A stretch of DNA of 53,289 bases from a virus, in IMG/VR virus record IMGVR_UViG_3300020473_000040, positions 1 through 53,289 of that record; one strand, written 5' to 3'. A model generated the notes under the pieces. The model made no database searches. It worked only from the letters and a program-made list of their open reading frames with translations, and was not told the origin of the DNA. This document shows, piece by piece, positions 1 through 53,289 of this stretch (positions within the stretch are counted from its first letter, which is position 1; every line of letters begins with the position of its first letter). Both the position numbers and the translations under genes were made by a program.

Positions 1-2
1 CT

Positions 3-2783
3 CCCGGAGAGTCGCTTGGGCCATTTGACGACAGCCTAATACAAATTAGTGACTCTTCCTTCTATTTAACAGGAACCAGCCGTGAAACTGTTGAAGGATT
101 TTCTTCTCCGCTTAAGAGCAAAACGCAGATTTTCTTTGATATTACACCGTCGGAGACTCTGACGCTGACCAGGGCACCTAATCAAAGATTTAAGCAACTA
201 GACACATCAGCAACAAGCAAGCCCGATAGAACAGGATTTGCTTATTGGAATGCCGGAGATAGAAGGTGGGAGCAGATAGGTCTAAAAGACCCTGCTACAA
301 AGAAAAATACTAAATTTGATTACGCTGTTTACGGTTTAACTTCCTCTGCAGAGACAATTCAAAGTGGTACAAATCTATATCCGCAGCAGTTTGTCCCCTG
401 CCAGCATGCACAATTTACATCGGCTCAAGTATCTTTAACAGGAAGTGATAAGAAGCTCTTTAGAAAGCGATTTTATTCAAAAATTGGCTCTCCAACTATT
501 ACATCTTTCGCACCATTTAAGACTGTCTATCACGCAACAAGCAGCCAGACAATTAGCATGTCTGATTATATTTCACATCCATTTCTTCTTGAGAAGGTCG
601 TTGTCAGCATACAGGGAAGAGCCCAGAGAGTTCACCAAAGAGCTAAAGAAGGTGCAGCGCTTCGTCATCAAGACGACTATATGTTCTTTATATACAGACA
701 GGAGAGAAGAAATGAGAGCGGAAGCTTTCGAGGTGGAGGAATAAAGGCTCCAGGTGGAGGTCAGTCTCTTGTAAACCAGGGAGATACACCGTCTAATAAC
801 TTTATAAAAGACAAGCCTTTCGATGTTTCAGGAAGCCAGCGGTTTCTTGTCTGCAGTGGTGCGATGACTTTTTATAATAGTACATGCTATACAAGTGACG
901 CAACCCCGGTCAAATATGAATACCTTCCCTTAAATACCCCCGCTTTTTCCCACGACTTTAATATTACTAGCACATCTAACTATCAAGTTGGAGCATTCAC
1001 AGGATCAATAAATCTTCAAATTACACCCGCTGTAGCGTCTCAAGGCTTTAAGGGAATGACATATATGTTTGACTCTGTACCTCCTACCACTACAGGTCTA
1101 GACTATATGAGAACTATTCATCATTACTGGCCCGGAGGAACTGCCTTAAAGCCGTTTATGCACGATGGAACTAGAGATTCAAGTGACTATAATAATCTTA
1201 AGCCCTCTCCCTATACAGGAAAGGCAGGAAAAATAGATTGCTCCTATGGTGAGTTTACCTTTAATCAATACCAGGGAACACAAAGTCCCTCAGAGAGAAG
1301 GTTTCCAACTGGATCTGAAGCAGCAAGAAACTTAGATATTCGTGAAAATGACCCAAGAGCCATGAGGCAGTTTGGATCTACACATTTATCACAGACTAGT
1401 TTTGGATCTCTATCTCTCGCAGCCTCGGGAAGTGCCTTACGTGTTGATCGTTCACACTCAACTGTTTCACCATATCTTATCTTTCCTGAAGATGAAATAG
1501 TTCTAGGGTTAGAGGCTGCCATAGCACCAGGCTTAATTCCCTCTATGTCAGGGTCTGGAAATTCCGGTGGAGGCTTTGGTGGGCAGTGCTCCCTTACTGG
1601 ATCCCACCTTGAGCTATTTTCATCAGACGAGCGACAGACAGTTGTTCTATATGGATCTCTTATTTTAGATAAGACTGAATATCACACAACACTAAATCAA
1701 CCCTTATCATCTCCAGCAATTCACGAGATGATATATGAGCCAATTGTCGATCAATGGGATATAGAGACAGAGTCATCCTGTGCTGGGACATATGTTGATA
1801 ATTACATAACTGGAACAATGGTTGCTTCTGACTATCCTCACAACTCTAGAGACAATGAAGTTAGTAAAAATTTAAACTCTGTTGTTAGGGGTGTTGCGGG
1901 AAGTTTCATTATGGGAACAGCTCCAAATAGAGCTGGAGCATTTCAGCGCTCTGTTACGCTATTCGATAATTCAGAGAGATTTTATGACACTCTAATGCCA
2001 AATCTAGATGACTATGGAAAGAGAATTGATGGATTTGAAAAGCTACAGAGAACTGGATCAAATCAGACAATTGTCTTTAGTCCGTCTAATTTTTATATAG
2101 AGTCTGATGGTAATAGAATGCCATTTCCATATGAGGGAAATCCAAGTAGAAGAGTTTCTGATCTTACAAATCTACAGATATTTGGAATTGTTTCAACAAG
2201 TCCCAATGTATACGGATCTGGATATCTTCATGCAAAGACCCGACAAGGTGATATTAGAAGGCTTCTCTTTATGATAGGGTTTGAAGGAGGTACAGTTGAA
2301 ACCTTTAGAACATTCTCTAAGACGGCTGGTGTAACGACTACGACAACAAACACATTTAGTCATGCACACCCGCAGTCTACAGGTGCAATGGGTTTCCGAT
2401 ATGGAATTCAGAATATCTATCCTGAAAGTCCAAGGGCAGTATTTAGAAGAGATAGATACGGTCAGTTTAGAGATATGTTAGAGCAAAGACGAGAAGGGAG
2501 ATTTTTTGAACCGTTTCTTTCAGATAGCTTAGTCATGGGGCTAGAGGGGAAAAATAGAACAAAAGTGTCTGATCCAGCTGTTTTATGCAAATTTACTCTT
2601 TCTAGCTCAAATCAGGAAACAGATCCATACTCTACATCGTGCTCAAATCTCAGCTTTGCAGCAACTTCTTCTCTTCCATATTTTGATGGACAGGTAAGAA
2701 ACAATCTTGTACCTAGCGACTTTAGAACCGTAGCACTTGTAAGTACACCTGATCTTGGGTCTACTATAAAGTTTACGAGGTAG
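3..2783 (+). CDS. Large virion/tail structural protein, 5'-truncated by the window
   Basis: The reading frame is open from the first complete codon (position 3) to the TAG at 2781-2783, so about 926 residues are visible and the true start lies outside. Methionine 558 is internal: the frame is uninterrupted upstream and codes for the same kind of Ser/Thr/Gly/Tyr-rich, beta-strand-like sequence. I see no catalytic motif, signal peptide, membrane segment or coiled coil. The composition (aromatic, hydroxyl-rich, few Cys) and the position at the head of a run of nine large same-strand genes fit a secreted-type virion surface protein such as a baseplate or fibre component. The next gene starts 3 bases after the stop, so the two are translationally linked. 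The family is not recognised; the structural role is inferred from context. Confidence 0.7.
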   Translation, partial: PGESLGPFDDSLIQISDSSFYLTGTSRETVEGFSSPLKSKTQIFFDITPSETLTLTRAPNQRFKQLDTSATSKPDRTGFAYWNAGDRRWEQIGLKDPATKKNTKFDYAVYGLTSSAETIQSGTNLYPQQFVPCQHAQFTSAQVSLTGSDKKLFRKRFYSKIGSPTITSFAPFKTVYHATSSQTISMSDYISHPFLLEKVVVSIQGRAQRVHQRAKEGAALRHQDDYMFFIYRQERRNESGSFRGGGIKAPGGGQSLVNQGDTPSNNFIKDKPFDVSGSQRFLVCSGAMTFYNSTCYTSDATPVKYEYLPLNTPAFSHDFNITSTSNYQVGAFTGSINLQITPAVASQGFKGMTYMFDSVPPTTTGLDYMRTIHHYWPGGTALKPFMHDGTRDSSDYNNLKPSPYTGKAGKIDCSYGEFTFNQYQGTQSPSERRFPTGSEAARNLDIRENDPRAMRQFGSTHLSQTSFGSLSLAASGSALRVDRSHSTVSPYLIFPEDEIVLGLEAAIAPGLIPSMSGSGNSGGGFGGQCSLTGSHLELFSSDERQTVVLYGSLILDKTEYHTTLNQPLSSPAIHEMIYEPIVDQWDIETESSCAGTYVDNYITGTMVASDYPHNSRDNEVSKNLNSVVRGVAGSFIMGTAPNRAGAFQRSVTLFDNSERFYDTLMPNLDDYGKRIDGFEKLQRTGSNQTIVFSPSNFYIESDGNRMPFPYEGNPSRRVSDLTNLQIFGIVSTSPNVYGSGYLHAKTRQGDIRRLLFMIGFEGGTVETFRTFSKTAGVTTTTTNTFSHAHPQSTGAMGFRYGIQNIYPESPRAVFRRDRYGQFRDMLEQRREGRFFEPFLSDSLVMGLEGKNRTKVSDPAVLCKFTLSSSNQETDPYSTSCSNLSFAATSSLPYFDGQVRNNLVPSDFRTVALVSTPDLGSTIKFTR

Positions 2784-2786
2784 GAT

Positions 2787-3392
2787 ATGTCTCAAATTTT
2801 TCAAACTGAGGCAAGAAGAGCTGAGTCAATTACTATTAGATCGGGTTCAGATGATGGAGATATTGACGTAACAATATTTCCCAATAGGGTTCAAATTGGA
2901 CTAGATGCCGACGATTTTAATAATGTTAATGTAGTCTCCGGGAGTCTTAAAGTAACAGAAAGTATAAATGGAAAAATTCTACACTTTACACATCATAACT
3001 TTACAATAGCATCTACTAGTGTCAACTATGTTCCAATAAACTCCGCAACAGAGTCAACGACAAGAACGGATGAGCAAATAGGCTTTCAAGTGCCCTATGA
3101 CGGACAGCTTAAGAAGGTGATGACCAAAGTAAATGTTGCCTGGGGATCGACACTACTACACCACACGACAATTGCCTTTCACAAAGGACCGGATGGGACT
3201 GAAAGTGTGAGTGCATCTGCTACAGAATCTGAAACTGTAGCCCTTACAACAGCAAACACTACCAAGACAGTATCTTTTTCTAGTTCGACATTTAGCGCAG
3301 GGGATACAGTTGCTGTCTCCATTGACCCTTACGCAAGTACTTCTGGAAAAGTTAGAATGACTTGTGTGTGGGAATATGACACTAATACATAA
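2787..3392 (+). CDS. Putative small fibre/receptor-binding-type virion protein (beta-rich)
   Basis: 201 residues, ATG at 2787 preceded by GAGG at 2777-2780 inside the end of the upstream gene. The N-terminal third is polar and acidic. The last ~130 residues alternate hydrophobic and Thr/Ser residues and end in a strand-like segment (RMTCVWEYD), which is typical of compact beta-sandwich domains at the tips or sides of phage fibres. There are no catalytic motifs. It lies in the tail-structural cluster, 3 bases after one large virion gene and 20 bases before the next. A capsid or fibre attachment role is inference; I do not recognise a named family. Confidence 0.55.
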   Translation: MSQIFQTEARRAESITIRSGSDDGDIDVTIFPNRVQIGLDADDFNNVNVVSGSLKVTESINGKILHFTHHNFTIASTSVNYVPINSATESTTRTDEQIGFQVPYDGQLKKVMTKVNVAWGSTLLHHTTIAFHKGPDGTESVSASATESETVALTTANTTKTVSFSSSTFSAGDTVAVSIDPYASTSGKVRMTCVWEYDTNT

Positions 3393-3411
3393 TTAATGAA
3401 GAGGAATCGCG

Positions 3412-4389
3412 GTGGCAGGAATATTAGATAATAAAACTAGAATCATGGATCTGGTGGTGACAGAAGAAGGAAGAAGGCAGATTGTCTCTGGTCGCCTTAA
3501 TATTCAATTTGCCTCATTTACTGATTGTCATACCTTTTATCAGGGTGATGTTTCTAGTGGATCAGATGATGCATCAAATAGGCTATTCTTTGAAGCTGTG
3601 TCGCTGCCAAGGGATCAAATAACCTTTGAGGCTGATGATTCTGGAAACTTGATTTCATTTAACGGGGGAGATTTTGAGGTTGGTTCTGATGGAACAATCT
3701 ATCAAGGCACAGATAACAGGAGGCTTGATCCAATAACCAGTGGCTCTATTTTTTCCAGCCTTGTAGACACTGTGCTTTCCTCATCGATTGATAACTTTGT
3801 AGATCTCCGGTCAATTTCTACAGTTCAGAGTCCCGGGTATGATAATTTTGAAACAGATGTTGACTTTATTGACTTTTCTATCTCAAACTCTTCTCCATTT
3901 TCTAATCCAGATGGTGCCACCATAGACCTTGACAATATCGAACCTCTCTTCATGGATTATAGGCTTAATCATATTACAAACTTTCAATTTCTTCCTCCCA
4001 TAGTTCCTCAAGATAGGTCACCCACGGGCGCTGCATATGAATTTGGAGAATATGTAGACTTAAATCAAAGTCGTGTCTCTACCTGGGAGGAACTTTTTGA
4101 AAAAGTTTGGCCAGGTTATCCCAGCGAAGAGTTCATCCCACAGTACAAGACAGTTAACATTACTGAGGGAAGCAAGTCTAACAACATACTGGCACAATTT
4201 TTTGAATCAGGAGGGTCCGACAGCACCAGCCTAAAGAAGCTTGATGTTATAGATTATGGTGCCTTTTTACTTGATGATGGGGCTGTAAAACATATGTTCT
4301 TTATTGGAAAGATATTTATAGACAGTGTAGGACAGCCTACATTTGTCAATATGTTTTCTATAATTCTTGACAAGGAATCAGATCAGTGA
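3412..4389 (+). CDS. Virion structural protein with conserved 'VTEEGRR' N-terminal module
   Basis: 325 residues from a GTG at 3412, with GAGGAA (3401-3406) at good spacing. The N-terminus (residues ~9-40: IMDLVVTEEGRRQIVSGRLNIQFASF) resembles the N-terminus of the 235 aa protein at 14062-14769 (LDAVLTDRGRELLSRNDGSFQIVKFAL), so the two are probable paralogues at least in this module. Proteins starting with this kind of 'LT..GRE.LAR..G.F.I..FAL.D' block are common among uncharacterised tail/virion proteins of marine myophages. The rest is acidic and has no recognisable catalytic motif. Its TGA overlaps the GTG of the next gene (GTGA at 4386-4389), so the two are translationally coupled. Confidence 0.6.
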   Translation: MAGILDNKTRIMDLVVTEEGRRQIVSGRLNIQFASFTDCHTFYQGDVSSGSDDASNRLFFEAVSLPRDQITFEADDSGNLISFNGGDFEVGSDGTIYQGTDNRRLDPITSGSIFSSLVDTVLSSSIDNFVDLRSISTVQSPGYDNFETDVDFIDFSISNSSPFSNPDGATIDLDNIEPLFMDYRLNHITNFQFLPPIVPQDRSPTGAAYEFGEYVDLNQSRVSTWEELFEKVWPGYPSEEFIPQYKTVNITEGSKSNNILAQFFESGGSDSTSLKKLDVIDYGAFLLDDGAVKHMFFIGKIFIDSVGQPTFVNMFSIILDKESDQ

Positions 4390-7328
4390 AAGTAAGCTTA
4401 CCGGTCATTTCTACAATATACAGAGATAGTATTAAGACTGAAATTGTGTCACAATATAAGACATCAACAGGCGATAGAGTCTTTGATTATAAAATATATG
4501 TAGAGTGTTCAACTGTTGATCTTTTAAATAGTGACGTTGTGAGTGTCAAGGCCACCCTTCTTCCAAAAAAATCTGGATCTCCGACAAACGATTTTAAAAA
4601 GATAGCTGGTGGAGATCTCTCACCGATATCAACTGCGATTTCCACAAGGTTTAGCTCCCTTGAAGAAGTGTCCTCTTCAACTGACGGAAGTTTTGAAAAA
4701 TTAGAATCCTTTTTAGGGGGTACATCACTCAGTGAAGAGAAGCTTGTTAACTTTTCTAAAAATAGCGCAATTTCAAAATCTATATTAAAAAGCCATACCC
4801 AGCTTAAGGCTTCAATAAGAGACAACAGGGTTAAAGAGGATCAGTCATCTTTTGGTAGTGATTCTATCTCAGTTGATTCTGCAATTAACTCTGATGCAAA
4901 AAAGGCTCTTTTAAAATCAAAGATGAAGAATGCTATTATGTCTAACAAGGGAAATACGATATCTAAAAGCGCATCATCATCAGATATCTTTTTTGACGGA
5001 GGTGTGAAGTTTACATCAATAAAAAGATCTCTAGTTTCAAGCAATACAACCAAGCCTGAAAGCGATATTCCTATTTTGGATTCCTTTTTAATTCAAAAAT
5101 CTAGCCCGAGCCTAAGAGCTGTAACTAGTATGAGCTCTACTAGCTTTGAAAGAGATTCACAGGGAAATGTTATTCATAGGTCAGGATATTTAAACACTAG
5201 CAGACAGACACAGCAAGATGAACTTATGGGAATACTCGAAAGAAGCGGAAAGGGCATGGGGCCAAAATCTTCACTTGAGTCAGATCCAAAGTCAGCTGCC
5301 TGGACATCAGCACTTCAATTCTCAATACCTCCAAGCCTTCTCGTTAAGATGGAGTTTTCTAAATTTATAAATACTGCTAAGGATAACTATGGGGGATTAT
5401 CAACTAGCTCGAGACAGGAAAAAGATACTGGATCTATTGATGAATATTTAAAAAATGATGACATTAGCCAGATTGCAACATCCCTAAGATCATCGATTAT
5501 GACAATTCCGAGGTCTGTTCCTGAAAAAGTTTCTGACATGTCTCGAAGCGACATTTTAACGACAGCCTATAGCACAACATCTGAAAAATCTTCATTCGAA
5601 TTTCAAATACCAGTCACTCAGTCCACAGTTAGCTCTTCTGGTGAAATTATTCTAATAGTTGAAGCACTCAATACATCAGGAAGAGTGGTTCAGGTTGAAA
5701 CAAAGACTATAAATCACCAGAGAAATCTTGATAGTTTTCTTGTTCCAAGGCTATCTCCAGAAATTTCTGCACTACGATCTCAAGACTCTCTAGTTGATGT
5801 TTCTGTTAAGCAAGTAGACAGCAACTGTAATAAGATTATTATTTTTAAAAAGACTTTAAATCAAAGTGCATTTAGCAAAGGCTCCAGTTTTAAAAAAATA
5901 AGTGATATAGTCATAACATCAAAAGATCCAGATCATACCTTTTCCTTTATGTCAAATCCAGGAGAGCCTCTTATGCTTAGGGCGATTTCTATTTCAAATA
6001 GTGGAGAGCCAGGTAAATTTAGAGATGTGGTCGTTCTGCCATCAAACAGCTCCAGACATGGAGATCTAGAAAGAAACTTTGCATTTGCGACAATATTGAC
6101 GCAAAATACTTCGACTGGAATAATCGTTGAATCAAAAATCACATCAGGAAATTTAGTATCTTACTACTTTGTTAGAAAAAATATATCTGAAGGAGAGAGA
6201 ATATTTACCCCCATCAGCTCTCCATCGTCAAACAAGATGGGAACAAGAAAAAATACTCTTCAGGTAGTTGATACATCCACCAACATTGGTGATACCTATG
6301 AGTACAAGATTAAGTTTATATTTAAAAATGGCTCAGAGTCAATCTCTGAAGCGTATGGAATTGTGAAGAGAGAAATGGTAATTGACTCTATAGGCGTTTC
6401 ATCTCTTCCCCCAACCTATAGTAAAGGTTTCAAAGAAAACAGTTATTCTGTAGTCTTAAATAGCACCATAGATATCCCGCAGTCTGACGCAGATATGACT
6501 AGATCAATATTTGAAAATTTAGATCTGTCAGACCTCTTTGATAGTGAAATATCTTCAATAAAGAATCAATTTGAAAATATTGCTATTTTTCATGTCACAA
6601 GAACAGATGTTTTGACCGGAGAAGAATACGACCTCGGGCTTAAAACACCGGGCGAAATTATAGATTCTGGAGATTCCAAGTCAGGCATCCCAGCTCCTAC
6701 TTCTGGAGAATATGTCTATAAACTTGAGGTATTTGTAAGAACACCGGATAATATTTTAGCTGAAGTTGAGAAGTCCCAGGCTTTTCGAAACTTAAAAATA
6801 TCAAGATCGACTCCCTCAATAGCGTCTAGCAAGTTTTCTGGACAGTTTGGGACATCACTTAATGATATTGAATTCAACTACTCTCAAAAGTTTACCGCTC
6901 CAACAGCCATTAGAGATTCAACACTCTCTTATGGAAATTCAATTGTCTCAAATCATCCAGAAAGCTCCTTTGAAATAGGTAAAACTGGAATAGTTCGGAC
7001 AGTAAAGGTTTCAATACCCACTAAAGACACAAGAGTGGTTTCAAAATCCATTAGACTAAACTCCCTTGGAGACGTTTTAATAAGGTGGTCTGTGAGAGGG
7101 GATTTAAGCAACATTGACCACTTTATAATTGCCGGATCTAGAAGCGGAATGATAATTCCAGTCGGTACGCATCACACCTATTCAAGAGGAAATGACTTTC
7201 TTTTCACAGATACATCTCAAAAGGGTATAGTTGGAATTGTTTCATACTATATTATTCCTGTATTTTCCGATCTTTCTCAGGGAAGTCGGTATTCTGCTGG
7301 AACAATATCAATAACAGGAGAGGTGTAA
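4386..7328 (+). CDS. Large tail/baseplate protein with FN3-like segments
   Basis: 980 residues from a GTG that overlaps the preceding stop by 4 bases. The first ~300 residues are Ser/Lys-rich and low in aromatic residues, probably extended. Later parts contain repeated beta-strand blocks with fibronectin-III-like rhythm: around residues 540-670 (segments such as LRAISISNSGEPGKF and YEYKIKFIFKNGSES) and the C-terminus ~895-980 (VLIRWSVRGDLSNIDHF ... IVSYYIIPVFSD). FN3-like domains are common in phage tail and baseplate proteins, where they serve adhesion or structural roles. I see no enzyme motifs. The stop is 1 base before the next GTG start. Confidence 0.6.
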   Translation: MKVSLPVISTIYRDSIKTEIVSQYKTSTGDRVFDYKIYVECSTVDLLNSDVVSVKATLLPKKSGSPTNDFKKIAGGDLSPISTAISTRFSSLEEVSSSTDGSFEKLESFLGGTSLSEEKLVNFSKNSAISKSILKSHTQLKASIRDNRVKEDQSSFGSDSISVDSAINSDAKKALLKSKMKNAIMSNKGNTISKSASSSDIFFDGGVKFTSIKRSLVSSNTTKPESDIPILDSFLIQKSSPSLRAVTSMSSTSFERDSQGNVIHRSGYLNTSRQTQQDELMGILERSGKGMGPKSSLESDPKSAAWTSALQFSIPPSLLVKMEFSKFINTAKDNYGGLSTSSRQEKDTGSIDEYLKNDDISQIATSLRSSIMTIPRSVPEKVSDMSRSDILTTAYSTTSEKSSFEFQIPVTQSTVSSSGEIILIVEALNTSGRVVQVETKTINHQRNLDSFLVPRLSPEISALRSQDSLVDVSVKQVDSNCNKIIIFKKTLNQSAFSKGSSFKKISDIVITSKDPDHTFSFMSNPGEPLMLRAISISNSGEPGKFRDVVVLPSNSSRHGDLERNFAFATILTQNTSTGIIVESKITSGNLVSYYFVRKNISEGERIFTPISSPSSNKMGTRKNTLQVVDTSTNIGDTYEYKIKFIFKNGSESISEAYGIVKREMVIDSIGVSSLPPTYSKGFKENSYSVVLNSTIDIPQSDADMTRSIFENLDLSDLFDSEISSIKNQFENIAIFHVTRTDVLTGEEYDLGLKTPGEIIDSGDSKSGIPAPTSGEYVYKLEVFVRTPDNILAEVEKSQAFRNLKISRSTPSIASSKFSGQFGTSLNDIEFNYSQKFTAPTAIRDSTLSYGNSIVSNHPESSFEIGKTGIVRTVKVSIPTKDTRVVSKSIRLNSLGDVLIRWSVRGDLSNIDHFIIAGSRSGMIIPVGTHHTYSRGNDFLFTDTSQKGIVGIVSYYIIPVFSDLSQGSRYSAGTISITGEV

Positions 7329-7329
7329 A

Positions 7330-10300
7330 GTGGCAGATATTGCAGTAATGAGTTCAGGATTTTCGTTTCCGCCTTCTGATGAATTTTTATCAGGCCTTGT
7401 GAGTGTTGCTAGCTCTCCTGTCTTGTCAATTCTTACTACCATTGGAAATCAATCAATTATACAATCTTCTAAGTCTGCTGTGAGCCAGACTGATATTGAA
7501 ATTGATGGAAGCGTTAACTTTGTTGACGCAACAGAGCAAGCATTTACAAACTTAACAAATCCTGCTGCCGTTGTTGGACTTTCAACAAGAGCCCCAGAAA
7601 TCATAGCATCAGTTGACTATGTCCCTCTCTACACTGGTATTACCTCGGATGAATCTGATGACAATCCATCAGGCGGCTGCAATGTCGACGTCTACAACAC
7701 CATCTATCAAAATACACTTCTTGAAAGCCTAACTAGAGAAGCTGCAAGAAATTGTCTTGTAAAGCTGCTAAAGAATGAAGATGGAAAAATTGATACAGCA
7801 ATATCAGAGATGACTGGATTGCAGAATATATCTAGTCACTCTGACTTGCTTAGTTCATTTTCTAAGATTTGTGCCTATAGCTTTTATGTTAGAAATTGCC
7901 TGGAGTGGGATGCTCCTTCGCTTGCCTCGAGCATGTCTGAGATGTTTAATATATTTAGTTCAATTAGAGATCTAATGGGGCTAGACACCTTACAAGAGAT
8001 AATTATGCCAAGAGGCGAAGGATGGCACTATCCAACAACATTTCAAAACTTTCAGGGATTTGACCCTACAAGAGTCTTCGATATAGATTCGTTTGTTGAA
8101 CTGGGAACTGGCGAGCTTGCATATACAGAAGATGAGTACAATAACTCTTCTTCAACAAAAATTATAGCACAAATAGTTCAAGATCTTAGAAATTCAATAT
8201 TGTATGGAAGCGCCATTAGAAATCTGGATCAAGATAGGGACACTAGTAGCACTGGATTTTCTCCATATACAGTTTTTGATGAAAGCGAATCTGGAAAATT
8301 TAGTAGTGTTATATCTGGCTTAAATAGCCTAAATGCAAGTCAATCTCAAGTTACACTTGGAACAAGTACATCTTTAGAGGGTACCGACCTTGGAGCGGGT
8401 GACACTGAAGTTACTATCTCTACGCTAGATTCATCTGACTTTAACTTATTTCTTGAATCACTTTCTGGTATATCCTTTGTTGAAAGAATGACCATAATTT
8501 GTCAAATCATATCAAGAGATATTAGCATGTCCTTTATGAAAAGGACATCATGGGTCTTGTCCAGGGTTGAGAAAATTACAGGTCAAAGTCCTGGAGAAAA
8601 CCCCTCTGTAGAGTCTATTGTTGATAATATAATTGGAAATATTGGGGGATCTTTATTTACAAGTAGCCCAGCATCAGAATCTATTGCATCTCTTTTAAAT
8701 CCAGCTTTTGGGGACGATAGGATTCTTACTTTTGAAAGATTTTCAATTGACAGCTCATTTGGCAGCGGAATTTCAGGATTTGACTCATTTGCAGGTGATA
8801 TTGTTCATCAAATACAGGCCTTCATAGAGGCTGGAAATGTTTACGGTTCTTGGTCCTCCAGTAGCGTGCAGGCAACATATGACCTGGTCCAGGAGTTTAG
8901 TTTCACCAAGTTTGCCACTGACTGGTATAACAAGACGTATGAGGCTGCTGCTGTTATACCAGTTTTAATTGGCGGAGCCTCATCATCAAATAATTTCTTT
9001 AGATCTACTTGTTTTGTACTGACAGAATATCTAAGTGACAATGGGTTTATTGACCAGAGTGAAACTTTTGAGAATTTTATTCATCAATATTCAAATTCCG
9101 AGGAAGATCAAGAGCAGGCAGATGAATATGAGTACATAAGGCTTGGAATTTTTGATTTAGCATCTACTGACAGCGAAGTCGCCTATCTTCTTATTAAGTA
9201 TCTTGATTTACGATTTGCTGTTATAAGACGAATCGGTCAGGATCCGTTTCTTTATTCCCCGAGTGCAACAGGAATTGAGAACGTCTTTGAAAGTGACATA
9301 TTAAGCGAAGAATACTCTGCATTTTATGCTGTCGCAGAGGAGCTTGCGTCAAAGGTAATAAATCTTAGCTACAGCTCAGGTGGATCATTCGATTCGTCCG
9401 AGTCATCATCAACTCATACCCGATACTCATCTGAATATACAATGACAGACATATCTGTTTCTAATCGTGGTGCAGAGGGTGATACTGACTTTTCTTTCTT
9501 CTTTGGAAACATACTGGGTGCTGATCAATTTGATATAATGAAAACACCCATTGGGCAGTCGCTTACCACACTTGCACTGGATACAGATGGTAAGTCTCCG
9601 TCAATATTTGATATTCCAAAAAGAACATTAGAGCTTTTTTATCATGATTTTCTTAATTATGATATTGCTGATGAGGGCGGAGAAGTCTCTCTTACATCAG
9701 ATGATATTTCCAGGCTTAATTCTGCACAAGCTTCTTTTATCACAGAGGGTGTCATATCTCAGTCACCCACTCAAGGCTTGGGGGCACAGGCTACATTCTT
9801 GTCAGAGGGGGATGAGGCATCAATTGTAACTGACTTTAGAGGGTACGACGATCAATTAAGAAGAAGGGCAATAGCCTATATCTTAATTGATATTATTGGT
9901 TCCATGGGAATTGTTAATCCTGCTGAGGGGACGCAAGCTTCCTCAGGTCTCAGCATATTTGTCAGCGGCGATATCACAGATGTTTCAGTCGAATCTGTTG
10001 AAATGAATGACCCAACTTTATTCCAGGGAACCCTAAGTGCTACGGCAAGAGGAACTTCAGCTACTAGCACTTTTACAAAAACTCTAGCTGCCTCTATCTC
10101 TGTCACTACATCGTGCGACTTAAGCCTAAATATTGCTAGAGCCACCCAGCTAGCAATAGCATGTAAGAAGTACTCTCTTGAAGGGACTACATATCAAGAC
10201 GAAGACTATAGCGAAAACCTAGAGGCTGTCGACACCTCAATTTCAAGCGTCTTTGGGGGTGATTATGATCTATCAATAGAGGACGATATTAAGAATATTA

Positions 10301-11946
10301 ACGGGTATTTAATAAAAGAATTCTCGAGAACTGAAACACTTGCCCACATGCTTACTTCAATTGCTTATGGGCTTACAGCAGTCAAGGGTGAAGTGGAAAC
10401 ATCCTTTACTAGCGGAATTGGGGACTTTCTTGAATATGCAAGCCTTGCTGCTGATAATGCTTCTTCAAGCGGAGATGCTGCTTTATCAAAGTCAGACGCC
10501 CTTTCAGCAATTATAAGCACAGCCATGTTCCCAGAAACCCTAGCAATAGTTAGAAATGTATATTCAAAAAATTCCTATGTTGCATGTGCTGGATTTTTTG
10601 ATGATGACATAAGCCAAGATGGACAGCAGGCAAGCTCAATTGATCTTTTATTACCTGCCGGAAGTGTAACACCGTCAAACATGCTTAGCCAGAGAATAAT
10701 TCCTGCACTAAAGCACCTTACAGCGAAGGGAAGAAGTCAAGAAAACTCTCCTCAGCAGCTAGGTCCAACAATCTCTGCACTTGGAGACTCTAGCAGTGAT
10801 AGAATGAAGATTCTTGCCATTGGGCTTCCTGTAGGGTTAACTCAGCGCCTAAGGGAAGAAGCTTCAAATTACTCAGCTGCAGGTGCACCCTTCTATGAAA
10901 GCTCTTCTTTGATTACAATAAGAGTCTATAAAAAGGATCTAGACAGGGGAGACGTTGTCTATGTGCCAAAGACATTTATTTTTGATACACTTGTATTTCT
11001 CTGGAGCTGCTTATTCGGTGATAATAACGAAAATGAATCTGTGACAAGTAAGGTTTCTGAATCTGCTGAGGTTGATACTGGCATCTCTATGAGCGTGATA
11101 GAGGAAAATGGATCCTCTGTAGATGTTTCACTTTCTGCCTTAAAGAACATAGAAGCCTCAGGGTTTAGAGCAGCAATGAATAAGGAGTTTTCCAGCGTGA
11201 GTGAATTTTCTGACCTGTATCGAGGCCTTCATTTTGATAAGCACAGTGCAGATAGTCCAAACGTCTCAGCGTGGACGACACACTATATAGATGAAATTTT
11301 CAGCGACTCAGCAGATCAAATTAGAAAGAATCACATTCAAGATGTCGTTTTAAAGCATTATCTAAAAACTGTTGCTGGGCTTGATGTTTCAGAGACAGCA
11401 TTTCCGCTATTCACCCAGGGAACAAGCCATCTCTCTACTTCTGACGGTGCTGGACTTGGAACATCGCTTGCTGATTTTGAATATTTAGACTCTTGTGGCG
11501 CTAACAGTGGAGATTCAACAGATACAGGATATGACTTTACTGTTACAGATCTATATGAAACTAATACTTCTATCTTGGACTATAGAACTGAAATACTTTC
11601 CATACTGTCATATGCCATTGACAATGGAATAATCACAGATCAGGACCTAGATACAGATGTTTCAACAAACATCTTGGCAAAAGTTAGAGAATCACTTCTA
11701 TTCTCTCCGGAGAAATATTTTAATCAAGTCTTTCTTCCTCGACTATTTGAGAGAACATTTTGCATTCTTATTGATCCAGATGGTTTTGATATTGATACAG
11801 AGGAGTCTGCCGATCAATTTGATGACGCGCAGGCAGTTGGAACCTATGTATCAGATATGTATACCCTATTTGTTACAGCTGAGATAACAGTGGGAGAAAC
11901 CAGCGGTGACATATACGCTACTGGTGGAAGTCATGGTGGAGGTTAA
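7330..11946 (+). CDS. Giant virion structural protein of unknown family
   Basis: 1538 residues, the longest ORF in the window, starting at GTG 7330 with AGGAG at 7317-7321. It is strongly acidic and Ser-rich, with scattered mixed alpha/beta segments. There is no signal peptide, no transmembrane stretch and no catalytic or metal-binding motif I can recognise. Same-strand neighbours on both sides are structural genes, so a baseplate, tail-tip or large virion-associated role is likely. The Cys residues are few and not in CxxC pairs. It could instead be an internal virion protein ejected with the DNA. The function remains unassigned. Confidence 0.6.
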   Translation: MADIAVMSSGFSFPPSDEFLSGLVSVASSPVLSILTTIGNQSIIQSSKSAVSQTDIEIDGSVNFVDATEQAFTNLTNPAAVVGLSTRAPEIIASVDYVPLYTGITSDESDDNPSGGCNVDVYNTIYQNTLLESLTREAARNCLVKLLKNEDGKIDTAISEMTGLQNISSHSDLLSSFSKICAYSFYVRNCLEWDAPSLASSMSEMFNIFSSIRDLMGLDTLQEIIMPRGEGWHYPTTFQNFQGFDPTRVFDIDSFVELGTGELAYTEDEYNNSSSTKIIAQIVQDLRNSILYGSAIRNLDQDRDTSSTGFSPYTVFDESESGKFSSVISGLNSLNASQSQVTLGTSTSLEGTDLGAGDTEVTISTLDSSDFNLFLESLSGISFVERMTIICQIISRDISMSFMKRTSWVLSRVEKITGQSPGENPSVESIVDNIIGNIGGSLFTSSPASESIASLLNPAFGDDRILTFERFSIDSSFGSGISGFDSFAGDIVHQIQAFIEAGNVYGSWSSSSVQATYDLVQEFSFTKFATDWYNKTYEAAAVIPVLIGGASSSNNFFRSTCFVLTEYLSDNGFIDQSETFENFIHQYSNSEEDQEQADEYEYIRLGIFDLASTDSEVAYLLIKYLDLRFAVIRRIGQDPFLYSPSATGIENVFESDILSEEYSAFYAVAEELASKVINLSYSSGGSFDSSESSSTHTRYSSEYTMTDISVSNRGAEGDTDFSFFFGNILGADQFDIMKTPIGQSLTTLALDTDGKSPSIFDIPKRTLELFYHDFLNYDIADEGGEVSLTSDDISRLNSAQASFITEGVISQSPTQGLGAQATFLSEGDEASIVTDFRGYDDQLRRRAIAYILIDIIGSMGIVNPAEGTQASSGLSIFVSGDITDVSVESVEMNDPTLFQGTLSATARGTSATSTFTKTLAASISVTTSCDLSLNIARATQLAIACKKYSLEGTTYQDEDYSENLEAVDTSISSVFGGDYDLSIEDDIKNINGYLIKEFSRTETLAHMLTSIAYGLTAVKGEVETSFTSGIGDFLEYASLAADNASSSGDAALSKSDALSAIISTAMFPETLAIVRNVYSKNSYVACAGFFDDDISQDGQQASSIDLLLPAGSVTPSNMLSQRIIPALKHLTAKGRSQENSPQQLGPTISALGDSSSDRMKILAIGLPVGLTQRLREEASNYSAAGAPFYESSSLITIRVYKKDLDRGDVVYVPKTFIFDTLVFLWSCLFGDNNENESVTSKVSESAEVDTGISMSVIEENGSSVDVSLSALKNIEASGFRAAMNKEFSSVSEFSDLYRGLHFDKHSADSPNVSAWTTHYIDEIFSDSADQIRKNHIQDVVLKHYLKTVAGLDVSETAFPLFTQGTSHLSTSDGAGLGTSLADFEYLDSCGANSGDSTDTGYDFTVTDLYETNTSILDYRTEILSILSYAIDNGIITDQDLDTDVSTNILAKVRESLLFSPEKYFNQVFLPRLFERTFCILIDPDGFDIDTEESADQFDDAQAVGTYVSDMYTLFVTAEITVGETSGDIYATGGSHGGG

Positions 11947-11955
11947 AAAGAAAAA

Positions 11956-14001
11956 ATGAGTAACTTTGATTCGCTATTAGAAACTTGCTATTCAAGCCTC
12001 CCAAGCAAGGGTGTAAACCATTCTGACATACCCGTCCCAACTGATGTAGACTCAGAATTTCAATACAACTATTTCGTCTCTGACGAGACAACATCACGTG
12101 AGTCCGTAGTCGATGGAGAGTCAATTACATCATTTACAACACTTACAGATGATGCATCTGAAGCAGACAGACTCCAGGCTATGATGGACTATAACGTTCC
12201 AAGATTTGTTAAAGTATCTTGGTCTCCTACTGAACTAGATTCACTGGCAGGACTGACTCAGTCTTCCGCCACGTCCGCTGTCTGGTCTGGAGCAGGAGCC
12301 GGTGCCGTCGAGCAAGATATGCTCGAAGGAAACCTTGAAAATATTCTCTATGAAGAGACAATGACCAGCAACCAATACAGCGGTATTAATTTTCAAGACG
12401 CAGAAGGGCTTACAAAGCTAACTGAGATGGCAAAGATTGCTATAAATACTTCTGAACTTCCTTTCAGCTTTGCCTCTACAGAAAGCTCATCTGTATCTTC
12501 AGATTCAAACCTTGATGTCATAAATTCATATCTTGAGCTAGCGGGGGCTTCGACAGGAGTTGACCCAGCAGCAAAAGAATTGCTAAGGACGGCATTGGGA
12601 AGCTATCAGTCAACAGGAGATATGAGCTTTTTTAATCAAGCAGCTGAGAGAGAGGCAGTTGTAGATGATTCATTCTTTAACACGTCTACAAAGTTTGATC
12701 TAGGTGTTTCTGTTAGTAATGTCCTTGCCGCTCGCTGCGGACACGCTTGGGGGCAAGATGGAGGAAGTGCATTCTTTGAAGAGATTTCAAGAATAAGTAG
12801 TACACTATCTCAAATCACGTCAGCGGGAATATCACAAGATGCTGCAGGGGCAATTAGCGACGACGACTACGATATCACAGGTGATCCTGTAACCTATAGG
12901 CTTTCTGAAAACATCGCTGACCAGACACAGCTTGAGCAATACGATGCTAGAATTGTTGGGTACATGGTTGAGAAACACGAGGTCGACTCAAATGGCACAG
13001 TTATTGAACTTGAGCCCATTTTAGTCAGCAATCCTGAAGCAGGTGATATGATCGACCCCAACGTTATGTATGGAAGGGGATATCGATATAAGGTCAGGAC
13101 TGTGGCATATGTTGAATTTAGTGCAATTAATGTATATCCTGGAAATCAGTCAAGAGACCAGACAGTTGTCGTAGGCCTTCTATTTGCTTCACGACCAAGC
13201 AAGACAACTACCGTCTTGTGTGTTGAAAGGATTCCCCCTAAACCTCCTGTTGATATTTCCTTTGTATTTAACCCAGATACTCCATCTGGAGGTCTTGATA
13301 TATCATGGTCGTTTCCAATTAATAAGCAGAGAGATATCAAACAATTTAGAATATTTAGAAGATTATCTCCCCAGCTTCCATTTTCTTTAATTAAAAATTA
13401 TTTTTTTGACGACTCCACTACACTTACAAAGACAACTGAAATACCAGACCCAGATGCACTTGTTGAAAGCAGTAGTTCAAAGCTATCTAACTCAACTTTT
13501 CAAGTTGTAGACGGCCCCCATTTACTTTTTACTGATTTAGATTTTAACTTTAACTCAACTTACATTTATTCCATTGTAAGCGTTGATGCAAGAGGAATGT
13601 CATCAAACTACTCCGCTCAGCACGTCGTATCTTACGATAGGTTTAAGGGCAGAATTAATGTAACTTATTTATCCAAGTCAGGAGCACCGATACCCTATCC
13701 AAATCTCTATCTTAGGCAGGACTTATTTCCTGATACAATAAGAATGTCAGGATATGATCGAATGCATGTTTATTTTGATCCCGAGTATTTGACAGTTAAA
13801 GATTCTAATGATAATGACCTATCTTTAGTTTCAACTAGTGAGGAAGATCCAAGCTATAAGATATCAATGATAAATCTAGATAATCAGAAATCTAAGCTAA
13901 TTGATATTTATGTTAAGGATATTAGAGATGATCCGTTTCAAGAGGAAGAGGGCATTGAATATAGCATAAGAACTACTGTTCGAACCCTTATCGATGTATG
14001 A
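11956..14001 (+). CDS. Tail/baseplate structural protein with fibronectin type III domain
   Basis: 681 residues. Residues ~420-550 look like a fibronectin type III domain: PPKPPVDISFVF, then DISWSFPINKQRDIKQFRIFRR (the W and the 'FRIFRR' strand), then a final strand TYIYSIVSVDARGMSS. The N-terminal half is acidic and probably helical or mixed. The C-terminal ~120 residues form another beta-rich unit. The start at ATG 11956 has only a purine-rich leader (AAAAAGAAAAA), with GGAGG about 15 bases upstream, so initiation may depend on coupling to the previous gene. FN3 domains are well known in phage tail proteins; the exact place in the virion is inference. Confidence 0.65.
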   Translation: MSNFDSLLETCYSSLPSKGVNHSDIPVPTDVDSEFQYNYFVSDETTSRESVVDGESITSFTTLTDDASEADRLQAMMDYNVPRFVKVSWSPTELDSLAGLTQSSATSAVWSGAGAGAVEQDMLEGNLENILYEETMTSNQYSGINFQDAEGLTKLTEMAKIAINTSELPFSFASTESSSVSSDSNLDVINSYLELAGASTGVDPAAKELLRTALGSYQSTGDMSFFNQAAEREAVVDDSFFNTSTKFDLGVSVSNVLAARCGHAWGQDGGSAFFEEISRISSTLSQITSAGISQDAAGAISDDDYDITGDPVTYRLSENIADQTQLEQYDARIVGYMVEKHEVDSNGTVIELEPILVSNPEAGDMIDPNVMYGRGYRYKVRTVAYVEFSAINVYPGNQSRDQTVVVGLLFASRPSKTTTVLCVERIPPKPPVDISFVFNPDTPSGGLDISWSFPINKQRDIKQFRIFRRLSPQLPFSLIKNYFFDDSTTLTKTTEIPDPDALVESSSSKLSNSTFQVVDGPHLLFTDLDFNFNSTYIYSIVSVDARGMSSNYSAQHVVSYDRFKGRINVTYLSKSGAPIPYPNLYLRQDLFPDTIRMSGYDRMHVYFDPEYLTVKDSNDNDLSLVSTSEEDPSYKISMINLDNQKSKLIDIYVKDIRDDPFQEEEGIEYSIRTTVRTLIDV

Positions 14002-14061
14002 GAATAGAATTATTTTACTGCATAACACATCAAGAGATATATTTACAACCAGGAGTAAAAA

Positions 14062-14769
14062 ATGGGTTATCTTGACCATTCAACAAATAACATTATACTA
14101 GATGCTGTTCTTACTGATAGAGGCCGTGAGCTTCTATCGAGGAATGATGGATCTTTTCAAATCGTTAAATTCGCACTTTCCGATGACGAGGTTGATTACA
14201 CGACGATCCAAAAGTTTGGTAGAACTGTAGGAAAAGAAAAAATAGAAAAAAATACACCTGTGTTTGAAGCACTTACAAATGGAAGTATTGCTCAAAAATT
14301 TCCCTTAAGAAGTATTTCAATAGGAAATCTTATTAGGCTTCCCTCTCTTGACCTGGATGGAGTAACATCTGATACAATTACATTGAACATGGTTAATACA
14401 AGAACACAGTCTGTAACAGTAAAGCAGTCAATAGGTGGTGATTCTTTAGTCCCGATTGAGCTTGTTGATCAAGTGTTTAAGGTTGTGGTGAACAATCTAT
14501 TTTTACAAATATCTGGACAGCGACCTGTTTCAATAAGCAAAGACAACATTGCAACATATTTGATAACAAGGGCAGCTACCCTTGATACAGTTACCGGTGG
14601 ATCTTCTGTTGCACCCACAGTTCAGATTAAGTCATCCCTTACCACAACAATGTTTAGCACATACGGTATTGCAAGTGATAAGTCAACTATTAGATCCTAT
14701 ATTACAATTACTGGACAGCAATCAGGCGCTTCAAAAAATCTTCTTGTTAAAATCAACAAGACATCATAA
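14062..14769 (+). CDS. Virion structural protein with 'LTDRGRELL' N-terminal module
   Basis: 235 residues, ATG at 14062 with a clear CAGGAG site. Residues ~12-45 (DAVLTDRGRELLSRNDGSF...FALSDDEVDYT) form a conserved opening that is widespread in uncharacterised marine myophage virion proteins. A shorter related version starts the 325 aa protein at 3412. The C-terminal half is Thr/Ser-rich beta sequence ending in a short basic tail. It lies between the FN3 protein and two further large structural genes. The family function is unknown; assignment to the tail is by context. Confidence 0.65.
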   Translation: MGYLDHSTNNIILDAVLTDRGRELLSRNDGSFQIVKFALSDDEVDYTTIQKFGRTVGKEKIEKNTPVFEALTNGSIAQKFPLRSISIGNLIRLPSLDLDGVTSDTITLNMVNTRTQSVTVKQSIGGDSLVPIELVDQVFKVVVNNLFLQISGQRPVSISKDNIATYLITRAATLDTVTGGSSVAPTVQIKSSLTTTMFSTYGIASDKSTIRSYITITGQQSGASKNLLVKINKTS

Positions 14770-14783
14770 TTCAAGAGTAAGAC

Positions 14784-16061
14784 ATGGCAATATATAAGGA
14801 AATTTCTGCAGCTGACATTAAAACCAGCAGGTCAGTTTTAAATCAGTTAGTTGACATCCTACAGGAAGATGTCTCAGGATCAACTACGAGAAAGAAATAT
14901 CAAGTTTTTGTAACCGGTGGAGTTGGACCAGGTGTTACTTCCTCTCTATTTCAAACGGTATATGATCAGGATTACACACTTCAGACAGCAAACCCAATTT
15001 TTGATATAACATACGGTGTCTTTTCTGGAAGCACAGATGTTGCAAATGCATCAACTGGCCAAGACAGCGCAGGAAAGCTGCTATTTCCATCTCAAACCTT
15101 AATGATGAGAGAAAAAATAGATGTCTATAGACAGTTTGCACAAACACTTCTCGGAGATGCAACTTATCAGTTTGCCTCTCCCTTCGACACAACACAGCCT
15201 ATAACAGCCAACGGAATTGATCACGCCCTTTTCTTTACATTTAGAAGGCTTTTCTCTAGAGATAAGATTAAGCGTGAAACGTTCGCCATGAAGTTTTATC
15301 AGTCTGCTTCCCGAGCTCCGGGTGATCCCACAGCGTCCGGTCAGTCTGTTTGTTCTGGAGCAATGGGTCCAAACATTAATCTTCCAACAGTTTCCGGATC
15401 TGCCATCTATACAGATATTGGCTCTGCCACAGCAAAGGAGACATCGATTGGGGGCGAGGTTGGAAATCTAGTCGACTCTTCAAATACAAATAGAAATGTC
15501 GGCCTTCTCTTCTATGATATGGGAATTGGAATCCTTGATGTCTCAAAAGTTATCTCAGCTTCTCAAAAGGCTTCCGGTGTTATTGACGCAATGGTTAATA
15601 CTACGTTTAAAGATGCTGCAAGAGGGCAGACAGTTCTTGGCCCAGGGCCCGAAGGTACAGCCTATGGTTACGGAAATCCAAAAGCGAAGTTTGTTCCAGA
15701 TTTCGTAGTGTCAGCATCAATGGATAATATTCTCGATCACTTTGCCTCAGTCAGGTTTCAGTCAGGAACACTTACTGCAATGACCTTTCAAAATGTCACG
15801 AATATTAACTCAACACTTGTATTCTGCAGGGCAACTTCTGATGAGTTTAACTACTCATCTAATCCTACGTTTACTGACTCTACGGGAAGGATAAATGTGA
15901 TTGATGAAGGTGAGGAGAATACACAGAGAACATTCTCATTTGTTAGCACAATCGGTCTTTATGACGGAAGAAATAATCTGTTAGCCGTTGCAAAGCTAAG
16001 CAGACCTGTTGAGAAGAATGACGAGAAGGACCTGACTTTCAGGATTAGGCTTGACTTCTAG
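14784..16061 (+). CDS. Virion structural protein (C-terminal 'AKLSRPVEK' module)
   Basis: 425 residues from ATG 14784. It starts with a short helix-prone region (residues ~8-35) followed by a beta-rich body. It is a recognisable type of large-phage tail structural protein but has no named function that I can assign. The last ~40 residues (FVSTIGLYDGRNNLLAVAKLSRPVEKNDEKDL...LDF) closely resemble the C-terminus of the next protein (FVYITGIYFHDDNMNVIMKANLAQPV...LDF), so both carry the same C-terminal module, probably an assembly or docking strand. The two genes are 21 bases apart. Confidence 0.65.
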   Translation: MAIYKEISAADIKTSRSVLNQLVDILQEDVSGSTTRKKYQVFVTGGVGPGVTSSLFQTVYDQDYTLQTANPIFDITYGVFSGSTDVANASTGQDSAGKLLFPSQTLMMREKIDVYRQFAQTLLGDATYQFASPFDTTQPITANGIDHALFFTFRRLFSRDKIKRETFAMKFYQSASRAPGDPTASGQSVCSGAMGPNINLPTVSGSAIYTDIGSATAKETSIGGEVGNLVDSSNTNRNVGLLFYDMGIGILDVSKVISASQKASGVIDAMVNTTFKDAARGQTVLGPGPEGTAYGYGNPKAKFVPDFVVSASMDNILDHFASVRFQSGTLTAMTFQNVTNINSTLVFCRATSDEFNYSSNPTFTDSTGRINVIDEGEENTQRTFSFVSTIGLYDGRNNLLAVAKLSRPVEKNDEKDLTFRIRLDF

Positions 16062-16082
16062 TCCTACTGGAGGTTTTAGCCC

Positions 16083-19000
16083 ATGTCAATCATTAGAATT
16101 ACCAGAGATCTGATTGAAAAAGTTACTCTGACAACACATCCAAAGACACACTTTCTTTCGTCTTCTCAGGAGAGTGTTAATGATGAGCCTGTTGAAAGCT
16201 CAGGAATACTAAGCACAACAGGTACAATGGGTCAGGCTAGCCTTGTCGCAAGGACTAACAGTGTTGTAAAGGGCACTCGAATTTTTGACACAGAGAGCTC
16301 CCTTTTTGACGAAGACCATTCGTCTCTTTTGATCAATCTTCACGCAGCTCAGGAGCTATCTGGAACTACCACAGACATACAGAGCTACTTAGGTCACGCG
16401 ACTCCTGGCTCTCACATCTCTACGGATGATGGAAATTGTGCCAGTGCTGATATTACATTTATTGCAACTCCTTTAAATGGCCACACAGTTGTAATAGCAT
16501 CTGCCTCGATGACTGATACATACACCTTTGACACCAGTAGGGTCCCAACAGACAGCACACATGCACTTGTTGGAATATCGGGTGTAACTACGCTTACCGG
16601 ATTCGCTAAGTCACTAAGAATATCGATCATGTCTGCCAGTCTGCGCAATGATATTCAAATTACAGCAGCACCTCCAGCCGGGGCAGTTTTAACAGTCCAC
16701 CAGATGGTGAAAGGAACAGGTGGAAATGGAAAGACAATTACAGGAACCGCGCTGTCTGCTGGAAAGATATCTGTTACAGAATTTTCTGGAGGGACATCCA
16801 AGCTAAGTGATGATGATCCGACAAATCCAGGACATCTAGGCTACCTAAAGGGAGTTAGAGAGCTTGATGTTCCAGCTAAGAGTAAAAAGGTCTTTGGCAT
16901 TGATAGATTTAGACCTCCCTGGCTGTTTCAAAATGATCACGAAGATTTTGACCTCCAGACTCAGCCTGCTGGAAGCTTAAAAGCTAACAGAAGAATGATT
17001 AAGAATCAGGTGAGAAATGTTCTCTTGCCTGCTTATAGGTCCCAATTTACGCACCCTAACTATGCCTATACAAACTATCACACGTTAAACTTTTTCACTT
17101 CTTCAATTAACTGGGTTTCCACAGACGGAAGTAGAACAGAAGCTACCAGCGTCCCTTATAAGTGGATGAATAGTAAAGTTTTAATATATGAGCAACTCAC
17201 CGGTTCAGTAGATTCTCTCGAAGGTGAATACGACAAAGATCGAACTGTGCACAGGTATAACGGAAAATATGTTCCTGAAACAGGCTTTACATTTGACTTC
17301 TACATTAATCCAAGATACACGAATGACGTTGATAAGTCCCCTCGAAACGGAGAGTTTAGAGCTGGAACAATTATGCACGTCAGCGGTGCCTACGCAGTCA
17401 GCCTAGTCTCAGGCTCAAGTAGAGCTCCCGACGGTTCAGTAGATGGGTATAGAATAATGCTTCAGCTGTCTCAAAGTGCTGAGCACCCACCCTCTAAGTG
17501 GCATATTGTCCACGGACACGATAGGCCTGTATTTGCGAGCTCTAGTGTAAACTATAAGAAAACGCCCTATGACCTTGCCTGGGTTTCACCTGATAATTCA
17601 CTTAAGAGAAATCACTGGCATCATGTTGCAATCAGATGGGGTGGAGATGATGTTAACAACAGCACAGGAAGCTTTTTAATCGATGGTAAGAAAGTTTCTG
17701 AGTTTGCACTTCCAGGATCTTCTAGCATTAGACCCTATGTAAATCAAGATAAAGCGGGAGCCTCTTTACTACTACCGCTGTCTGAGAGAATAGAAAGGGT
17801 GGGCGGTCCAAGATTCCTTGCTGGAAGAGCTGATCCAAATGCCCTCTTTATTGGAAACTTCTATGAAGGAAAAAATGAAGGTGGAGGAGAAGCTGCAAGC
17901 AGCACATCTATTGATAGATTTTTCAATCGTGCTGCTAGAAAGGCAGAGGGGTTTACATTAAATTTAACAGGTACTGCACCCTCTCCTACGATGCAGAAAT
18001 ATGATCCAGTTGCAACCTTTAATCACCCTCTTAACGCTGAGGTTCATGATCTTAAGATTTACAATAAATTTAGAACAGATTCTCAGATCTACACAAGCTC
18101 CATTCAAGGGCCGGATACTTTAAAAGATCTTCTATTCTACGTTCCCCCTTTCTACATTAATGAAAATAGAAAAAGAAACTTTTTGTCAAGTGCTGGTATA
18201 ACATCATCTAGAAGAGAAAGAATTGTAGATTCTGGAGGAGCTTCGTATCCAGATGGTGTGGATGAGCCTTTTCATTATCCTGCTGATGTCTTTACACAGC
18301 CATTTACTTCATTTCCCTTTAATGCGGGAATGTCTATGAATATCGATACAACTGATATCAATGTTGAGAATTATTGCAAGGACATCGTTACAAACACTTA
18401 TCCTAGATTGTTATTCTTAACCTCTTCCATGAATTCAACCAGGGTTGAGGCGACGACTGGTGTTAAAGACATGTGTCTAACAGCATCTAATTTTATGTTT
18501 GATAATTTTTGCACTGGATCAATAAAAGCTAGGGCAAATTTTATTCTTCCATGTGATAATGGAAAGTTTCAACCAAACTACAAGCATGTTCACACAGGAT
18601 CAACTGACATATCAACAGGATCAGAAGCGTATCTTTATAGGGATGATATTGGAAACTTTGATCCTAGCTTAATAAACCTTAGCAATGTATTTGTTACACC
18701 TCCCACCTACATAACAACAAAAATTGACGACGATGGCAGGCTGATAGATACCATAGCACAATTTTCATCATCGATCGGAACGTTTGGCGACTATGGAGAA
18801 GAGATCGATGTCTTCGCCTATCCAACCCCACCTTATCCGTTTATGCCGACAGCGCTAAATACTGCAAATAATCACTTTCTTGTCTACCAAGCATCTAGAG
18901 ATCCTTCAAGCAATGAGATTGTCTTGTTTAACATACCGAATCTATTTTATGGAAATAGAATTGAGCCAGGAACATTTACCCTTACAGACTCTAATGTAAC

Positions 19001-19445
19001 TGGGTCAAGAGGAAAAGTGAGTATTACCTTAAAAGATGACGGCTTTGGAACGCTATATCGAGCTGATTCTGCGACAGAGCATGCTATGTCAAATGGAGTG
19101 GGAAATATCTTCTATGACGAAGGATTAGTTCTAATTAAATCTCCTCATCTTAAGTTTTTTGGAAAAGATCAGTTTGAGGTGTCATTTACGGGAGAGCAAA
19201 ATATTCATGTCATGAAGATCAATGTTCCTTGCCGCCCAGGGATGATCAATAGCTCTTCAAACCCAGGATTTAGAGTCCTCTCTGCATCGCTAAATGCCAA
19301 CGATGAAGATTCTAAGTTCGTCTATATTACCGGAATATATTTTCATGATGACAATATGAATGTTATTATGAAGGCAAATCTTGCCCAACCCGTTGTCAAA
19401 CGAGATGGGGACAATCTTCTATTTTCACCCAAGCTGGACTTTTAA
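16083..19445 (+). CDS. LamG/concanavalin A-like domain tail protein
   Basis: 1120 residues, ATG 16083 after TGGAGG. The region ~395-545 has the look of a LamG/ConA-like lectin domain: an opening strand FTFDFYINPRY, then the diagnostic NHWHHVAIRWGG followed by a 'SFLIDGKKVSEF' hairpin. Residues ~118-241 are a separate inserted beta domain ending in NGKTIT...EFSGGTSK that aligns with a domain of the second tail sheath (see findings). The C-terminal 40 residues match the end of the preceding protein. LamG-like folds usually bind glycans, so a host-surface or adhesion role is plausible. The stop is 1 base before the next start. Confidence 0.7.
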   Translation: MSIIRITRDLIEKVTLTTHPKTHFLSSSQESVNDEPVESSGILSTTGTMGQASLVARTNSVVKGTRIFDTESSLFDEDHSSLLINLHAAQELSGTTTDIQSYLGHATPGSHISTDDGNCASADITFIATPLNGHTVVIASASMTDTYTFDTSRVPTDSTHALVGISGVTTLTGFAKSLRISIMSASLRNDIQITAAPPAGAVLTVHQMVKGTGGNGKTITGTALSAGKISVTEFSGGTSKLSDDDPTNPGHLGYLKGVRELDVPAKSKKVFGIDRFRPPWLFQNDHEDFDLQTQPAGSLKANRRMIKNQVRNVLLPAYRSQFTHPNYAYTNYHTLNFFTSSINWVSTDGSRTEATSVPYKWMNSKVLIYEQLTGSVDSLEGEYDKDRTVHRYNGKYVPETGFTFDFYINPRYTNDVDKSPRNGEFRAGTIMHVSGAYAVSLVSGSSRAPDGSVDGYRIMLQLSQSAEHPPSKWHIVHGHDRPVFASSSVNYKKTPYDLAWVSPDNSLKRNHWHHVAIRWGGDDVNNSTGSFLIDGKKVSEFALPGSSSIRPYVNQDKAGASLLLPLSERIERVGGPRFLAGRADPNALFIGNFYEGKNEGGGEAASSTSIDRFFNRAARKAEGFTLNLTGTAPSPTMQKYDPVATFNHPLNAEVHDLKIYNKFRTDSQIYTSSIQGPDTLKDLLFYVPPFYINENRKRNFLSSAGITSSRRERIVDSGGASYPDGVDEPFHYPADVFTQPFTSFPFNAGMSMNIDTTDINVENYCKDIVTNTYPRLLFLTSSMNSTRVEATTGVKDMCLTASNFMFDNFCTGSIKARANFILPCDNGKFQPNYKHVHTGSTDISTGSEAYLYRDDIGNFDPSLINLSNVFVTPPTYITTKIDDDGRLIDTIAQFSSSIGTFGDYGEEIDVFAYPTPPYPFMPTALNTANNHFLVYQASRDPSSNEIVLFNIPNLFYGNRIEPGTFTLTDSNVTGSRGKVSITLKDDGFGTLYRADSATEHAMSNGVGNIFYDEGLVLIKSPHLKFFGKDQFEVSFTGEQNIHVMKINVPCRPGMINSSSNPGFRVLSASLNANDEDSKFVYITGIYFHDDNMNVIMKANLAQPVVKRDGDNLLFSPKLDF

Positions 19446-19446
19446 T

Positions 19447-19992
19447 ATGATTCTTGGTCTTGACATATCTACTAGTTGCACAGGCTGGTGCATAATAGAC
19501 TCTTCGTCAAAGCTTGTGAAGATGGGATACGTCCCACTTAAAAAGGAAAGATCGCCCTTTACAAAGGCAAAAAAAGTTAGGCAAATACTTTCAGAAATAA
19601 ACATTCAGTATGATATTGAAAGAATTTGCATTGAGGAAAATCTTCAAGCTTTTCGACCGGGCCTTTCCTCTGCAAAGACTCTTTTAACACTAGCTAGGTT
19701 TAATGGTGTTGTTAGCTACCTTGTCCAAGAAGAGTTTTGTATTTCTCCAGAGTTTATAAATGTTAACACTGCCAGAAAGTCTCTTGGTATTAAAATTAAA
19801 AGATCAAAAGACGGAGGCGCACCCACAAAGAATCAAGTTCATGACTGGGTAAGCTCTCAGATCTCAGAATCATATCCATGGCCTACGAAACGACTAAAGT
19901 CAGGACCAAGAAAGGGAAAAGAGGTTTATGAGCCTGCCTGTTTTGACATGTCTGACGCATATGTCATAGCACGAGCTGGTCAGATTATTTGA
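19447..19992 (+). CDS. RuvC-like Holliday junction resolvase (RNase H fold)
   Basis: 181 residues. I chose ATG 19447, immediately after the upstream stop, because the conserved RuvC opening MILGLDIST begins there; the longer upstream frame would add 22 unrelated residues. Acidic catalytic candidates are D6 (GLDIST), E63/E64 (RICIEEN) and D167/D170 (CFDMSDAYVIA), which match the RNase H-like D-E-D/E pattern of RuvC-type resolvases. The size is close to the usual ~170-190 residues. The likely role is to cut branched recombination or replication intermediates before packaging, as T4 endonuclease VII does with a different fold. It opens the DNA-metabolism island, with primase and Mre11-Rad50 downstream. 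No strong Shine-Dalgarno is seen, so coupling is likely. Confidence 0.75.
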   Translation: MILGLDISTSCTGWCIIDSSSKLVKMGYVPLKKERSPFTKAKKVRQILSEINIQYDIERICIEENLQAFRPGLSSAKTLLTLARFNGVVSYLVQEEFCISPEFINVNTARKSLGIKIKRSKDGGAPTKNQVHDWVSSQISESYPWPTKRLKSGPRKGKEVYEPACFDMSDAYVIARAGQII

Positions 19993-20023
19993 AAATATTT
20001 TTAATCTGTGATATGATTTATAT

Positions 20024-20992
20024 GTGGTAACATTTACAAAAAAGATTTCATTTCTTAGAAGAGCTTTTGGTCATTGTGAGCTCGATAGGAAGAAAGAGAA
20101 TGCCATATTTGTTTGTCCTAGCTGCGGCCGCGGAACGGGTAAGCGAAAGTTCTATATTAATCTTGACACCTGGCAGTGTCATTGCTGGTCATGTGGCTTA
20201 AAAGGAAAGACAATCCTCAGCGTTTTAAGAAAATATGGAACGAGAGAAGATGTTGAATTATTTTTAAACATCTTGGGTAAAAAAGGTTCTATCTCACCTT
20301 CTGAGAAGGTGGAGGGTCTTGATGAGAAAGTTACACTTCCTGAGGGCTTTATTCTTTTAGCAGATCACCAAAGATCTATAGACCCAGATGTTAGGTCATG
20401 CATACGCTATCTTGCTTCAAGAGGGCTTCGAGAGAGAGATCTTTGGAGGTATAGATTTGGAACTGTTAGATCTGGAAGGTTTAAAAGAAGGATAATAGTT
20501 CCATCTTTTGATATGTTTGGTGATCTAAACTTTTTTGTTACAAGATCAATTGATCCAGGGGTAAGAAGAAAGTATATAAACTCCAACAACAATAAGAAGA
20601 ATATAGTGTTTAATGAGATTGACATTGACTGGAGTGCCGAGCTTGTACTTGTTGAAGGACCTTTTGATATGGTGAAAGCTGGTGAAAATTGTGCGTGCAT
20701 ACTCGGATCAAGTCTCACAGATGACCATCTTCTATTTTCAAGGATTGTATCAAATCAGACGCCTGTCGTCTTGGCTCTTGACGCTGACATGAAAGAAAAG
20801 CAGCAAGAAATAGCTAAAAATTTAAGCTCATATGGCTGTGAAGTTAAGATAGCATCTTTGGGAGATTTTTCCGACGTTGGTGATATGAGTCGAGAAGAAT
20901 TTAAAAATGCAATGATTAACTCTATTCCCTGGAGCCCATCTCAAAGGCTTAAGATGAGAATTGGATCTCTTCGAAGTGGATCTCTCTTCTAG
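20024..20992 (+). CDS. DNA primase (zinc finger + Toprim)
   Basis: 322 residues from a GTG at 20024. The N-terminal zinc-binding region has C31-P-S-C34 and C52-H-C54-W-S-C57, as in CHC2-type primase zinc fingers. The Toprim domain follows, with the conserved glutamate in LVEGPFD (E211) and the DxD in LALDAD (D253, D255). The middle segment KRRIIVPSFD resembles the DnaG catalytic core start. The length and layout suggest a DnaG/gp61-type RNA-primer synthase without a fused helicase domain. No helicase gene is in the window. No good Shine-Dalgarno precedes the GTG; an AT-rich leader lies upstream. I am confident of primase family, less of the exact start. Confidence 0.85.
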   Translation: MVTFTKKISFLRRAFGHCELDRKKENAIFVCPSCGRGTGKRKFYINLDTWQCHCWSCGLKGKTILSVLRKYGTREDVELFLNILGKKGSISPSEKVEGLDEKVTLPEGFILLADHQRSIDPDVRSCIRYLASRGLRERDLWRYRFGTVRSGRFKRRIIVPSFDMFGDLNFFVTRSIDPGVRRKYINSNNNKKNIVFNEIDIDWSAELVLVEGPFDMVKAGENCACILGSSLTDDHLLFSRIVSNQTPVVLALDADMKEKQQEIAKNLSSYGCEVKIASLGDFSDVGDMSREEFKNAMINSIPWSPSQRLKMRIGSLRSGSLF

Positions 20993-21029
20993 TTCATAAT
21001 ATTTATGCTTGTTGCTTAAGGAAAATATG

Positions 21030-21464
21030 ATGAAGATTAGCAGAAGCCAGCTTAGAAAGATGATTAGAGAAGTTATGGTTGACCTTGAAGAAGATGCAGT
21101 CTTTTCTCAGCCTGATCGACTTGGATTGCAGCCTGAAAGAGATATCCCTGGACAGACGCCAGACCCTATTTGTAAAAAGTGCAAAATAAGACACCCAGTC
21201 AATGGTTGCGGAATGGATCATGCAGACCATGAAGAAGAGGGAAGAAATCTAAGCTATGGAGATCATCCATCTGCAGATAGAGAAGGTCGAATGACAAGAA
21301 GCCAGCTATTCAAGGTTGCAAGATATGCGCAAAGCTTACACGATACCCTAAGAGATGATGACGATCTACCAGAATGGGTTCAGGCTAAAGTGTCAGTTAT
21401 GTACAGCGATATTGGAAAGATTAAACACTATCTTGAGTACAAGCTAAAGCGGATGGAAGACTGA
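21030..21464 (+). CDS. Small protein with N-terminal 'KISRSQLRKMIRE' helix and Cys cluster
   Basis: About 144 residues if started at ATG 21030. An adjacent ATG at 21027 and a TTG at 21009 are also in frame; AAGGA at 21018-21022 best fits 21027/21030. The basic amphipathic opening (MKISRSQLRKMIREVM) is a recurrent N-terminus in marine phage proteins of unknown role and resembles the starts of the proteins at 31019 and 31618. It is followed by an L-E-E site (residues 19-21) that fits the T4 protease LxE consensus. The middle has three Cys and nearby His (CKKCKIRHPVNGCGMDH), a possible small metal site. The C-terminal half is helical and acidic. A prohead-delivered protein is one hypothesis; function unknown. 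Confidence 0.6.
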   Translation: MKISRSQLRKMIREVMVDLEEDAVFSQPDRLGLQPERDIPGQTPDPICKKCKIRHPVNGCGMDHADHEEEGRNLSYGDHPSADREGRMTRSQLFKVARYAQSLHDTLRDDDDLPEWVQAKVSVMYSDIGKIKHYLEYKLKRMED

Positions 21465-21505
21465 TCTTTTTGTACAGTTGGGTTTAATATCATAATATAA
21501 ATTAT

Positions 21506-24500
21506 ATGAGGATAATTCACATAGCAGATGTCCACTGGCGTGGGCTTTCTCGCCACGATGAATATAGGGAATCATTCTCAGCTTTTATTAAGCAGGCTAG
21601 AGACCTACAGCCCGATATCATCTATATAGGCGGGGATATAGTTCATTCTAAGACTCAGGGCATATCACCTGAGCTTATTGATTGTCTTTCTTGGTGGTTT
21701 ACAGAGCTATCAAAAATATGTCACGTCCATGTGATATTAGGAAACCATGACGGGCTTCTTAACAACAGAGGCCGCCAGGATGCAATTAGTCCAATCCTGT
21801 CAGCTCTGGATAATCAGAAGATTCATCTCTATAAGGAATCAGGTGTTTACCCTACGGGTGTAACAGGGTTTAACTGGTGCGTCTTCTCTTGCTTTGATGA
21901 AGAGGGGTGGGATAGGGTTATTCCTATTGAGGGTGAAATAAATATCGCCCTTTATCATGGCGGTGTATGGGGGTCAAAGACTGATATTGATTGGGAGATT
22001 GAGGGAGAGGTAGATCTTGAATTCTTTTTAAATTATGATTTTGCCCTTCTTGGTGACATTCACAAGACACAATTTCTAAATGATAAAAAGACAGTAGCCT
22101 ATTGCGGCTCATCTATTCAACAAAATTATGGCGAAGACCCTGGAAAGGGATTTTTATTTTGGGATATTAGATCAAAAGATGATTTTGACGTTACATTCTA
22201 TGAGATTCCTCATCACAAGCCTTTTGTCACAATTGACTGGTTGGGAAGTGTAGATTTAACACTTGCTTCAACAGGAAGCATAGCAGATGGATCAAGGTTT
22301 AGAATCAGGTCAGATAGAAAAATACATCAGACTGATATTACAACTCTCTATAGGCGCCTCAAGGATTCAAAGCGTGCAACAGAGATTGTTTTTAAAATTG
22401 ATCAAGATGTAGATCCCGGAACAATAGATGCCGGAAGTGAGTCATTTTCAAAAAAGAACCTTAGAGACTTTAGTGTTCATCAAAAATTAATGAGAACATA
22501 TTATGAAAATACAGAAATATCACCAGAAACTTGGTCTAAAATTGAAGAAAAGATTTCTAAATACATTGGAAATATTTCCAAAAAAGACTCTATTACTAGA
22601 AACACTAGATGGTCAATTAGAAAGCTAAGTTTTGATAACACATTCGGATATGGAAAGGGAAATTCTCTTAATTTTGACAAGCTTGGAGGAATTACTGGAA
22701 TTTTTGGAAAGAACAGGCAGGGAAAATCATCCATAATTGGGTCTCTAATGTATTGCCTCTATAACACCACAGACAGAGGCGGGATTAAAAATATCCACAT
22801 AATTAACACGAGAAAGAAGCACTGTAAGGCATCTGTTGAAATAGATGTTAATGGTGTCAAATACAGAATCGACAGAGGGACAGTTAAGCATCAAGCCAGA
22901 AAAGGACATGTATACGCAACGACAAACCTGGCAATATCAAAAATAGATGAATCAGGAAGTGTCATAGAAGATATGTCAGGTGAGCAAAGAAGGGATACAG
23001 AAAAAGTTGTTCAAAGCTTGATCGGAACATCAGATGATTTTTTACTAACTTCTCTATCTTCTCAGGGTGAAATGAATGCCTTTATTAAGGAAAAGGCTAC
23101 TTCTAGAAAAAATATTTTAAATAAATTTTTAGATCTTGAAATCTTTGATCAGATGTTTGCAATGGCAAAAGATGACTCAGCAGAGATTAGATTAAGGGCT
23201 AAGAGCTTGCCCAAGATTGACTGGGAAGACGAGATTAAAAATCAAGAAAGGGAGATATTTGAAAAAAGAGAGAAGATATCTAAAGCTGAAGCCTTCCTAA
23301 ACAAACTAAGGTCACAACACCAAAATCTAAAAATACAACTAGCAACATCGCCCGATAGAGATGTTGTTACCACTACCGACGTTTCTAATCAGAGAGATTT
23401 GATCTCAAGTGTTTTAGGCTCTCTAAAGTCTGCAAAGAATCTTTTGAAAGACCTTTCTTCTGAAGTTTCCGACTCTGAATTAAAAATTAATAAAATTAAT
23501 ACTGTAAGATCTCAATTTCCTCTTGAAGACATAAAGGAAAAGCTCTTAGAGCTCAGGCAGAATAAGACGGACTTGCTAAAGCTAGAGCACGAACTAGATA
23601 GACAAAAAACTGTTTTAAAAAATCAAGAAAGATCTATTAAGAAGCTTGAAGGAGTTCCGTGCGGTGATCAATTTCCTTCATGTAGATTTATTAAAGATTC
23701 TCATCGAAATAAGCTAAAAATAGAAGATCAAAAAGAGCTTATATCACTGATTTCATCTCAAGCAAAGTCAGCTCGTCGAAGAATTAAGACGCTTGAGTCC
23801 GAAAACCTAGAAGAAAAAATTAATCGATATGATGATCTTATTAATAAAGAATCTGAGCTTAAGGTCAATATATCTTCAGTAAGAATAAAGATTCATGAGA
23901 CAAATAGTGAGATTTTATCTCTTGAAAAAAAGTTAGACTCTGCAAGAGATGATCTTTCCAACATGGAGATACACGTTGTTGATGATGTTGATGATAGCGT
24001 TGCGATAAAGCTTAAGAAGAAAATTTCTGATATCTCTAGTAAGATAGTTCAAGCAGATGCTAGAAGACTAAGTCTTGTTGAGCAGATTGGAAAATGTGAG
24101 ATGAGGCTAGCCAATCTTGTAGAGGAAAGAGATCTTTCTGTTCGAATATTCAATGAACTCGAAGTTTATGATCTCATTATGCAAGGAGTCTCCAAGCGCG
24201 GAATACCCAGGCTGATAATGAGGTCTCAGCTCCCCTATATTAATAGTGAAATTTCAAAAATACTTCAAGGGGTCATGGGCTTTACTGTTGAGCTAGAGGC
24301 AGACACTGATTCAAATTCAATGGATGTTTTTATTAACTACGGAGACTCTAAAAGAGTTATTGAGCTAGGATCTGGAATGGAAAAAATGATATCTTCTCTT
24401 GCAATTAGGGTTGCCTTGATTAATGTATCTTCTCTTCCAAAGCCTGATGTATTTATTATTGATGAGGGATTCGGTACACTAGATGAAAATAACGTTGCTT

Positions 24501-24643
24501 CATGCAACCTTCTTCTTGACTCAATGAGAAAGTGGTTTAAAAATATTTTAATAATCTCTCATGTTGACGGAGTCAAAGATGTTGTTGACAATGTTCTAGA
24601 TATATCATCAAATGGAAAAAATGCCGAGCTCAAATATAACTAA
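21506..24643 (+). CDS. Fused Mre11-Rad50 (SbcD-SbcC, T4 gp47-gp46) nuclease/ATPase
   Basis: 1045 residues in one frame. Residues 1-~340 are an Mre11/SbcD/gp47-type metallophosphoesterase: D8-x-H10, GGD44, GNH81D82, H151 (LYHGG) and GD184IH186. From ~370 the chain is Rad50/SbcC/gp46-type: Walker A GKNRQGKSS at 401-409, long coiled coils ~570-900 with a hook at C719...C726, ABC signature ELGSGMEK at 953-960, Walker B FIIDEGFGTLDE with D986/E987, and a switch His in IISHVDG. In T4 and most organisms these are two genes. The complex resects DNA ends for recombination-dependent replication. The hook is C-x6-C rather than the usual CxxC. ATG 21506 has no clear Shine-Dalgarno and sits just after TATAAATT. 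Confidence 0.92.
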   Translation: MRIIHIADVHWRGLSRHDEYRESFSAFIKQARDLQPDIIYIGGDIVHSKTQGISPELIDCLSWWFTELSKICHVHVILGNHDGLLNNRGRQDAISPILSALDNQKIHLYKESGVYPTGVTGFNWCVFSCFDEEGWDRVIPIEGEINIALYHGGVWGSKTDIDWEIEGEVDLEFFLNYDFALLGDIHKTQFLNDKKTVAYCGSSIQQNYGEDPGKGFLFWDIRSKDDFDVTFYEIPHHKPFVTIDWLGSVDLTLASTGSIADGSRFRIRSDRKIHQTDITTLYRRLKDSKRATEIVFKIDQDVDPGTIDAGSESFSKKNLRDFSVHQKLMRTYYENTEISPETWSKIEEKISKYIGNISKKDSITRNTRWSIRKLSFDNTFGYGKGNSLNFDKLGGITGIFGKNRQGKSSIIGSLMYCLYNTTDRGGIKNIHIINTRKKHCKASVEIDVNGVKYRIDRGTVKHQARKGHVYATTNLAISKIDESGSVIEDMSGEQRRDTEKVVQSLIGTSDDFLLTSLSSQGEMNAFIKEKATSRKNILNKFLDLEIFDQMFAMAKDDSAEIRLRAKSLPKIDWEDEIKNQEREIFEKREKISKAEAFLNKLRSQHQNLKIQLATSPDRDVVTTTDVSNQRDLISSVLGSLKSAKNLLKDLSSEVSDSELKINKINTVRSQFPLEDIKEKLLELRQNKTDLLKLEHELDRQKTVLKNQERSIKKLEGVPCGDQFPSCRFIKDSHRNKLKIEDQKELISLISSQAKSARRRIKTLESENLEEKINRYDDLINKESELKVNISSVRIKIHETNSEILSLEKKLDSARDDLSNMEIHVVDDVDDSVAIKLKKKISDISSKIVQADARRLSLVEQIGKCEMRLANLVEERDLSVRIFNELEVYDLIMQGVSKRGIPRLIMRSQLPYINSEISKILQGVMGFTVELEADTDSNSMDVFINYGDSKRVIELGSGMEKMISSLAIRVALINVSSLPKPDVFIIDEGFGTLDENNVASCNLLLDSMRKWFKNILIISHVDGVKDVVDNVLDISSNGKNAELKYN

Positions 24644-24932
24644 AATATCAAGCGAAATCGTTCAAATTGAACATAGACTAGGGTTCACCATTGTCAAGCC
24701 CCTTCACGATAGCGGGGATGTTATTTCACTATTTTGTGATATTTGTGAGTTTGTTCTTGGAAGTGAAACGGACTTTATCTATTATAAAAAATATAAATGT
24801 TGCTTTTCGTGTGGGATAAAATGGGCTGATCTAAATCAAGATCTTTGGCATGAAGGTTGGAGGCCAGAAAAGGCCGATATAGAAAAAGAGATAGAAAGAA
24901 GATCCCATGAGCCAGTCTCTTTCTCTCTATAG
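24612..24932 (+). CDS. Small zinc-ribbon-like protein
   Basis: 106 residues, overlapping the end of the Mre11-Rad50 gene by 32 bases; ATG 24621 is an alternative start with GGAAAA just before it. Two Cys pairs, C42-x2-C45 and C63/C64...C67, are spaced like a zinc ribbon. The text between them (EFVLGSETDFIYYKKYKCCFSCGIKWAD) is well structured. The C-terminus is acidic and helical. Its position between recombination nuclease and terminase suggests an accessory DNA or packaging protein, but no function can be assigned. Confidence 0.6.
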   Translation: MEKMPSSNITKISSEIVQIEHRLGFTIVKPLHDSGDVISLFCDICEFVLGSETDFIYYKKYKCCFSCGIKWADLNQDLWHEGWRPEKADIEKEIERRSHEPVSFSL

Positions 24933-24959
24933 AAATATATAGATGTAGGAGTATTTGTA

Positions 24960-25340
24960 ATGTTAAGCTTTCGCGAAGTCAACGTACTTGGAAATATTTG
25001 TGATACAACTGTTGGAAAGTCTTCAACAGTTAGGTCTCCAACAATATCAATTAAAACCAGCCTTCAGGATGATAAATTTTCTGTAACGTATATAACAATT
25101 GTAAATTTGGCTTCTGTTTATGAAATGAGAGATCTTGCAAAAAGATATGAAGAAGAGTCAATTAAAATTATTAATGAATATATGAAAAATGTCAAGAGAG
25201 ACTTTAGATCAGAAGCTGGTCGATCTCTAAAGGTTAAAGAGCTAAATTCATCCGACACGATGGATGTAATTACTGCTTCGGCTTTTTCTCCTAGAAGAAA
25301 TGCATACTATAAGAGAACGACAACGTTTCGTATAGAATAA
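24960..25340 (+). CDS. Conserved-type small protein upstream of terminase
   Basis: 126 residues, ATG 24960 with AGGAG at about 24946. The sequence begins with beta strands (REVNVLGNICDTTVGKSSTVRS...IKTSL) and continues with a helix-rich middle (MRDLAKRYEEESIKIINEYMKNVKRDF) and a basic C-terminus. It overlaps the terminase start (TAATG, 25338-25342). The position just before the large terminase is where T4 has the small terminase gp16, but I see neither an HTH nor the central coiled coil expected of a TerS. It is therefore left unassigned, with TerS as a weak alternative. Confidence 0.6.
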   Translation: MLSFREVNVLGNICDTTVGKSSTVRSPTISIKTSLQDDKFSVTYITIVNLASVYEMRDLAKRYEEESIKIINEYMKNVKRDFRSEAGRSLKVKELNSSDTMDVITASAFSPRRNAYYKRTTTFRIE

Positions 25341-26965
25341 TGGCGACCACAAACAAGTCCAGGCAAGTTAAGGAAATTATCAAGTGTGGAAAAGATCCTG
25401 TATATTTCTTTAACAAATATGTAAAAATCCAGCACCCAGTCCGGGGATTGATATCTTTTGACACATACCCGTTCCAGGACCAGTGTGTAGACGACTTTAT
25501 TCAAAATAGGTTTTCTATAATAGTAAAGTCTAGACAGCTAGGTTTATCAACTCTTACAGCTGCCTATGCTGTCTGGCTGGCAATCTTTCAGAAAGATAAG
25601 AATATTCTTGTTATTGCAACAAAGCTAAGCGTTGCACAAAACTTTATTAAAAAAGTTAAAACAATGATAAGAAATCTTCCTCCCTGGCTTGTCCTACCGC
25701 AGATAGTGACAAATAATAAGCAGCTTTTGGAGTTTAGCCATGGTTCATCAATTAAGGCAATTCCCACTTCTGAAGATGCAGGTCGATCTGAAGCCCTGTC
25801 TCTTCTAATTGTTGATGAGGCAGCTTTTGTGAGAAATTTTGATGAGCTTTGGATGGGGCTATATCCTACAATTTCAACAGGTGGCCGTGTTGTCATTCTA
25901 TCAACTCCAAACGGTGTAGGTGGTCAATATCATGAACTATACACAAATGCTGAGGCGGGCTTAAATGAGTTTAAAGCAATAAGACTTCCCTGGGACGTAC
26001 ATCCAGAGCGAGATCAAGAATGGTTTGAGAAAGAGACAAGAAACTTTTCTGCTAGAAAGGTTGCTCAGGAGTACTTATGTGATTTTGCCTCTTCTGGTGA
26101 AACATTTCTCACAGATGATGATCTAAAGTATCTTCAGACCCAAATACAAAGCCCAGTTGACAGAGGTGGGAGAGATATGAATGTATGGATTTGGAAATAC
26201 CCTCTGTCAGATCATAGATATATTCTATCTGCTGATGTTGCAAGAGGAGATTCTAAGGACTATTCTGCATTTCATATAATTGATGTAGATGTTGGTGAAG
26301 TAGTCGCAGAGTATAAGGGAAAAATACCTCCTGATGATTTTGCAGTTCTTATAAATGAGTTTGGATTAAAATACAATAAGGCAATAGTCTGCCCAGAGAA
26401 CAATAGCTATGGATTTGCAACAATAATCAAGCTTAAAGATCTAAACTATCCAACTCTCTACTATAGAAGAAGAAAAGCTGTCTTAATTGGAGATTATATT
26501 CCTCCAGGAGATACTGAAATTGCAGGCTTTACAACTAGCGGAAAGACAAGAGGGTTGATTTTGACAAAGCTTGAGGAGGTTATTAGAAACAAGCAGATTA
26601 CAATTCGATCTTCTAGATTTTATGAGGAGATGAAAACTTTTATCTGGAAGGGCAACAAGGCGCAGGCGATGCGCGGAAACTATAATGACGATCTAGTTAT
26701 GAGTCTTGCAATAGGTCTTTGGCTTTATGACTCTGCCTCTGACCATAGTAGAAATTCCGCCGCCCTTAATAAGGCAATGCTAGAAGCAATGTCAGTAAAA
26801 AAGAATACTTTTGACATGCCAAGAGATATTCCTGGAGCTCTATCAGAGGGTAGGCCTTATAATCCAATTACAACAGACTCAGATAAAAAAAATCCCGGTC
26901 GATGGGAAGATCGCTGGGGAGAAAAAAACGTTATACCGCCTGAATATGACTGGGTGTATAAATAA
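25340..26965 (+). CDS. Terminase large subunit (gp17-like packaging ATPase/nuclease)
   Basis: 541 residues. N-terminal ATPase: P-loop region VKSRQLGLST (residues 62-71), Walker B LLIVDEAA with D159/E160, and coupling motif LSTPNG (188-192). C-terminal RNase H-like nuclease: D299 in LSADVARGDS, E353 in CPENNS, and D450/D451 in YNDDLVMS, which match the acidic triad of T4 gp17. The P-loop has Leu where T4 has the GK lysine (SRQLGKTT); K63/R65 upstream probably serve instead, as in other terminases with a deviant Walker A. It docks on the portal encoded next and cuts concatemeric DNA. The start overlaps the previous stop. Confidence 0.95.
   Translation: MATTNKSRQVKEIIKCGKDPVYFFNKYVKIQHPVRGLISFDTYPFQDQCVDDFIQNRFSIIVKSRQLGLSTLTAAYAVWLAIFQKDKNILVIATKLSVAQNFIKKVKTMIRNLPPWLVLPQIVTNNKQLLEFSHGSSIKAIPTSEDAGRSEALSLLIVDEAAFVRNFDELWMGLYPTISTGGRVVILSTPNGVGGQYHELYTNAEAGLNEFKAIRLPWDVHPERDQEWFEKETRNFSARKVAQEYLCDFASSGETFLTDDDLKYLQTQIQSPVDRGGRDMNVWIWKYPLSDHRYILSADVARGDSKDYSAFHIIDVDVGEVVAEYKGKIPPDDFAVLINEFGLKYNKAIVCPENNSYGFATIIKLKDLNYPTLYYRRRKAVLIGDYIPPGDTEIAGFTTSGKTRGLILTKLEEVIRNKQITIRSSRFYEEMKTFIWKGNKAQAMRGNYNDDLVMSLAIGLWLYDSASDHSRNSAALNKAMLEAMSVKKNTFDMPRDIPGALSEGRPYNPITTDSDKKNPGRWEDRWGEKNVIPPEYDWVYK
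26957..26964 (+). promoter_or_regulatory. Candidate T4-type late promoter (TATAAATA)
   Basis: The exact octamer TATAAATA, the T4 late-promoter consensus recognised by gp55-type sigma, sits over the terminase stop codon and 47 bases upstream of the portal start, a suitable leader length for a late head gene. The same octamer also occurs by chance inside coding sequence (5366, 12441), so sequence alone does not prove it. No gp55 gene is in the window. Confidence 0.4.
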
Positions 26966-27010
26966 TTTATGTAGGATTGCTATTGATGTATAGTAGATCT
27001 GGAGAGTTTT

Positions 27011-29107
27011 ATGGCAGAAAGTAATCGAGAAGGTCTCTTTAGAAGACTGACTAAGCTATTTAGAAGTGGACCGGTCGTTAAGCGAAGAATTAAGGCTTCT
27101 TCTGGAGATAGTCCGTCTTCTGCTTTTGATATATTCGGAAAGACTCAAAGTCACGTCTATAGCACAGCAATGAGTGCATATGGGACTTATGATAGAATGG
27201 CCAGATACTCAGACTTTAGTGAGATGGAATACACACCTGAGATCGCCAGTGCTCTTGATATCTATGCTGAAGAATCTGCCGCTACAGATGAAAACGGTCA
27301 TGTTCTTCATGTTCACTCTGAGAATCCAAAAATTAAACAGCTCCTTGAGGATCTCTTTCTTGATACAATTAATATTGAATTTAACTTAACGTCTTGGGTT
27401 AGAAATCTTTGTAAATACGGAGACTTTTTTCTGTTTAATGACTTAAGCCCAGACCATGGCATTATAAATGTTCTCCCAATTCCCGTTAATGAGATAGAGA
27501 GGGAGGAGGGCTTCGACCCACAAGATCCGATGGCAGTTAGATATCGGTGGGTAACACAGGGGAATCAAGTCTTAGAGAACTGGCAAATAACTCATTTTCG
27601 CCTACTAGGGAATGATGCATTTTTGCCGTACGGCTCTTCTGTTCTCGAGTCTGCAAGAAGAATTTGGAGACAGCTAATTTTAGTTGAAGATGCAATGCTA
27701 GTCTATCGAGTCGTCAGGTCTCCGGAAAGACGAGTCTTTAAGATTGATGTTGGAAATGTACCTCCAGAAGATATTCCAAATTACATGGAGCAAGTTCAGT
27801 CGACACTAAAGAGAGCTCAGGTGGTTGACAAAAATACAGGAAGAGTTGACTTAAGATACAACCCGCTTTCTGTTGATGAAGACTATTATCTTCCTGTAAG
27901 GGGCTCTGAGTCAGGCACATCTATTGACACTCTTGCTGGAGGTCAAAATGCTACTGCCATTGAAGATGTTGAGTACATTCAAAAGAAGCTATTTGCAGCA
28001 CTTAAGATACCTAAGGCATATCTTGGATATGATGAAGGCTTAGGCGCCAAGGCGACACTGGCACAGGAAGACATAAGGTTTTCTCGTGCAATTAATAAGA
28101 TTCAAAGAACTCTAATCTCAGAATTAAATAAAATTGCCATCATACACCTTTATTCATATGGCTTCGAAGGAGAAGATCTTCTCGATTTTAGCTTACAACT
28201 TTCCAATCCCTCAACTGTTGCTCAGCAGCAAAAGCTAGAGCTTTTTAGGTCTAGGTTTGAGATTGCAGGCGGAGCACCTGAGGGAATGGTCGATAGAAAC
28301 TTTTTAAGAAAGACAATTCTAGGCCTTACTGATAAGCAGATAGAGGAAATAGAGAAAGGAAAGCTTGAAGATAAGCTTATAGATCTTAAAATTGAAGAAG
28401 CCAAGCTTCCTGAAGGCGGTGAGGCAGGTGGAGATGAAGGGGGAGCCCCTGAAGATGACATGGGTCCTGAGGAAGAGATGGCTGGTGATAATAGAAACAC
28501 CAACAATCTTCCTATCATTTCAACAGAGGTTTCTCCATATTCAACACCTGTATCTGAATCTGATGATGATTTTGACAACATAGTAAAGTTTAAGCTTAAT
28601 GATGAATCTGCACCGATTAGGGCAGCAGATAAGATTAAAAAATATTCAGCTATACTTTCTGAGGGCTCTTCTGAGGGTGATGACTGCGATGAAGAAGAGG
28701 ACGAAGAGTCTTATGAATATTCTCCAGAAGAACGAGAGAGAAGAAATAGAAATAGAAGAGTTAAAAATACTGTAACTGCTATGGGAGATCGAGGTCTCTT
28801 TCCTGATCTTTCAAAAATGACATCAATTGACACAAAAAGAGGGTCTAACACAGGTGATCCTTTCGGGATGCAGGCACACAGAAGAGATTTTTTAATAGAC
28901 CCAAACCCGTTAAGTGAAGATCTTTCCAACAAAAATGAAGATGATCAAGGTGATTTCTTTGAAAATTTTATTAATAGAAAGATAACGCAGCAGTCAAGAA
29001 TGACATCAGATATAAGTTCTACTTTGAAATCCCTTGAGAGTAGAATAAATATTTCTAACAGTAGCATTCTTGCTGAGTCAATAGAAGAAGATGAAGAGAT
29101 AGATTAG
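27011..29107 (+). CDS. Portal vertex protein (gp20-like)
   Basis: 698 residues, ATG 27011 after GGAGAG. The first ~460 residues have the T4-type portal pattern: an N-terminal segment leading to YTPEIASALDIYAEES, then WVRNLCKYGDFFL, ITHFRLLGNDAFLPYGSSVLESARRIWRQL, and the helical stem region with YIQKKLFAALKIPKAYLGYDEG. The portal forms the dodecameric DNA channel, binds the terminase and nucleates prohead assembly. The chain is ~170 residues longer than T4 gp20 (524). From ~465 there is a Gly/Pro/Asp/Glu-rich linker, then an acidic and basic C-terminal extension of ~200 residues. Its stop is directly followed by the next start. Confidence 0.93.
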   Translation: MAESNREGLFRRLTKLFRSGPVVKRRIKASSGDSPSSAFDIFGKTQSHVYSTAMSAYGTYDRMARYSDFSEMEYTPEIASALDIYAEESAATDENGHVLHVHSENPKIKQLLEDLFLDTINIEFNLTSWVRNLCKYGDFFLFNDLSPDHGIINVLPIPVNEIEREEGFDPQDPMAVRYRWVTQGNQVLENWQITHFRLLGNDAFLPYGSSVLESARRIWRQLILVEDAMLVYRVVRSPERRVFKIDVGNVPPEDIPNYMEQVQSTLKRAQVVDKNTGRVDLRYNPLSVDEDYYLPVRGSESGTSIDTLAGGQNATAIEDVEYIQKKLFAALKIPKAYLGYDEGLGAKATLAQEDIRFSRAINKIQRTLISELNKIAIIHLYSYGFEGEDLLDFSLQLSNPSTVAQQQKLELFRSRFEIAGGAPEGMVDRNFLRKTILGLTDKQIEEIEKGKLEDKLIDLKIEEAKLPEGGEAGGDEGGAPEDDMGPEEEMAGDNRNTNNLPIISTEVSPYSTPVSESDDDFDNIVKFKLNDESAPIRAADKIKKYSAILSEGSSEGDDCDEEEDEESYEYSPEERERRNRNRRVKNTVTAMGDRGLFPDLSKMTSIDTKRGSNTGDPFGMQAHRRDFLIDPNPLSEDLSNKNEDDQGDFFENFINRKITQQSRMTSDISSTLKSLESRINISNSSILAESIEEDEEID

Positions 29108-29950
29108 ATGAAAAGTTCTCACAATAAAAAAAGAAACGTTGGAGTAATATATGAACTCCTACTAAGATATGTTTCTGATCGTCTTGTCTCTGGAAATAAC
29201 AGTGATGCTCAGGTCGGTTTAAATATTATTGAAAAATATTTTAACGAAGGAACAGAGCTCTATAAAGAGTTTAGGCTTTTTAATGCACTTGCAAAGTCAA
29301 CTGTAAGCACAACAACTGTGGCAGCAGCAATTCTAACAGAGGCAAAGGGTGCTGCCAGAAGATGCAATTCTGGCCTCTTGGATATTGAGAAATCAGGCTT
29401 AATTAGAGAGATCAACTATAATATTGATGATAAAGAATTTTATCACAGAAGAATCCCAGACTATAAGATGTATGCAACCATTCAGACTCTCTTAAATGAA
29501 TGGAGGCGAGGTGATTTATCAAATCTTTCCATGGTTGCTGTATATGAATCTAGAGTAGTTGAAAATCTTCTTGAGGAAAATAAGGACAAAGATCCAAGCG
29601 ACTATGTAGATCCAAACATTGACAACCTTGTTGTTAAGATTATGACAGAGAAGTTTAATAAAAAGTATCGAGAAAAGCTTAATGAAGAACAGAAAGATAT
29701 TATTAAAACTTACGTATTTTCAATGTCAAATGACAATGGTGTAACAATAAGAGAAAGACTTACTCGAGTAAAGACAGATACGATCAGCCAGCTAGATGAA
29801 CTTCGTGGGACATCCAGCAGCGCTGTCATCTTGGAAAAAATAAGCGATGTAAAGAAAAATATTCTAGAGGCTAAGATGGATACAATTGATGATTCTTGTA
29901 TATCTAGATTTCTTCTAATATCTAAGCTCAAGTTTGAGCTTATGGAGTAG
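29108..29950 (+). CDS. Putative prohead core protein
   Basis: 280 residues, almost entirely alpha-helical and charged (for example FNKKYREKLNEEQKDIIKTY near residue 190 and a helical C-terminus). It lies between portal and prohead protease, the place where T4 encodes the small core proteins gp67/gp68, and ATG 29108 abuts the portal stop. No motif identifies it. The N-terminus is basic (KSSHNKKRN) and the protein lacks aromatic-rich beta segments, consistent with an internal scaffold or core protein. The role is inferred from position and composition only. Confidence 0.55.
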   Translation: MKSSHNKKRNVGVIYELLLRYVSDRLVSGNNSDAQVGLNIIEKYFNEGTELYKEFRLFNALAKSTVSTTTVAAAILTEAKGAARRCNSGLLDIEKSGLIREINYNIDDKEFYHRRIPDYKMYATIQTLLNEWRRGDLSNLSMVAVYESRVVENLLEENKDKDPSDYVDPNIDNLVVKIMTEKFNKKYREKLNEEQKDIIKTYVFSMSNDNGVTIRERLTRVKTDTISQLDELRGTSSSAVILEKISDVKKNILEAKMDTIDDSCISRFLLISKLKFELME

Positions 29951-29952
29951 TG

Positions 29953-30573
29953 ATGGGTAGTGAAGATAAGTTGAAGCTATTGACCGAATGGATGCCTCTT
30001 ACCTATAGTGCTGAGACGATTAAGGAGGACATGCAGAGGAATGGAGGAAAGATTCTCCTAAAGGGTGTTCTTCAAAAGTCTGACACCTTAAATCAAAATG
30101 GTAGAGTATATCCAAGATCTATTTTGGAAAGAGAGATAAGAAATTATCAAAAGTTTATTCGAGAGAATAGAGCCTTAGGAGAGTGTGATCATCCTGATAG
30201 CTCTGTGGTTGAGCTTAAGAATGCATCTCATATTGTAAGAGAGGCGTATATGAAGGATGATGTTTGCTATGGGACAGTTGAACTGCTCGACACCCCTAGT
30301 GGAAAAATCTTACAAAGCCTTGTCCAGTCTGGAGTGACGCTGGGGATATCTTCAAGAGGTGTCGGAACCACAAGAAATCAAGGAGAGGCACAGGTTGTTC
30401 AAGATGATTTTCAGCTAATATGTTTCGACATGGTTTCAGAACCCTCTACTCCGGGAGCATTTATGATGAATGAGGGAAGAGAGGTAAAAAGAGGTGATCT
30501 TGATAAAGTTTTTACCAAGAGCGACAGAGTCGATAGAATATTTAATGAAATACTTTCATGGAGAGATGAATAA
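29953..30573 (+). CDS. Prohead core protease (S21 family, gp21-like)
   Basis: 206 residues from ATG 29953; a GTG at 29950 that overlaps the upstream stop is the alternative, but GGAG at 29944-29947 is better spaced for the ATG. Diagnostic features: KGVLQKSDTLNQNGRVYP (the conserved 'N.NGR.Y' block), catalytic His80 in GECDHPDSS, catalytic Ser133/Ser134 in LGISSRGVG and acidic D159 in CFDMVSEPS. S21-type proteases digest the scaffold and trim capsid and core proteins at (L/I)xE sites during head maturation. Size equals T4 gp21 (~212). The stop overlaps the next start (TAATG). Confidence 0.93.
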   Translation: MGSEDKLKLLTEWMPLTYSAETIKEDMQRNGGKILLKGVLQKSDTLNQNGRVYPRSILEREIRNYQKFIRENRALGECDHPDSSVVELKNASHIVREAYMKDDVCYGTVELLDTPSGKILQSLVQSGVTLGISSRGVGTTRNQGEAQVVQDDFQLICFDMVSEPSTPGAFMMNEGREVKRGDLDKVFTKSDRVDRIFNEILSWRDE

Positions 30574-31019
30574 TGGGACAATATTGGCCTAAAGCTGCTG
30601 GACCCAACTTTGTTCCAGCATATCAGATATCGGGGGTACCCTTTGTTTTTACCACCTTAAGTCTAGCTGCATCCAATGGCACACCTTTGGAGATTAAATT
30701 TCCCGCTGTCACACGGTGGATAATGATATCTGCCAAGGACGCTGCAGCCAATGCTGTTAGGATTGGGTTTAGTGTAAACGGAGTCAAGGCAAATCCATCT
30801 GCTGCTAAATATTACTATCTCCTACAGCTTCAGGAAGATGGAAAGACTGGAAGCAGATTTACAGCCTCTACAGGTCGTATGGAGATAAGAACCAAGTCTC
30901 TATTTCTCATAGCCAACGAAACAAATACTATTGACGAAGTGTCGATTGTAGCTGGATTGACTCAGATAGATGAGTTTCCCGTTCTTACTGGAAGTAATGG
31001 GTTTACTGGAGTTGGATAA
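30573..31019 (+). CDS. Small beta-rich head-cluster protein
   Basis: 148 residues, start overlapping the protease stop. The sequence is beta-sandwich-like: PAYQISGVPFVFTT, LEIKFPAVTRWIMISA, a polar middle, then KSLFLIANE and VSIVAGLTQIDEFPVLT, ending in GSNGFTGVG. No catalytic residues are evident. The opening 'QYWPK..GP..VPAYQISGVPFV' and the ending 'FPVLTGSNGF.GVG' are, from memory, typical of an uncharacterised small protein in marine myophage head clusters. A capsid decoration or head-surface role is plausible. It is translationally coupled to both neighbours. Confidence 0.6.
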   Translation: MGQYWPKAAGPNFVPAYQISGVPFVFTTLSLAASNGTPLEIKFPAVTRWIMISAKDAAANAVRIGFSVNGVKANPSAAKYYYLLQLQEDGKTGSRFTASTGRMEIRTKSLFLIANETNTIDEVSIVAGLTQIDEFPVLTGSNGFTGVG

Positions 31020-31552
31020 TGGCAAAGCTTTCTAGAACAGAGCTTAAGGGAATAGTAAAGGAGTGCCTTGTTGAGATTCTTAATGAGGGAATGATGGCAA
31101 CTGATCACAGCAGCCAGATGAATCTGACAGAATCCAAGTCACGAAGTGTTAACAGAGATTTTTCATCGACGCACAGCGGTATGGTCAAATCTCCTTCAAA
31201 AGCTAGACAGCCTACCTCTCCTCGGAGATCTGCTCTTGACTCTATAACGTATGGAATTGATCAAAAGAAACCTGTTAATGAAAATTTTGACAATAATGTT
31301 AACAGTGCTGTTAATGTCCTAACAAGTGATCCTACAATGCAATCGATATTTCAGGATACTGCAAGGACGACTTTACAAAATCAAACACAGGCAACCATGT
31401 CAGAAAGCTCTCGTACATCACATGAAGCTGCCATTATGACCCAGGGAGATGCAGCTGCTAGAAAAGCTGCTGCTTCTGATCCAATGAATATGTTCTCAGG
31501 AGCTTCAGATAAGTGGGCTGCTCTGGCATTTTCTCAAACTCCTAGCAAGTAG
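31019..31552 (+). CDS. Head-cluster protein with 'KLSRTELKGIVKE' N-terminal helix
   Basis: 177 residues, coupled to the previous gene (TAATG). The N-terminus is an amphipathic helix (LSRTELKGIVKECLVEIL) followed at once by L21-N22-E23/G24, a good (L/I)xE protease site. The remainder is Ser/Thr/Gln/Ala-rich, low in hydrophobics and probably disordered until a helical C-terminus (SDKWAALAFSQ). This layout, a short targeting-like helix followed by a cleavage-like site and a soft body, fits an internal head protein processed by the S21 protease. This is a hypothesis; no family is recognised. Confidence 0.55.
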   Translation: MAKLSRTELKGIVKECLVEILNEGMMATDHSSQMNLTESKSRSVNRDFSSTHSGMVKSPSKARQPTSPRRSALDSITYGIDQKKPVNENFDNNVNSAVNVLTSDPTMQSIFQDTARTTLQNQTQATMSESSRTSHEAAIMTQGDAAARKAAASDPMNMFSGASDKWAALAFSQTPSK

Positions 31553-31617
31553 ATTGAACATTTTTAATATTGGATAATATGTATACTTGTAGTTCACACT
31601 CACTACAGGAGAATTTA

Positions 31618-31854
31618 ATGTCTGATGTTAAAAAACTTACTACTTCTCGTCTAAAACAGCTTGTCATGGAAGAGAAGAGGAAGCTCAATGTGAGTGCAGA
31701 TGAAGTCGATGCTAAAGATATGGCAAATACCTTGGCTAAAAATGTTGACTATCTAAAGGCACTCAAGATTCACGAGGCTAGGCTTACAAGCAAGCTTAAA
31801 AAAGTCATAAAAGAAAAAAATAGAGTTAAGAAGAAAATCATAGGAGATCTCTAA
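31618..31854 (+). CDS. Small coiled-coil, Lys-rich protein
   Basis: 78 residues from ATG 31618, chosen because CAGGAGAA (31606-31613) is perfectly placed; an upstream in-frame ATG at 31570 has no ribosome site and adds non-conserved-looking sequence. It is almost all helix, with a C-terminal basic coiled coil (LTSKLKKVIKEKNRVKKKI). The first residues (VKKLTTSRLKQLVMEE) resemble the opening helix of the 31019 and 21030 proteins. It may be a core or DNA-contacting head protein; function unknown. Confidence 0.6.
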   Translation: MSDVKKLTTSRLKQLVMEEKRKLNVSADEVDAKDMANTLAKNVDYLKALKIHEARLTSKLKKVIKEKNRVKKKIIGDL

Positions 31855-31855
31855 T

Positions 31856-32389
31856 ATGCCTACCCACAAGCAGGCTACTGTTACCTCCTTTGGTCCGGCC
31901 GGTGAAGGCGGAATGGGAAGCAGAAAGCAGTCAAACTTAAATGCCCTCTTTCCCTCATCACCAATGTATACGGGCGATTATAATGAAGAGTCAGTTCTTA
32001 ATATTGGAATTTCTGCGCTCAATGGTGCAGGCGGTTCCGGCGACAGCACTTCAGGAGTTTCAAAAGGCGTTGTAAATGATGGCGGCCATACCTTTGGAAC
32101 TTTTAGCTTAAACTATGACAGTGCACCCGATCAGGGAGATGTTAAGACTGGCGGAGGTGGCTTGCCTGCCTCTCCCTATATGCCCAATCCCACATCGCCC
32201 GGTCCTGGAAGTATCTTTCCAAACGATCAAGATGAGTTTACAGGTGAGCTTCCTGATCCAGGCGTTGAATTTGGATCCGGGCTTGGCGGTCTCACAAGCC
32301 CATCTTCGACTGCTAAGGGAATCTCAAGTCAAACTCTCGGGTCGTATATCTCTGGAAGGTCTTACGAGGGCTCTGACGGGCAGGTGTAG
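31856..32389 (+). CDS. Gly/Pro/Ser-rich low-complexity head-cluster protein
   Basis: 177 residues, ATG 31856 with GGAG upstream, 1 base after the previous stop. The composition is dominated by Gly, Ser, Pro and Asp (for example GGGGLPASPYMPNPTSPGPG), with no predicted helices except short ends, so it is probably largely disordered. No motif. It lies in the run of small genes between protease and scaffold and uses the same strand and spacing style, so it is probably a real minor virion or assembly protein. Confidence 0.5.
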   Translation: MPTHKQATVTSFGPAGEGGMGSRKQSNLNALFPSSPMYTGDYNEESVLNIGISALNGAGGSGDSTSGVSKGVVNDGGHTFGTFSLNYDSAPDQGDVKTGGGGLPASPYMPNPTSPGPGSIFPNDQDEFTGELPDPGVEFGSGLGGLTSPSSTAKGISSQTLGSYISGRSYEGSDGQV

Positions 32390-32391
32390 TT

Positions 32392-33039
32392 TTGCGTCGC
32401 AGGCGTTCACAGGATAGTTTGTCTCTTTTACTGGAAATAAAGGGCCCTCCTGCTACAGCGTATACGCCCTATGATGACAGAAAAGGTTCTGGATATGGAA
32501 CAACAGATCCGCAATTTGATATTACTTATCAAAAAGGTTCACAGTATCCATACACTGAGCCCCCAGACGATCTAGATGACGTCGATTCACCGTTTGAAGA
32601 AGAGCCTGATAGCCTGGATAGATTTGTTAGAATGGTCAATCTAGGTGTGTTTAGAAATGACCCGTCTAGGCGACAAGATAGGGCATCATTTGTATCAAAT
32701 CAAAGAATTAGAATTCCTGAGTCTGGAATTGCTATGAGAAAGGGTGACAGCCTACACGGTACAATTTCACCCATTCCAAAGAAAACGCTGTATAAATCAT
32801 TCGACGGTCCTGCAGTCGGAGGATCTTCTTCAAACACAGCGTTTAATCCTGGTACTTATAAAAGAACCGGAACGCAGTTCGGAACATCAAGAGCCCCTAA
32901 GTGGCTAGGGTCCGAAGAGGATGACCCGAGTGAGGACATGTCTGCATATACTCTGGAGGATATCCTCCATCCAGATGTTAAGGCGGTTGCAAGAGCCCAG
33001 GTATCAGCAAGAAAATCAAAAAGAAAGGGTCAAAAATAA
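32392..33039 (+). CDS. Hypothetical head-cluster protein (TTG start)
   Basis: 215 residues. The start is TTG 32392, two bases after the preceding stop, with CAGGTG just upstream. No ATG/GTG gives a near full-length product, so coupled initiation at TTG is the best reading. It opens RRRRSQDSLSLLLE, a basic amphipathic stretch with L13-L14-E15 that fits an (L/I)xE site. The middle is acidic and Pro-rich; the C-terminus is basic (SARKSKRKGQK). Family unknown. Confidence 0.55.
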   Translation: MRRRRSQDSLSLLLEIKGPPATAYTPYDDRKGSGYGTTDPQFDITYQKGSQYPYTEPPDDLDDVDSPFEEEPDSLDRFVRMVNLGVFRNDPSRRQDRASFVSNQRIRIPESGIAMRKGDSLHGTISPIPKKTLYKSFDGPAVGGSSSNTAFNPGTYKRTGTQFGTSRAPKWLGSEEDDPSEDMSAYTLEDILHPDVKAVARAQVSARKSKRKGQK

Positions 33040-33105
33040 ACTTAAGTTGAATTGTCTTTGTAGTTTATAACTGTGTGAAATAATTAAACATGTTGAGGAG
33101 CAAAA

Positions 33106-34527
33106 ATGTCTAATACACTGTATGATGAAGCAATTGCTGACGCAAGACTTCTGAGAGAGGTTGCAGAGAAAAATGCAAAGCAAGCTATCATTGAATCTGT
33201 GACTCCAAAAATTAGAAAGTTTATAGAAGATCAGCTAATTAAAGAGCACTTGCAAAATGATGATCAAGATTTAGAAGATTCTAAAACTAGAAGTCACAGT
33301 CGAGAAGACGTTATTCTTGATGAGTCTGCGCTGGGTGCACTTATGGCATTAGTGGAGTCTAATAATACGTCATATCGAAATGCTTTTCAAGAATCAGCTT
33401 CAATGTTAAGCAATAAAGACCATAATAAACTTTTAGAAATAACTAGAAAGCTCAAAGAAGATGCAGGAACTTTATCTTCTGATGACATAGTTATAGGACA
33501 GGAATTAAATTCTATTAATATTAAGGAGAATTCTAACATGTCGAGAAACAGCGAGACACTTTATGAAGTCGATCTCAGAGACATCGTAAACAGCCTTCAT
33601 GAGGGAAGAGATGATGATAGCAAGGATGCCCATGAAGGTGGCGATCCAGGTGAGGAGGCTGATCTAAAGGAGCTCTGGGCTCTTCTTGAACAGGATGAGG
33701 AGCCCCCTCTTGACGCTATGCCGCCAGAGGATGAAGCTCCAATGGATGATCTTGCTCCTGCCGAGGATGAAGGACCTGAGCTTCCTCCAGATATTGACGC
33801 CGCTATCGGCGATCTTGAGCTAGCTATTGCTGATGCCCTAGAGGGTGGAGCTGCACCTGAGGATGCGGAGGCGCTTCCCGCTGACGTTGGAGGCGAAGAA
33901 GAACCAGAAGCCCTTGAAGAGATGGTTGATGTTGATCTCAATATGCTTAGAACAGAAATTAGAAGAATGAGACGTCTCTCTGAGGGCGGCGAAGAAGGTG
34001 GTGACAGCTCTGTCGAAGAGATGTATCATGAGGCTGATGAAGATGATGATGCCCCACCAGAAAAGCCCAAGGCAGAAGGGGAGAAGGGAGACGTCCAGAC
34101 AGAGAATCGTAAACTACGTAGAGCAGTCTTAAATCATGGCCGGAATAATCGAGTCATGCGCTCTAAGCTCGATGAATACAGAAGCGCAGTTGAATCGCTT
34201 CGTGAGCAACTAACAGAAATGAACCTATTCAATGCGAAGCTGCTTTATGTTAATAAGATGCTTCAGAATAGAGACGTTTCTTCGACACAGCGTCGATCCA
34301 TAATTGAAGCTCTAGATAGTGCTCGTAGTCTTAGAGAGGTAAAGCTCCTCTATAAGAGCCTTACAGAGTCTATCCAGAAGAGAAAGAATGGAAGAACGCT
34401 AAATGAATCTGCGGTCCGGAGAAATCTAGGCTCTGCATCTCGACCCACAGGACGGTCATCAGCTGGTAGTAATGAATCATCTGAGATCAACCGATGGGCG
34501 GTGCTCGCAGGAATTAATAACAAGTAA
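33106..34527 (+). CDS. Prohead scaffold/core protein (gp22-like)
   Basis: 473 residues, ATG 33106 after GAGGAG. It lies directly upstream of the major capsid gene, as T4 gp22 does. The N-terminal ~60 residues are helical with L16-R17-E18, a possible protease site. Residues ~165-290 are extremely acidic and Ala/Pro/Glu-rich. The C-terminal third is basic coiled coil, including NLFNAKLLYVNKMLQ and REVKLLYKSLTESI, a segment I recognise as common to putative scaffold proteins of T4-like marine phages. Such scaffolds direct shell assembly and are digested by the gp21 protease. The acidic region creates a spurious Ser-rich antisense frame. Confidence 0.75.
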   Translation: MSNTLYDEAIADARLLREVAEKNAKQAIIESVTPKIRKFIEDQLIKEHLQNDDQDLEDSKTRSHSREDVILDESALGALMALVESNNTSYRNAFQESASMLSNKDHNKLLEITRKLKEDAGTLSSDDIVIGQELNSINIKENSNMSRNSETLYEVDLRDIVNSLHEGRDDDSKDAHEGGDPGEEADLKELWALLEQDEEPPLDAMPPEDEAPMDDLAPAEDEGPELPPDIDAAIGDLELAIADALEGGAAPEDAEALPADVGGEEEPEALEEMVDVDLNMLRTEIRRMRRLSEGGEEGGDSSVEEMYHEADEDDDAPPEKPKAEGEKGDVQTENRKLRRAVLNHGRNNRVMRSKLDEYRSAVESLREQLTEMNLFNAKLLYVNKMLQNRDVSSTQRRSIIEALDSARSLREVKLLYKSLTESIQKRKNGRTLNESAVRRNLGSASRPTGRSSAGSNESSEINRWAVLAGINNK

Positions 34528-34554
34528 ATTCATCAAACTTAGGAGTAAATTAAG

Positions 34555-36492
34555 ATGAGTAAATCCTTTACGTTAAATCAGCTAACAGAAGGCATTCGCC
34601 AGCGTCACCTCGGTACGCAGAATAGGCGCCTTGTGGAGAAGTGGTCCCGCACCGGTCTCCTGAGAGGTCTTGACGGTCAAAACCGTGAGACAATGGCTAG
34701 CCTTCTTGAGAATCAGGCTGCACAGCTTCTTAGAGAGGCTAATTCAATCGGTACAGGCGCAGGAGCTGGAACAGCTTCAGGTGACCTTAACGGTTTCACA
34801 AACATTGCATTCCCAATCGTTCGTCGTGTTTTCGGCGGCCTTGTTGCGAATGAGCTAGTTTCAATCCAGCCCATGAGCCTTCCTTCCGGACTGCTCTTCT
34901 ATCTGGATTACACCTACGGAACACGCCGTGGTGGTGATGCTAACATCAAGACAGGCGCTGCTGGAGTAGCTGGTGCTGAGACCTATGATGTCGGTCAGTC
35001 CATCTACAACCTTCCTTCAGGAAAAGGTGTTCAGTCAGGATCAACCGCCACAGGTGGTCAATATGATCTAGTTGGATCAGGATATTCCAAGGTTCACACG
35101 TCTTCAGTTATGGATCTCACCTGGGTTGCTGCTTCAGGTGCTTATGGAAATAGCGCTTCTACAATTACTGCCAAGGTAAAGGCAGTTGCAACAGGTACAG
35201 ATGGTAAGCTTCTACAGTTCGATCCACAGCTCACCTCTCTAATTGAGGATGACCCTGGTCAAAGCGGACTTGGACGTTTCTCATTCCTCCTGCTCAATCT
35301 AAGCAAGTTCCCAGCTAGCATTGACCTAACACAGGCCAAGGAAGTTGGTATCTTCTCACAGACAACTGCTGGTTCTGCTACAGAGATGGCATTTGGAAAT
35401 GTTCCAGCCTCAATCCAGGGTGGCTCAAACATCAAGAACGTTCGTCGTCTAAACCAGATCGGTACCTGGGATTCATCAGCCGGAGCATTCACTAGTGATC
35501 CTTTCGCTACTAGAACTACCGCCAACGCTGTTCTCTTGACAGTTATGACGGGTTGTGATGAGTCTGATAGATTGGATAACAGCCAGCTGAATCTAACAGC
35601 TTCGTTCGTTATCTCACCAACACTGGGCGTTGATAGCTCTGACGGTTCAACTCTAACGATTCCATCGTTTGAGTCGGATTTCGGATCAGCTTCACCCTCA
35701 CCAATGATCCCCGAGATCGACATCAAGATCGAGTCAATTGCTGTTACAGCGGTAACCCGTAAGCTTCGTGCTCGCTGGTCACCAGAGCTCGCTCAGGACC
35801 TGAACGCCTACCACAGCCTTGACGCTGAGGTTGAGCTCACCCAGATCCTCTCCGAGCAGGTTGCACTCGAGATCGATAGAGAGATCTTGAATGATCTACT
35901 TACACAGGCACAGGGCGCTAACTACTACTGGTCACGTCTACCTGGTAAGTTTGTGAACAAGAAGTCGGGAGCAGCTGCTGACAAGGCAAGCTCACTTTCT
36001 TCCGGTCCTCAGTTCACTGGTACAGTCCGTGAGTGGTACGAGACCCTGGTTGAGACCATCATCGATGTTGCTAACGAGATCCACAGAAAGACACTTCGTG
36101 GTTCCGCCAACTTCATCGTGACCTCTCCAGAAGTTTCTACAATCTTCGAGGCATCAGTGCTCTACAAGCCAGCCCTCAAGATCGACGGCGACGGACAGGT
36201 CGGCGCTCCATTCTCACTGGGTGCAGCTTCAATCGGCTCTCTAAGCAACCGCTTCACAGTCTACAAGGACCCTTACTTCCCACGGAATAAGGTCCTCGTC
36301 GGATACAAGGGTGGAAGCTACCTAGAGACAGGTTACGTATACGCACCTTACGTTCCGCTGATCGTCACTCCTACTATCTTCCAGCCGGAAGACTTCACAC
36401 CCCGTAAGGGCGTGATGACCCGATACGGCAAGAAGATGGTTCGTGGTGACTTCTACGGTACAGTTACAGTTATGGATATGGACGTTATCTAA
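34555..36492 (+). CDS. Major capsid protein (gp23-like, HK97 fold)
   Basis: 645 residues, ATG 34555 after TTAGGAG. T4 gp23 hallmarks: the block FTNIAFPIVRRVFGGLVANELVSIQPM (~86-112) and IESIAVTAVTRKLRARWSPELAQDLNAYHSLDAE with LSEQVALEIDREIL (~390-445). The N-terminal propeptide probably ends at L59-R60-E61/A62, close to T4's cleavage after residue 65. It is ~125 residues longer than gp23 (521), with an extra segment around ~150-380. Codons are visibly richer in C/G at third positions than neighbours, as expected for the most highly expressed virion gene. A strong terminator follows. Confidence 0.95.
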   Translation: MSKSFTLNQLTEGIRQRHLGTQNRRLVEKWSRTGLLRGLDGQNRETMASLLENQAAQLLREANSIGTGAGAGTASGDLNGFTNIAFPIVRRVFGGLVANELVSIQPMSLPSGLLFYLDYTYGTRRGGDANIKTGAAGVAGAETYDVGQSIYNLPSGKGVQSGSTATGGQYDLVGSGYSKVHTSSVMDLTWVAASGAYGNSASTITAKVKAVATGTDGKLLQFDPQLTSLIEDDPGQSGLGRFSFLLLNLSKFPASIDLTQAKEVGIFSQTTAGSATEMAFGNVPASIQGGSNIKNVRRLNQIGTWDSSAGAFTSDPFATRTTANAVLLTVMTGCDESDRLDNSQLNLTASFVISPTLGVDSSDGSTLTIPSFESDFGSASPSPMIPEIDIKIESIAVTAVTRKLRARWSPELAQDLNAYHSLDAEVELTQILSEQVALEIDREILNDLLTQAQGANYYWSRLPGKFVNKKSGAAADKASSLSSGPQFTGTVREWYETLVETIIDVANEIHRKTLRGSANFIVTSPEVSTIFEASVLYKPALKIDGDGQVGAPFSLGAASIGSLSNRFTVYKDPYFPRNKVLVGYKGGSYLETGYVYAPYVPLIVTPTIFQPEDFTPRKGVMTRYGKKMVRGDFYGTVTVMDMDVI

Positions 36493-36513
36493 GATAGCAC
36501 CTAGTCTAAAGCT

Positions 36514-36544
36514 GAGGCGGCTCTTCGGAGCCGCCTCTTTTTAT
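36514..36544 (+). terminator. Rho-independent terminator after the major capsid gene
   Basis: Perfect 10-bp stem GAGGCGGCTC / GAGCCGCCTC (36514-36523 and 36528-36537) closed by a TTCG tetraloop, followed by TTTTTATTT. This ends the head operon just before the convergent oxygenase gene, whose stop lies at 36541-36543. The U-tract is good only on the + strand. Confidence 0.92.
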
Positions 36545-37113
36545 TTAAATGTGGGTCCGTGAACCCACCCCACCAGACAATATCTAAAGCCAGAAACAAC
36601 TTCACTCACTCTGTGAGAGATAAAAGAGGGAAACATCGTTGCCGACCCTTGAAGCCTAACTCCATGACCCTGGTCCATTGACTCAATTATAAGATTTCCT
36701 CCATCGTATAACTCAGGATCACTAAGCTGTATTATGAACGAAATTTTTCTACTTGCCGCTGTCGGTGTATTTCCAATGTCCATATGCCATCCAGAATAGT
36801 GGTCACCGGAAACATATTTCATTATTTGAATCTCCATTCTCTCTGTAATGTTAAAATTCCAGAATTGAGAATTTGCCTCTCTTATCGCATCTGACATGTC
36901 GGATAAATATTTTAAGATAAAGTCATGATTTTCCGACAAGCTGATGATAGAAGACCTTCGGATTTCCGAGTCAGTTACAATCTCACTGTCTCGACCGACC
37001 TTGGTCTGAATCCAGTCAGATGAATTCTCATAGAGAGATATAATCTCTTGACACTTTTCCTGGCTAAATAGTTTAAAATTAACAACGTCTGCAACATGAA
37101 GATTTTCTTTCAT
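36541..37113 (-). CDS. 2-oxoglutarate/Fe(II)-dependent oxygenase (prolyl-4-hydroxylase-like)
   Basis: 190 residues on the - strand, ATG at 37113 preceded by GAGGAAG. Metal ligands H110-x-D112 (GWHMDIG) and distal H167 (FISHRV), with R177 (GFRYCLVGW) placed to bind 2-oxoglutarate, give the complete HxD...H...R set of the double-stranded beta-helix family. Such phage enzymes hydroxylate proteins or small molecules; the substrate here is unknown. It is the only - strand gene in the window and is convergent with the capsid gene and divergent from the sulfotransferase, so it reads as an inserted cargo gene with its own promoter. Confidence 0.88.
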   Translation of the reverse strand: MKENLHVADVVNFKLFSQEKCQEIISLYENSSDWIQTKVGRDSEIVTDSEIRRSSIISLSENHDFILKYLSDMSDAIREANSQFWNFNITERMEIQIMKYVSGDHYSGWHMDIGNTPTAASRKISFIIQLSDPELYDGGNLIIESMDQGHGVRLQGSATMFPSFISHRVSEVVSGFRYCLVGWVHGPTFK

Positions 37114-37162
37114 TTTGTCTTCCTCGTTTACATTTTATCATATTTTTAATAATTTTTCATCA
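37114..37162. promoter_or_regulatory. Divergent AT-rich intergenic region between oxygenase and sulfotransferase
   Basis: This 49-base gap is nearly all A/T. On the - strand it holds a possible -35 TTGATG and -10 TATGAT (spacing ~15) ahead of the oxygenase. On the + strand only AT-rich, -10-like TAATAA precedes the sulfotransferase start. It is a plausible but weak bidirectional promoter. Confidence 0.3.
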
Positions 37163-38044
37163 ATGATTATTTCTCATGAGCATAAATTTGTCTTTTTTAA
37201 ACCTATGAAGGTTGCTGGCTCCAGTGTAGAAGTCGCCCTAAGCAAGCACTGTGGAGAAGATGATGTTCTAACTGGAACGAATCACTTTGATGAGCTGTCT
37301 TCTAGAGAGTATGACTATCCCAGTAGGAACAATATCTTCTCCCACAAGCTAAAGGGTGATGTTGCACTTTCCGCCATGATGCAGAGTGGAAATATTGATA
37401 AAGTGACACCTGAGATGATGGAGGCAGGCATCTTCGTTGATGTTCTAGAGCCTAGATTTCACATGCATGCCTTCCCTGATCAGGTCCTCACGCTGTATGA
37501 GAAAGACATATCTGACTATAGGATGATCACAATTGTTAGAAATCCGTGGGATATGCTTGTCTCCTTTTTCTGGTGGTCCTTCTATGCCTCTCCAGCTGGA
37601 TATGTTGACTCTAGAGGGCAGGTTCATAAAGATGGTAATTCTCTAGGGTTTAGTGTCTCAAGCCACCCAGAAGTTGCCCCAAGGGAGTCAGACAACGCCG
37701 AGACACTCATGAGAAAGATGGAAGTGTTCTGTCAGCTTTCTGGAGACTTTAAGGGCCCTGATGGTGTGGAGAGAAATCAAAATGTTCTTGACTGGCTAGT
37801 TCGAACCAGCGAGAGGTTCTATCAGATAGGCTATGATCACATCCTTCAATATGAAGCACTTCAAGACGACTATGATAAGTTATGCTTCTCCCTGGGCATA
37901 TCCCAAGAGATACTTCCAAGACTAAAGACAGGCCAGAGAAAGGCAAAGCTTCCGTATCACTGCTATTACAACGCATGGACCAGGAGTCGTATCGACTCTA
38001 AGTTTTCAATGTGGCTTGAAAAGTTTGAATATACTTTTGATTAA
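37163..38044 (+). CDS. Sulfotransferase-like protein
   Basis: About 293 residues from ATG 37163; the longer frame begins at a TTG (37115) with no ribosome site and an unlikely Phe/Asn-rich lead. The start MIISHEHKFVFFKPMKVAGSSVEVAL holds the 5'-phosphosulfate loop (K13-P-M-K-V-A-G-S-S21), and VRNPWDMLVSFFWW (R126...S134) is the 3'-phosphate-binding motif of PAPS-dependent sulfotransferases. It would transfer sulfate from PAPS to an unknown acceptor, possibly a surface glycan or virion protein. It lacks a signal peptide or membrane anchor, so it would act in the cytosol. Paired divergently with the oxygenase as a two-gene cargo module. Confidence 0.8.
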   Translation: MIISHEHKFVFFKPMKVAGSSVEVALSKHCGEDDVLTGTNHFDELSSREYDYPSRNNIFSHKLKGDVALSAMMQSGNIDKVTPEMMEAGIFVDVLEPRFHMHAFPDQVLTLYEKDISDYRMITIVRNPWDMLVSFFWWSFYASPAGYVDSRGQVHKDGNSLGFSVSSHPEVAPRESDNAETLMRKMEVFCQLSGDFKGPDGVERNQNVLDWLVRTSERFYQIGYDHILQYEALQDDYDKLCFSLGISQEILPRLKTGQRKAKLPYHCYYNAWTRSRIDSKFSMWLEKFEYTFD

Positions 38045-38062
38045 TTGGCTCCTTCTAGATAT

Positions 38063-38091
38063 TTATCACTAAGCCCGGTGCATGGTATAAG
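38063..38091 (+). promoter_or_regulatory. Candidate sigma70-type promoter for the decoration-protein gene
   Basis: TTATCA (38063-38068), 17-base spacer, then TATAAG (38086-38091) with an extended -10 TGG just before it (38083-38085). It lies 65 bases upstream of the start at 38156 and immediately after the sulfotransferase, and the gene is followed by its own terminator, so an independent transcript is likely. Confidence 0.5.
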
Positions 38092-38155
38092 GCGGAACCT
38101 ACACGCTAGCATCGGAAGCATGTACGGTAAACACTAACCTAAAAAAGGAGAAATT

Positions 38156-38671
38156 ATGCCAAGTATTAAAATTGATGGAACTAGAGGTCTAGTCCAGGAA
38201 GCTGGTAACACAATGCCTCTCACGCTAGATTCCAGCAACACAGTTGTCAAAGTTGCAGTTGTCAAGAACACATCTGCATTTGTTAGAAATTCAGACTCAA
38301 TCGTTGAGTGGGCGCAGCCTGCAAACACCTTTATTATGGGAATTGATCTGCTCAGCTTATCAGCACCATCCACAGGCACAGGTAACAGTCTGGGTTATGA
38401 AGTAGGAACATCAAGCTCAGGTGCACAGATCGTTGCTACTCATGCTGATGATATCATTGATGTGGGTGCTGATGGAACTGACCTTGCAAAGGGCGGTCTA
38501 GTTAGACTTACAATGGTTCGTGTCACAACAGACGACACAACACTAGCTGCAGACGCTTCATACACAGCTTCAGCAAGAACAGTTTATCTTAATACTACTT
38601 GTGATAATGCTGCTGCTGTGACATCAGCAGGCACAGTGGCTTGGATTATTAAGTACATTTGTTTCGAATAG
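38156..38671 (+). CDS. Putative capsid decoration/head surface protein
   Basis: 171 residues, ATG 38156 with an excellent AAAGGAG site. It is rich in Ala/Thr/Ser/Val/Gly, has few charged residues, and is probably all beta (repeated short strands such as TVVKVAVVKNTSAFVR and GLVRLTMVRVTTDD). It is the sole gene between a good promoter and a strong terminator, close to the major capsid gene, with a strong ribosome site. This setting suits an abundant outer head protein. No specific family such as Soc or Hoc is recognised, so the role is inference from composition and expression context. Confidence 0.6.
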   Translation: MPSIKIDGTRGLVQEAGNTMPLTLDSSNTVVKVAVVKNTSAFVRNSDSIVEWAQPANTFIMGIDLLSLSAPSTGTGNSLGYEVGTSSSGAQIVATHADDIIDVGADGTDLAKGGLVRLTMVRVTTDDTTLAADASYTASARTVYLNTTCDNAAAVTSAGTVAWIIKYICFE

Positions 38672-38691
38672 AGCATATCTTGCTAATCTAT

Positions 38692-38723
38692 AAAGACACC
38701 CTGCTACAGGGTGTCTTTTTTTA
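38692..38723 (+). terminator. Rho-independent terminator after the decoration-protein gene
   Basis: 12-bp perfect stem AAAGACACCCTG / CAGGGTGTCTTT with a CTA loop (38692-38718), running into a T-rich tract TTTTTTTATT. It isolates the decoration gene from the downstream FtsZ-like gene. Confidence 0.93.
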
Positions 38724-38739
38724 TTCTTGTATGGGGAAT

Positions 38740-38759
38740 AATTATCTATAGAGATAATT
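38740..38759 (+). promoter_or_regulatory. Inverted repeat abutting the FtsZ-like start codon
   Basis: AATTATCT (38740-38747) and AGATAATT (38752-38759) form an 8-bp inverted repeat with ATAG loop, ending one base before ATG 38761. No Shine-Dalgarno is present. It could be an operator, a -10-type element for a leaderless or short-leader transcript, or an RNA hairpin that limits translation. Confidence 0.4.
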
Positions 38760-38760
38760 T

Positions 38761-39990
38761 ATGGCGTCTAGTTTAAAAAATCTTAGAAAAGACCTAAGAG
38801 ACCCTAAGTCTAAAGGGCAAGAGGGGACAGATATCAATTCTAAGTTTTACGCCGATCAAGATATAATGGAAAATAACCTAGTGCTAGACGATAATAGCAA
38901 GCAAGAGAGCGATCCGTCCCCAATTAAAAGAGAGATTAAAAAAGATATGAATACTAATGATGATTTTGACTTTGTAGCAGATTATGATGACGCTGTCGAG
39001 GGAGAGAGTGGAACGCTTCTCCCTGAGAACACAGCGCCTTCTTCACTTTCAGTAGGCTTTATAGGTGTCGGTGGGGGCGGTGGAAAGATGGCCAAGGCTT
39101 TTATTGATATGGGATTTACTCAGACCCTGGTCGTGAACACTACAGATAAAGATCAACCTACAGGATTGGGAGAAGATCACTTTCTCTTGATCCCGGGCGC
39201 TGACGGCGTCGGAAAGAATGTTGAGCTAGGTCGACAGATCCTGTCTAACAATAGTGCCCTGGTTGAAGATCATCTTCGATCAAAGGTTGGTCGAGTAGAC
39301 TGGCTGTTTGTTCTCGCAGGTGGCGGCGGTGGCACAGGAAGCTCGTGTCATTCTCTAGATTCTGCTCTTCAGCGGTACCTTAAGTCTGTTTCTGCTTCTG
39401 GAAATGTTGTCTATGTCGTGACCGCACCAACAGCTCAGGAGCTCTTGAATCCCACTATTAAGAAGAACTATGAGGCACTGCTCTCGGATGTCTCTGGATC
39501 TGCCCATGTGGTTATAGACAATGAACGACAGCTGCAGCTTCTAAGAGGCAAGGTTGGAATGCTGGGACTTTATCCTACTGCCAATAAGAACTTTGCCAAG
39601 CTAATTGCACAGGTTCTAAAGCTGTCTTCAGAATCATCTCCAATTCAGACATTTGACTCAAAGGATCTTGAAGCATGCCTGTCGACAAGTGGGAGGCTTT
39701 TTCTTGGAACGACAGTCGTTAAAGATCCGAGTGATTCTAATTTAGGCTCCATGATTTATCAAAATTGCATGACTAAATCCCCCTGCCCCTCACCAAGCGG
39801 CAAAATAAAGACGGGTGTTCTTCTTCTCGTAGTTACAGAAGCGATGGCTTCAGACCCAGCCATTAGTACACAGCTCGAAGCGGCTATCTCTTATGTCGGA
39901 GGAAGAACAGATGCTCTGTTCTCTGGTGTCTATGTTAGAGAAGGGCTTCCCGGTCTTGTAGCTATTTCAGCTCTGGGCGGAATTGAGTAA
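38761..39990 (+). CDS. FtsZ/tubulin-superfamily GTPase
   Basis: 409 residues. After a ~95-residue acidic, probably disordered N-terminus comes a GTPase core: T1-like loop IGVGGGGGKMAKAF (101-114), NTTD near residue 126 (FtsZ 'NTD'), tubulin signature GGGGGTGSS (187-195), and VIDNERQL around N254 (FtsZ 'IPN..L'). The T7 synergy-like segment FDSKDLEACLS has D299 and D302 at the FtsZ NxDxxD aspartates. The fold ends with VTEAMASDPAISTQLEAAIS and closes at GLPGLVAISALGG without a long tail. A polymer-forming cytoskeletal GTPase is implied. It differs from phage PhuZ/TubZ by context: it lies between capsid and neck genes. No Shine-Dalgarno; an inverted repeat abuts the ATG. Confidence 0.85.
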   Translation: MASSLKNLRKDLRDPKSKGQEGTDINSKFYADQDIMENNLVLDDNSKQESDPSPIKREIKKDMNTNDDFDFVADYDDAVEGESGTLLPENTAPSSLSVGFIGVGGGGGKMAKAFIDMGFTQTLVVNTTDKDQPTGLGEDHFLLIPGADGVGKNVELGRQILSNNSALVEDHLRSKVGRVDWLFVLAGGGGGTGSSCHSLDSALQRYLKSVSASGNVVYVVTAPTAQELLNPTIKKNYEALLSDVSGSAHVVIDNERQLQLLRGKVGMLGLYPTANKNFAKLIAQVLKLSSESSPIQTFDSKDLEACLSTSGRLFLGTTVVKDPSDSNLGSMIYQNCMTKSPCPSPSGKIKTGVLLLVVTEAMASDPAISTQLEAAISYVGGRTDALFSGVYVREGLPGLVAISALGGIE

Positions 39991-39997
39991 AAAATAA

Positions 39998-40020
39998 GAA
40001 ATCTTTTAGAGATTTTTATT
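39998..40020 (+). terminator. Weak terminator after the FtsZ-like gene
   Basis: AAATCT / AGATTT stem (39999-40004, 40010-40015) with a 5-base loop and a T-rich tail. The stem is short and AT-rich, so termination would be partial. The rest of the 138-base gap to 40129 has no recognised gene or convincing promoter. Confidence 0.4.
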
Positions 40021-40128
40021 CAAATATGCTGAAGACCTCCTAGTAGGGTCCACGATCAGTATTTTCATTGTTGAATCTCCAGTTTGAGTCCATACTTATG
40101 GATAGTTATTGAATCAATTGGAGTGTCA

Positions 40129-41313
40129 ATGGCAACATTTGCAAATACAACGAATCCCACGCCCTTTGGGTTCTTTGACGCTGACACAGACTTTCAGGCG
40201 GAAGCTGATAATATCATCACTTTTGTCAAGAGAAAGATGGGTGATGACATCTTGTCTGTTGAGCTAACTAAGAAGCAGATTTGGGCTAACTTTGAAGAGT
40301 CTTGTCTGGAATATGGTTCGATATTAAACCAATATCAAGCAAAGTCTCAGTTGGTTCAATTCTTAGGAATGCCCACTACTGGGTCTGATGGTCACATGTC
40401 AGGATCAGAAGGAAAATACCCTAGAGAGAATCTTGAGTATCTAATTAGATTTGCTGAACCGTACGCCATGGAGGCTGGAGTCGGTGGATCATATGACATG
40501 ATATCTGGTTCAATTGAACTTGAGAACGGTCGTCAAGATTATGATATTTACTCTGAGCTTAAAAATGCAGCTGGAGATACAATATTCACTTCTGGTTCAA
40601 ATGCTCGACCTAAGACAAAGTTAAAGGTAAGTGAAGTGTTTCATTTTGGACCCGAAGCTGCCTATAGGTTCTTTGATACAACAAGTGCCATAAACTATCT
40701 TAATAACGAATTTTCATTTGAATCATTTACACCTGAGACTATATTCTATGTTCTTCCAGTCTTTGAAGATATCCTAAGAGCAGGGCAGCTAGATCTCTCC
40801 AATAGGGTCCGTAGGTCAAACTATTCCTACAAGCTCATTGGTAAAAACTTAAGAATATACCCGCAACCTACAAACATAGAGACAAAGAAGCTATATCTGA
40901 GAGTGATGTATCATCCAGATCCACTAAATCCATCTTACCATGATGAGACTATTGGGGGTGTTTCGAATCTCTCTAATATTCCATTTGGAAATTTAAACTA
41001 TAATAAGATTAACAGCATAGGTAGACAGTGGATACGACAATATGCTCTTGCCCTATCAAGAGAGCAGCTTGGGTTAATTAGGTCAAAGTTTGGAAACATT
41101 CCTGTCCCGGGTGCTGAAGTTTCTTTAAATGGTTCCGATTTAATAACCCAGGGAAGGGCAGATAGAGACGCCCTCGTTACTCAACTAAAGGAGATGCTAG
41201 ATACTTTGACATATGACAAGATTATGGAGACAGCTTCAAATAGAGCAGAATTTATACAGAAACAGCTCAGATTTTCACCCATGCCAAATGGGTGGTCAAT
41301 TTTTATGGGGTAA
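40129..41313 (+). CDS. Neck protein (gp13-like)
   Basis: 394 residues from ATG 40129 with GGAG at 40120; an upstream in-frame ATG at 40084 has no ribosome site. The N-terminus IITFVKRKMGDDILSVELTKKQIWANFEESCLEYGS parallels T4 gp13 ([29 protein letters not shown]), and the C-terminal WIRQYALALSREQLGLIRSKF...SLNGSDLITQGRADRDALVTQL parallels gp13's KDYATALAKELNGQ...[21 protein letters not shown]. gp13 binds below the portal and helps connect head to tail. At 394 residues it is longer than gp13 (309). Order gp13-gp14-gp15 downstream matches T4. Confidence 0.82.
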   Translation: MATFANTTNPTPFGFFDADTDFQAEADNIITFVKRKMGDDILSVELTKKQIWANFEESCLEYGSILNQYQAKSQLVQFLGMPTTGSDGHMSGSEGKYPRENLEYLIRFAEPYAMEAGVGGSYDMISGSIELENGRQDYDIYSELKNAAGDTIFTSGSNARPKTKLKVSEVFHFGPEAAYRFFDTTSAINYLNNEFSFESFTPETIFYVLPVFEDILRAGQLDLSNRVRRSNYSYKLIGKNLRIYPQPTNIETKKLYLRVMYHPDPLNPSYHDETIGGVSNLSNIPFGNLNYNKINSIGRQWIRQYALALSREQLGLIRSKFGNIPVPGAEVSLNGSDLITQGRADRDALVTQLKEMLDTLTYDKIMETASNRAEFIQKQLRFSPMPNGWSIFMG

Positions 41314-41316
41314 TAG

Positions 41317-41979
41317 ATGGCTAGACTTTTTATCACACCTAGAGAGATAGATTTTATTAATGATACTGCAAAAGAGCTTGTCAAGGATGTCATAGGTCAG
41401 AAGATTTACTATTTTCAGATATCAGAAATTAAAACAAATGTTCACGATGTCTATGAGGAAGCTCCTGAGAAAATTTTTGAGACTCCAATAGCCATCGATG
41501 CTCTAGTAAAATATGAACCACAAGCCATCAAGACAAATAGGTTCGGTAGTGAAGAATATTACGGAATAGAAGTCTATATTCAAAAGAGAGATCTAATCGA
41601 AAAGGGAATTAAGATACTAGAGGGTGATTTTTTTAGCTATGGAACTGTATTTTTTGAGGTTGTTACAGCTCCTGATTCGAATGATATTTTTGGAGAAATT
41701 GAATACAAGAGCTTTATTACTGTCAAAGGTAAGCAGGCAAGAGCTGGTCAATTTGTTTCCAGAGTGTTTGGTCCGACTTCTGAGGAATATACAGATGAAG
41801 ATGCTGTTCAAGAGACGTTTATCCAGCAAAGAGGATTTGAAAACAATAGAGATGGACCGACTGCAGACAGAAGAAATCTTAGAGAGAAAGGTGTTCTTGA
41901 TGAGCCAATATCTGGTCCTTCCGAAGTCTCTAGGAGAGGAATTTCTGGAAAGACGGGGTCTAGCTTTTATGATGAATAG
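41317..41979 (+). CDS. Putative neck/head-closure protein (gp14-like)
   Basis: 220 residues, ATG 41317 four bases after the gp13-like stop. It has an N-terminal helix, then beta-rich sequence with QKIYYFQISE, FSYGTVFFEVVTAPDSNDIFGEIEY, and a charged disordered C-terminus (GRDN-rich, ~150-220). Sequence match to T4 gp14 is weak, but order (between gp13-like and gp15-like), size (gp14 is 256) and the GDFFSYGTVFFEV segment, which resembles gp14's GDLIYFP...FEINWVEP, support it. gp14 forms the neck hub with gp13. Confidence 0.6.
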   Translation: MARLFITPREIDFINDTAKELVKDVIGQKIYYFQISEIKTNVHDVYEEAPEKIFETPIAIDALVKYEPQAIKTNRFGSEEYYGIEVYIQKRDLIEKGIKILEGDFFSYGTVFFEVVTAPDSNDIFGEIEYKSFITVKGKQARAGQFVSRVFGPTSEEYTDEDAVQETFIQQRGFENNRDGPTADRRNLREKGVLDEPISGPSEVSRRGISGKTGSSFYDE

Positions 41980-41993
41980 ACTGGGAGAAGTAG

Positions 41994-43205
41994 ATGGCTG
42001 AAGGAATTCCACCAAAGTTTGAAGGTACAAACATACCTGAAGATTTTCATATTCCTAGTTGCGGAATAGAAGATATTGATAGAGCTGTATTTGAATTGTT
42101 TGATAAGCGATTAAATTTTTCAATTGAGGTCGACGGAGAGTCTAAAAAAGTTCCTGTTGTCTTTGCTGCCGGTGAAAGATTTGCCCTAACTAGAAGATCT
42201 TCTAACTTTAGAGACGTCAATAACACACTTATACTTCCAATTATCTCTATTGACAGGGGGGCAATTGACTTTTCTCCCACGCTTGGGGGATATGGGACAC
42301 CAATCGCAACAAGAGATCAGATATCATATACAGTAAAGAGAAGACTGAGCGAGGCTGATAGAGACTATCAAAACATAGTCAATAAAAAGAGACTTAAGAA
42401 TCAGTCAAATGTTGCAACAAGGGGAAATTTTGGGAATACTACTGAATTTCCCGGACTTTATTCTAAGCCTGGGTCTGCGGCGTCAAGAAGAAATTCAACA
42501 AATTTATCCTTTTTAAGCTCTCATCCTGAAGATTTGTTTAATCCCGATCTTGGAAATAATATTTTTGAGATCATTACACTTCCATATCCAGAATTTATTT
42601 TAATTGAATATAGTGTTTCTTTTTGGACTCAGTATATGCAAAATATGAACAAGCTTCTAGAGTCAATGTTGATTCAATTTGATGGACAGGAAAAGGCATT
42701 TCAAATCATTACAAGAAACGGATATGAGCTAGTTGCCTACTTTCAGGGACAGTTTTCAGCTGACACTAATTTTAATGACTACACAGACACAGAGAGGGTC
42801 ATTAAGTATAATTTTAATCTTAAGGTCCCAGGTCCAATCATTGCACCTGACGTAGAGGGATTACCAAACCCATTTAGAAGATTTCTTTCAGCGCCTCAGA
42901 TAGACTTTGGAGTTAAACAGGTGAGTACACAGATTTCTTCAACCTCTGCCAAAGGACCTCCAGAAAATGATATTAATAAATTTATACTTAGCGACGTTGA
43001 AGAAATGGACGCAAGAGGAGATCAACCCACTCAGCGTGGGAGGGATGGAGTTAGACAACTACAGGCAATTAAAGACCCATTTACTGGCAAGGAGACCAAA
43101 AAGTTTGTAAAGATTTTAACTAGAAATCAAAGGGCGGGAGAGACAGTTGCAAGCTCTCGAATTATTGTCGACCTAGAAACAATAAATGATACTGATACTG
43201 AATAA
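41994..43205 (+). CDS. Tail terminator / sheath stabilizer (gp15-like)
   Basis: 403 residues, ATG 41994 after GGGAGA. Two blocks line up with T4 gp15: VPVVFAAGERFALTRR...TLILPIISIDRGAIDFSP (gp15: VPITYASKEHFMMK...TILPRINLHLVDF) and LPYPEFILIEYSVSFWTQYMQNMNKLLESMLIQF...YTDTERVIKYNFNLKV (gp15: PIKMIYELSIFTRYEDDMFQIVEQIL...LSRRRIEWSLTFEV). gp15 caps the tail and contacts the last sheath ring and the neck. It is longer than gp15 (272), with an added linker (~100-165) and a polar C-terminal extension (~310-403). It is immediately upstream of the sheath genes. Confidence 0.75.
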   Translation: MAEGIPPKFEGTNIPEDFHIPSCGIEDIDRAVFELFDKRLNFSIEVDGESKKVPVVFAAGERFALTRRSSNFRDVNNTLILPIISIDRGAIDFSPTLGGYGTPIATRDQISYTVKRRLSEADRDYQNIVNKKRLKNQSNVATRGNFGNTTEFPGLYSKPGSAASRRNSTNLSFLSSHPEDLFNPDLGNNIFEIITLPYPEFILIEYSVSFWTQYMQNMNKLLESMLIQFDGQEKAFQIITRNGYELVAYFQGQFSADTNFNDYTDTERVIKYNFNLKVPGPIIAPDVEGLPNPFRRFLSAPQIDFGVKQVSTQISSTSAKGPPENDINKFILSDVEEMDARGDQPTQRGRDGVRQLQAIKDPFTGKETKKFVKILTRNQRAGETVASSRIIVDLETINDTDTE

Positions 43206-43266
43206 GACATTTGATGTTCAGGTCAATAGTTATATGTGTGTAGACTGATTTAGAGGAGAATGATCT

Positions 43267-46200
43267 ATGGCTGAGCAGACCTTCAGATCGCCAGGATTTT
43301 TTGAAAGAGAAATTGACCTATCTGGCAGAGTTCAGGAAGTTGCCGGAACTCCTGCCGGAATTGTTGGAACTTCAGAGTTCGGTCCAGCGTTTATTCCCGT
43401 CACCGTGGGATCTTTTGCAGACTTTAAGTCTAGATTTGGTGATTTAGATTCAACAAAGTTTGGACCATATGCAGTTAATGAGTTTCTTAAGAACAGAACT
43501 GCTGTAACATTTATGAGAGTCTTGGGAGCAGGTGCAAATTCTAATAGTACGGATATTCAAAATACTATTAACTTGGGCACTGTAAAGAATGCAGGATTTA
43601 GAATAAAAGGAGCTGAGGTCGGAAACGGCCACAAGGCTCACAAAGGCTCAGTTCAATTTTTAGGTGCAAAGCACACGTTGCAAACTAACGAGGCATTTGG
43701 CTATCCTGTATTTACAGACAATGACAGCTTTAATGTTTCACAAGGGGGAGATGTCTTTCTCATCCGTGGGATGATATTTACATCAACAGCCAGCCTCGTT
43801 CAAGTTCTCCCATACTGGGCCTCATACCCATCTTCAGGATCCAGAGTTGAGGATGTTGCTGCTGTTGGGATGAACATAAATGACTCTGTAAATTATAAAA
43901 AGTTTAAGATAGTAGTTTCAAGTTCTGTTGGGTCAACATTTTCCAATGACGAAGGGCAAGCTGGGATTAGAATATATACAGCCTCACTAGATCCTTCAAA
44001 TGAAAGCTATATTTCAAAAATTCTTAACACAAATCCCGAAAGATTTCAGGAAGAGCAGCACCTTTTGTACGGTGATTTTGCTGTTGAAGATGAGATTGCT
44101 ACAGTTACAAACTATGTTGGAGTTCTTTCAGGATCTGCTTCAACTTCCAAAGGGTCTGGTGACACATCTCAGACCTATAGGGATATGTACGGAAGATTCG
44201 ATACAAGATATGCTGCTGCAAAGACAACCTTCTTCAGGTCGCAGATGTATGGAAATTCAAAGTACGACTTGTTTTATTTTGAAACTCTAGATGACGGCGC
44301 TAATACTTGCGACAAATATAAGATTTCAATCTCCAATCTTAGAAAATCAACTGATCCAAAGAATGAGTATGGATCGTTTACCGTTCTCGTTAGATCGTTT
44401 AATGACTCTGACACTGCACAGGAGATACTAGAGCAGTATCCTCTTTGCACACTTGATCCAAATGATGAGAACTTTGTCGCTAGAAAGATCGGAGATCTAA
44501 GTGTTAAGTATAACTTTGACACACTAAGCGAAGATGAAAGAAGATTCGTAATATCAGGAAAGTATCCAAATGTATCTAGCAGGGTAAGGATAGTCCTAAG
44601 TGACGATTTACAGAATGGAAATGTTCCAAAAAGTGCTCTTCCCTTTGGATTTGCCGGGCTTCCCGCTCTAAAGACCAACAACCTTCTTTCAGATACAACT
44701 TCTTATGCAGCCCTTAAGGGGGTCTTTAAGGATATTCTCAATGGTGGTACAGATAGTGTTAGATTGGCTTTCAATTCAGGGTCTAATCTCGACGGGAGAT
44801 ACCACAACGAGGCTCAAGCTCTAACTGGATCAATTGTCCCACCCATGCCCATGACGTTTAAAGTCACCCAGGGAACTATGGGAACATCTGGCTATGCAGG
44901 AAAGCCTGGGACAAACGAGAGAGTCAATCCAAAGTATTATTGGGGAATTAAAACAACGAGAGTTCCCCTCACAGGAACCCTCTCTAATGCCGCCTTAAAT
45001 CCAAATGCATCTTCTGATACAAATCCACTAGTCAGGACGTATACAAAGTTTCTTGGAATTGAAAAAATGGATGCTCTTGTAACGGGCTCTGGAGCTGATG
45101 CTTTCTGTAATAACGAATTTTCGCTTAACAAGGTCGCTCTAAGTGTAACTCTCTCAGGAGAGGGAACTCAAGATCGGACGCTGATTAAATCTGTTGACCA
45201 GAATCTGACTGGAACAGCTGCTGAACACATGTTAGAGACTGCCTACATTAGAGACGGGCGTATCGCAGCCGGAAATTACTATACTATCGGGCAGGCTGGA
45301 ACGACTGATCTAAGGGTCTCACTAGGGTCTCTGTTGACCCTAACATCGTCTATTTTCTTTAACAGATTTACAGATTACGCAAAGTTTACCAACATTATGT
45401 ACGGTGGGTTTGATGGAAATAATATTCTTGATATTGATATGTCAAGAATGAATGACAGGGCTAGCTCCTCTGACCCAGGTGGAAAGGCAGGTATTACTGC
45501 TCCAGCAGCTGGCGGAGATCTTGACATTGGGCTCAATGCTATCTCAACTGTCGGGGCTGGAAAGTTTAATAATACAGTTGCTTCATATAGGTCAGCCATT
45601 GATATTATGACTGACCCAATGACTACAAGAATTAACATACTGGCCATTCCTGGAATTAGAGATAGTTTCATTACCGATCATGCTGCTGACAAAACACGAG
45701 AATACAGTCAGGCAATCTATCTAATGGATGTTCCAAGCTATAATGATTCTAGTTTAAGAATTTTTGACAATGATGGATTAAGACCAAATGTTGCAAAGAC
45801 TAGGGATAAATTTGATGGACGATCTCTTGACAACAACTATGCCGCAGCTTATTTCCCAGATGTGAATATCACTGACGATAGAAATGGAAATCCCGTAAGA
45901 GTTCCGGCGTCAATAGCGGCACTGAGCGCACTAGGATTTAATGACTCTGTTGCCTATCCCTGGTTCGCACCTGCAGGATTTAACAGGGCTGCTCTTTCAA
46001 ATGTCTCTAACGTGGCCACACGGCTTAACACAGCCGATAGAGATGACCTCTACGACTCTAGAATAAATCCAATAGCATCTTTTCCACAGGCAGGGTTTGT
46101 TATATTTGGACAGAAGACATTACAACAGGCTAAGTCTGCCCTTGATCGGGTCAATGTTAGAAGAATGCTTCTTGAAGTCAAGCGACTTATTTCTGACGTT

Positions 46201-46458
46201 GCTAAGAAGCTTGTCTTTGAGCAGAACACGCCTTCAACTAGGGCTAAGTTCATATCACAAGTGACACCACTGCTTGCGACAGTTCAAAGTCAGCAGGGAA
46301 TTGATAAGTTTAGTGTTGTAATGGACGAGAGCAATAACACAGCTGAAGATATTGAGTCCAACAGGCTCAACGGAAGGATTGTTCTAGTTCCAACTAGGGC
46401 AGTGGAGTACATTGCTATTGACTTCATTATCACTAATTCAGGTGTAAGTTTTGAGTAA
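43267..46458 (+). CDS. Tail sheath protein, first copy (gp18-like)
   Basis: 1063 residues, ATG 43267 after GAGGAGA. N-terminus RSPGFFEREIDLSGRVQEVAGTPAGIVGTSEFGPAFIPVTVGS is the classical sheath opening; the C-terminus VNVRRMLLEVKRLISDVAKKLVFEQNTPSTRAKF...VVLVPTRAVEYIAIDFIITNSG is the sheath core domain that inserts handshake strands. Middle block GMASMR-like INILAIPGIRDSFITDHA and PWFAPAGFNRAAL are also typical. It is ~400 residues longer than T4 gp18 (659), with extra surface domains in the N-terminal half. It has a full-length paralogue downstream. Confidence 0.93.
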   Translation: MAEQTFRSPGFFEREIDLSGRVQEVAGTPAGIVGTSEFGPAFIPVTVGSFADFKSRFGDLDSTKFGPYAVNEFLKNRTAVTFMRVLGAGANSNSTDIQNTINLGTVKNAGFRIKGAEVGNGHKAHKGSVQFLGAKHTLQTNEAFGYPVFTDNDSFNVSQGGDVFLIRGMIFTSTASLVQVLPYWASYPSSGSRVEDVAAVGMNINDSVNYKKFKIVVSSSVGSTFSNDEGQAGIRIYTASLDPSNESYISKILNTNPERFQEEQHLLYGDFAVEDEIATVTNYVGVLSGSASTSKGSGDTSQTYRDMYGRFDTRYAAAKTTFFRSQMYGNSKYDLFYFETLDDGANTCDKYKISISNLRKSTDPKNEYGSFTVLVRSFNDSDTAQEILEQYPLCTLDPNDENFVARKIGDLSVKYNFDTLSEDERRFVISGKYPNVSSRVRIVLSDDLQNGNVPKSALPFGFAGLPALKTNNLLSDTTSYAALKGVFKDILNGGTDSVRLAFNSGSNLDGRYHNEAQALTGSIVPPMPMTFKVTQGTMGTSGYAGKPGTNERVNPKYYWGIKTTRVPLTGTLSNAALNPNASSDTNPLVRTYTKFLGIEKMDALVTGSGADAFCNNEFSLNKVALSVTLSGEGTQDRTLIKSVDQNLTGTAAEHMLETAYIRDGRIAAGNYYTIGQAGTTDLRVSLGSLLTLTSSIFFNRFTDYAKFTNIMYGGFDGNNILDIDMSRMNDRASSSDPGGKAGITAPAAGGDLDIGLNAISTVGAGKFNNTVASYRSAIDIMTDPMTTRINILAIPGIRDSFITDHAADKTREYSQAIYLMDVPSYNDSSLRIFDNDGLRPNVAKTRDKFDGRSLDNNYAAAYFPDVNITDDRNGNPVRVPASIAALSALGFNDSVAYPWFAPAGFNRAALSNVSNVATRLNTADRDDLYDSRINPIASFPQAGFVIFGQKTLQQAKSALDRVNVRRMLLEVKRLISDVAKKLVFEQNTPSTRAKFISQVTPLLATVQSQQGIDKFSVVMDESNNTAEDIESNRLNGRIVLVPTRAVEYIAIDFIITNSGVSFE

Positions 46459-46496
46459 TCTATATTTAATGATTAGAGTTTTTGGAGAGGACAAGA

Positions 46497-49400
46497 ATGG
46501 CTGAGCTGACATTCAAAAGTGCCGGAGTTAGCACAAGAGAAATTGATCTTTCATCGCCAAGCACAACGGGCCCCATAGGGGTTCCAGCTGGCGTCATTGG
46601 AACTGCTGTCCAGGGTCCAGCGTTTGTCCCTGTAACAGTTGCCAACTTTTCAGAGTTTGTGTCAAGATTTGGACCCACAGACGGGGAAAAATTTGGACCC
46701 CTTGCTGTCAATGAGTGGTTAAAAAATGCCCAATCTCTTACTTACGTTAGGGTGCTCGGAGCGGGTGATGGAAAGAAGAGAAATACATCAACAGGAAAGG
46801 TAACCAATGCTGGGTTTGTAGTCGGTGATAAAACACCTCAGCCAAACGGTTTGATCGGTGTAAATCCATATGCAAACTCTCACGGTGACAGGGGAAATGT
46901 TCACTTTCTTGGTTGCTACATGTCAGAGTCACTTGGCAGCACCTACCTTAGCGATGCTGGAGTTCAGGGAACTACCTTAACAACTGCTACTGCGACAATA
47001 CAGGCGGTATCAGCAACCGTTTCACAATATGACGGAGGTACGCTAACTATAGTTGATGCCTATGCTACACAGAAAATATATATCTTTGACGACGATAGTG
47101 ACGGTGCCACTGGATCTACTGATGGATCAGGCAATGTTAGAATACAAATTAACGGTAAAACAACAGCTGGAGAAGTAGCAGCTCAAATCAAAGCTGCGAT
47201 TGAATCCGCAAATGGACACAATGGGACAATCACAATAGCAGTGTCAACAGCAGATGCAGCAAACGATACACTTACCTTAACCCAGCCAAGGGGCGGTACT
47301 GAAGGCAATAAAACGATTACCCGCGCAACGATAACAGCTGATAATATTTATACAATCTCAGGCTTTTCCGGCGGTGTTAATAACAATAGGGCCATGCCAA
47401 TTCTTCGAGGAGTTCTCTTCTCAGCGTCAGGAGTTATGCCACTCCTTTCAGGAAATTACCAGGTGACAGCACCTGGAACCGGTCCAGCTAATACAGCTAT
47501 TGGTAGATTAGGAGATTCTTCTCTAAGGGGAGGCCTTACCGGCTCGATGGTTCTCAGTAGCCATGACTTTGTAATGTTTCTTAATGGTCACAAGGGCCTG
47601 GCAAAGAATAAAAGGGTCCTCTCGGCATCACTGGATGTCAATTCACCCTCCTACATATCGAGAGTCTTTAACACAGACCCAACAAGGATTGAGGAGCATG
47701 GCCACTATCTCTATGCACACTATCCCATCCACTCTTCTCAAGCAGTTCCGACAGGTTCCGGAATTCTTGTACCTGGATCAACAGAGTGTGTTGAGCACCA
47801 CGGACAGGGTGCAGACTATAACGACTGTATATTCATCACTACTGGATCACTTAGTGCAGTTGGACAGGCGGGTGGAAGCACTACAGTTCCTGATTACAGG
47901 ACTTGGGAGGATAGGTTCTCAAATGCCAAGTCCCCATATCTTATATCGCAGAATTTTGGTGGAAAGCCCTATGACCTATTTAGAGTCGAGTCGCTATCTG
48001 ACGGAGCTGGAACCAGCACAAAGTTCAAGATCTCAATTGAAAATCTAGCTAAGTCAAACTCTGACATAAATAAGTTTGGAAAGTTTGACCTCGTCATCAG
48101 GGACTTCTACGATACAGACGATGAGAAAGTTGTTCTTGAATCCTTTAGAGGCCTAAGCGTTGACAAGGAGTCTGATAGATATTTTGCTAGAGTTATCGGA
48201 GATCAAAAAGCTTACTTTGACTTTGATCAATCTTCAGATTCTCAAAAACTCGTTGTCGAAGGAGACTTTCCAAATCAATCAAGACACATTCGTGTTAAGG
48301 TCTCGAATAAGCTTAGGGCACAGGAAGTTCCAGACGAAGCTTTGCCAATGGGATATAGAGGACCCAGCCACCTAGTCACATCTGGTTCAGATCTACTTGC
48401 AACCATTGGGCACGGATCAGGAAGTAACTTTATTGGAAATGCTTCGGGATCTATGAAGCTGACTGTTGAGCCCCCAATTCCAATGAGAAAGAATGTTTAC
48501 TTTGGAACTGGAAACAAGAAAAGAGTCTCAGCCAATCTTTACTGGGGATCTCAATTTTCAAGAAAGACAGATGTAAATGAGCCTAACAAGCCTGACCTCT
48601 TTAACGAATCATTTGAGTCATATGCGAAATACTTTCCCAGCTTCGCCCTTGATGATCAAAAGTTCTCTATTGGAGGAAATCCAGGTGTTGCAGATACAGT
48701 TGCTAATGGAATTTTAGACTCTGACAGATTTAATAATAATAAATTTACACTAGAAAACATTCGAGTAACAACTGGTTCTGACACTTATGCAAACCCAAGA
48801 GAATGGGTCAGCGCATCTTACATCAGGGGTGGAGGTATCGGAGTAGACAGAGACAACAAGACCAGAGCGTTCAGTGCGGATGACCTTAGCGTTGTTGGAA
48901 ATAGAACATATGCTAAGTTCACGTTATTCCTCCAAGGAGGGTTTGATGGAACAAACATCTTTAATAGGGATAAGGCTAATCTAACTGACAATGCTGCCAA
49001 GAGGGAGATGGATGATCCAACAAACCAGGGAGGAAAGGAAGGTCCAACTGTAGCGTCATTCAGAAAGGCAATTGACATTGTAGCAAATAGATCAGATGTA
49101 GAGATCAAATTGTTAGCAATACCCGGAATGAGAGATGAGGCTATTACAGACTATGCATCTGATGCGGTTGAGAATAGATTTGACTCACTCTATATCATGG
49201 ATATTGAGGAGCGTGATTCACTAAATAATGTAGTCACATCTTCTGCTCAGAACATTAGTGTTAGTGACACTGTTACACAGTTTAAAAATAGAGCCCTTGA
49301 TACATCGTTTACTGCAGCATACTTCCCAGATGTCATAATTCAGGATCCTGTTAAGCTTACAAACGTCCGATGTCCGCCCTCTGTTGCAGTCTTAGGTGCA

Positions 49401-49925
49401 TTTGGTTTAAATGATGCACTTGGTCATCCCTGGTTCGCACCTGCAGGATTTACAAGAGGGGCCCTTGGATCAGTTATCCAGGCTTCGGTCGATCTAAATA
49501 GAGCTAATCTTGATAGCATATATGATGCAGACATTAATCCAATAACAGACTTCCCAGGAACGGGAGTTGTAGTCTGGGGACAGAAGACGCTTCTAGCAGC
49601 TGCTTCGGCACTTGACAGAGTCAATGTTAGAAGGCTTCTAATTGAAATTAGAAGAAAGGTGCGGGCAATTGCTGACACATTGCTCTTTGAACCCAATAGA
49701 GAGTCAACACTAGAGAAGTTCTCTAGCCTGGTTAATCCAATCTTGCAGAAAATTCAAGAGCAGAGTGGTCTTGATCGTTATAAGGTCATAATTGACACCA
49801 CTACTACGACACAAGCTGATATAGAAAATAACACAATTCGAGGAAAGATATTTGTTCAGCCCACAAGAACAGCAGAGTTCATTGCACTTGACTTTGTTGT
49901 TACTAATGCTGGTGCAGAAGTCTAG
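46497..49925 (+). CDS. Tail sheath protein, second copy with an inserted domain
   Basis: 1142 residues from ATG 46497 with GGAGAGG; the TTG frame opening at 46482 is not needed. It shares the first-copy layout: REIDLSSPSTTGPIGVPAGVIGTAVQGPAFVPVTV at the start, KLLAIPGMRDEAITDYAS, HPWFAPAGFTRGAL and a C-terminus RVNVRRLLIEIRRKVRAIADTLLFEPN...FIALDFVVTNAG. Residues ~163-296 hold an additional beta domain (YDGGTLTIVDAY...GNKTITRATITADNIYTISGFSGG) that the first copy lacks and that also occurs in the LamG protein at 16083. Both copies keep the core, so both could polymerise, perhaps as mixed rings. Confidence 0.92.
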   Translation: MAELTFKSAGVSTREIDLSSPSTTGPIGVPAGVIGTAVQGPAFVPVTVANFSEFVSRFGPTDGEKFGPLAVNEWLKNAQSLTYVRVLGAGDGKKRNTSTGKVTNAGFVVGDKTPQPNGLIGVNPYANSHGDRGNVHFLGCYMSESLGSTYLSDAGVQGTTLTTATATIQAVSATVSQYDGGTLTIVDAYATQKIYIFDDDSDGATGSTDGSGNVRIQINGKTTAGEVAAQIKAAIESANGHNGTITIAVSTADAANDTLTLTQPRGGTEGNKTITRATITADNIYTISGFSGGVNNNRAMPILRGVLFSASGVMPLLSGNYQVTAPGTGPANTAIGRLGDSSLRGGLTGSMVLSSHDFVMFLNGHKGLAKNKRVLSASLDVNSPSYISRVFNTDPTRIEEHGHYLYAHYPIHSSQAVPTGSGILVPGSTECVEHHGQGADYNDCIFITTGSLSAVGQAGGSTTVPDYRTWEDRFSNAKSPYLISQNFGGKPYDLFRVESLSDGAGTSTKFKISIENLAKSNSDINKFGKFDLVIRDFYDTDDEKVVLESFRGLSVDKESDRYFARVIGDQKAYFDFDQSSDSQKLVVEGDFPNQSRHIRVKVSNKLRAQEVPDEALPMGYRGPSHLVTSGSDLLATIGHGSGSNFIGNASGSMKLTVEPPIPMRKNVYFGTGNKKRVSANLYWGSQFSRKTDVNEPNKPDLFNESFESYAKYFPSFALDDQKFSIGGNPGVADTVANGILDSDRFNNNKFTLENIRVTTGSDTYANPREWVSASYIRGGGIGVDRDNKTRAFSADDLSVVGNRTYAKFTLFLQGGFDGTNIFNRDKANLTDNAAKREMDDPTNQGGKEGPTVASFRKAIDIVANRSDVEIKLLAIPGMRDEAITDYASDAVENRFDSLYIMDIEERDSLNNVVTSSAQNISVSDTVTQFKNRALDTSFTAAYFPDVIIQDPVKLTNVRCPPSVAVLGAFGLNDALGHPWFAPAGFTRGALGSVIQASVDLNRANLDSIYDADINPITDFPGTGVVVWGQKTLLAAASALDRVNVRRLLIEIRRKVRAIADTLLFEPNRESTLEKFSSLVNPILQKIQEQSGLDRYKVIIDTTTTTQADIENNTIRGKIFVQPTRTAEFIALDFVVTNAGAEV

Positions 49926-49980
49926 AAAAACAAAATTGACGAATACTTAGAATAGTACGTCCTCAGGAGAAACTTAAAAA

Positions 49981-50472
49981 ATGGCAGAAACACTTTCAGT
50001 TAACGACTTACTTCCTAATAAGTTTGAACCCAAGAGAAAATTTAGGTGGGTTTTTGCTATAGAGGGAATTGACGCTTTTTTAATCAAGACAGCCTCAAGA
50101 CCGGGCTTTACTTTTTCTGAAACAGAAGTCAAGTTTATTAATTCAATGAGATATCTTGCTGGTCGAATGAAATTTGATACAATTTCAGTGTCTATGCATG
50201 ATCCAATTGCGCCTTCTGGAGCACAGCAGGTAATGGAGTGGGTTAGAACTCACTACGAATCAGTCTCAGGAAGAGCTGGATACGCTGACTTCTATAAGCG
50301 CGATTGTCAGCTTAAGCTTCTGGATCCTGTTGGAACTGTTGTTGAGCTCTGGGACCTCAAGGGTTGCTTTTTAACAACTGCCAAATATGGTGATCTTTCA
50401 TATGATGACGATAGTGCAATTATGGCAGTTGATTTAACGATTCGGTTTGACAACTGCGTTCTCCAATACTGA
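49981..50472 (+). CDS. Tail tube protein (gp19-like)
   Basis: 163 residues, exactly T4 gp19 size, ATG 49981 after CAGGAG. Features: KFRWVFAIEGIDAFLIKTASRPGFTFSETEV (the tube N-terminal strand block), a central ISVSMHDPIAP and a C-terminal GCFLTTAKYGDLSYDDDSAIMAVDLTIRFDNCVLQ, all typical of the T4-type hexameric tube. It forms the inner tube surrounded by sheath. It stands in the usual sheath-tube-chaperone-tape-measure order and has a hairpin terminator 25 bases downstream. Confidence 0.93.
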   Translation: MAETLSVNDLLPNKFEPKRKFRWVFAIEGIDAFLIKTASRPGFTFSETEVKFINSMRYLAGRMKFDTISVSMHDPIAPSGAQQVMEWVRTHYESVSGRAGYADFYKRDCQLKLLDPVGTVVELWDLKGCFLTTAKYGDLSYDDDSAIMAVDLTIRFDNCVLQY

Positions 50473-50496
50473 ATAAGTAAATCTTTCTTAATCAAA

Positions 50497-50519
50497 CAAG
50501 CCTGCTCTGCGCAGGCTTG
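50497..50519 (+). terminator. Hairpin after the tail tube gene
   Basis: 9-bp perfect stem CAAGCCTGC / GCAGGCTTG with a 5-base loop. The following AATTGTTTTAC is a poor U-tract, so it is a moderate terminator or attenuator that reduces expression of the chaperone and tape-measure genes relative to the tube. Confidence 0.65.
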
Positions 50520-50574
50520 AATTGTTTTACTATCTTATTAATTTTGATAAACTTACCTATATCAGGAGGACATA

Positions 50575-51429
50575 GTGTCAAAAAATAGATCTGATAGGAA
50601 TAGAATTTTTTCCGAAAGTCAGGAGCAGCAAGGAATACAGAGAAGAAATATTCTTGAAGATGACTTTGGCTGGGAGGTTCCCGTTGAATCAGTCCCAATT
50701 CCCTCACAGGGAAAGCTCTACCCCCCTTCAAGCCCCATGTTTGGAAAAGAAAGGGTTAATATAAAGGCAATGACTGCCAGAGAGGAGGATATTTTAACTT
50801 CTCGGGCTCTGATGGTGAATGGAACTGTAATAGAAAAACTTATCGAGTCCTGTGTTTTAGATCACGATGTAAATGTTAATGAGATGCTTACAGGTGATAG
50901 GTCTGCTCTAATGGTCGCCGTAAGAATTACAGGATACGGTCCCAACTATACAATAAAGTCAAATTGTCCTAAGTGCATTAGAACAGATAGCTATACGTTT
51001 AACTTGGCTGATCTCCCTATCAAGAGGCTAAAGCTTGATCCCGTATCCCCTGGAGAAAATAGATTTGAATTTAAACTTCCAGTTAGCAAAAAAATTGTTC
51101 ATTTTAAGTTTTTAACGGGAAAAGATAACGACCTAATTGAAGCCGAGTCGAAGAAAATGGCTGAACTCTTTCCCGAAGATGTAGTGGGAAGTGCTGTTAC
51201 AAGGAGGCTCAAGTTCAGCATACTTTCAATTGACGGAATTACCGATAGAAATAAGCTTTCAAGATTTATTGAGAATATGCCAGCCATGGATTCAAAGACT
51301 CTGAGAACCTACATTAAAAAAAATGAGCCGGGAATTGAAATGGTTGGAAGAATGACATGTAATTTCTGCTCAAAGGTATCGGAGGTGAGCCTTCCATTGG
51401 GCGCAAGCTTTTTTTGGCCTGAGCTCTGA
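50575..51429 (+). CDS. gp26-like baseplate/tail-assembly protein (0-frame product)
   Basis: 284 residues from GTG 50575 with an ideal AGGAGG. Features: VESVPIPSQGKLYP, MTAREEDILTSRAL, a helical VIEKLIESCVLD and two Cys pairs, SNCPKCIRTDSY (CxxC) and MTCNFCSKVSE (CxxC), that make a small zinc-binding unit, followed by SLPLGASFFWPEL. This resembles the T4 gp26 baseplate-hub/'T4 baseplate protein' family. Its location between tube and tape measure is where most tailed phages place the tail-assembly chaperone. A T7 run at 51409-51415 near its end leads into an overlapping +1 frame (next entry). Confidence 0.75.
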   Translation: MSKNRSDRNRIFSESQEQQGIQRRNILEDDFGWEVPVESVPIPSQGKLYPPSSPMFGKERVNIKAMTAREEDILTSRALMVNGTVIEKLIESCVLDHDVNVNEMLTGDRSALMVAVRITGYGPNYTIKSNCPKCIRTDSYTFNLADLPIKRLKLDPVSPGENRFEFKLPVSKKIVHFKFLTGKDNDLIEAESKKMAELFPEDVVGSAVTRRLKFSILSIDGITDRNKLSRFIENMPAMDSKTLRTYIKKNEPGIEMVGRMTCNFCSKVSEVSLPLGASFFWPEL

Positions 51430-51652
51430 ATATAAAAATCTTGTCTTAGAAGAGATTTATGCCCTAATTAAGCATTTAGGAATAGGATATACTGAATGTC
51501 GAGAGATGCCTGTTCGATATCGTCGCTGGTTTATTGATAAGCTAGTAGAGGATGCCAAAAAGCGAAAGGAGGCACGAGAAGGAGACATGATTACAGAAGA
51601 CACCGGCCCTACAGTCAATCTTATGGGATCAGGTCCTAGAAACTTTCAGTAA
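51416..51652 (+). CDS. Downstream segment of a putative +1 frameshift product (gpGT-like chaperone extension)
   Basis: This frame is open from 51389 to TAA 51650-51652 but has no ATG/GTG/TTG before 51506; starting there would discard a well-formed helical stretch, EYKNLVLEEIYALIKHLGIGYTE. A +1 slip of the Phe-TTT codon at 51412-51414 on the seven-T run would join residue 280 of the gp26-like protein to these 78 residues (GLSSEYKN...RYRRWFIDKLVEDAKKRKEARE...), total ~358. The segment RYRRWFIDKL with a charged helix is the kind seen in small genes after gp26 in T4-like phages. Alternatives: a separate 48-residue protein from ATG 51506, or an extra T in the assembly. Confidence 0.55.
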   Translation, partial: GLSSEYKNLVLEEIYALIKHLGIGYTECREMPVRYRRWFIDKLVEDAKKRKEAREGDMITEDTGPTVNLMGSGPRNFQ

Positions 51653-51686
51653 CGAATACTTAATATCAGGAGCTATCGAAGAGTAA

Positions 51687-53289
51687 ATGGCAAGAGATAT
51701 ACAACGAGAAATTCAGGATACCCGCGATCTCATTGAAGCTAAAGAGGAAGAGCGTCGAGGTTTAGAGAGAACATCGGCACAATATCAAACTCTCACCCAC
51801 GATATCGATGAACTCACTCGACGTCTTGGAGAGCTGACAGCTGCCTCTCAAGGAGCTGCCGGAGGTCTATCAGCGGTTGCCGGTGCTGGACGCGGAGCCA
51901 TCGGCGAAGTTATGAACTCCCTCAGCCAGGGACTTGCAGATGCCAAGGAGGGGGTGGATGAATACTATAAGGCTCTTTCTGAGCTCTTTGAAGACAAGAG
52001 AAAGCTGTACGTTGGACTTCTTGATCACCTGGGAACAGATTATGCAACTGCAATGGAGGACTTTAGTCAAGGCTCTCAGAATCTGGGTGAACAAGTCGGT
52101 GGAACCATTCATGAAATGTACGACAGGTTCTACACTACTGATCTTCCGCTCTACTATTCTGGGTTAGAAGAGTTCGTATCATACGCTGAGGCGATTTACT
52201 ACTCCGTCTCATCAGGCTATTCAGCAATGAGACAGCTGGGTGATGACGCAGCACGCCAGATTGAGTCTGCATCCCTAATGGCGAAAGGATTAGGCTACTC
52301 AGCAGAAGAGATGATGGACGTCATGGACGCCCACTACAGCAAGACGGGAGAATTTAGCAATAGAATTCTTAGAGAGATTACCACCTACGCCACCGCTGTT
52401 TCAGACGTAACTGGTGACTCTGTCAAGGTTATTTCTAAGGGCATGGCTGATATTACAACTGACTTCGAGACTTTTGCAAATGTGGGTGTAGAGCAGTCAG
52501 CTGCAATTGTTGCAGGCTTACGTGAGGTCGGACTTAAAGTTCAGGATCTTGCTGACATCACATCTAAATTCTTAAATTTTGATCAAGCAGCTGAGTCACT
52601 TGCAAATCTGAACACAGTCTTCGGAATGCAAATTGATACATTTGCAATGATGGAAGCAGCATCGAGAGATCCCATGGAAGCTCTCGACATGCTGAGGGAG
52701 GGATTCTTTGCCACAGGTCAGGACTTTGAACTGCTTACTCAGCAGGAGAAAACCCTCCTAGCAGCACAGGCTAACGTCTCTACTGAGGTTGCTGCTATCA
52801 TGTTTGATCCCGATCGCATGAGGTCTTCTGCGGAAGCTCTTCAGGCCTCTGTTGCACAAGCGCAGGAAGAGGGAACAATGACGACTGAGGAGGCAATCTC
52901 CTCTCTTGAAGGCTCGATTACTCGAGTCACTGACCTTGAAGGTGATTTTACTGATGCTGTTTTTAATCGAATGGCTATGAGGTCACTTAGCGGTCTTGCA
53001 GACCAGTCCATTCTCGCTCATGATGCAATGACACGACTCGCACGAGCTCCCCCCCAAGTGGCGGATTCAATGAGAGGAATTCTCGGTGAAGATATAATCT
53101 CTGGTGAGGGTGGTCTCGAGGGAACCTTGGAGGCAGCGGGAACTCTGGCGACTGAAGGTCTCCAGGGTCTGGCAACTGCCACTCAAGATCTGGCTGGGGA
53201 TATAGGTCTTAGTGTTCCCGAGAACGTTTTAGTCGGTCTTAGAGATCCAGCCTCCCAGCAGATACTAAACGATGGAGGTCGTCAGATAG
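51687..53289 (+). CDS. Tail tape-measure protein, 3'-truncated by the window
   Basis: ATG 51687 with a CAGGAG site about 12 bases upstream; the frame stays open to the last base, giving 534+ residues. The start is a coiled coil (RDIQREIQDTRDLIEAKEEERRGLERTSAQYQTL), then Ala/Gly-rich SQGAAGGLSAVAGAGRGAIGEVMNSL, then long helices with MAKGLGYSAEEMMDVMDAHY and ADITTDFETFANVGVEQSAAIVAGLREVGLKVQDLADIT, a pattern shared with phage tape-measure proteins (minor tail proteins of the internal tube). The position after tube and chaperone-like genes supports it. It would set tail length and be ejected with DNA. No lytic-enzyme motif is seen in the visible part. Confidence 0.8.
   Translation, partial: MARDIQREIQDTRDLIEAKEEERRGLERTSAQYQTLTHDIDELTRRLGELTAASQGAAGGLSAVAGAGRGAIGEVMNSLSQGLADAKEGVDEYYKALSELFEDKRKLYVGLLDHLGTDYATAMEDFSQGSQNLGEQVGGTIHEMYDRFYTTDLPLYYSGLEEFVSYAEAIYYSVSSGYSAMRQLGDDAARQIESASLMAKGLGYSAEEMMDVMDAHYSKTGEFSNRILREITTYATAVSDVTGDSVKVISKGMADITTDFETFANVGVEQSAAIVAGLREVGLKVQDLADITSKFLNFDQAAESLANLNTVFGMQIDTFAMMEAASRDPMEALDMLREGFFATGQDFELLTQQEKTLLAAQANVSTEVAAIMFDPDRMRSSAEALQASVAQAQEEGTMTTEEAISSLEGSITRVTDLEGDFTDAVFNRMAMRSLSGLADQSILAHDAMTRLARAPPQVADSMRGILGEDIISGEGGLEGTLEAAGTLATEGLQGLATATQDLAGDIGLSVPENVLVGLRDPASQQILNDGGRQI

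Follow-up and report, generated by a model that had tools for sequence, protein, structure and literature searches.

A distinct FtsZ/tubulin-superfamily GTPase carried as mobile cargo by marine phages with a T4-type capsid

Among marine jumbo phages, Weinheimer and Aylward found tubulin to be unique to the phiKZ-like cluster (PMC9123017), and PhuZ, the tubulin of the Chimalliviridae, is missing from one third of that group (PMC10299810). Iyer et al. mentioned that jumbo phages have two distinct representatives of FtsZ/tubulin (PMC7824862). The family described here is called TUB. No published description of it was found in the literature searched, which covered few subscription papers.

The TUB protein studied here is encoded in a stretch of viral DNA of 53,289 nt (IMG/VR record IMGVR_UViG_3300020473_000040; hereafter, the window). 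Hundreds of contigs of phages with a gp23-type capsid encode members of this FtsZ-like family, which is unlike PhuZ, is very strongly selected and is preceded by a late-type promoter motif. If TUB polymerises, spatial organisation by a cytoskeleton would be a common trait of ocean phages beyond the nucleus-formers, with at least two origins.

A complete FtsZ/tubulin-type GTPase with an acidic N-terminal extension

The TUB gene (38761..39990, + strand) encodes 409 amino acids, laid out as an acidic, disordered N-terminal extension (residues 1-95) followed by a two-domain FtsZ-type core (residues 96-409). FtsZ is the closest curated profile, with TIGR00065 (ftsZ) matching 64/64 TUB relatives (best E 9e-13); Pfam Tubulin also matches 64/64 (best E 3e-9), and the window protein itself with E 2.6e-6, below the gathering score. 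FtsZ chains in the PDB were matched both by sequence (E 2e-7) and at the profile level (E 9e-9). In an AF2 model of the monomer, the core has a pLDDT above 90 nearly throughout, and a Foldseek search of the PDB with this model returned 974 matches at E<=0.001, headed by CetZ (3zid, E 8.5e-20), with TubZ (4ei7) second and FtsZ (2vxy) also among the best. The predicted fold is the two-domain fold of FtsZ and tubulin, with secondary structure elements in the FtsZ order, and the modelled chain of 409 residues stops at its final core strand (399-408). These searches place TUB inside the tubulin superfamily and uphold the claim, made in a sequence-only reading of this DNA, that an FtsZ/tubulin-like GTPase is encoded here.

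The full set of FtsZ-type motifs named in that reading was likewise found. It comprises the T1 phosphate loop GVGGGGGK (residues 102-109; 39064..39087, +), near-invariant in 64-65 relatives; NTT at residues 126-128; the T4 tubulin signature GGGGGTGSS (residues 187-195; 39319..39345, +), read from the sequence and the alignment of relatives; N254; and the D299 and D302 residues of the T7 catalytic loop QTFDSKDL (residues 296-303; 39646..39669, +). Across 65 distinct relatives, K109, N126-T128, G189-S194, E227, N254, E255, R262, F298, D299, K301 and D302 are invariant, and G187-G188 of the T4 box nearly so. The last glycine of the classic T4 box is S or A in the TUB family, the Asn of the FtsZ T7 loop is swapped for T, S or A at position 297, and the FtsZ T5 Arg appears unconserved by our reading of the alignment. 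In the predicted model, the T7 loop follows a long core helix (270-288) and D299/D302 start the next helix (300-308), which is the FtsZ topology. Judged by sequence, TUB thus has both the G-box/T1 motif and the T7 acidic residues of the superfamily, and, with the predicted fold, it is a complete FtsZ/tubulin-superfamily GTPase with an intact catalytic set.

The core is under extreme purifying selection, with a dN/dS of 0.007-0.017 in comparisons with its four nearest relatives and 0.09 with a further one (L014), dS being near saturation in some of these pairs. The N-terminal tail is looser (0.14-0.35), and over the whole gene TUB has a dN/dS of 0.04-0.12, as compared with 0.15-0.19 for the major capsid protein (MCP). 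The invariant catalytic residues and the core dN/dS exclude an inactive relic. A polymer interface on both faces of the protein would explain the constraint on the core.

The 95-residue acidic extension proposed earlier proved real: it has a net charge of -10, is predicted to be mostly disordered over residues 1-83, and begins with a conserved MAS start that is common to relatives of just 56-60% identity. An alternative start at M63 is less likely, because relatives without that Met still have the MAS start. Among relatives the extension varies from 31 to 171 residues, and its sole conserved stretch, DDFDFV...LLPEN (DDFDFV at residues 67-72), adjoins the core. In one relative (L082:6709-7836) the DFDF motif is doubled, as DDFDFA and DDFDFV.

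A variable slot, a late-type promoter motif and a patchy distribution

In the window, TUB lies in a slot (36493-40083) bordered on the left by the gp23 major capsid gene (34555..36492, +; Pfam Gp23, E 4e-75) and on the right by a head-tail adaptor Ad2/neck gene (40084..41313, +; phrog_211, E 8e-10), for which an ATG start at 40130, with GGAG ahead, is likelier than the TTG at 40084. A strong intrinsic terminator is predicted after the capsid gene (36514..36537, +), and directly behind it, on the opposite strand, stands a 2OG-Fe(II) oxygenase gene (36541..37113, -) identified by profile searches. It is followed by a sulfotransferase-like gene (37115..38044, +; phrog_3347, E 7e-8), which many relatives, TUB-bearing and TUB-less alike, also have in the slot, and by a 171-aa ORF with no family match above the cut-off (38156..38671, +). 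These cargo genes are parted from TUB by a further intrinsic terminator (38692..38718, +; 12-bp stem, 3-nt loop, T run), also seen in close relatives; an upstream terminator occurs at 28/80 TUB loci, where 2.2 would be expected. The neck gene previously placed downstream of TUB is confirmed as Ad2, but no capsid decoration gene is recognisable upstream, where the neighbours are the oxygenase, the sulfotransferase-like gene and the 171-aa ORF.

The order MCP, 0-5 accessory genes, TUB and Ad2 characterises lineage A, which comprises 38 loci with the window among them. In 12 TUB-less relatives with conserved Ad2 and an MCP 65-73% identical (L177-L187, L189), the same interval holds 2-18 other, unrelated ORFs, and in Flavobacterium phage immuto (L204) PhoH and others come after the capsid gene. 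One record (G050) has other genes in the slot and TUB about 65 kb away, and many gp23 phages have TUB at another place, with tens of kb between it and the capsid gene. Outside lineage A, TUB was found near PhoH and chaperonin-like genes (context B), near PhoH, exonuclease and glycosyltransferases (context C), or near GroEL, sigma factor and peptide deformylase (context D); in contexts B and C a PhoH-like gene stands a few genes downstream of TUB (L057, L077 and relatives). No gene family within three genes of TUB is common to all contexts.

The TUB tree requires several context switches, and a test of the slot members as a single clade on a quick tree rejects it (AU p 5.6e-40). The references used for rooting, FtsZ of E. 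coli and gp138 of Bacillus phage G, are too distant to root the tree firmly. TUB is mobile cargo, and the MCP-Ad2 interval is a hypervariable slot for cargo genes, because TUB-less relatives fill the slot otherwise, TUB sits elsewhere in other phages, and its tree switches context. As in phage cargo genes (morons), TUB has its own terminator and promoter motif and a patchy presence at a variable slot.

The sequence ATAATTA (38738..38744, +), which fits ATANTTA, a putative late promoter motif, stands 17 nt ahead of the TUB ATG, between the start codon and the strong terminator at 38692-38718. Within 90 nt upstream, this motif precedes 20/20 scaffold-like genes (2.5 expected by shuffling), 23/29 Ad2 genes (3.3 expected), 35/46 fibre-type genes (6.0 expected) and 41/64 TUB genes. 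It is absent before most other genes, including GroEL (0/8), sigma factor (0/8) and deformylase (0/9), and control stretches of the same TUB loci contain it in 3/61 and 0/61 cases. By context, it precedes TUB in 19/24 loci of A, 9/13 of B and 11/11 of D; the exact motif occurs in 0/8 loci of context C and in none of five odd contexts. ATANTTA was first noticed in the sets of sequences upstream of Ad2, fibre and TUB genes, and more independent support comes from the count for scaffold genes and from the position controls; the motif is termed late solely from the genes behind it.

Late expression of TUB is supported, by analogy with T4-type late promoters, because TUB carries the motif of virion genes also where it sits outside the slot. 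The suggestion that TUB is expressed with virion genes is accordingly supported by the motif, not by the location. Across the window, + strand sites (33080, 38738, 40092, 40102, 43226, 46462 and 49943) stand before operon-leading virion genes, with Ad2's own motifs (ATACTTA/ATAGTTA) at 40092 and 40102, and the motif is a possible predictor of late genes in this phage group.

TUB relatives are encoded on at least 324 IMG/VR stretches, on contigs of up to 293 kb. All of the records tested (30/30) have one copy, and in 15 of those 30 a gp23 capsid gene is on the same contig. Two tandem gp23 major capsid genes were seen within one phage record in two cases (G001, with L196 and L201, and G005). The window TUB has no match among 50,697 phage records, nor did megablast of the TUB region against phage records give any, and a diverged member (L066) matches only gp138 of Bacillus phage G among phage records (tblastn, 25.7% identity, E 4e-5). 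Plasmid relatives were not found beyond marginal matches (E 0.6).

In bacterial genomes, TUB is carried by only two contigs, both from one Flavobacteriales MAG; they look like co-binned phage contigs rather than cellular carriers, because on one (L086) a gp23 capsid gene adjoins TUB. Judged by the capsid, the nearest cultured relatives are phages of Flavobacterium and Rhodothermus, which makes a Bacteroidota host plausible. Among 50 records with a closely related MCP, many of them fragments, 4 carry TUB and it was not found in 46; a 257-kb record with a close MCP has no TUB. A universal core gene of the clade is thus unsupported, and TUB is an accessory gene with a mobile, patchy, single-copy distribution.

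Candidate roles in the infected cell

We give a probability of roughly 0.5 to the reading that TUB is a mobile, accessory, late-expressed protein whose filaments, driven by GTP, organise particles or DNA inside the infected cell. Under such a model, TUB would bind and hydrolyse GTP in large marine phages with a T4-type capsid, and its subunits would join head to tail, each supplying the T7 aspartates that complete its neighbour's GTPase site. A dynamic filament would then arise in the late phase, and the DDFDFV motif might tether it to a partner, such as the capsid, a DNA-bound protein, the membrane or a host protein. The filament may position DNA or particles, or may keep the cell undivided and roomy during particle maturation. 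TUB would improve fitness as an accessory gene instead of being an essential virion part, its place beside the capsid gene would reflect a cargo slot and give no clue to function, and PhuZ, a very distant phage tubulin, serves as its functional model, not as its family.

The main rival, which we hold to be unlikely, is that TUB antagonises host division: it would co-assemble with, cap or titrate host FtsZ or its regulators, and the infected cell would stop dividing. FtsZ is the curated profile nearest to TUB (TIGR00065, 64/64), the patchy accessory distribution of TUB resembles that of host-takeover genes, and mixed filaments would miss the tail-binding partners of FtsZ, as TUB is without the FtsZ C-terminal tail. 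Co-polymerisation is nevertheless doubtful, as TUB and E. coli FtsZ share only about 24% identity, and that within part of the GTPase domain, and a poison would not need the T7 hydrolysis residues, which are invariant. Known phage division inhibitors are, moreover, mostly small, early proteins, whereas TUB carries the promoter motif of virion genes.

The sequence-only reading took the head/neck location to suggest a dedicated role in morphogenesis; in such a role, TUB would act in capsid or neck assembly as a head-morphogenesis factor or virion protein. TUB does lie near gp23 and Ad2 in the 38 loci of lineage A, and has its promoter motif in common with Ad2 and the scaffold gene. This role is nonetheless improbable, and the location does not indicate it: 12 relatives that have kept MCP and Ad2 do not have TUB in this slot, tens of kb separate TUB and the capsid gene in other gp23 phages, and slot position forms no single clade on the TUB tree. 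Least probable of all is a TubZRC-like partition system that would maintain a non-integrated phage genome as its host cells divide, since, although TubZ ranks among the top matches by structure and some phages use TubZ, no TubR-like partner travels with TUB (no family within three genes is common to all contexts), the TUB promoter is late-type, and T4-type phages are generally lytic.

Extending the filament reading, we tentatively suggest, at somewhat below even odds, that T4-type marine phages outside the nucleus-formers have a late FtsZ-type filament whose docking tail is N-terminal and not C-terminal, which would organise assembly inside the host cell and would have evolved separately from PhuZ. 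Such filaments would make up a widespread but so far overlooked class of phage cytoskeleton.

Relation to described tubulin-superfamily proteins

The only match to TUB in an isolated phage, and a distant one, is gp138 of Bacillus phage G (NC_023719; annotated as putative FtsZ-like cell division protein). Like TUB, it has a DGxxGxGxN-type T3 stretch and the IDNE...GK and FDxxDLxxxL motifs, and its hhalign comparison with the TUB profile gave a probability of 97.3 (E 2.5e-11), as compared with 95.8 for E. coli FtsZ and 0.2 for PhuZ. Unlike TUB, gp138 has no DDFDFV extension, the core alignment starting at its residue 4; among 50,697 phage records it matches itself only.

PhuZ of the Chimalliviridae (phiKZ gp39) is, like TUB, an accessory, phage-encoded protein of the tubulin superfamily, but the hhalign probability of 0.2 amounts to no profile similarity, and membership of TUB in PhuZ was rejected. 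TUB, moreover, is without a C-terminal tail and accompanies a gp23 capsid; matches to phiKZ gp54 (chimallin) were found in 0/13 large TUB records, in a search run without a positive control. TubZ/RepX, of plasmids and a few phages, provides the second-best structural match (4ei7), but its sequence similarity to TUB is weak and mostly confined to the initial portion of that domain in which GTP is hydrolysed, the GTPase domain. TUB is also without a partner gene, and membership in TubZ (TubZRC) was rejected, no TubR adaptor-type family being common to all contexts. The archaeal CetZ is the best structural match (3zid), but it is a cellular protein with 18% identity to TUB. Two proteins of uncultured phages, known here by their database names only (A0A6J5RW92, FtsZ Cell division GTPase; A0A8S5UFG9, Cell division protein), have FtsZ-like predicted folds (E 4e-23 and 6e-17) and 16-18% identity to TUB.

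Bacterial FtsZ has in common with TUB the fold, the T1-T6 GTP site and the T7 acidic pair. TUB scores 36 bits against the FtsZ equivalog TIGR00065, however, far from the cut-off of 295.2, as compared with 362 bits for the true FtsZ of the Flavobacteriales MAG, and the T7 Asn of FtsZ is unconserved in TUB. Where FtsZ has a C-terminal linker and a conserved tail peptide, TUB lacks both and has a long acidic N-terminal extension instead. TUB is a distinct family, separate from FtsZ, TubZ and PhuZ.

Follow-up and report, generated by a model that had tools for sequence, protein, structure and literature searches.

Evidence for a probable programmed +1 frameshift in the gp26-like tail chaperone gene of mostly uncultured T4-type phages

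A programmed +1 ribosomal slip near the end of a gp26-like gene very probably yields two products in a clade of viruses, a short protein, G, and an extended fusion, GT, in which G is joined to a second domain, T; we put the probability of this reading at about 0.9. In bacteria and their phages, programmed +1 shifting at a sense codon is uncommon, and tail chaperone frameshifts are usually −1.

The tail gene cluster and the proposed shift

The window, that is, the whole stretch of 53,289 nucleotides that was analysed, is a 53 kb viral contig from IMG/VR, the right end of which carries a tail cluster consisting of a tube gene, a gp26-like gene, a second reading frame and a tape-measure-like ORF. 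The features are:

49981–50472, + strand: tail tube protein, T4 gp19-like (phrog_4542, E = 6.3e-29; PF06841, E = 3.2e-5, below its cut-off)
50575–51429, + strand: G, putative gp26-like tail assembly chaperone, 284 amino acids, frame 0 (PF12322, phrog_150)
51409–51417, + strand: candidate shift site TTT TTT TGG (sequence)
51416–51652, + strand: T domain, 78 amino acids, +1 frame (GLSSEYKNLVLEEIY...), without a start codon of its own
51427–51429, + strand: TGA, frame-0 stop of G, four codons past the slipping TTT-TGG boundary
50575–51652, + strand: predicted GT fusion, 358 amino acids, with 280 residues from G and 78 from T (read from the sequence)
51687–53289, + strand: probable tape measure protein, 5' part, continuing past the window end (phrog_167, position)

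Upstream of the tube gene lie two very large tandem tail-sheath-like genes (43267–46458 and 46482–49925; 1063 and up to 1147 amino acids) with similar opening motifs, which were called by position and mutual similarity.

Frame 0 of the gp26-like gene is open from 50551, and G starts at a GTG and contains two Cys pairs. The protein matched PF12322 with E = 1.4e-15 (58.1 bits against a curated cut-off of 24.5) and phrog_150, 'baseplate hub', with E = 1.3e-17. The match of the tape-measure-like ORF to phrog_167, 'tail length tape measure protein', was weak (E = 0.013). Near its end the gp26-like gene reads GCA AGC TTT TTT TGG CCT GAG CTC TGA in frame 0, with a seven-T run at 51409–51415, and the +1 frame continues after TTT TTT as GGC CTG AGC TCT GAA TAT (GLSSEY...). 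This +1 frame is open over 51389–51652 (87 codons, 78 of them from GGC at 51416 to the stop at 51650–51652), and ATG, GTG and TTG are absent from the 7 codons before the slip site and from the first 25 after it.

The following mechanism is proposed. G would be the short tail assembly chaperone, and in a minority of ribosomes peptidyl-tRNA-Phe would sit on the second UUU (51412–51414) with a slowly decoded YGG codon in the A site (TGG, 51415–51417, in the window). The tRNA-Phe would then slip one base forward and re-pair with UU(U/C), at 51413–51415 in the window, and reading would go on in the +1 frame to give GT. If the system works as in lambda, the tape measure protein would be coated by G and tube subunits would be recruited by T, the tube protein being the partner expected for the T domain, and the efficiency of the shift would set the G:GT ratio. 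We infer the shift, its efficiency, the translation of the fusion and these binding roles from the sequence, and the tryptic junction peptide predicted for the window's +1 fusion is VSEVSLPLGASFFGLSSEYK.

Conservation of the site and the frame under selection

Relatives were collected by a scan with the second frame, which gave 113 relatives, 80 of them taken further, and by a scan with frame 0, which gave 20. The second frame lay +1 to the gp26-like ORF in 99 of the 100 loci fetched, so that the overlap first noticed, of a 78-residue frame lacking a usable start codon with the 3' end of the gp26-like gene, is no accident; the remaining locus (L089) ends at a contig edge, yet reads TTC TTT TGG. 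Four forms were found among the 81 distinct junctions (window included), namely TTTTTTTGG (47), TTTTTTCGG (30), TTTCTTTGG (3) and TTCTTTTGG (1). All 81 have the second frame in +1, [C/U]UU_Y at the site and TGG or CGG as the A-site codon; the site variants are TTT_T, TTT_C and CTT_T, and the fourth base is never a purine. The seven-T run had been predicted to permit a +1 slip into the second frame, and the site rule holds throughout the 81. As background, 359 of 22,115 in-frame codons (1.6%) in the upstream part of these genes are [C/T]TT with Y as the next base, although the rows are related to each other and 81/81 against 1.6% is hence not a probability. The patterns of the second-frame scan included the junction peptide FFGLSSEY (in any codons), whereas those of the frame-0 scan did not, and in the latter 16 of 16 distinct loci agreed with the +1 site.

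T homologues in the +1 frame after G were also present in the huge phage LR756508, Bacillus phage SP-15, Listeria phage LIS04, Streptococcus phage GXN1 and Streptomyces phage BRock, the site being TTC TTT CGT in GXN1 and CTG TTT CGC in BRock. Listeria LIS04 (L105, 3180–3211) reads TTT TTT AGT, unlike all 81 junctions of the window's clade; it fits +1 only if the first UUU slips, which is a point against the common model.

A −2 ribosomal slip, such as has been reported for phage Mu, would reach the identical frame, and the T7 run of the window permits −2 re-pairing; the peptide it predicts there, ASFFFGLSSEYK, has one Phe more than the +1 peptide ASFFGLSSEYK. However, TTT CTT TGG (3/81) and TTC TTT TGG (1/81) bar cognate −2 re-pairing and permit +1, as do the BRock and GXN1 sites. 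The rarer +1 mode that had been proposed for the window therefore survives, every variant of its clade fitting +1 and not −2, and we regard −2 slippage as very unlikely.

Transcriptional slippage on the T run would give mRNAs of mixed length, and the seven T of the window would suit it. Alignment of the relatives showed that the overlap is kept, but a seven-T run is absent from 34 of the 81 junctions (six T then C in 30, an interrupted run in 4), and runs as short as six T, or interrupted ones, are not known to slip enough for this process, which is thus extremely improbable. The same variants answer the objection that a homopolymer sequencing or assembly error has split a single gene. Homopolymers are error-prone, but the shift is kept where the run is six T plus C or interrupted, and the 81 junctions, which come from IMG/VR assemblies, agree with two MAG contigs and with the isolates Microcystis phage Mel-JY01 and Flavobacterium phage immuto, which have the same +1 arrangement. 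An error of this kind has a negligible chance of being the explanation.

Constraint was measured as nucleotide entropy at codon positions 1/2/3 over the 81 junction rows. Frame 0 upstream of the slip site gave 1.26/0.67/1.74, and frame +1 after the slip gave 0.77/0.54/1.17 in the overlap and 1.16/0.89/1.61 beyond it. Pairwise codon differences in the overlap (the pairs are not independent) were nearly all nonsynonymous in frame 0 (7247, with 16 synonymous) and mostly synonymous in frame +1 (5343, with 2262 nonsynonymous). Within the overlap, frame +1 has G-L in 81/81 rows, with GLSSEY conserved directly past the slip site; in frame 0 the first codon is W in 51 rows and R in 30, and the third and fourth vary freely. 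Frame 0 is constrained upstream of the site and frame +1 after it, indicating that translation changes frame at the T run.

This result bears on the alternative that T is a separate gene, with its own start or translated by termination-reinitiation (stop-start coupling), and that there is no fusion. An ATG does occur upstream in the second frame in 12 of the 81 junctions, and some others have one within 25 codons downstream. Against this, ATG is missing upstream in 69 junctions and in both places in 28, the window's +1 frame is startless over the same stretches for ATG, GTG and TTG alike, and GLSSEY is conserved in frame +1 from the slip site on. The objection that relatives might carry an ordinary start thus fails in the window's clade, where the +1 constraint begins right after the slip site.

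The signals that might promote a pause differ between the subclades. CGG makes up 0.9% of Arg codons in the TTT_CGG group (0.35 per 1000; 37,532 codons), and this rare codon occupies the A site in 30/30 of its junctions, where it is probably slow because of its rarity. All 30 TTT_CGG junctions have an SD-like 4-mer in the 12 nt before the site, as against 10/51 TGG junctions. The window belongs to the TGG group; it has no SD-like 4-mer in the 12 nt upstream of the site, and TGG is not rare in its group (8.1 per 1000). The window thus shows neither of the two aids to pausing present in the TTT_CGG group, which counts against the +1 reading. A search for stimulatory RNA structure, in 70 nt downstream and upstream in a random subset of 44 of the 81 distinct junctions, revealed no hairpin signal (group mean z from −0.52 to 0.28; 1/88 windows below −2).

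Probable chaperone function and the homology of T

The pair had been predicted to lie between the tube and tape measure genes, and this order recurs: a tube homologue is upstream in 72 of 76 testable relatives, and 69 of 72 have an ORF of at least 200 codons that begins no more than 500 nt from the T stop, the TMP N-terminus being alike in sequence in only 13/72. Deposited annotation splits or misses the predicted G-T fusions in the records examined.

The AlphaFold model of G (pLDDT 90.9) was compared with 483 chains by VIA-align. The top chain was 3klu (YqbN; Z 5.6, rmsd 3.8 over 85) and the second 2ob9 (HK97 gp13; Z 4.8, rmsd 3.9 over 93), with the next at 3.3; all lie below Z 8 and may reflect merely a common arrangement. 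Both YqbN and HK97 gp13 are named as tail assembly chaperones in PMC9603447. Foldseek gave E = 7.8 for the G model against 2ob9 and, from a viral library, only gp26-like 'baseplate hub' relatives. The T model is three-helix (pLDDT 80); it had no Foldseek match in the PDB at E ≤ 0.001, and its best VIA-align match was an unrelated protein (Z 3.1). When solved structures were searched by sequence, G and T4 gp51 matched none, and the profile of +1 T domains (A1) matched five different sequences, of which two are designed proteins and none is credible.

Three lines speak for placing the window pair in the G/GT chaperone system: the gene order tube–G/T–TMP, the two chaperones that top the structural comparison (weak Z) and the profile links to T4 gp51 given below. 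The original prediction that gp26-type proteins belong with this system stands on these grounds, but not as a novelty. The roles of gp26 and gp51 as T4-like tail assembly chaperones (Vladimirov, Gautam and Davidson 2022, Virology 566:9) and −1 poly-T sites in T4-like phages, for which PMC12846349 cites that paper, were already known. PMC3004832 places T4 gp26 and gp51 among the hub assembly chaperones and says of gp51 that it is essential, is not part of the particle and has no known function.

Cyanophage P-SSM2 has an annotated 57-residue gp51 in the −1 frame after a gp26 that ends AGT TTT TTC GTA TAA. A scan with this gp51, the patterns of which included FFRISMAH, gave at least 80 loci besides P-SSM2 itself, and among the matches listed TTTTTTC (U_UUU_UUC) was in register for a −1 shift in 80/80 distinct cyanophage junctions. 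T_TTT_TTC with T in the −1 frame was likewise found in PA5oct and Atu_ph07; PBECO4 has T_TTT_TTC plus TAATG, and Desulfovibrio 7757 has T_TTT_TTC and no start codon within 30 codons. In Vibrio D531 (L204) and Aeromonas phiA8-29 (L207) a domain resembling T occupies the −1 frame, and the heptamer TTTTTTC is absent (A CTT TTC); the first 17 codons of this frame in phiA8-29 contain no ATG, D531 has TAATG, and the T profile A4 gave no match in either.

These cousins bear on a separately started T from both sides. An ATG stands five codons past the heptamer start in 77 of the 80 cyanophage junctions listed (absent in 3), and the TAATG of D531 occurs without the heptamer. However, the T frames of Desulfovibrio 7757 and PA5oct are startless over 30 codons, yet keep T_TTT_TTC, and T4 gp51 is T fused to a PF12322 domain. 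Together with the junctions of the window's clade, these data make an independent start for T very unlikely there, and a programmed +1 slip is the preferred reading.

In T4, gp26 and gp51 each cover the PF12322 profile almost from end to end, and gp51 extends about 48 residues further. The sole match of the cyanophage T profile in the T4 genome was the gp51 C-terminus (E = 2.5e-5), and the profile also matched the gp51 extension in Aeromonas 31, RB43 and Acinetobacter 3014. The +1 T profile matched the small gp51 of P-SSM2 (E = 1.1e-5) and phi-Grn1 (4.9e-6); it missed T4 gp51 (best T4 match elsewhere, E = 0.064), did not find T in PA5oct, Desulfovibrio 7757 or S-N03, and gave a weak match elsewhere in Atu_ph07. 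Profiles were then compared by hhalign, with 60 column shuffles per comparison as controls. Cyanophage T scored 60.5 against the T4 gp51 C-terminus (shuffle maximum 16.9) and 39.4 against +1 T (17.5), and jumbo-phage T scored 37.5 against +1 T (19.1). The score of +1 T against T4 gp51 was weak at 21.9 (maximum 16.3; 0/60 as high), and that of jumbo T against cyanophage T, 17.1, was within the shuffles (maximum 18.2; 1/60 as high). The +1-frame domain, the small gp51 of cyanophages and the C-terminus of T4 gp51 (the latter two phrog_634) thus form one family at the profile level. The window's T alone had no PHROG match at E ≤ 0.01, and in Pfam T gave only weak matches, to DUF6760, a family of unknown function, for L023 (3001–3186; E = 7.7e-4, below cut-off) and L031 (0.012). 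Other sub-cut-off Pfam matches of T were taken as chance.

Evolution, known systems and significance

Two PF12322 copies were found in 8/8 T4-type genomes, all picked for having gp51, and one copy in 14 of 16 other genomes. The remaining two of the 16, Mel-JY01 and immuto, had none above the Pfam threshold, and their G was found by tblastn. In a tree of 51 G domains, a hand-picked set with long end branches and a root that is not known, the 25 +1 rows formed one group (95/81) and the gp51 rows another (100/98), and the −1 rows need three changes. LR756511 was left out because the end of its G is different and its T can be assigned only tentatively; in this huge phage (L112) a long tail rich in Arg and Thr closes the gp26 homologue, and a T-like stretch lies in another frame. 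The tree suggests a single origin of the +1 mode, and its simplest reading would be that the −1 shift is ancestral and that the change to +1 and the duplication each took place once. We lean towards the view that one orthologous chaperone gene has its short and long forms made in three ways: by −1 at U_UUU_UUC in cyanophages and several jumbo and other phages, by +1 at the same Phe-Phe run in the window's clade, and by duplication with fusion in the T4 group.

Lambda gpG/gpGT, with the −1 G-T frameshift family (Xu 2004, as described in PMC5009743), shares with the window's clade a short chaperone and a frameshift-extended form, a shift near the 3' end of G and a place between the tube and tape measure genes. 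It differs in shifting −1 at X_XXY_YYZ, whereas the window's clade would shift +1 at [C/U]UU_Y, and in its G protein, that of the clade being PF12322 with Cys pairs. T4 gp26/gp51 has the same G family and, via the cyanophage intermediates, the same T domain, but T4 makes its two chaperones from two genes and the window's clade would make them from one locus by slippage; a statement in PMC5009743 (2016) has G-T shifting conserved 'except T4'. SPP1 gp17.5/17.5*, with a putative −1 shift at UUUUUUC (PMC6316719), is also a tail chaperone pair and uses the heptamer of the cyanophage group. However, this phage is of another lineage and its putative chaperone shift is −1, the +1 case described for it being the tube protein at CCC_UAA.

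Among +1 systems, PMC5009743 calls bacteria 'especially prone' to +1 at UUU_Ynn and gives the RF2 shift as having CUU_U in the P site, with UUU_U in a minority. RF2 shares the [C/U]UU_U P-site slip with the window (UUU_U), and its internal SD may have a counterpart in the SD-like element of the TTT_CGG subclade, but its A site is a UGA stop and that of the window's clade the sense codon YGG. For influenza PA-X (UCC_UUU_CGU), +1 at UUU_C was shown by mass spectrometry (PMC3498833). As proposed for the TTT_CGG subclade, tRNA-Phe slips there on UUU_C ahead of a CGN codon, although the ribosome is eukaryotic and the protein unrelated to G/T. The haloarchaeal myovirus HSTV-2 makes a G-T product 'very likely' via +1 frameshifting (PMC5009743), a direction that it would share with the window's clade.

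The novelty lies in the +1 mode, in how well it is conserved and in its apparent single origin in the tree; a literature survey, which left the full text of Vladimirov 2022 outside, found no +1 case for PF12322 chaperones. According to PMC3037559, cyanophage gp51 is without the first ~200 residues of T4 gp51, and on the slippage reading the missing part would be gp26, joined by slippage. The TTT_T, TTT_C and CTT_T variants, together with the rare-codon and SD-like subclade, form a natural mutagenesis series for +1 frameshifting, and where an Arg codon that is almost never used stands in the A site of the +1 version, the availability of tRNA or the state of the host may adjust how much of each form is made. 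A large set of T4-type phages, for the most part uncultured, thus appears to use +1, the direction opposite to that of lambda.
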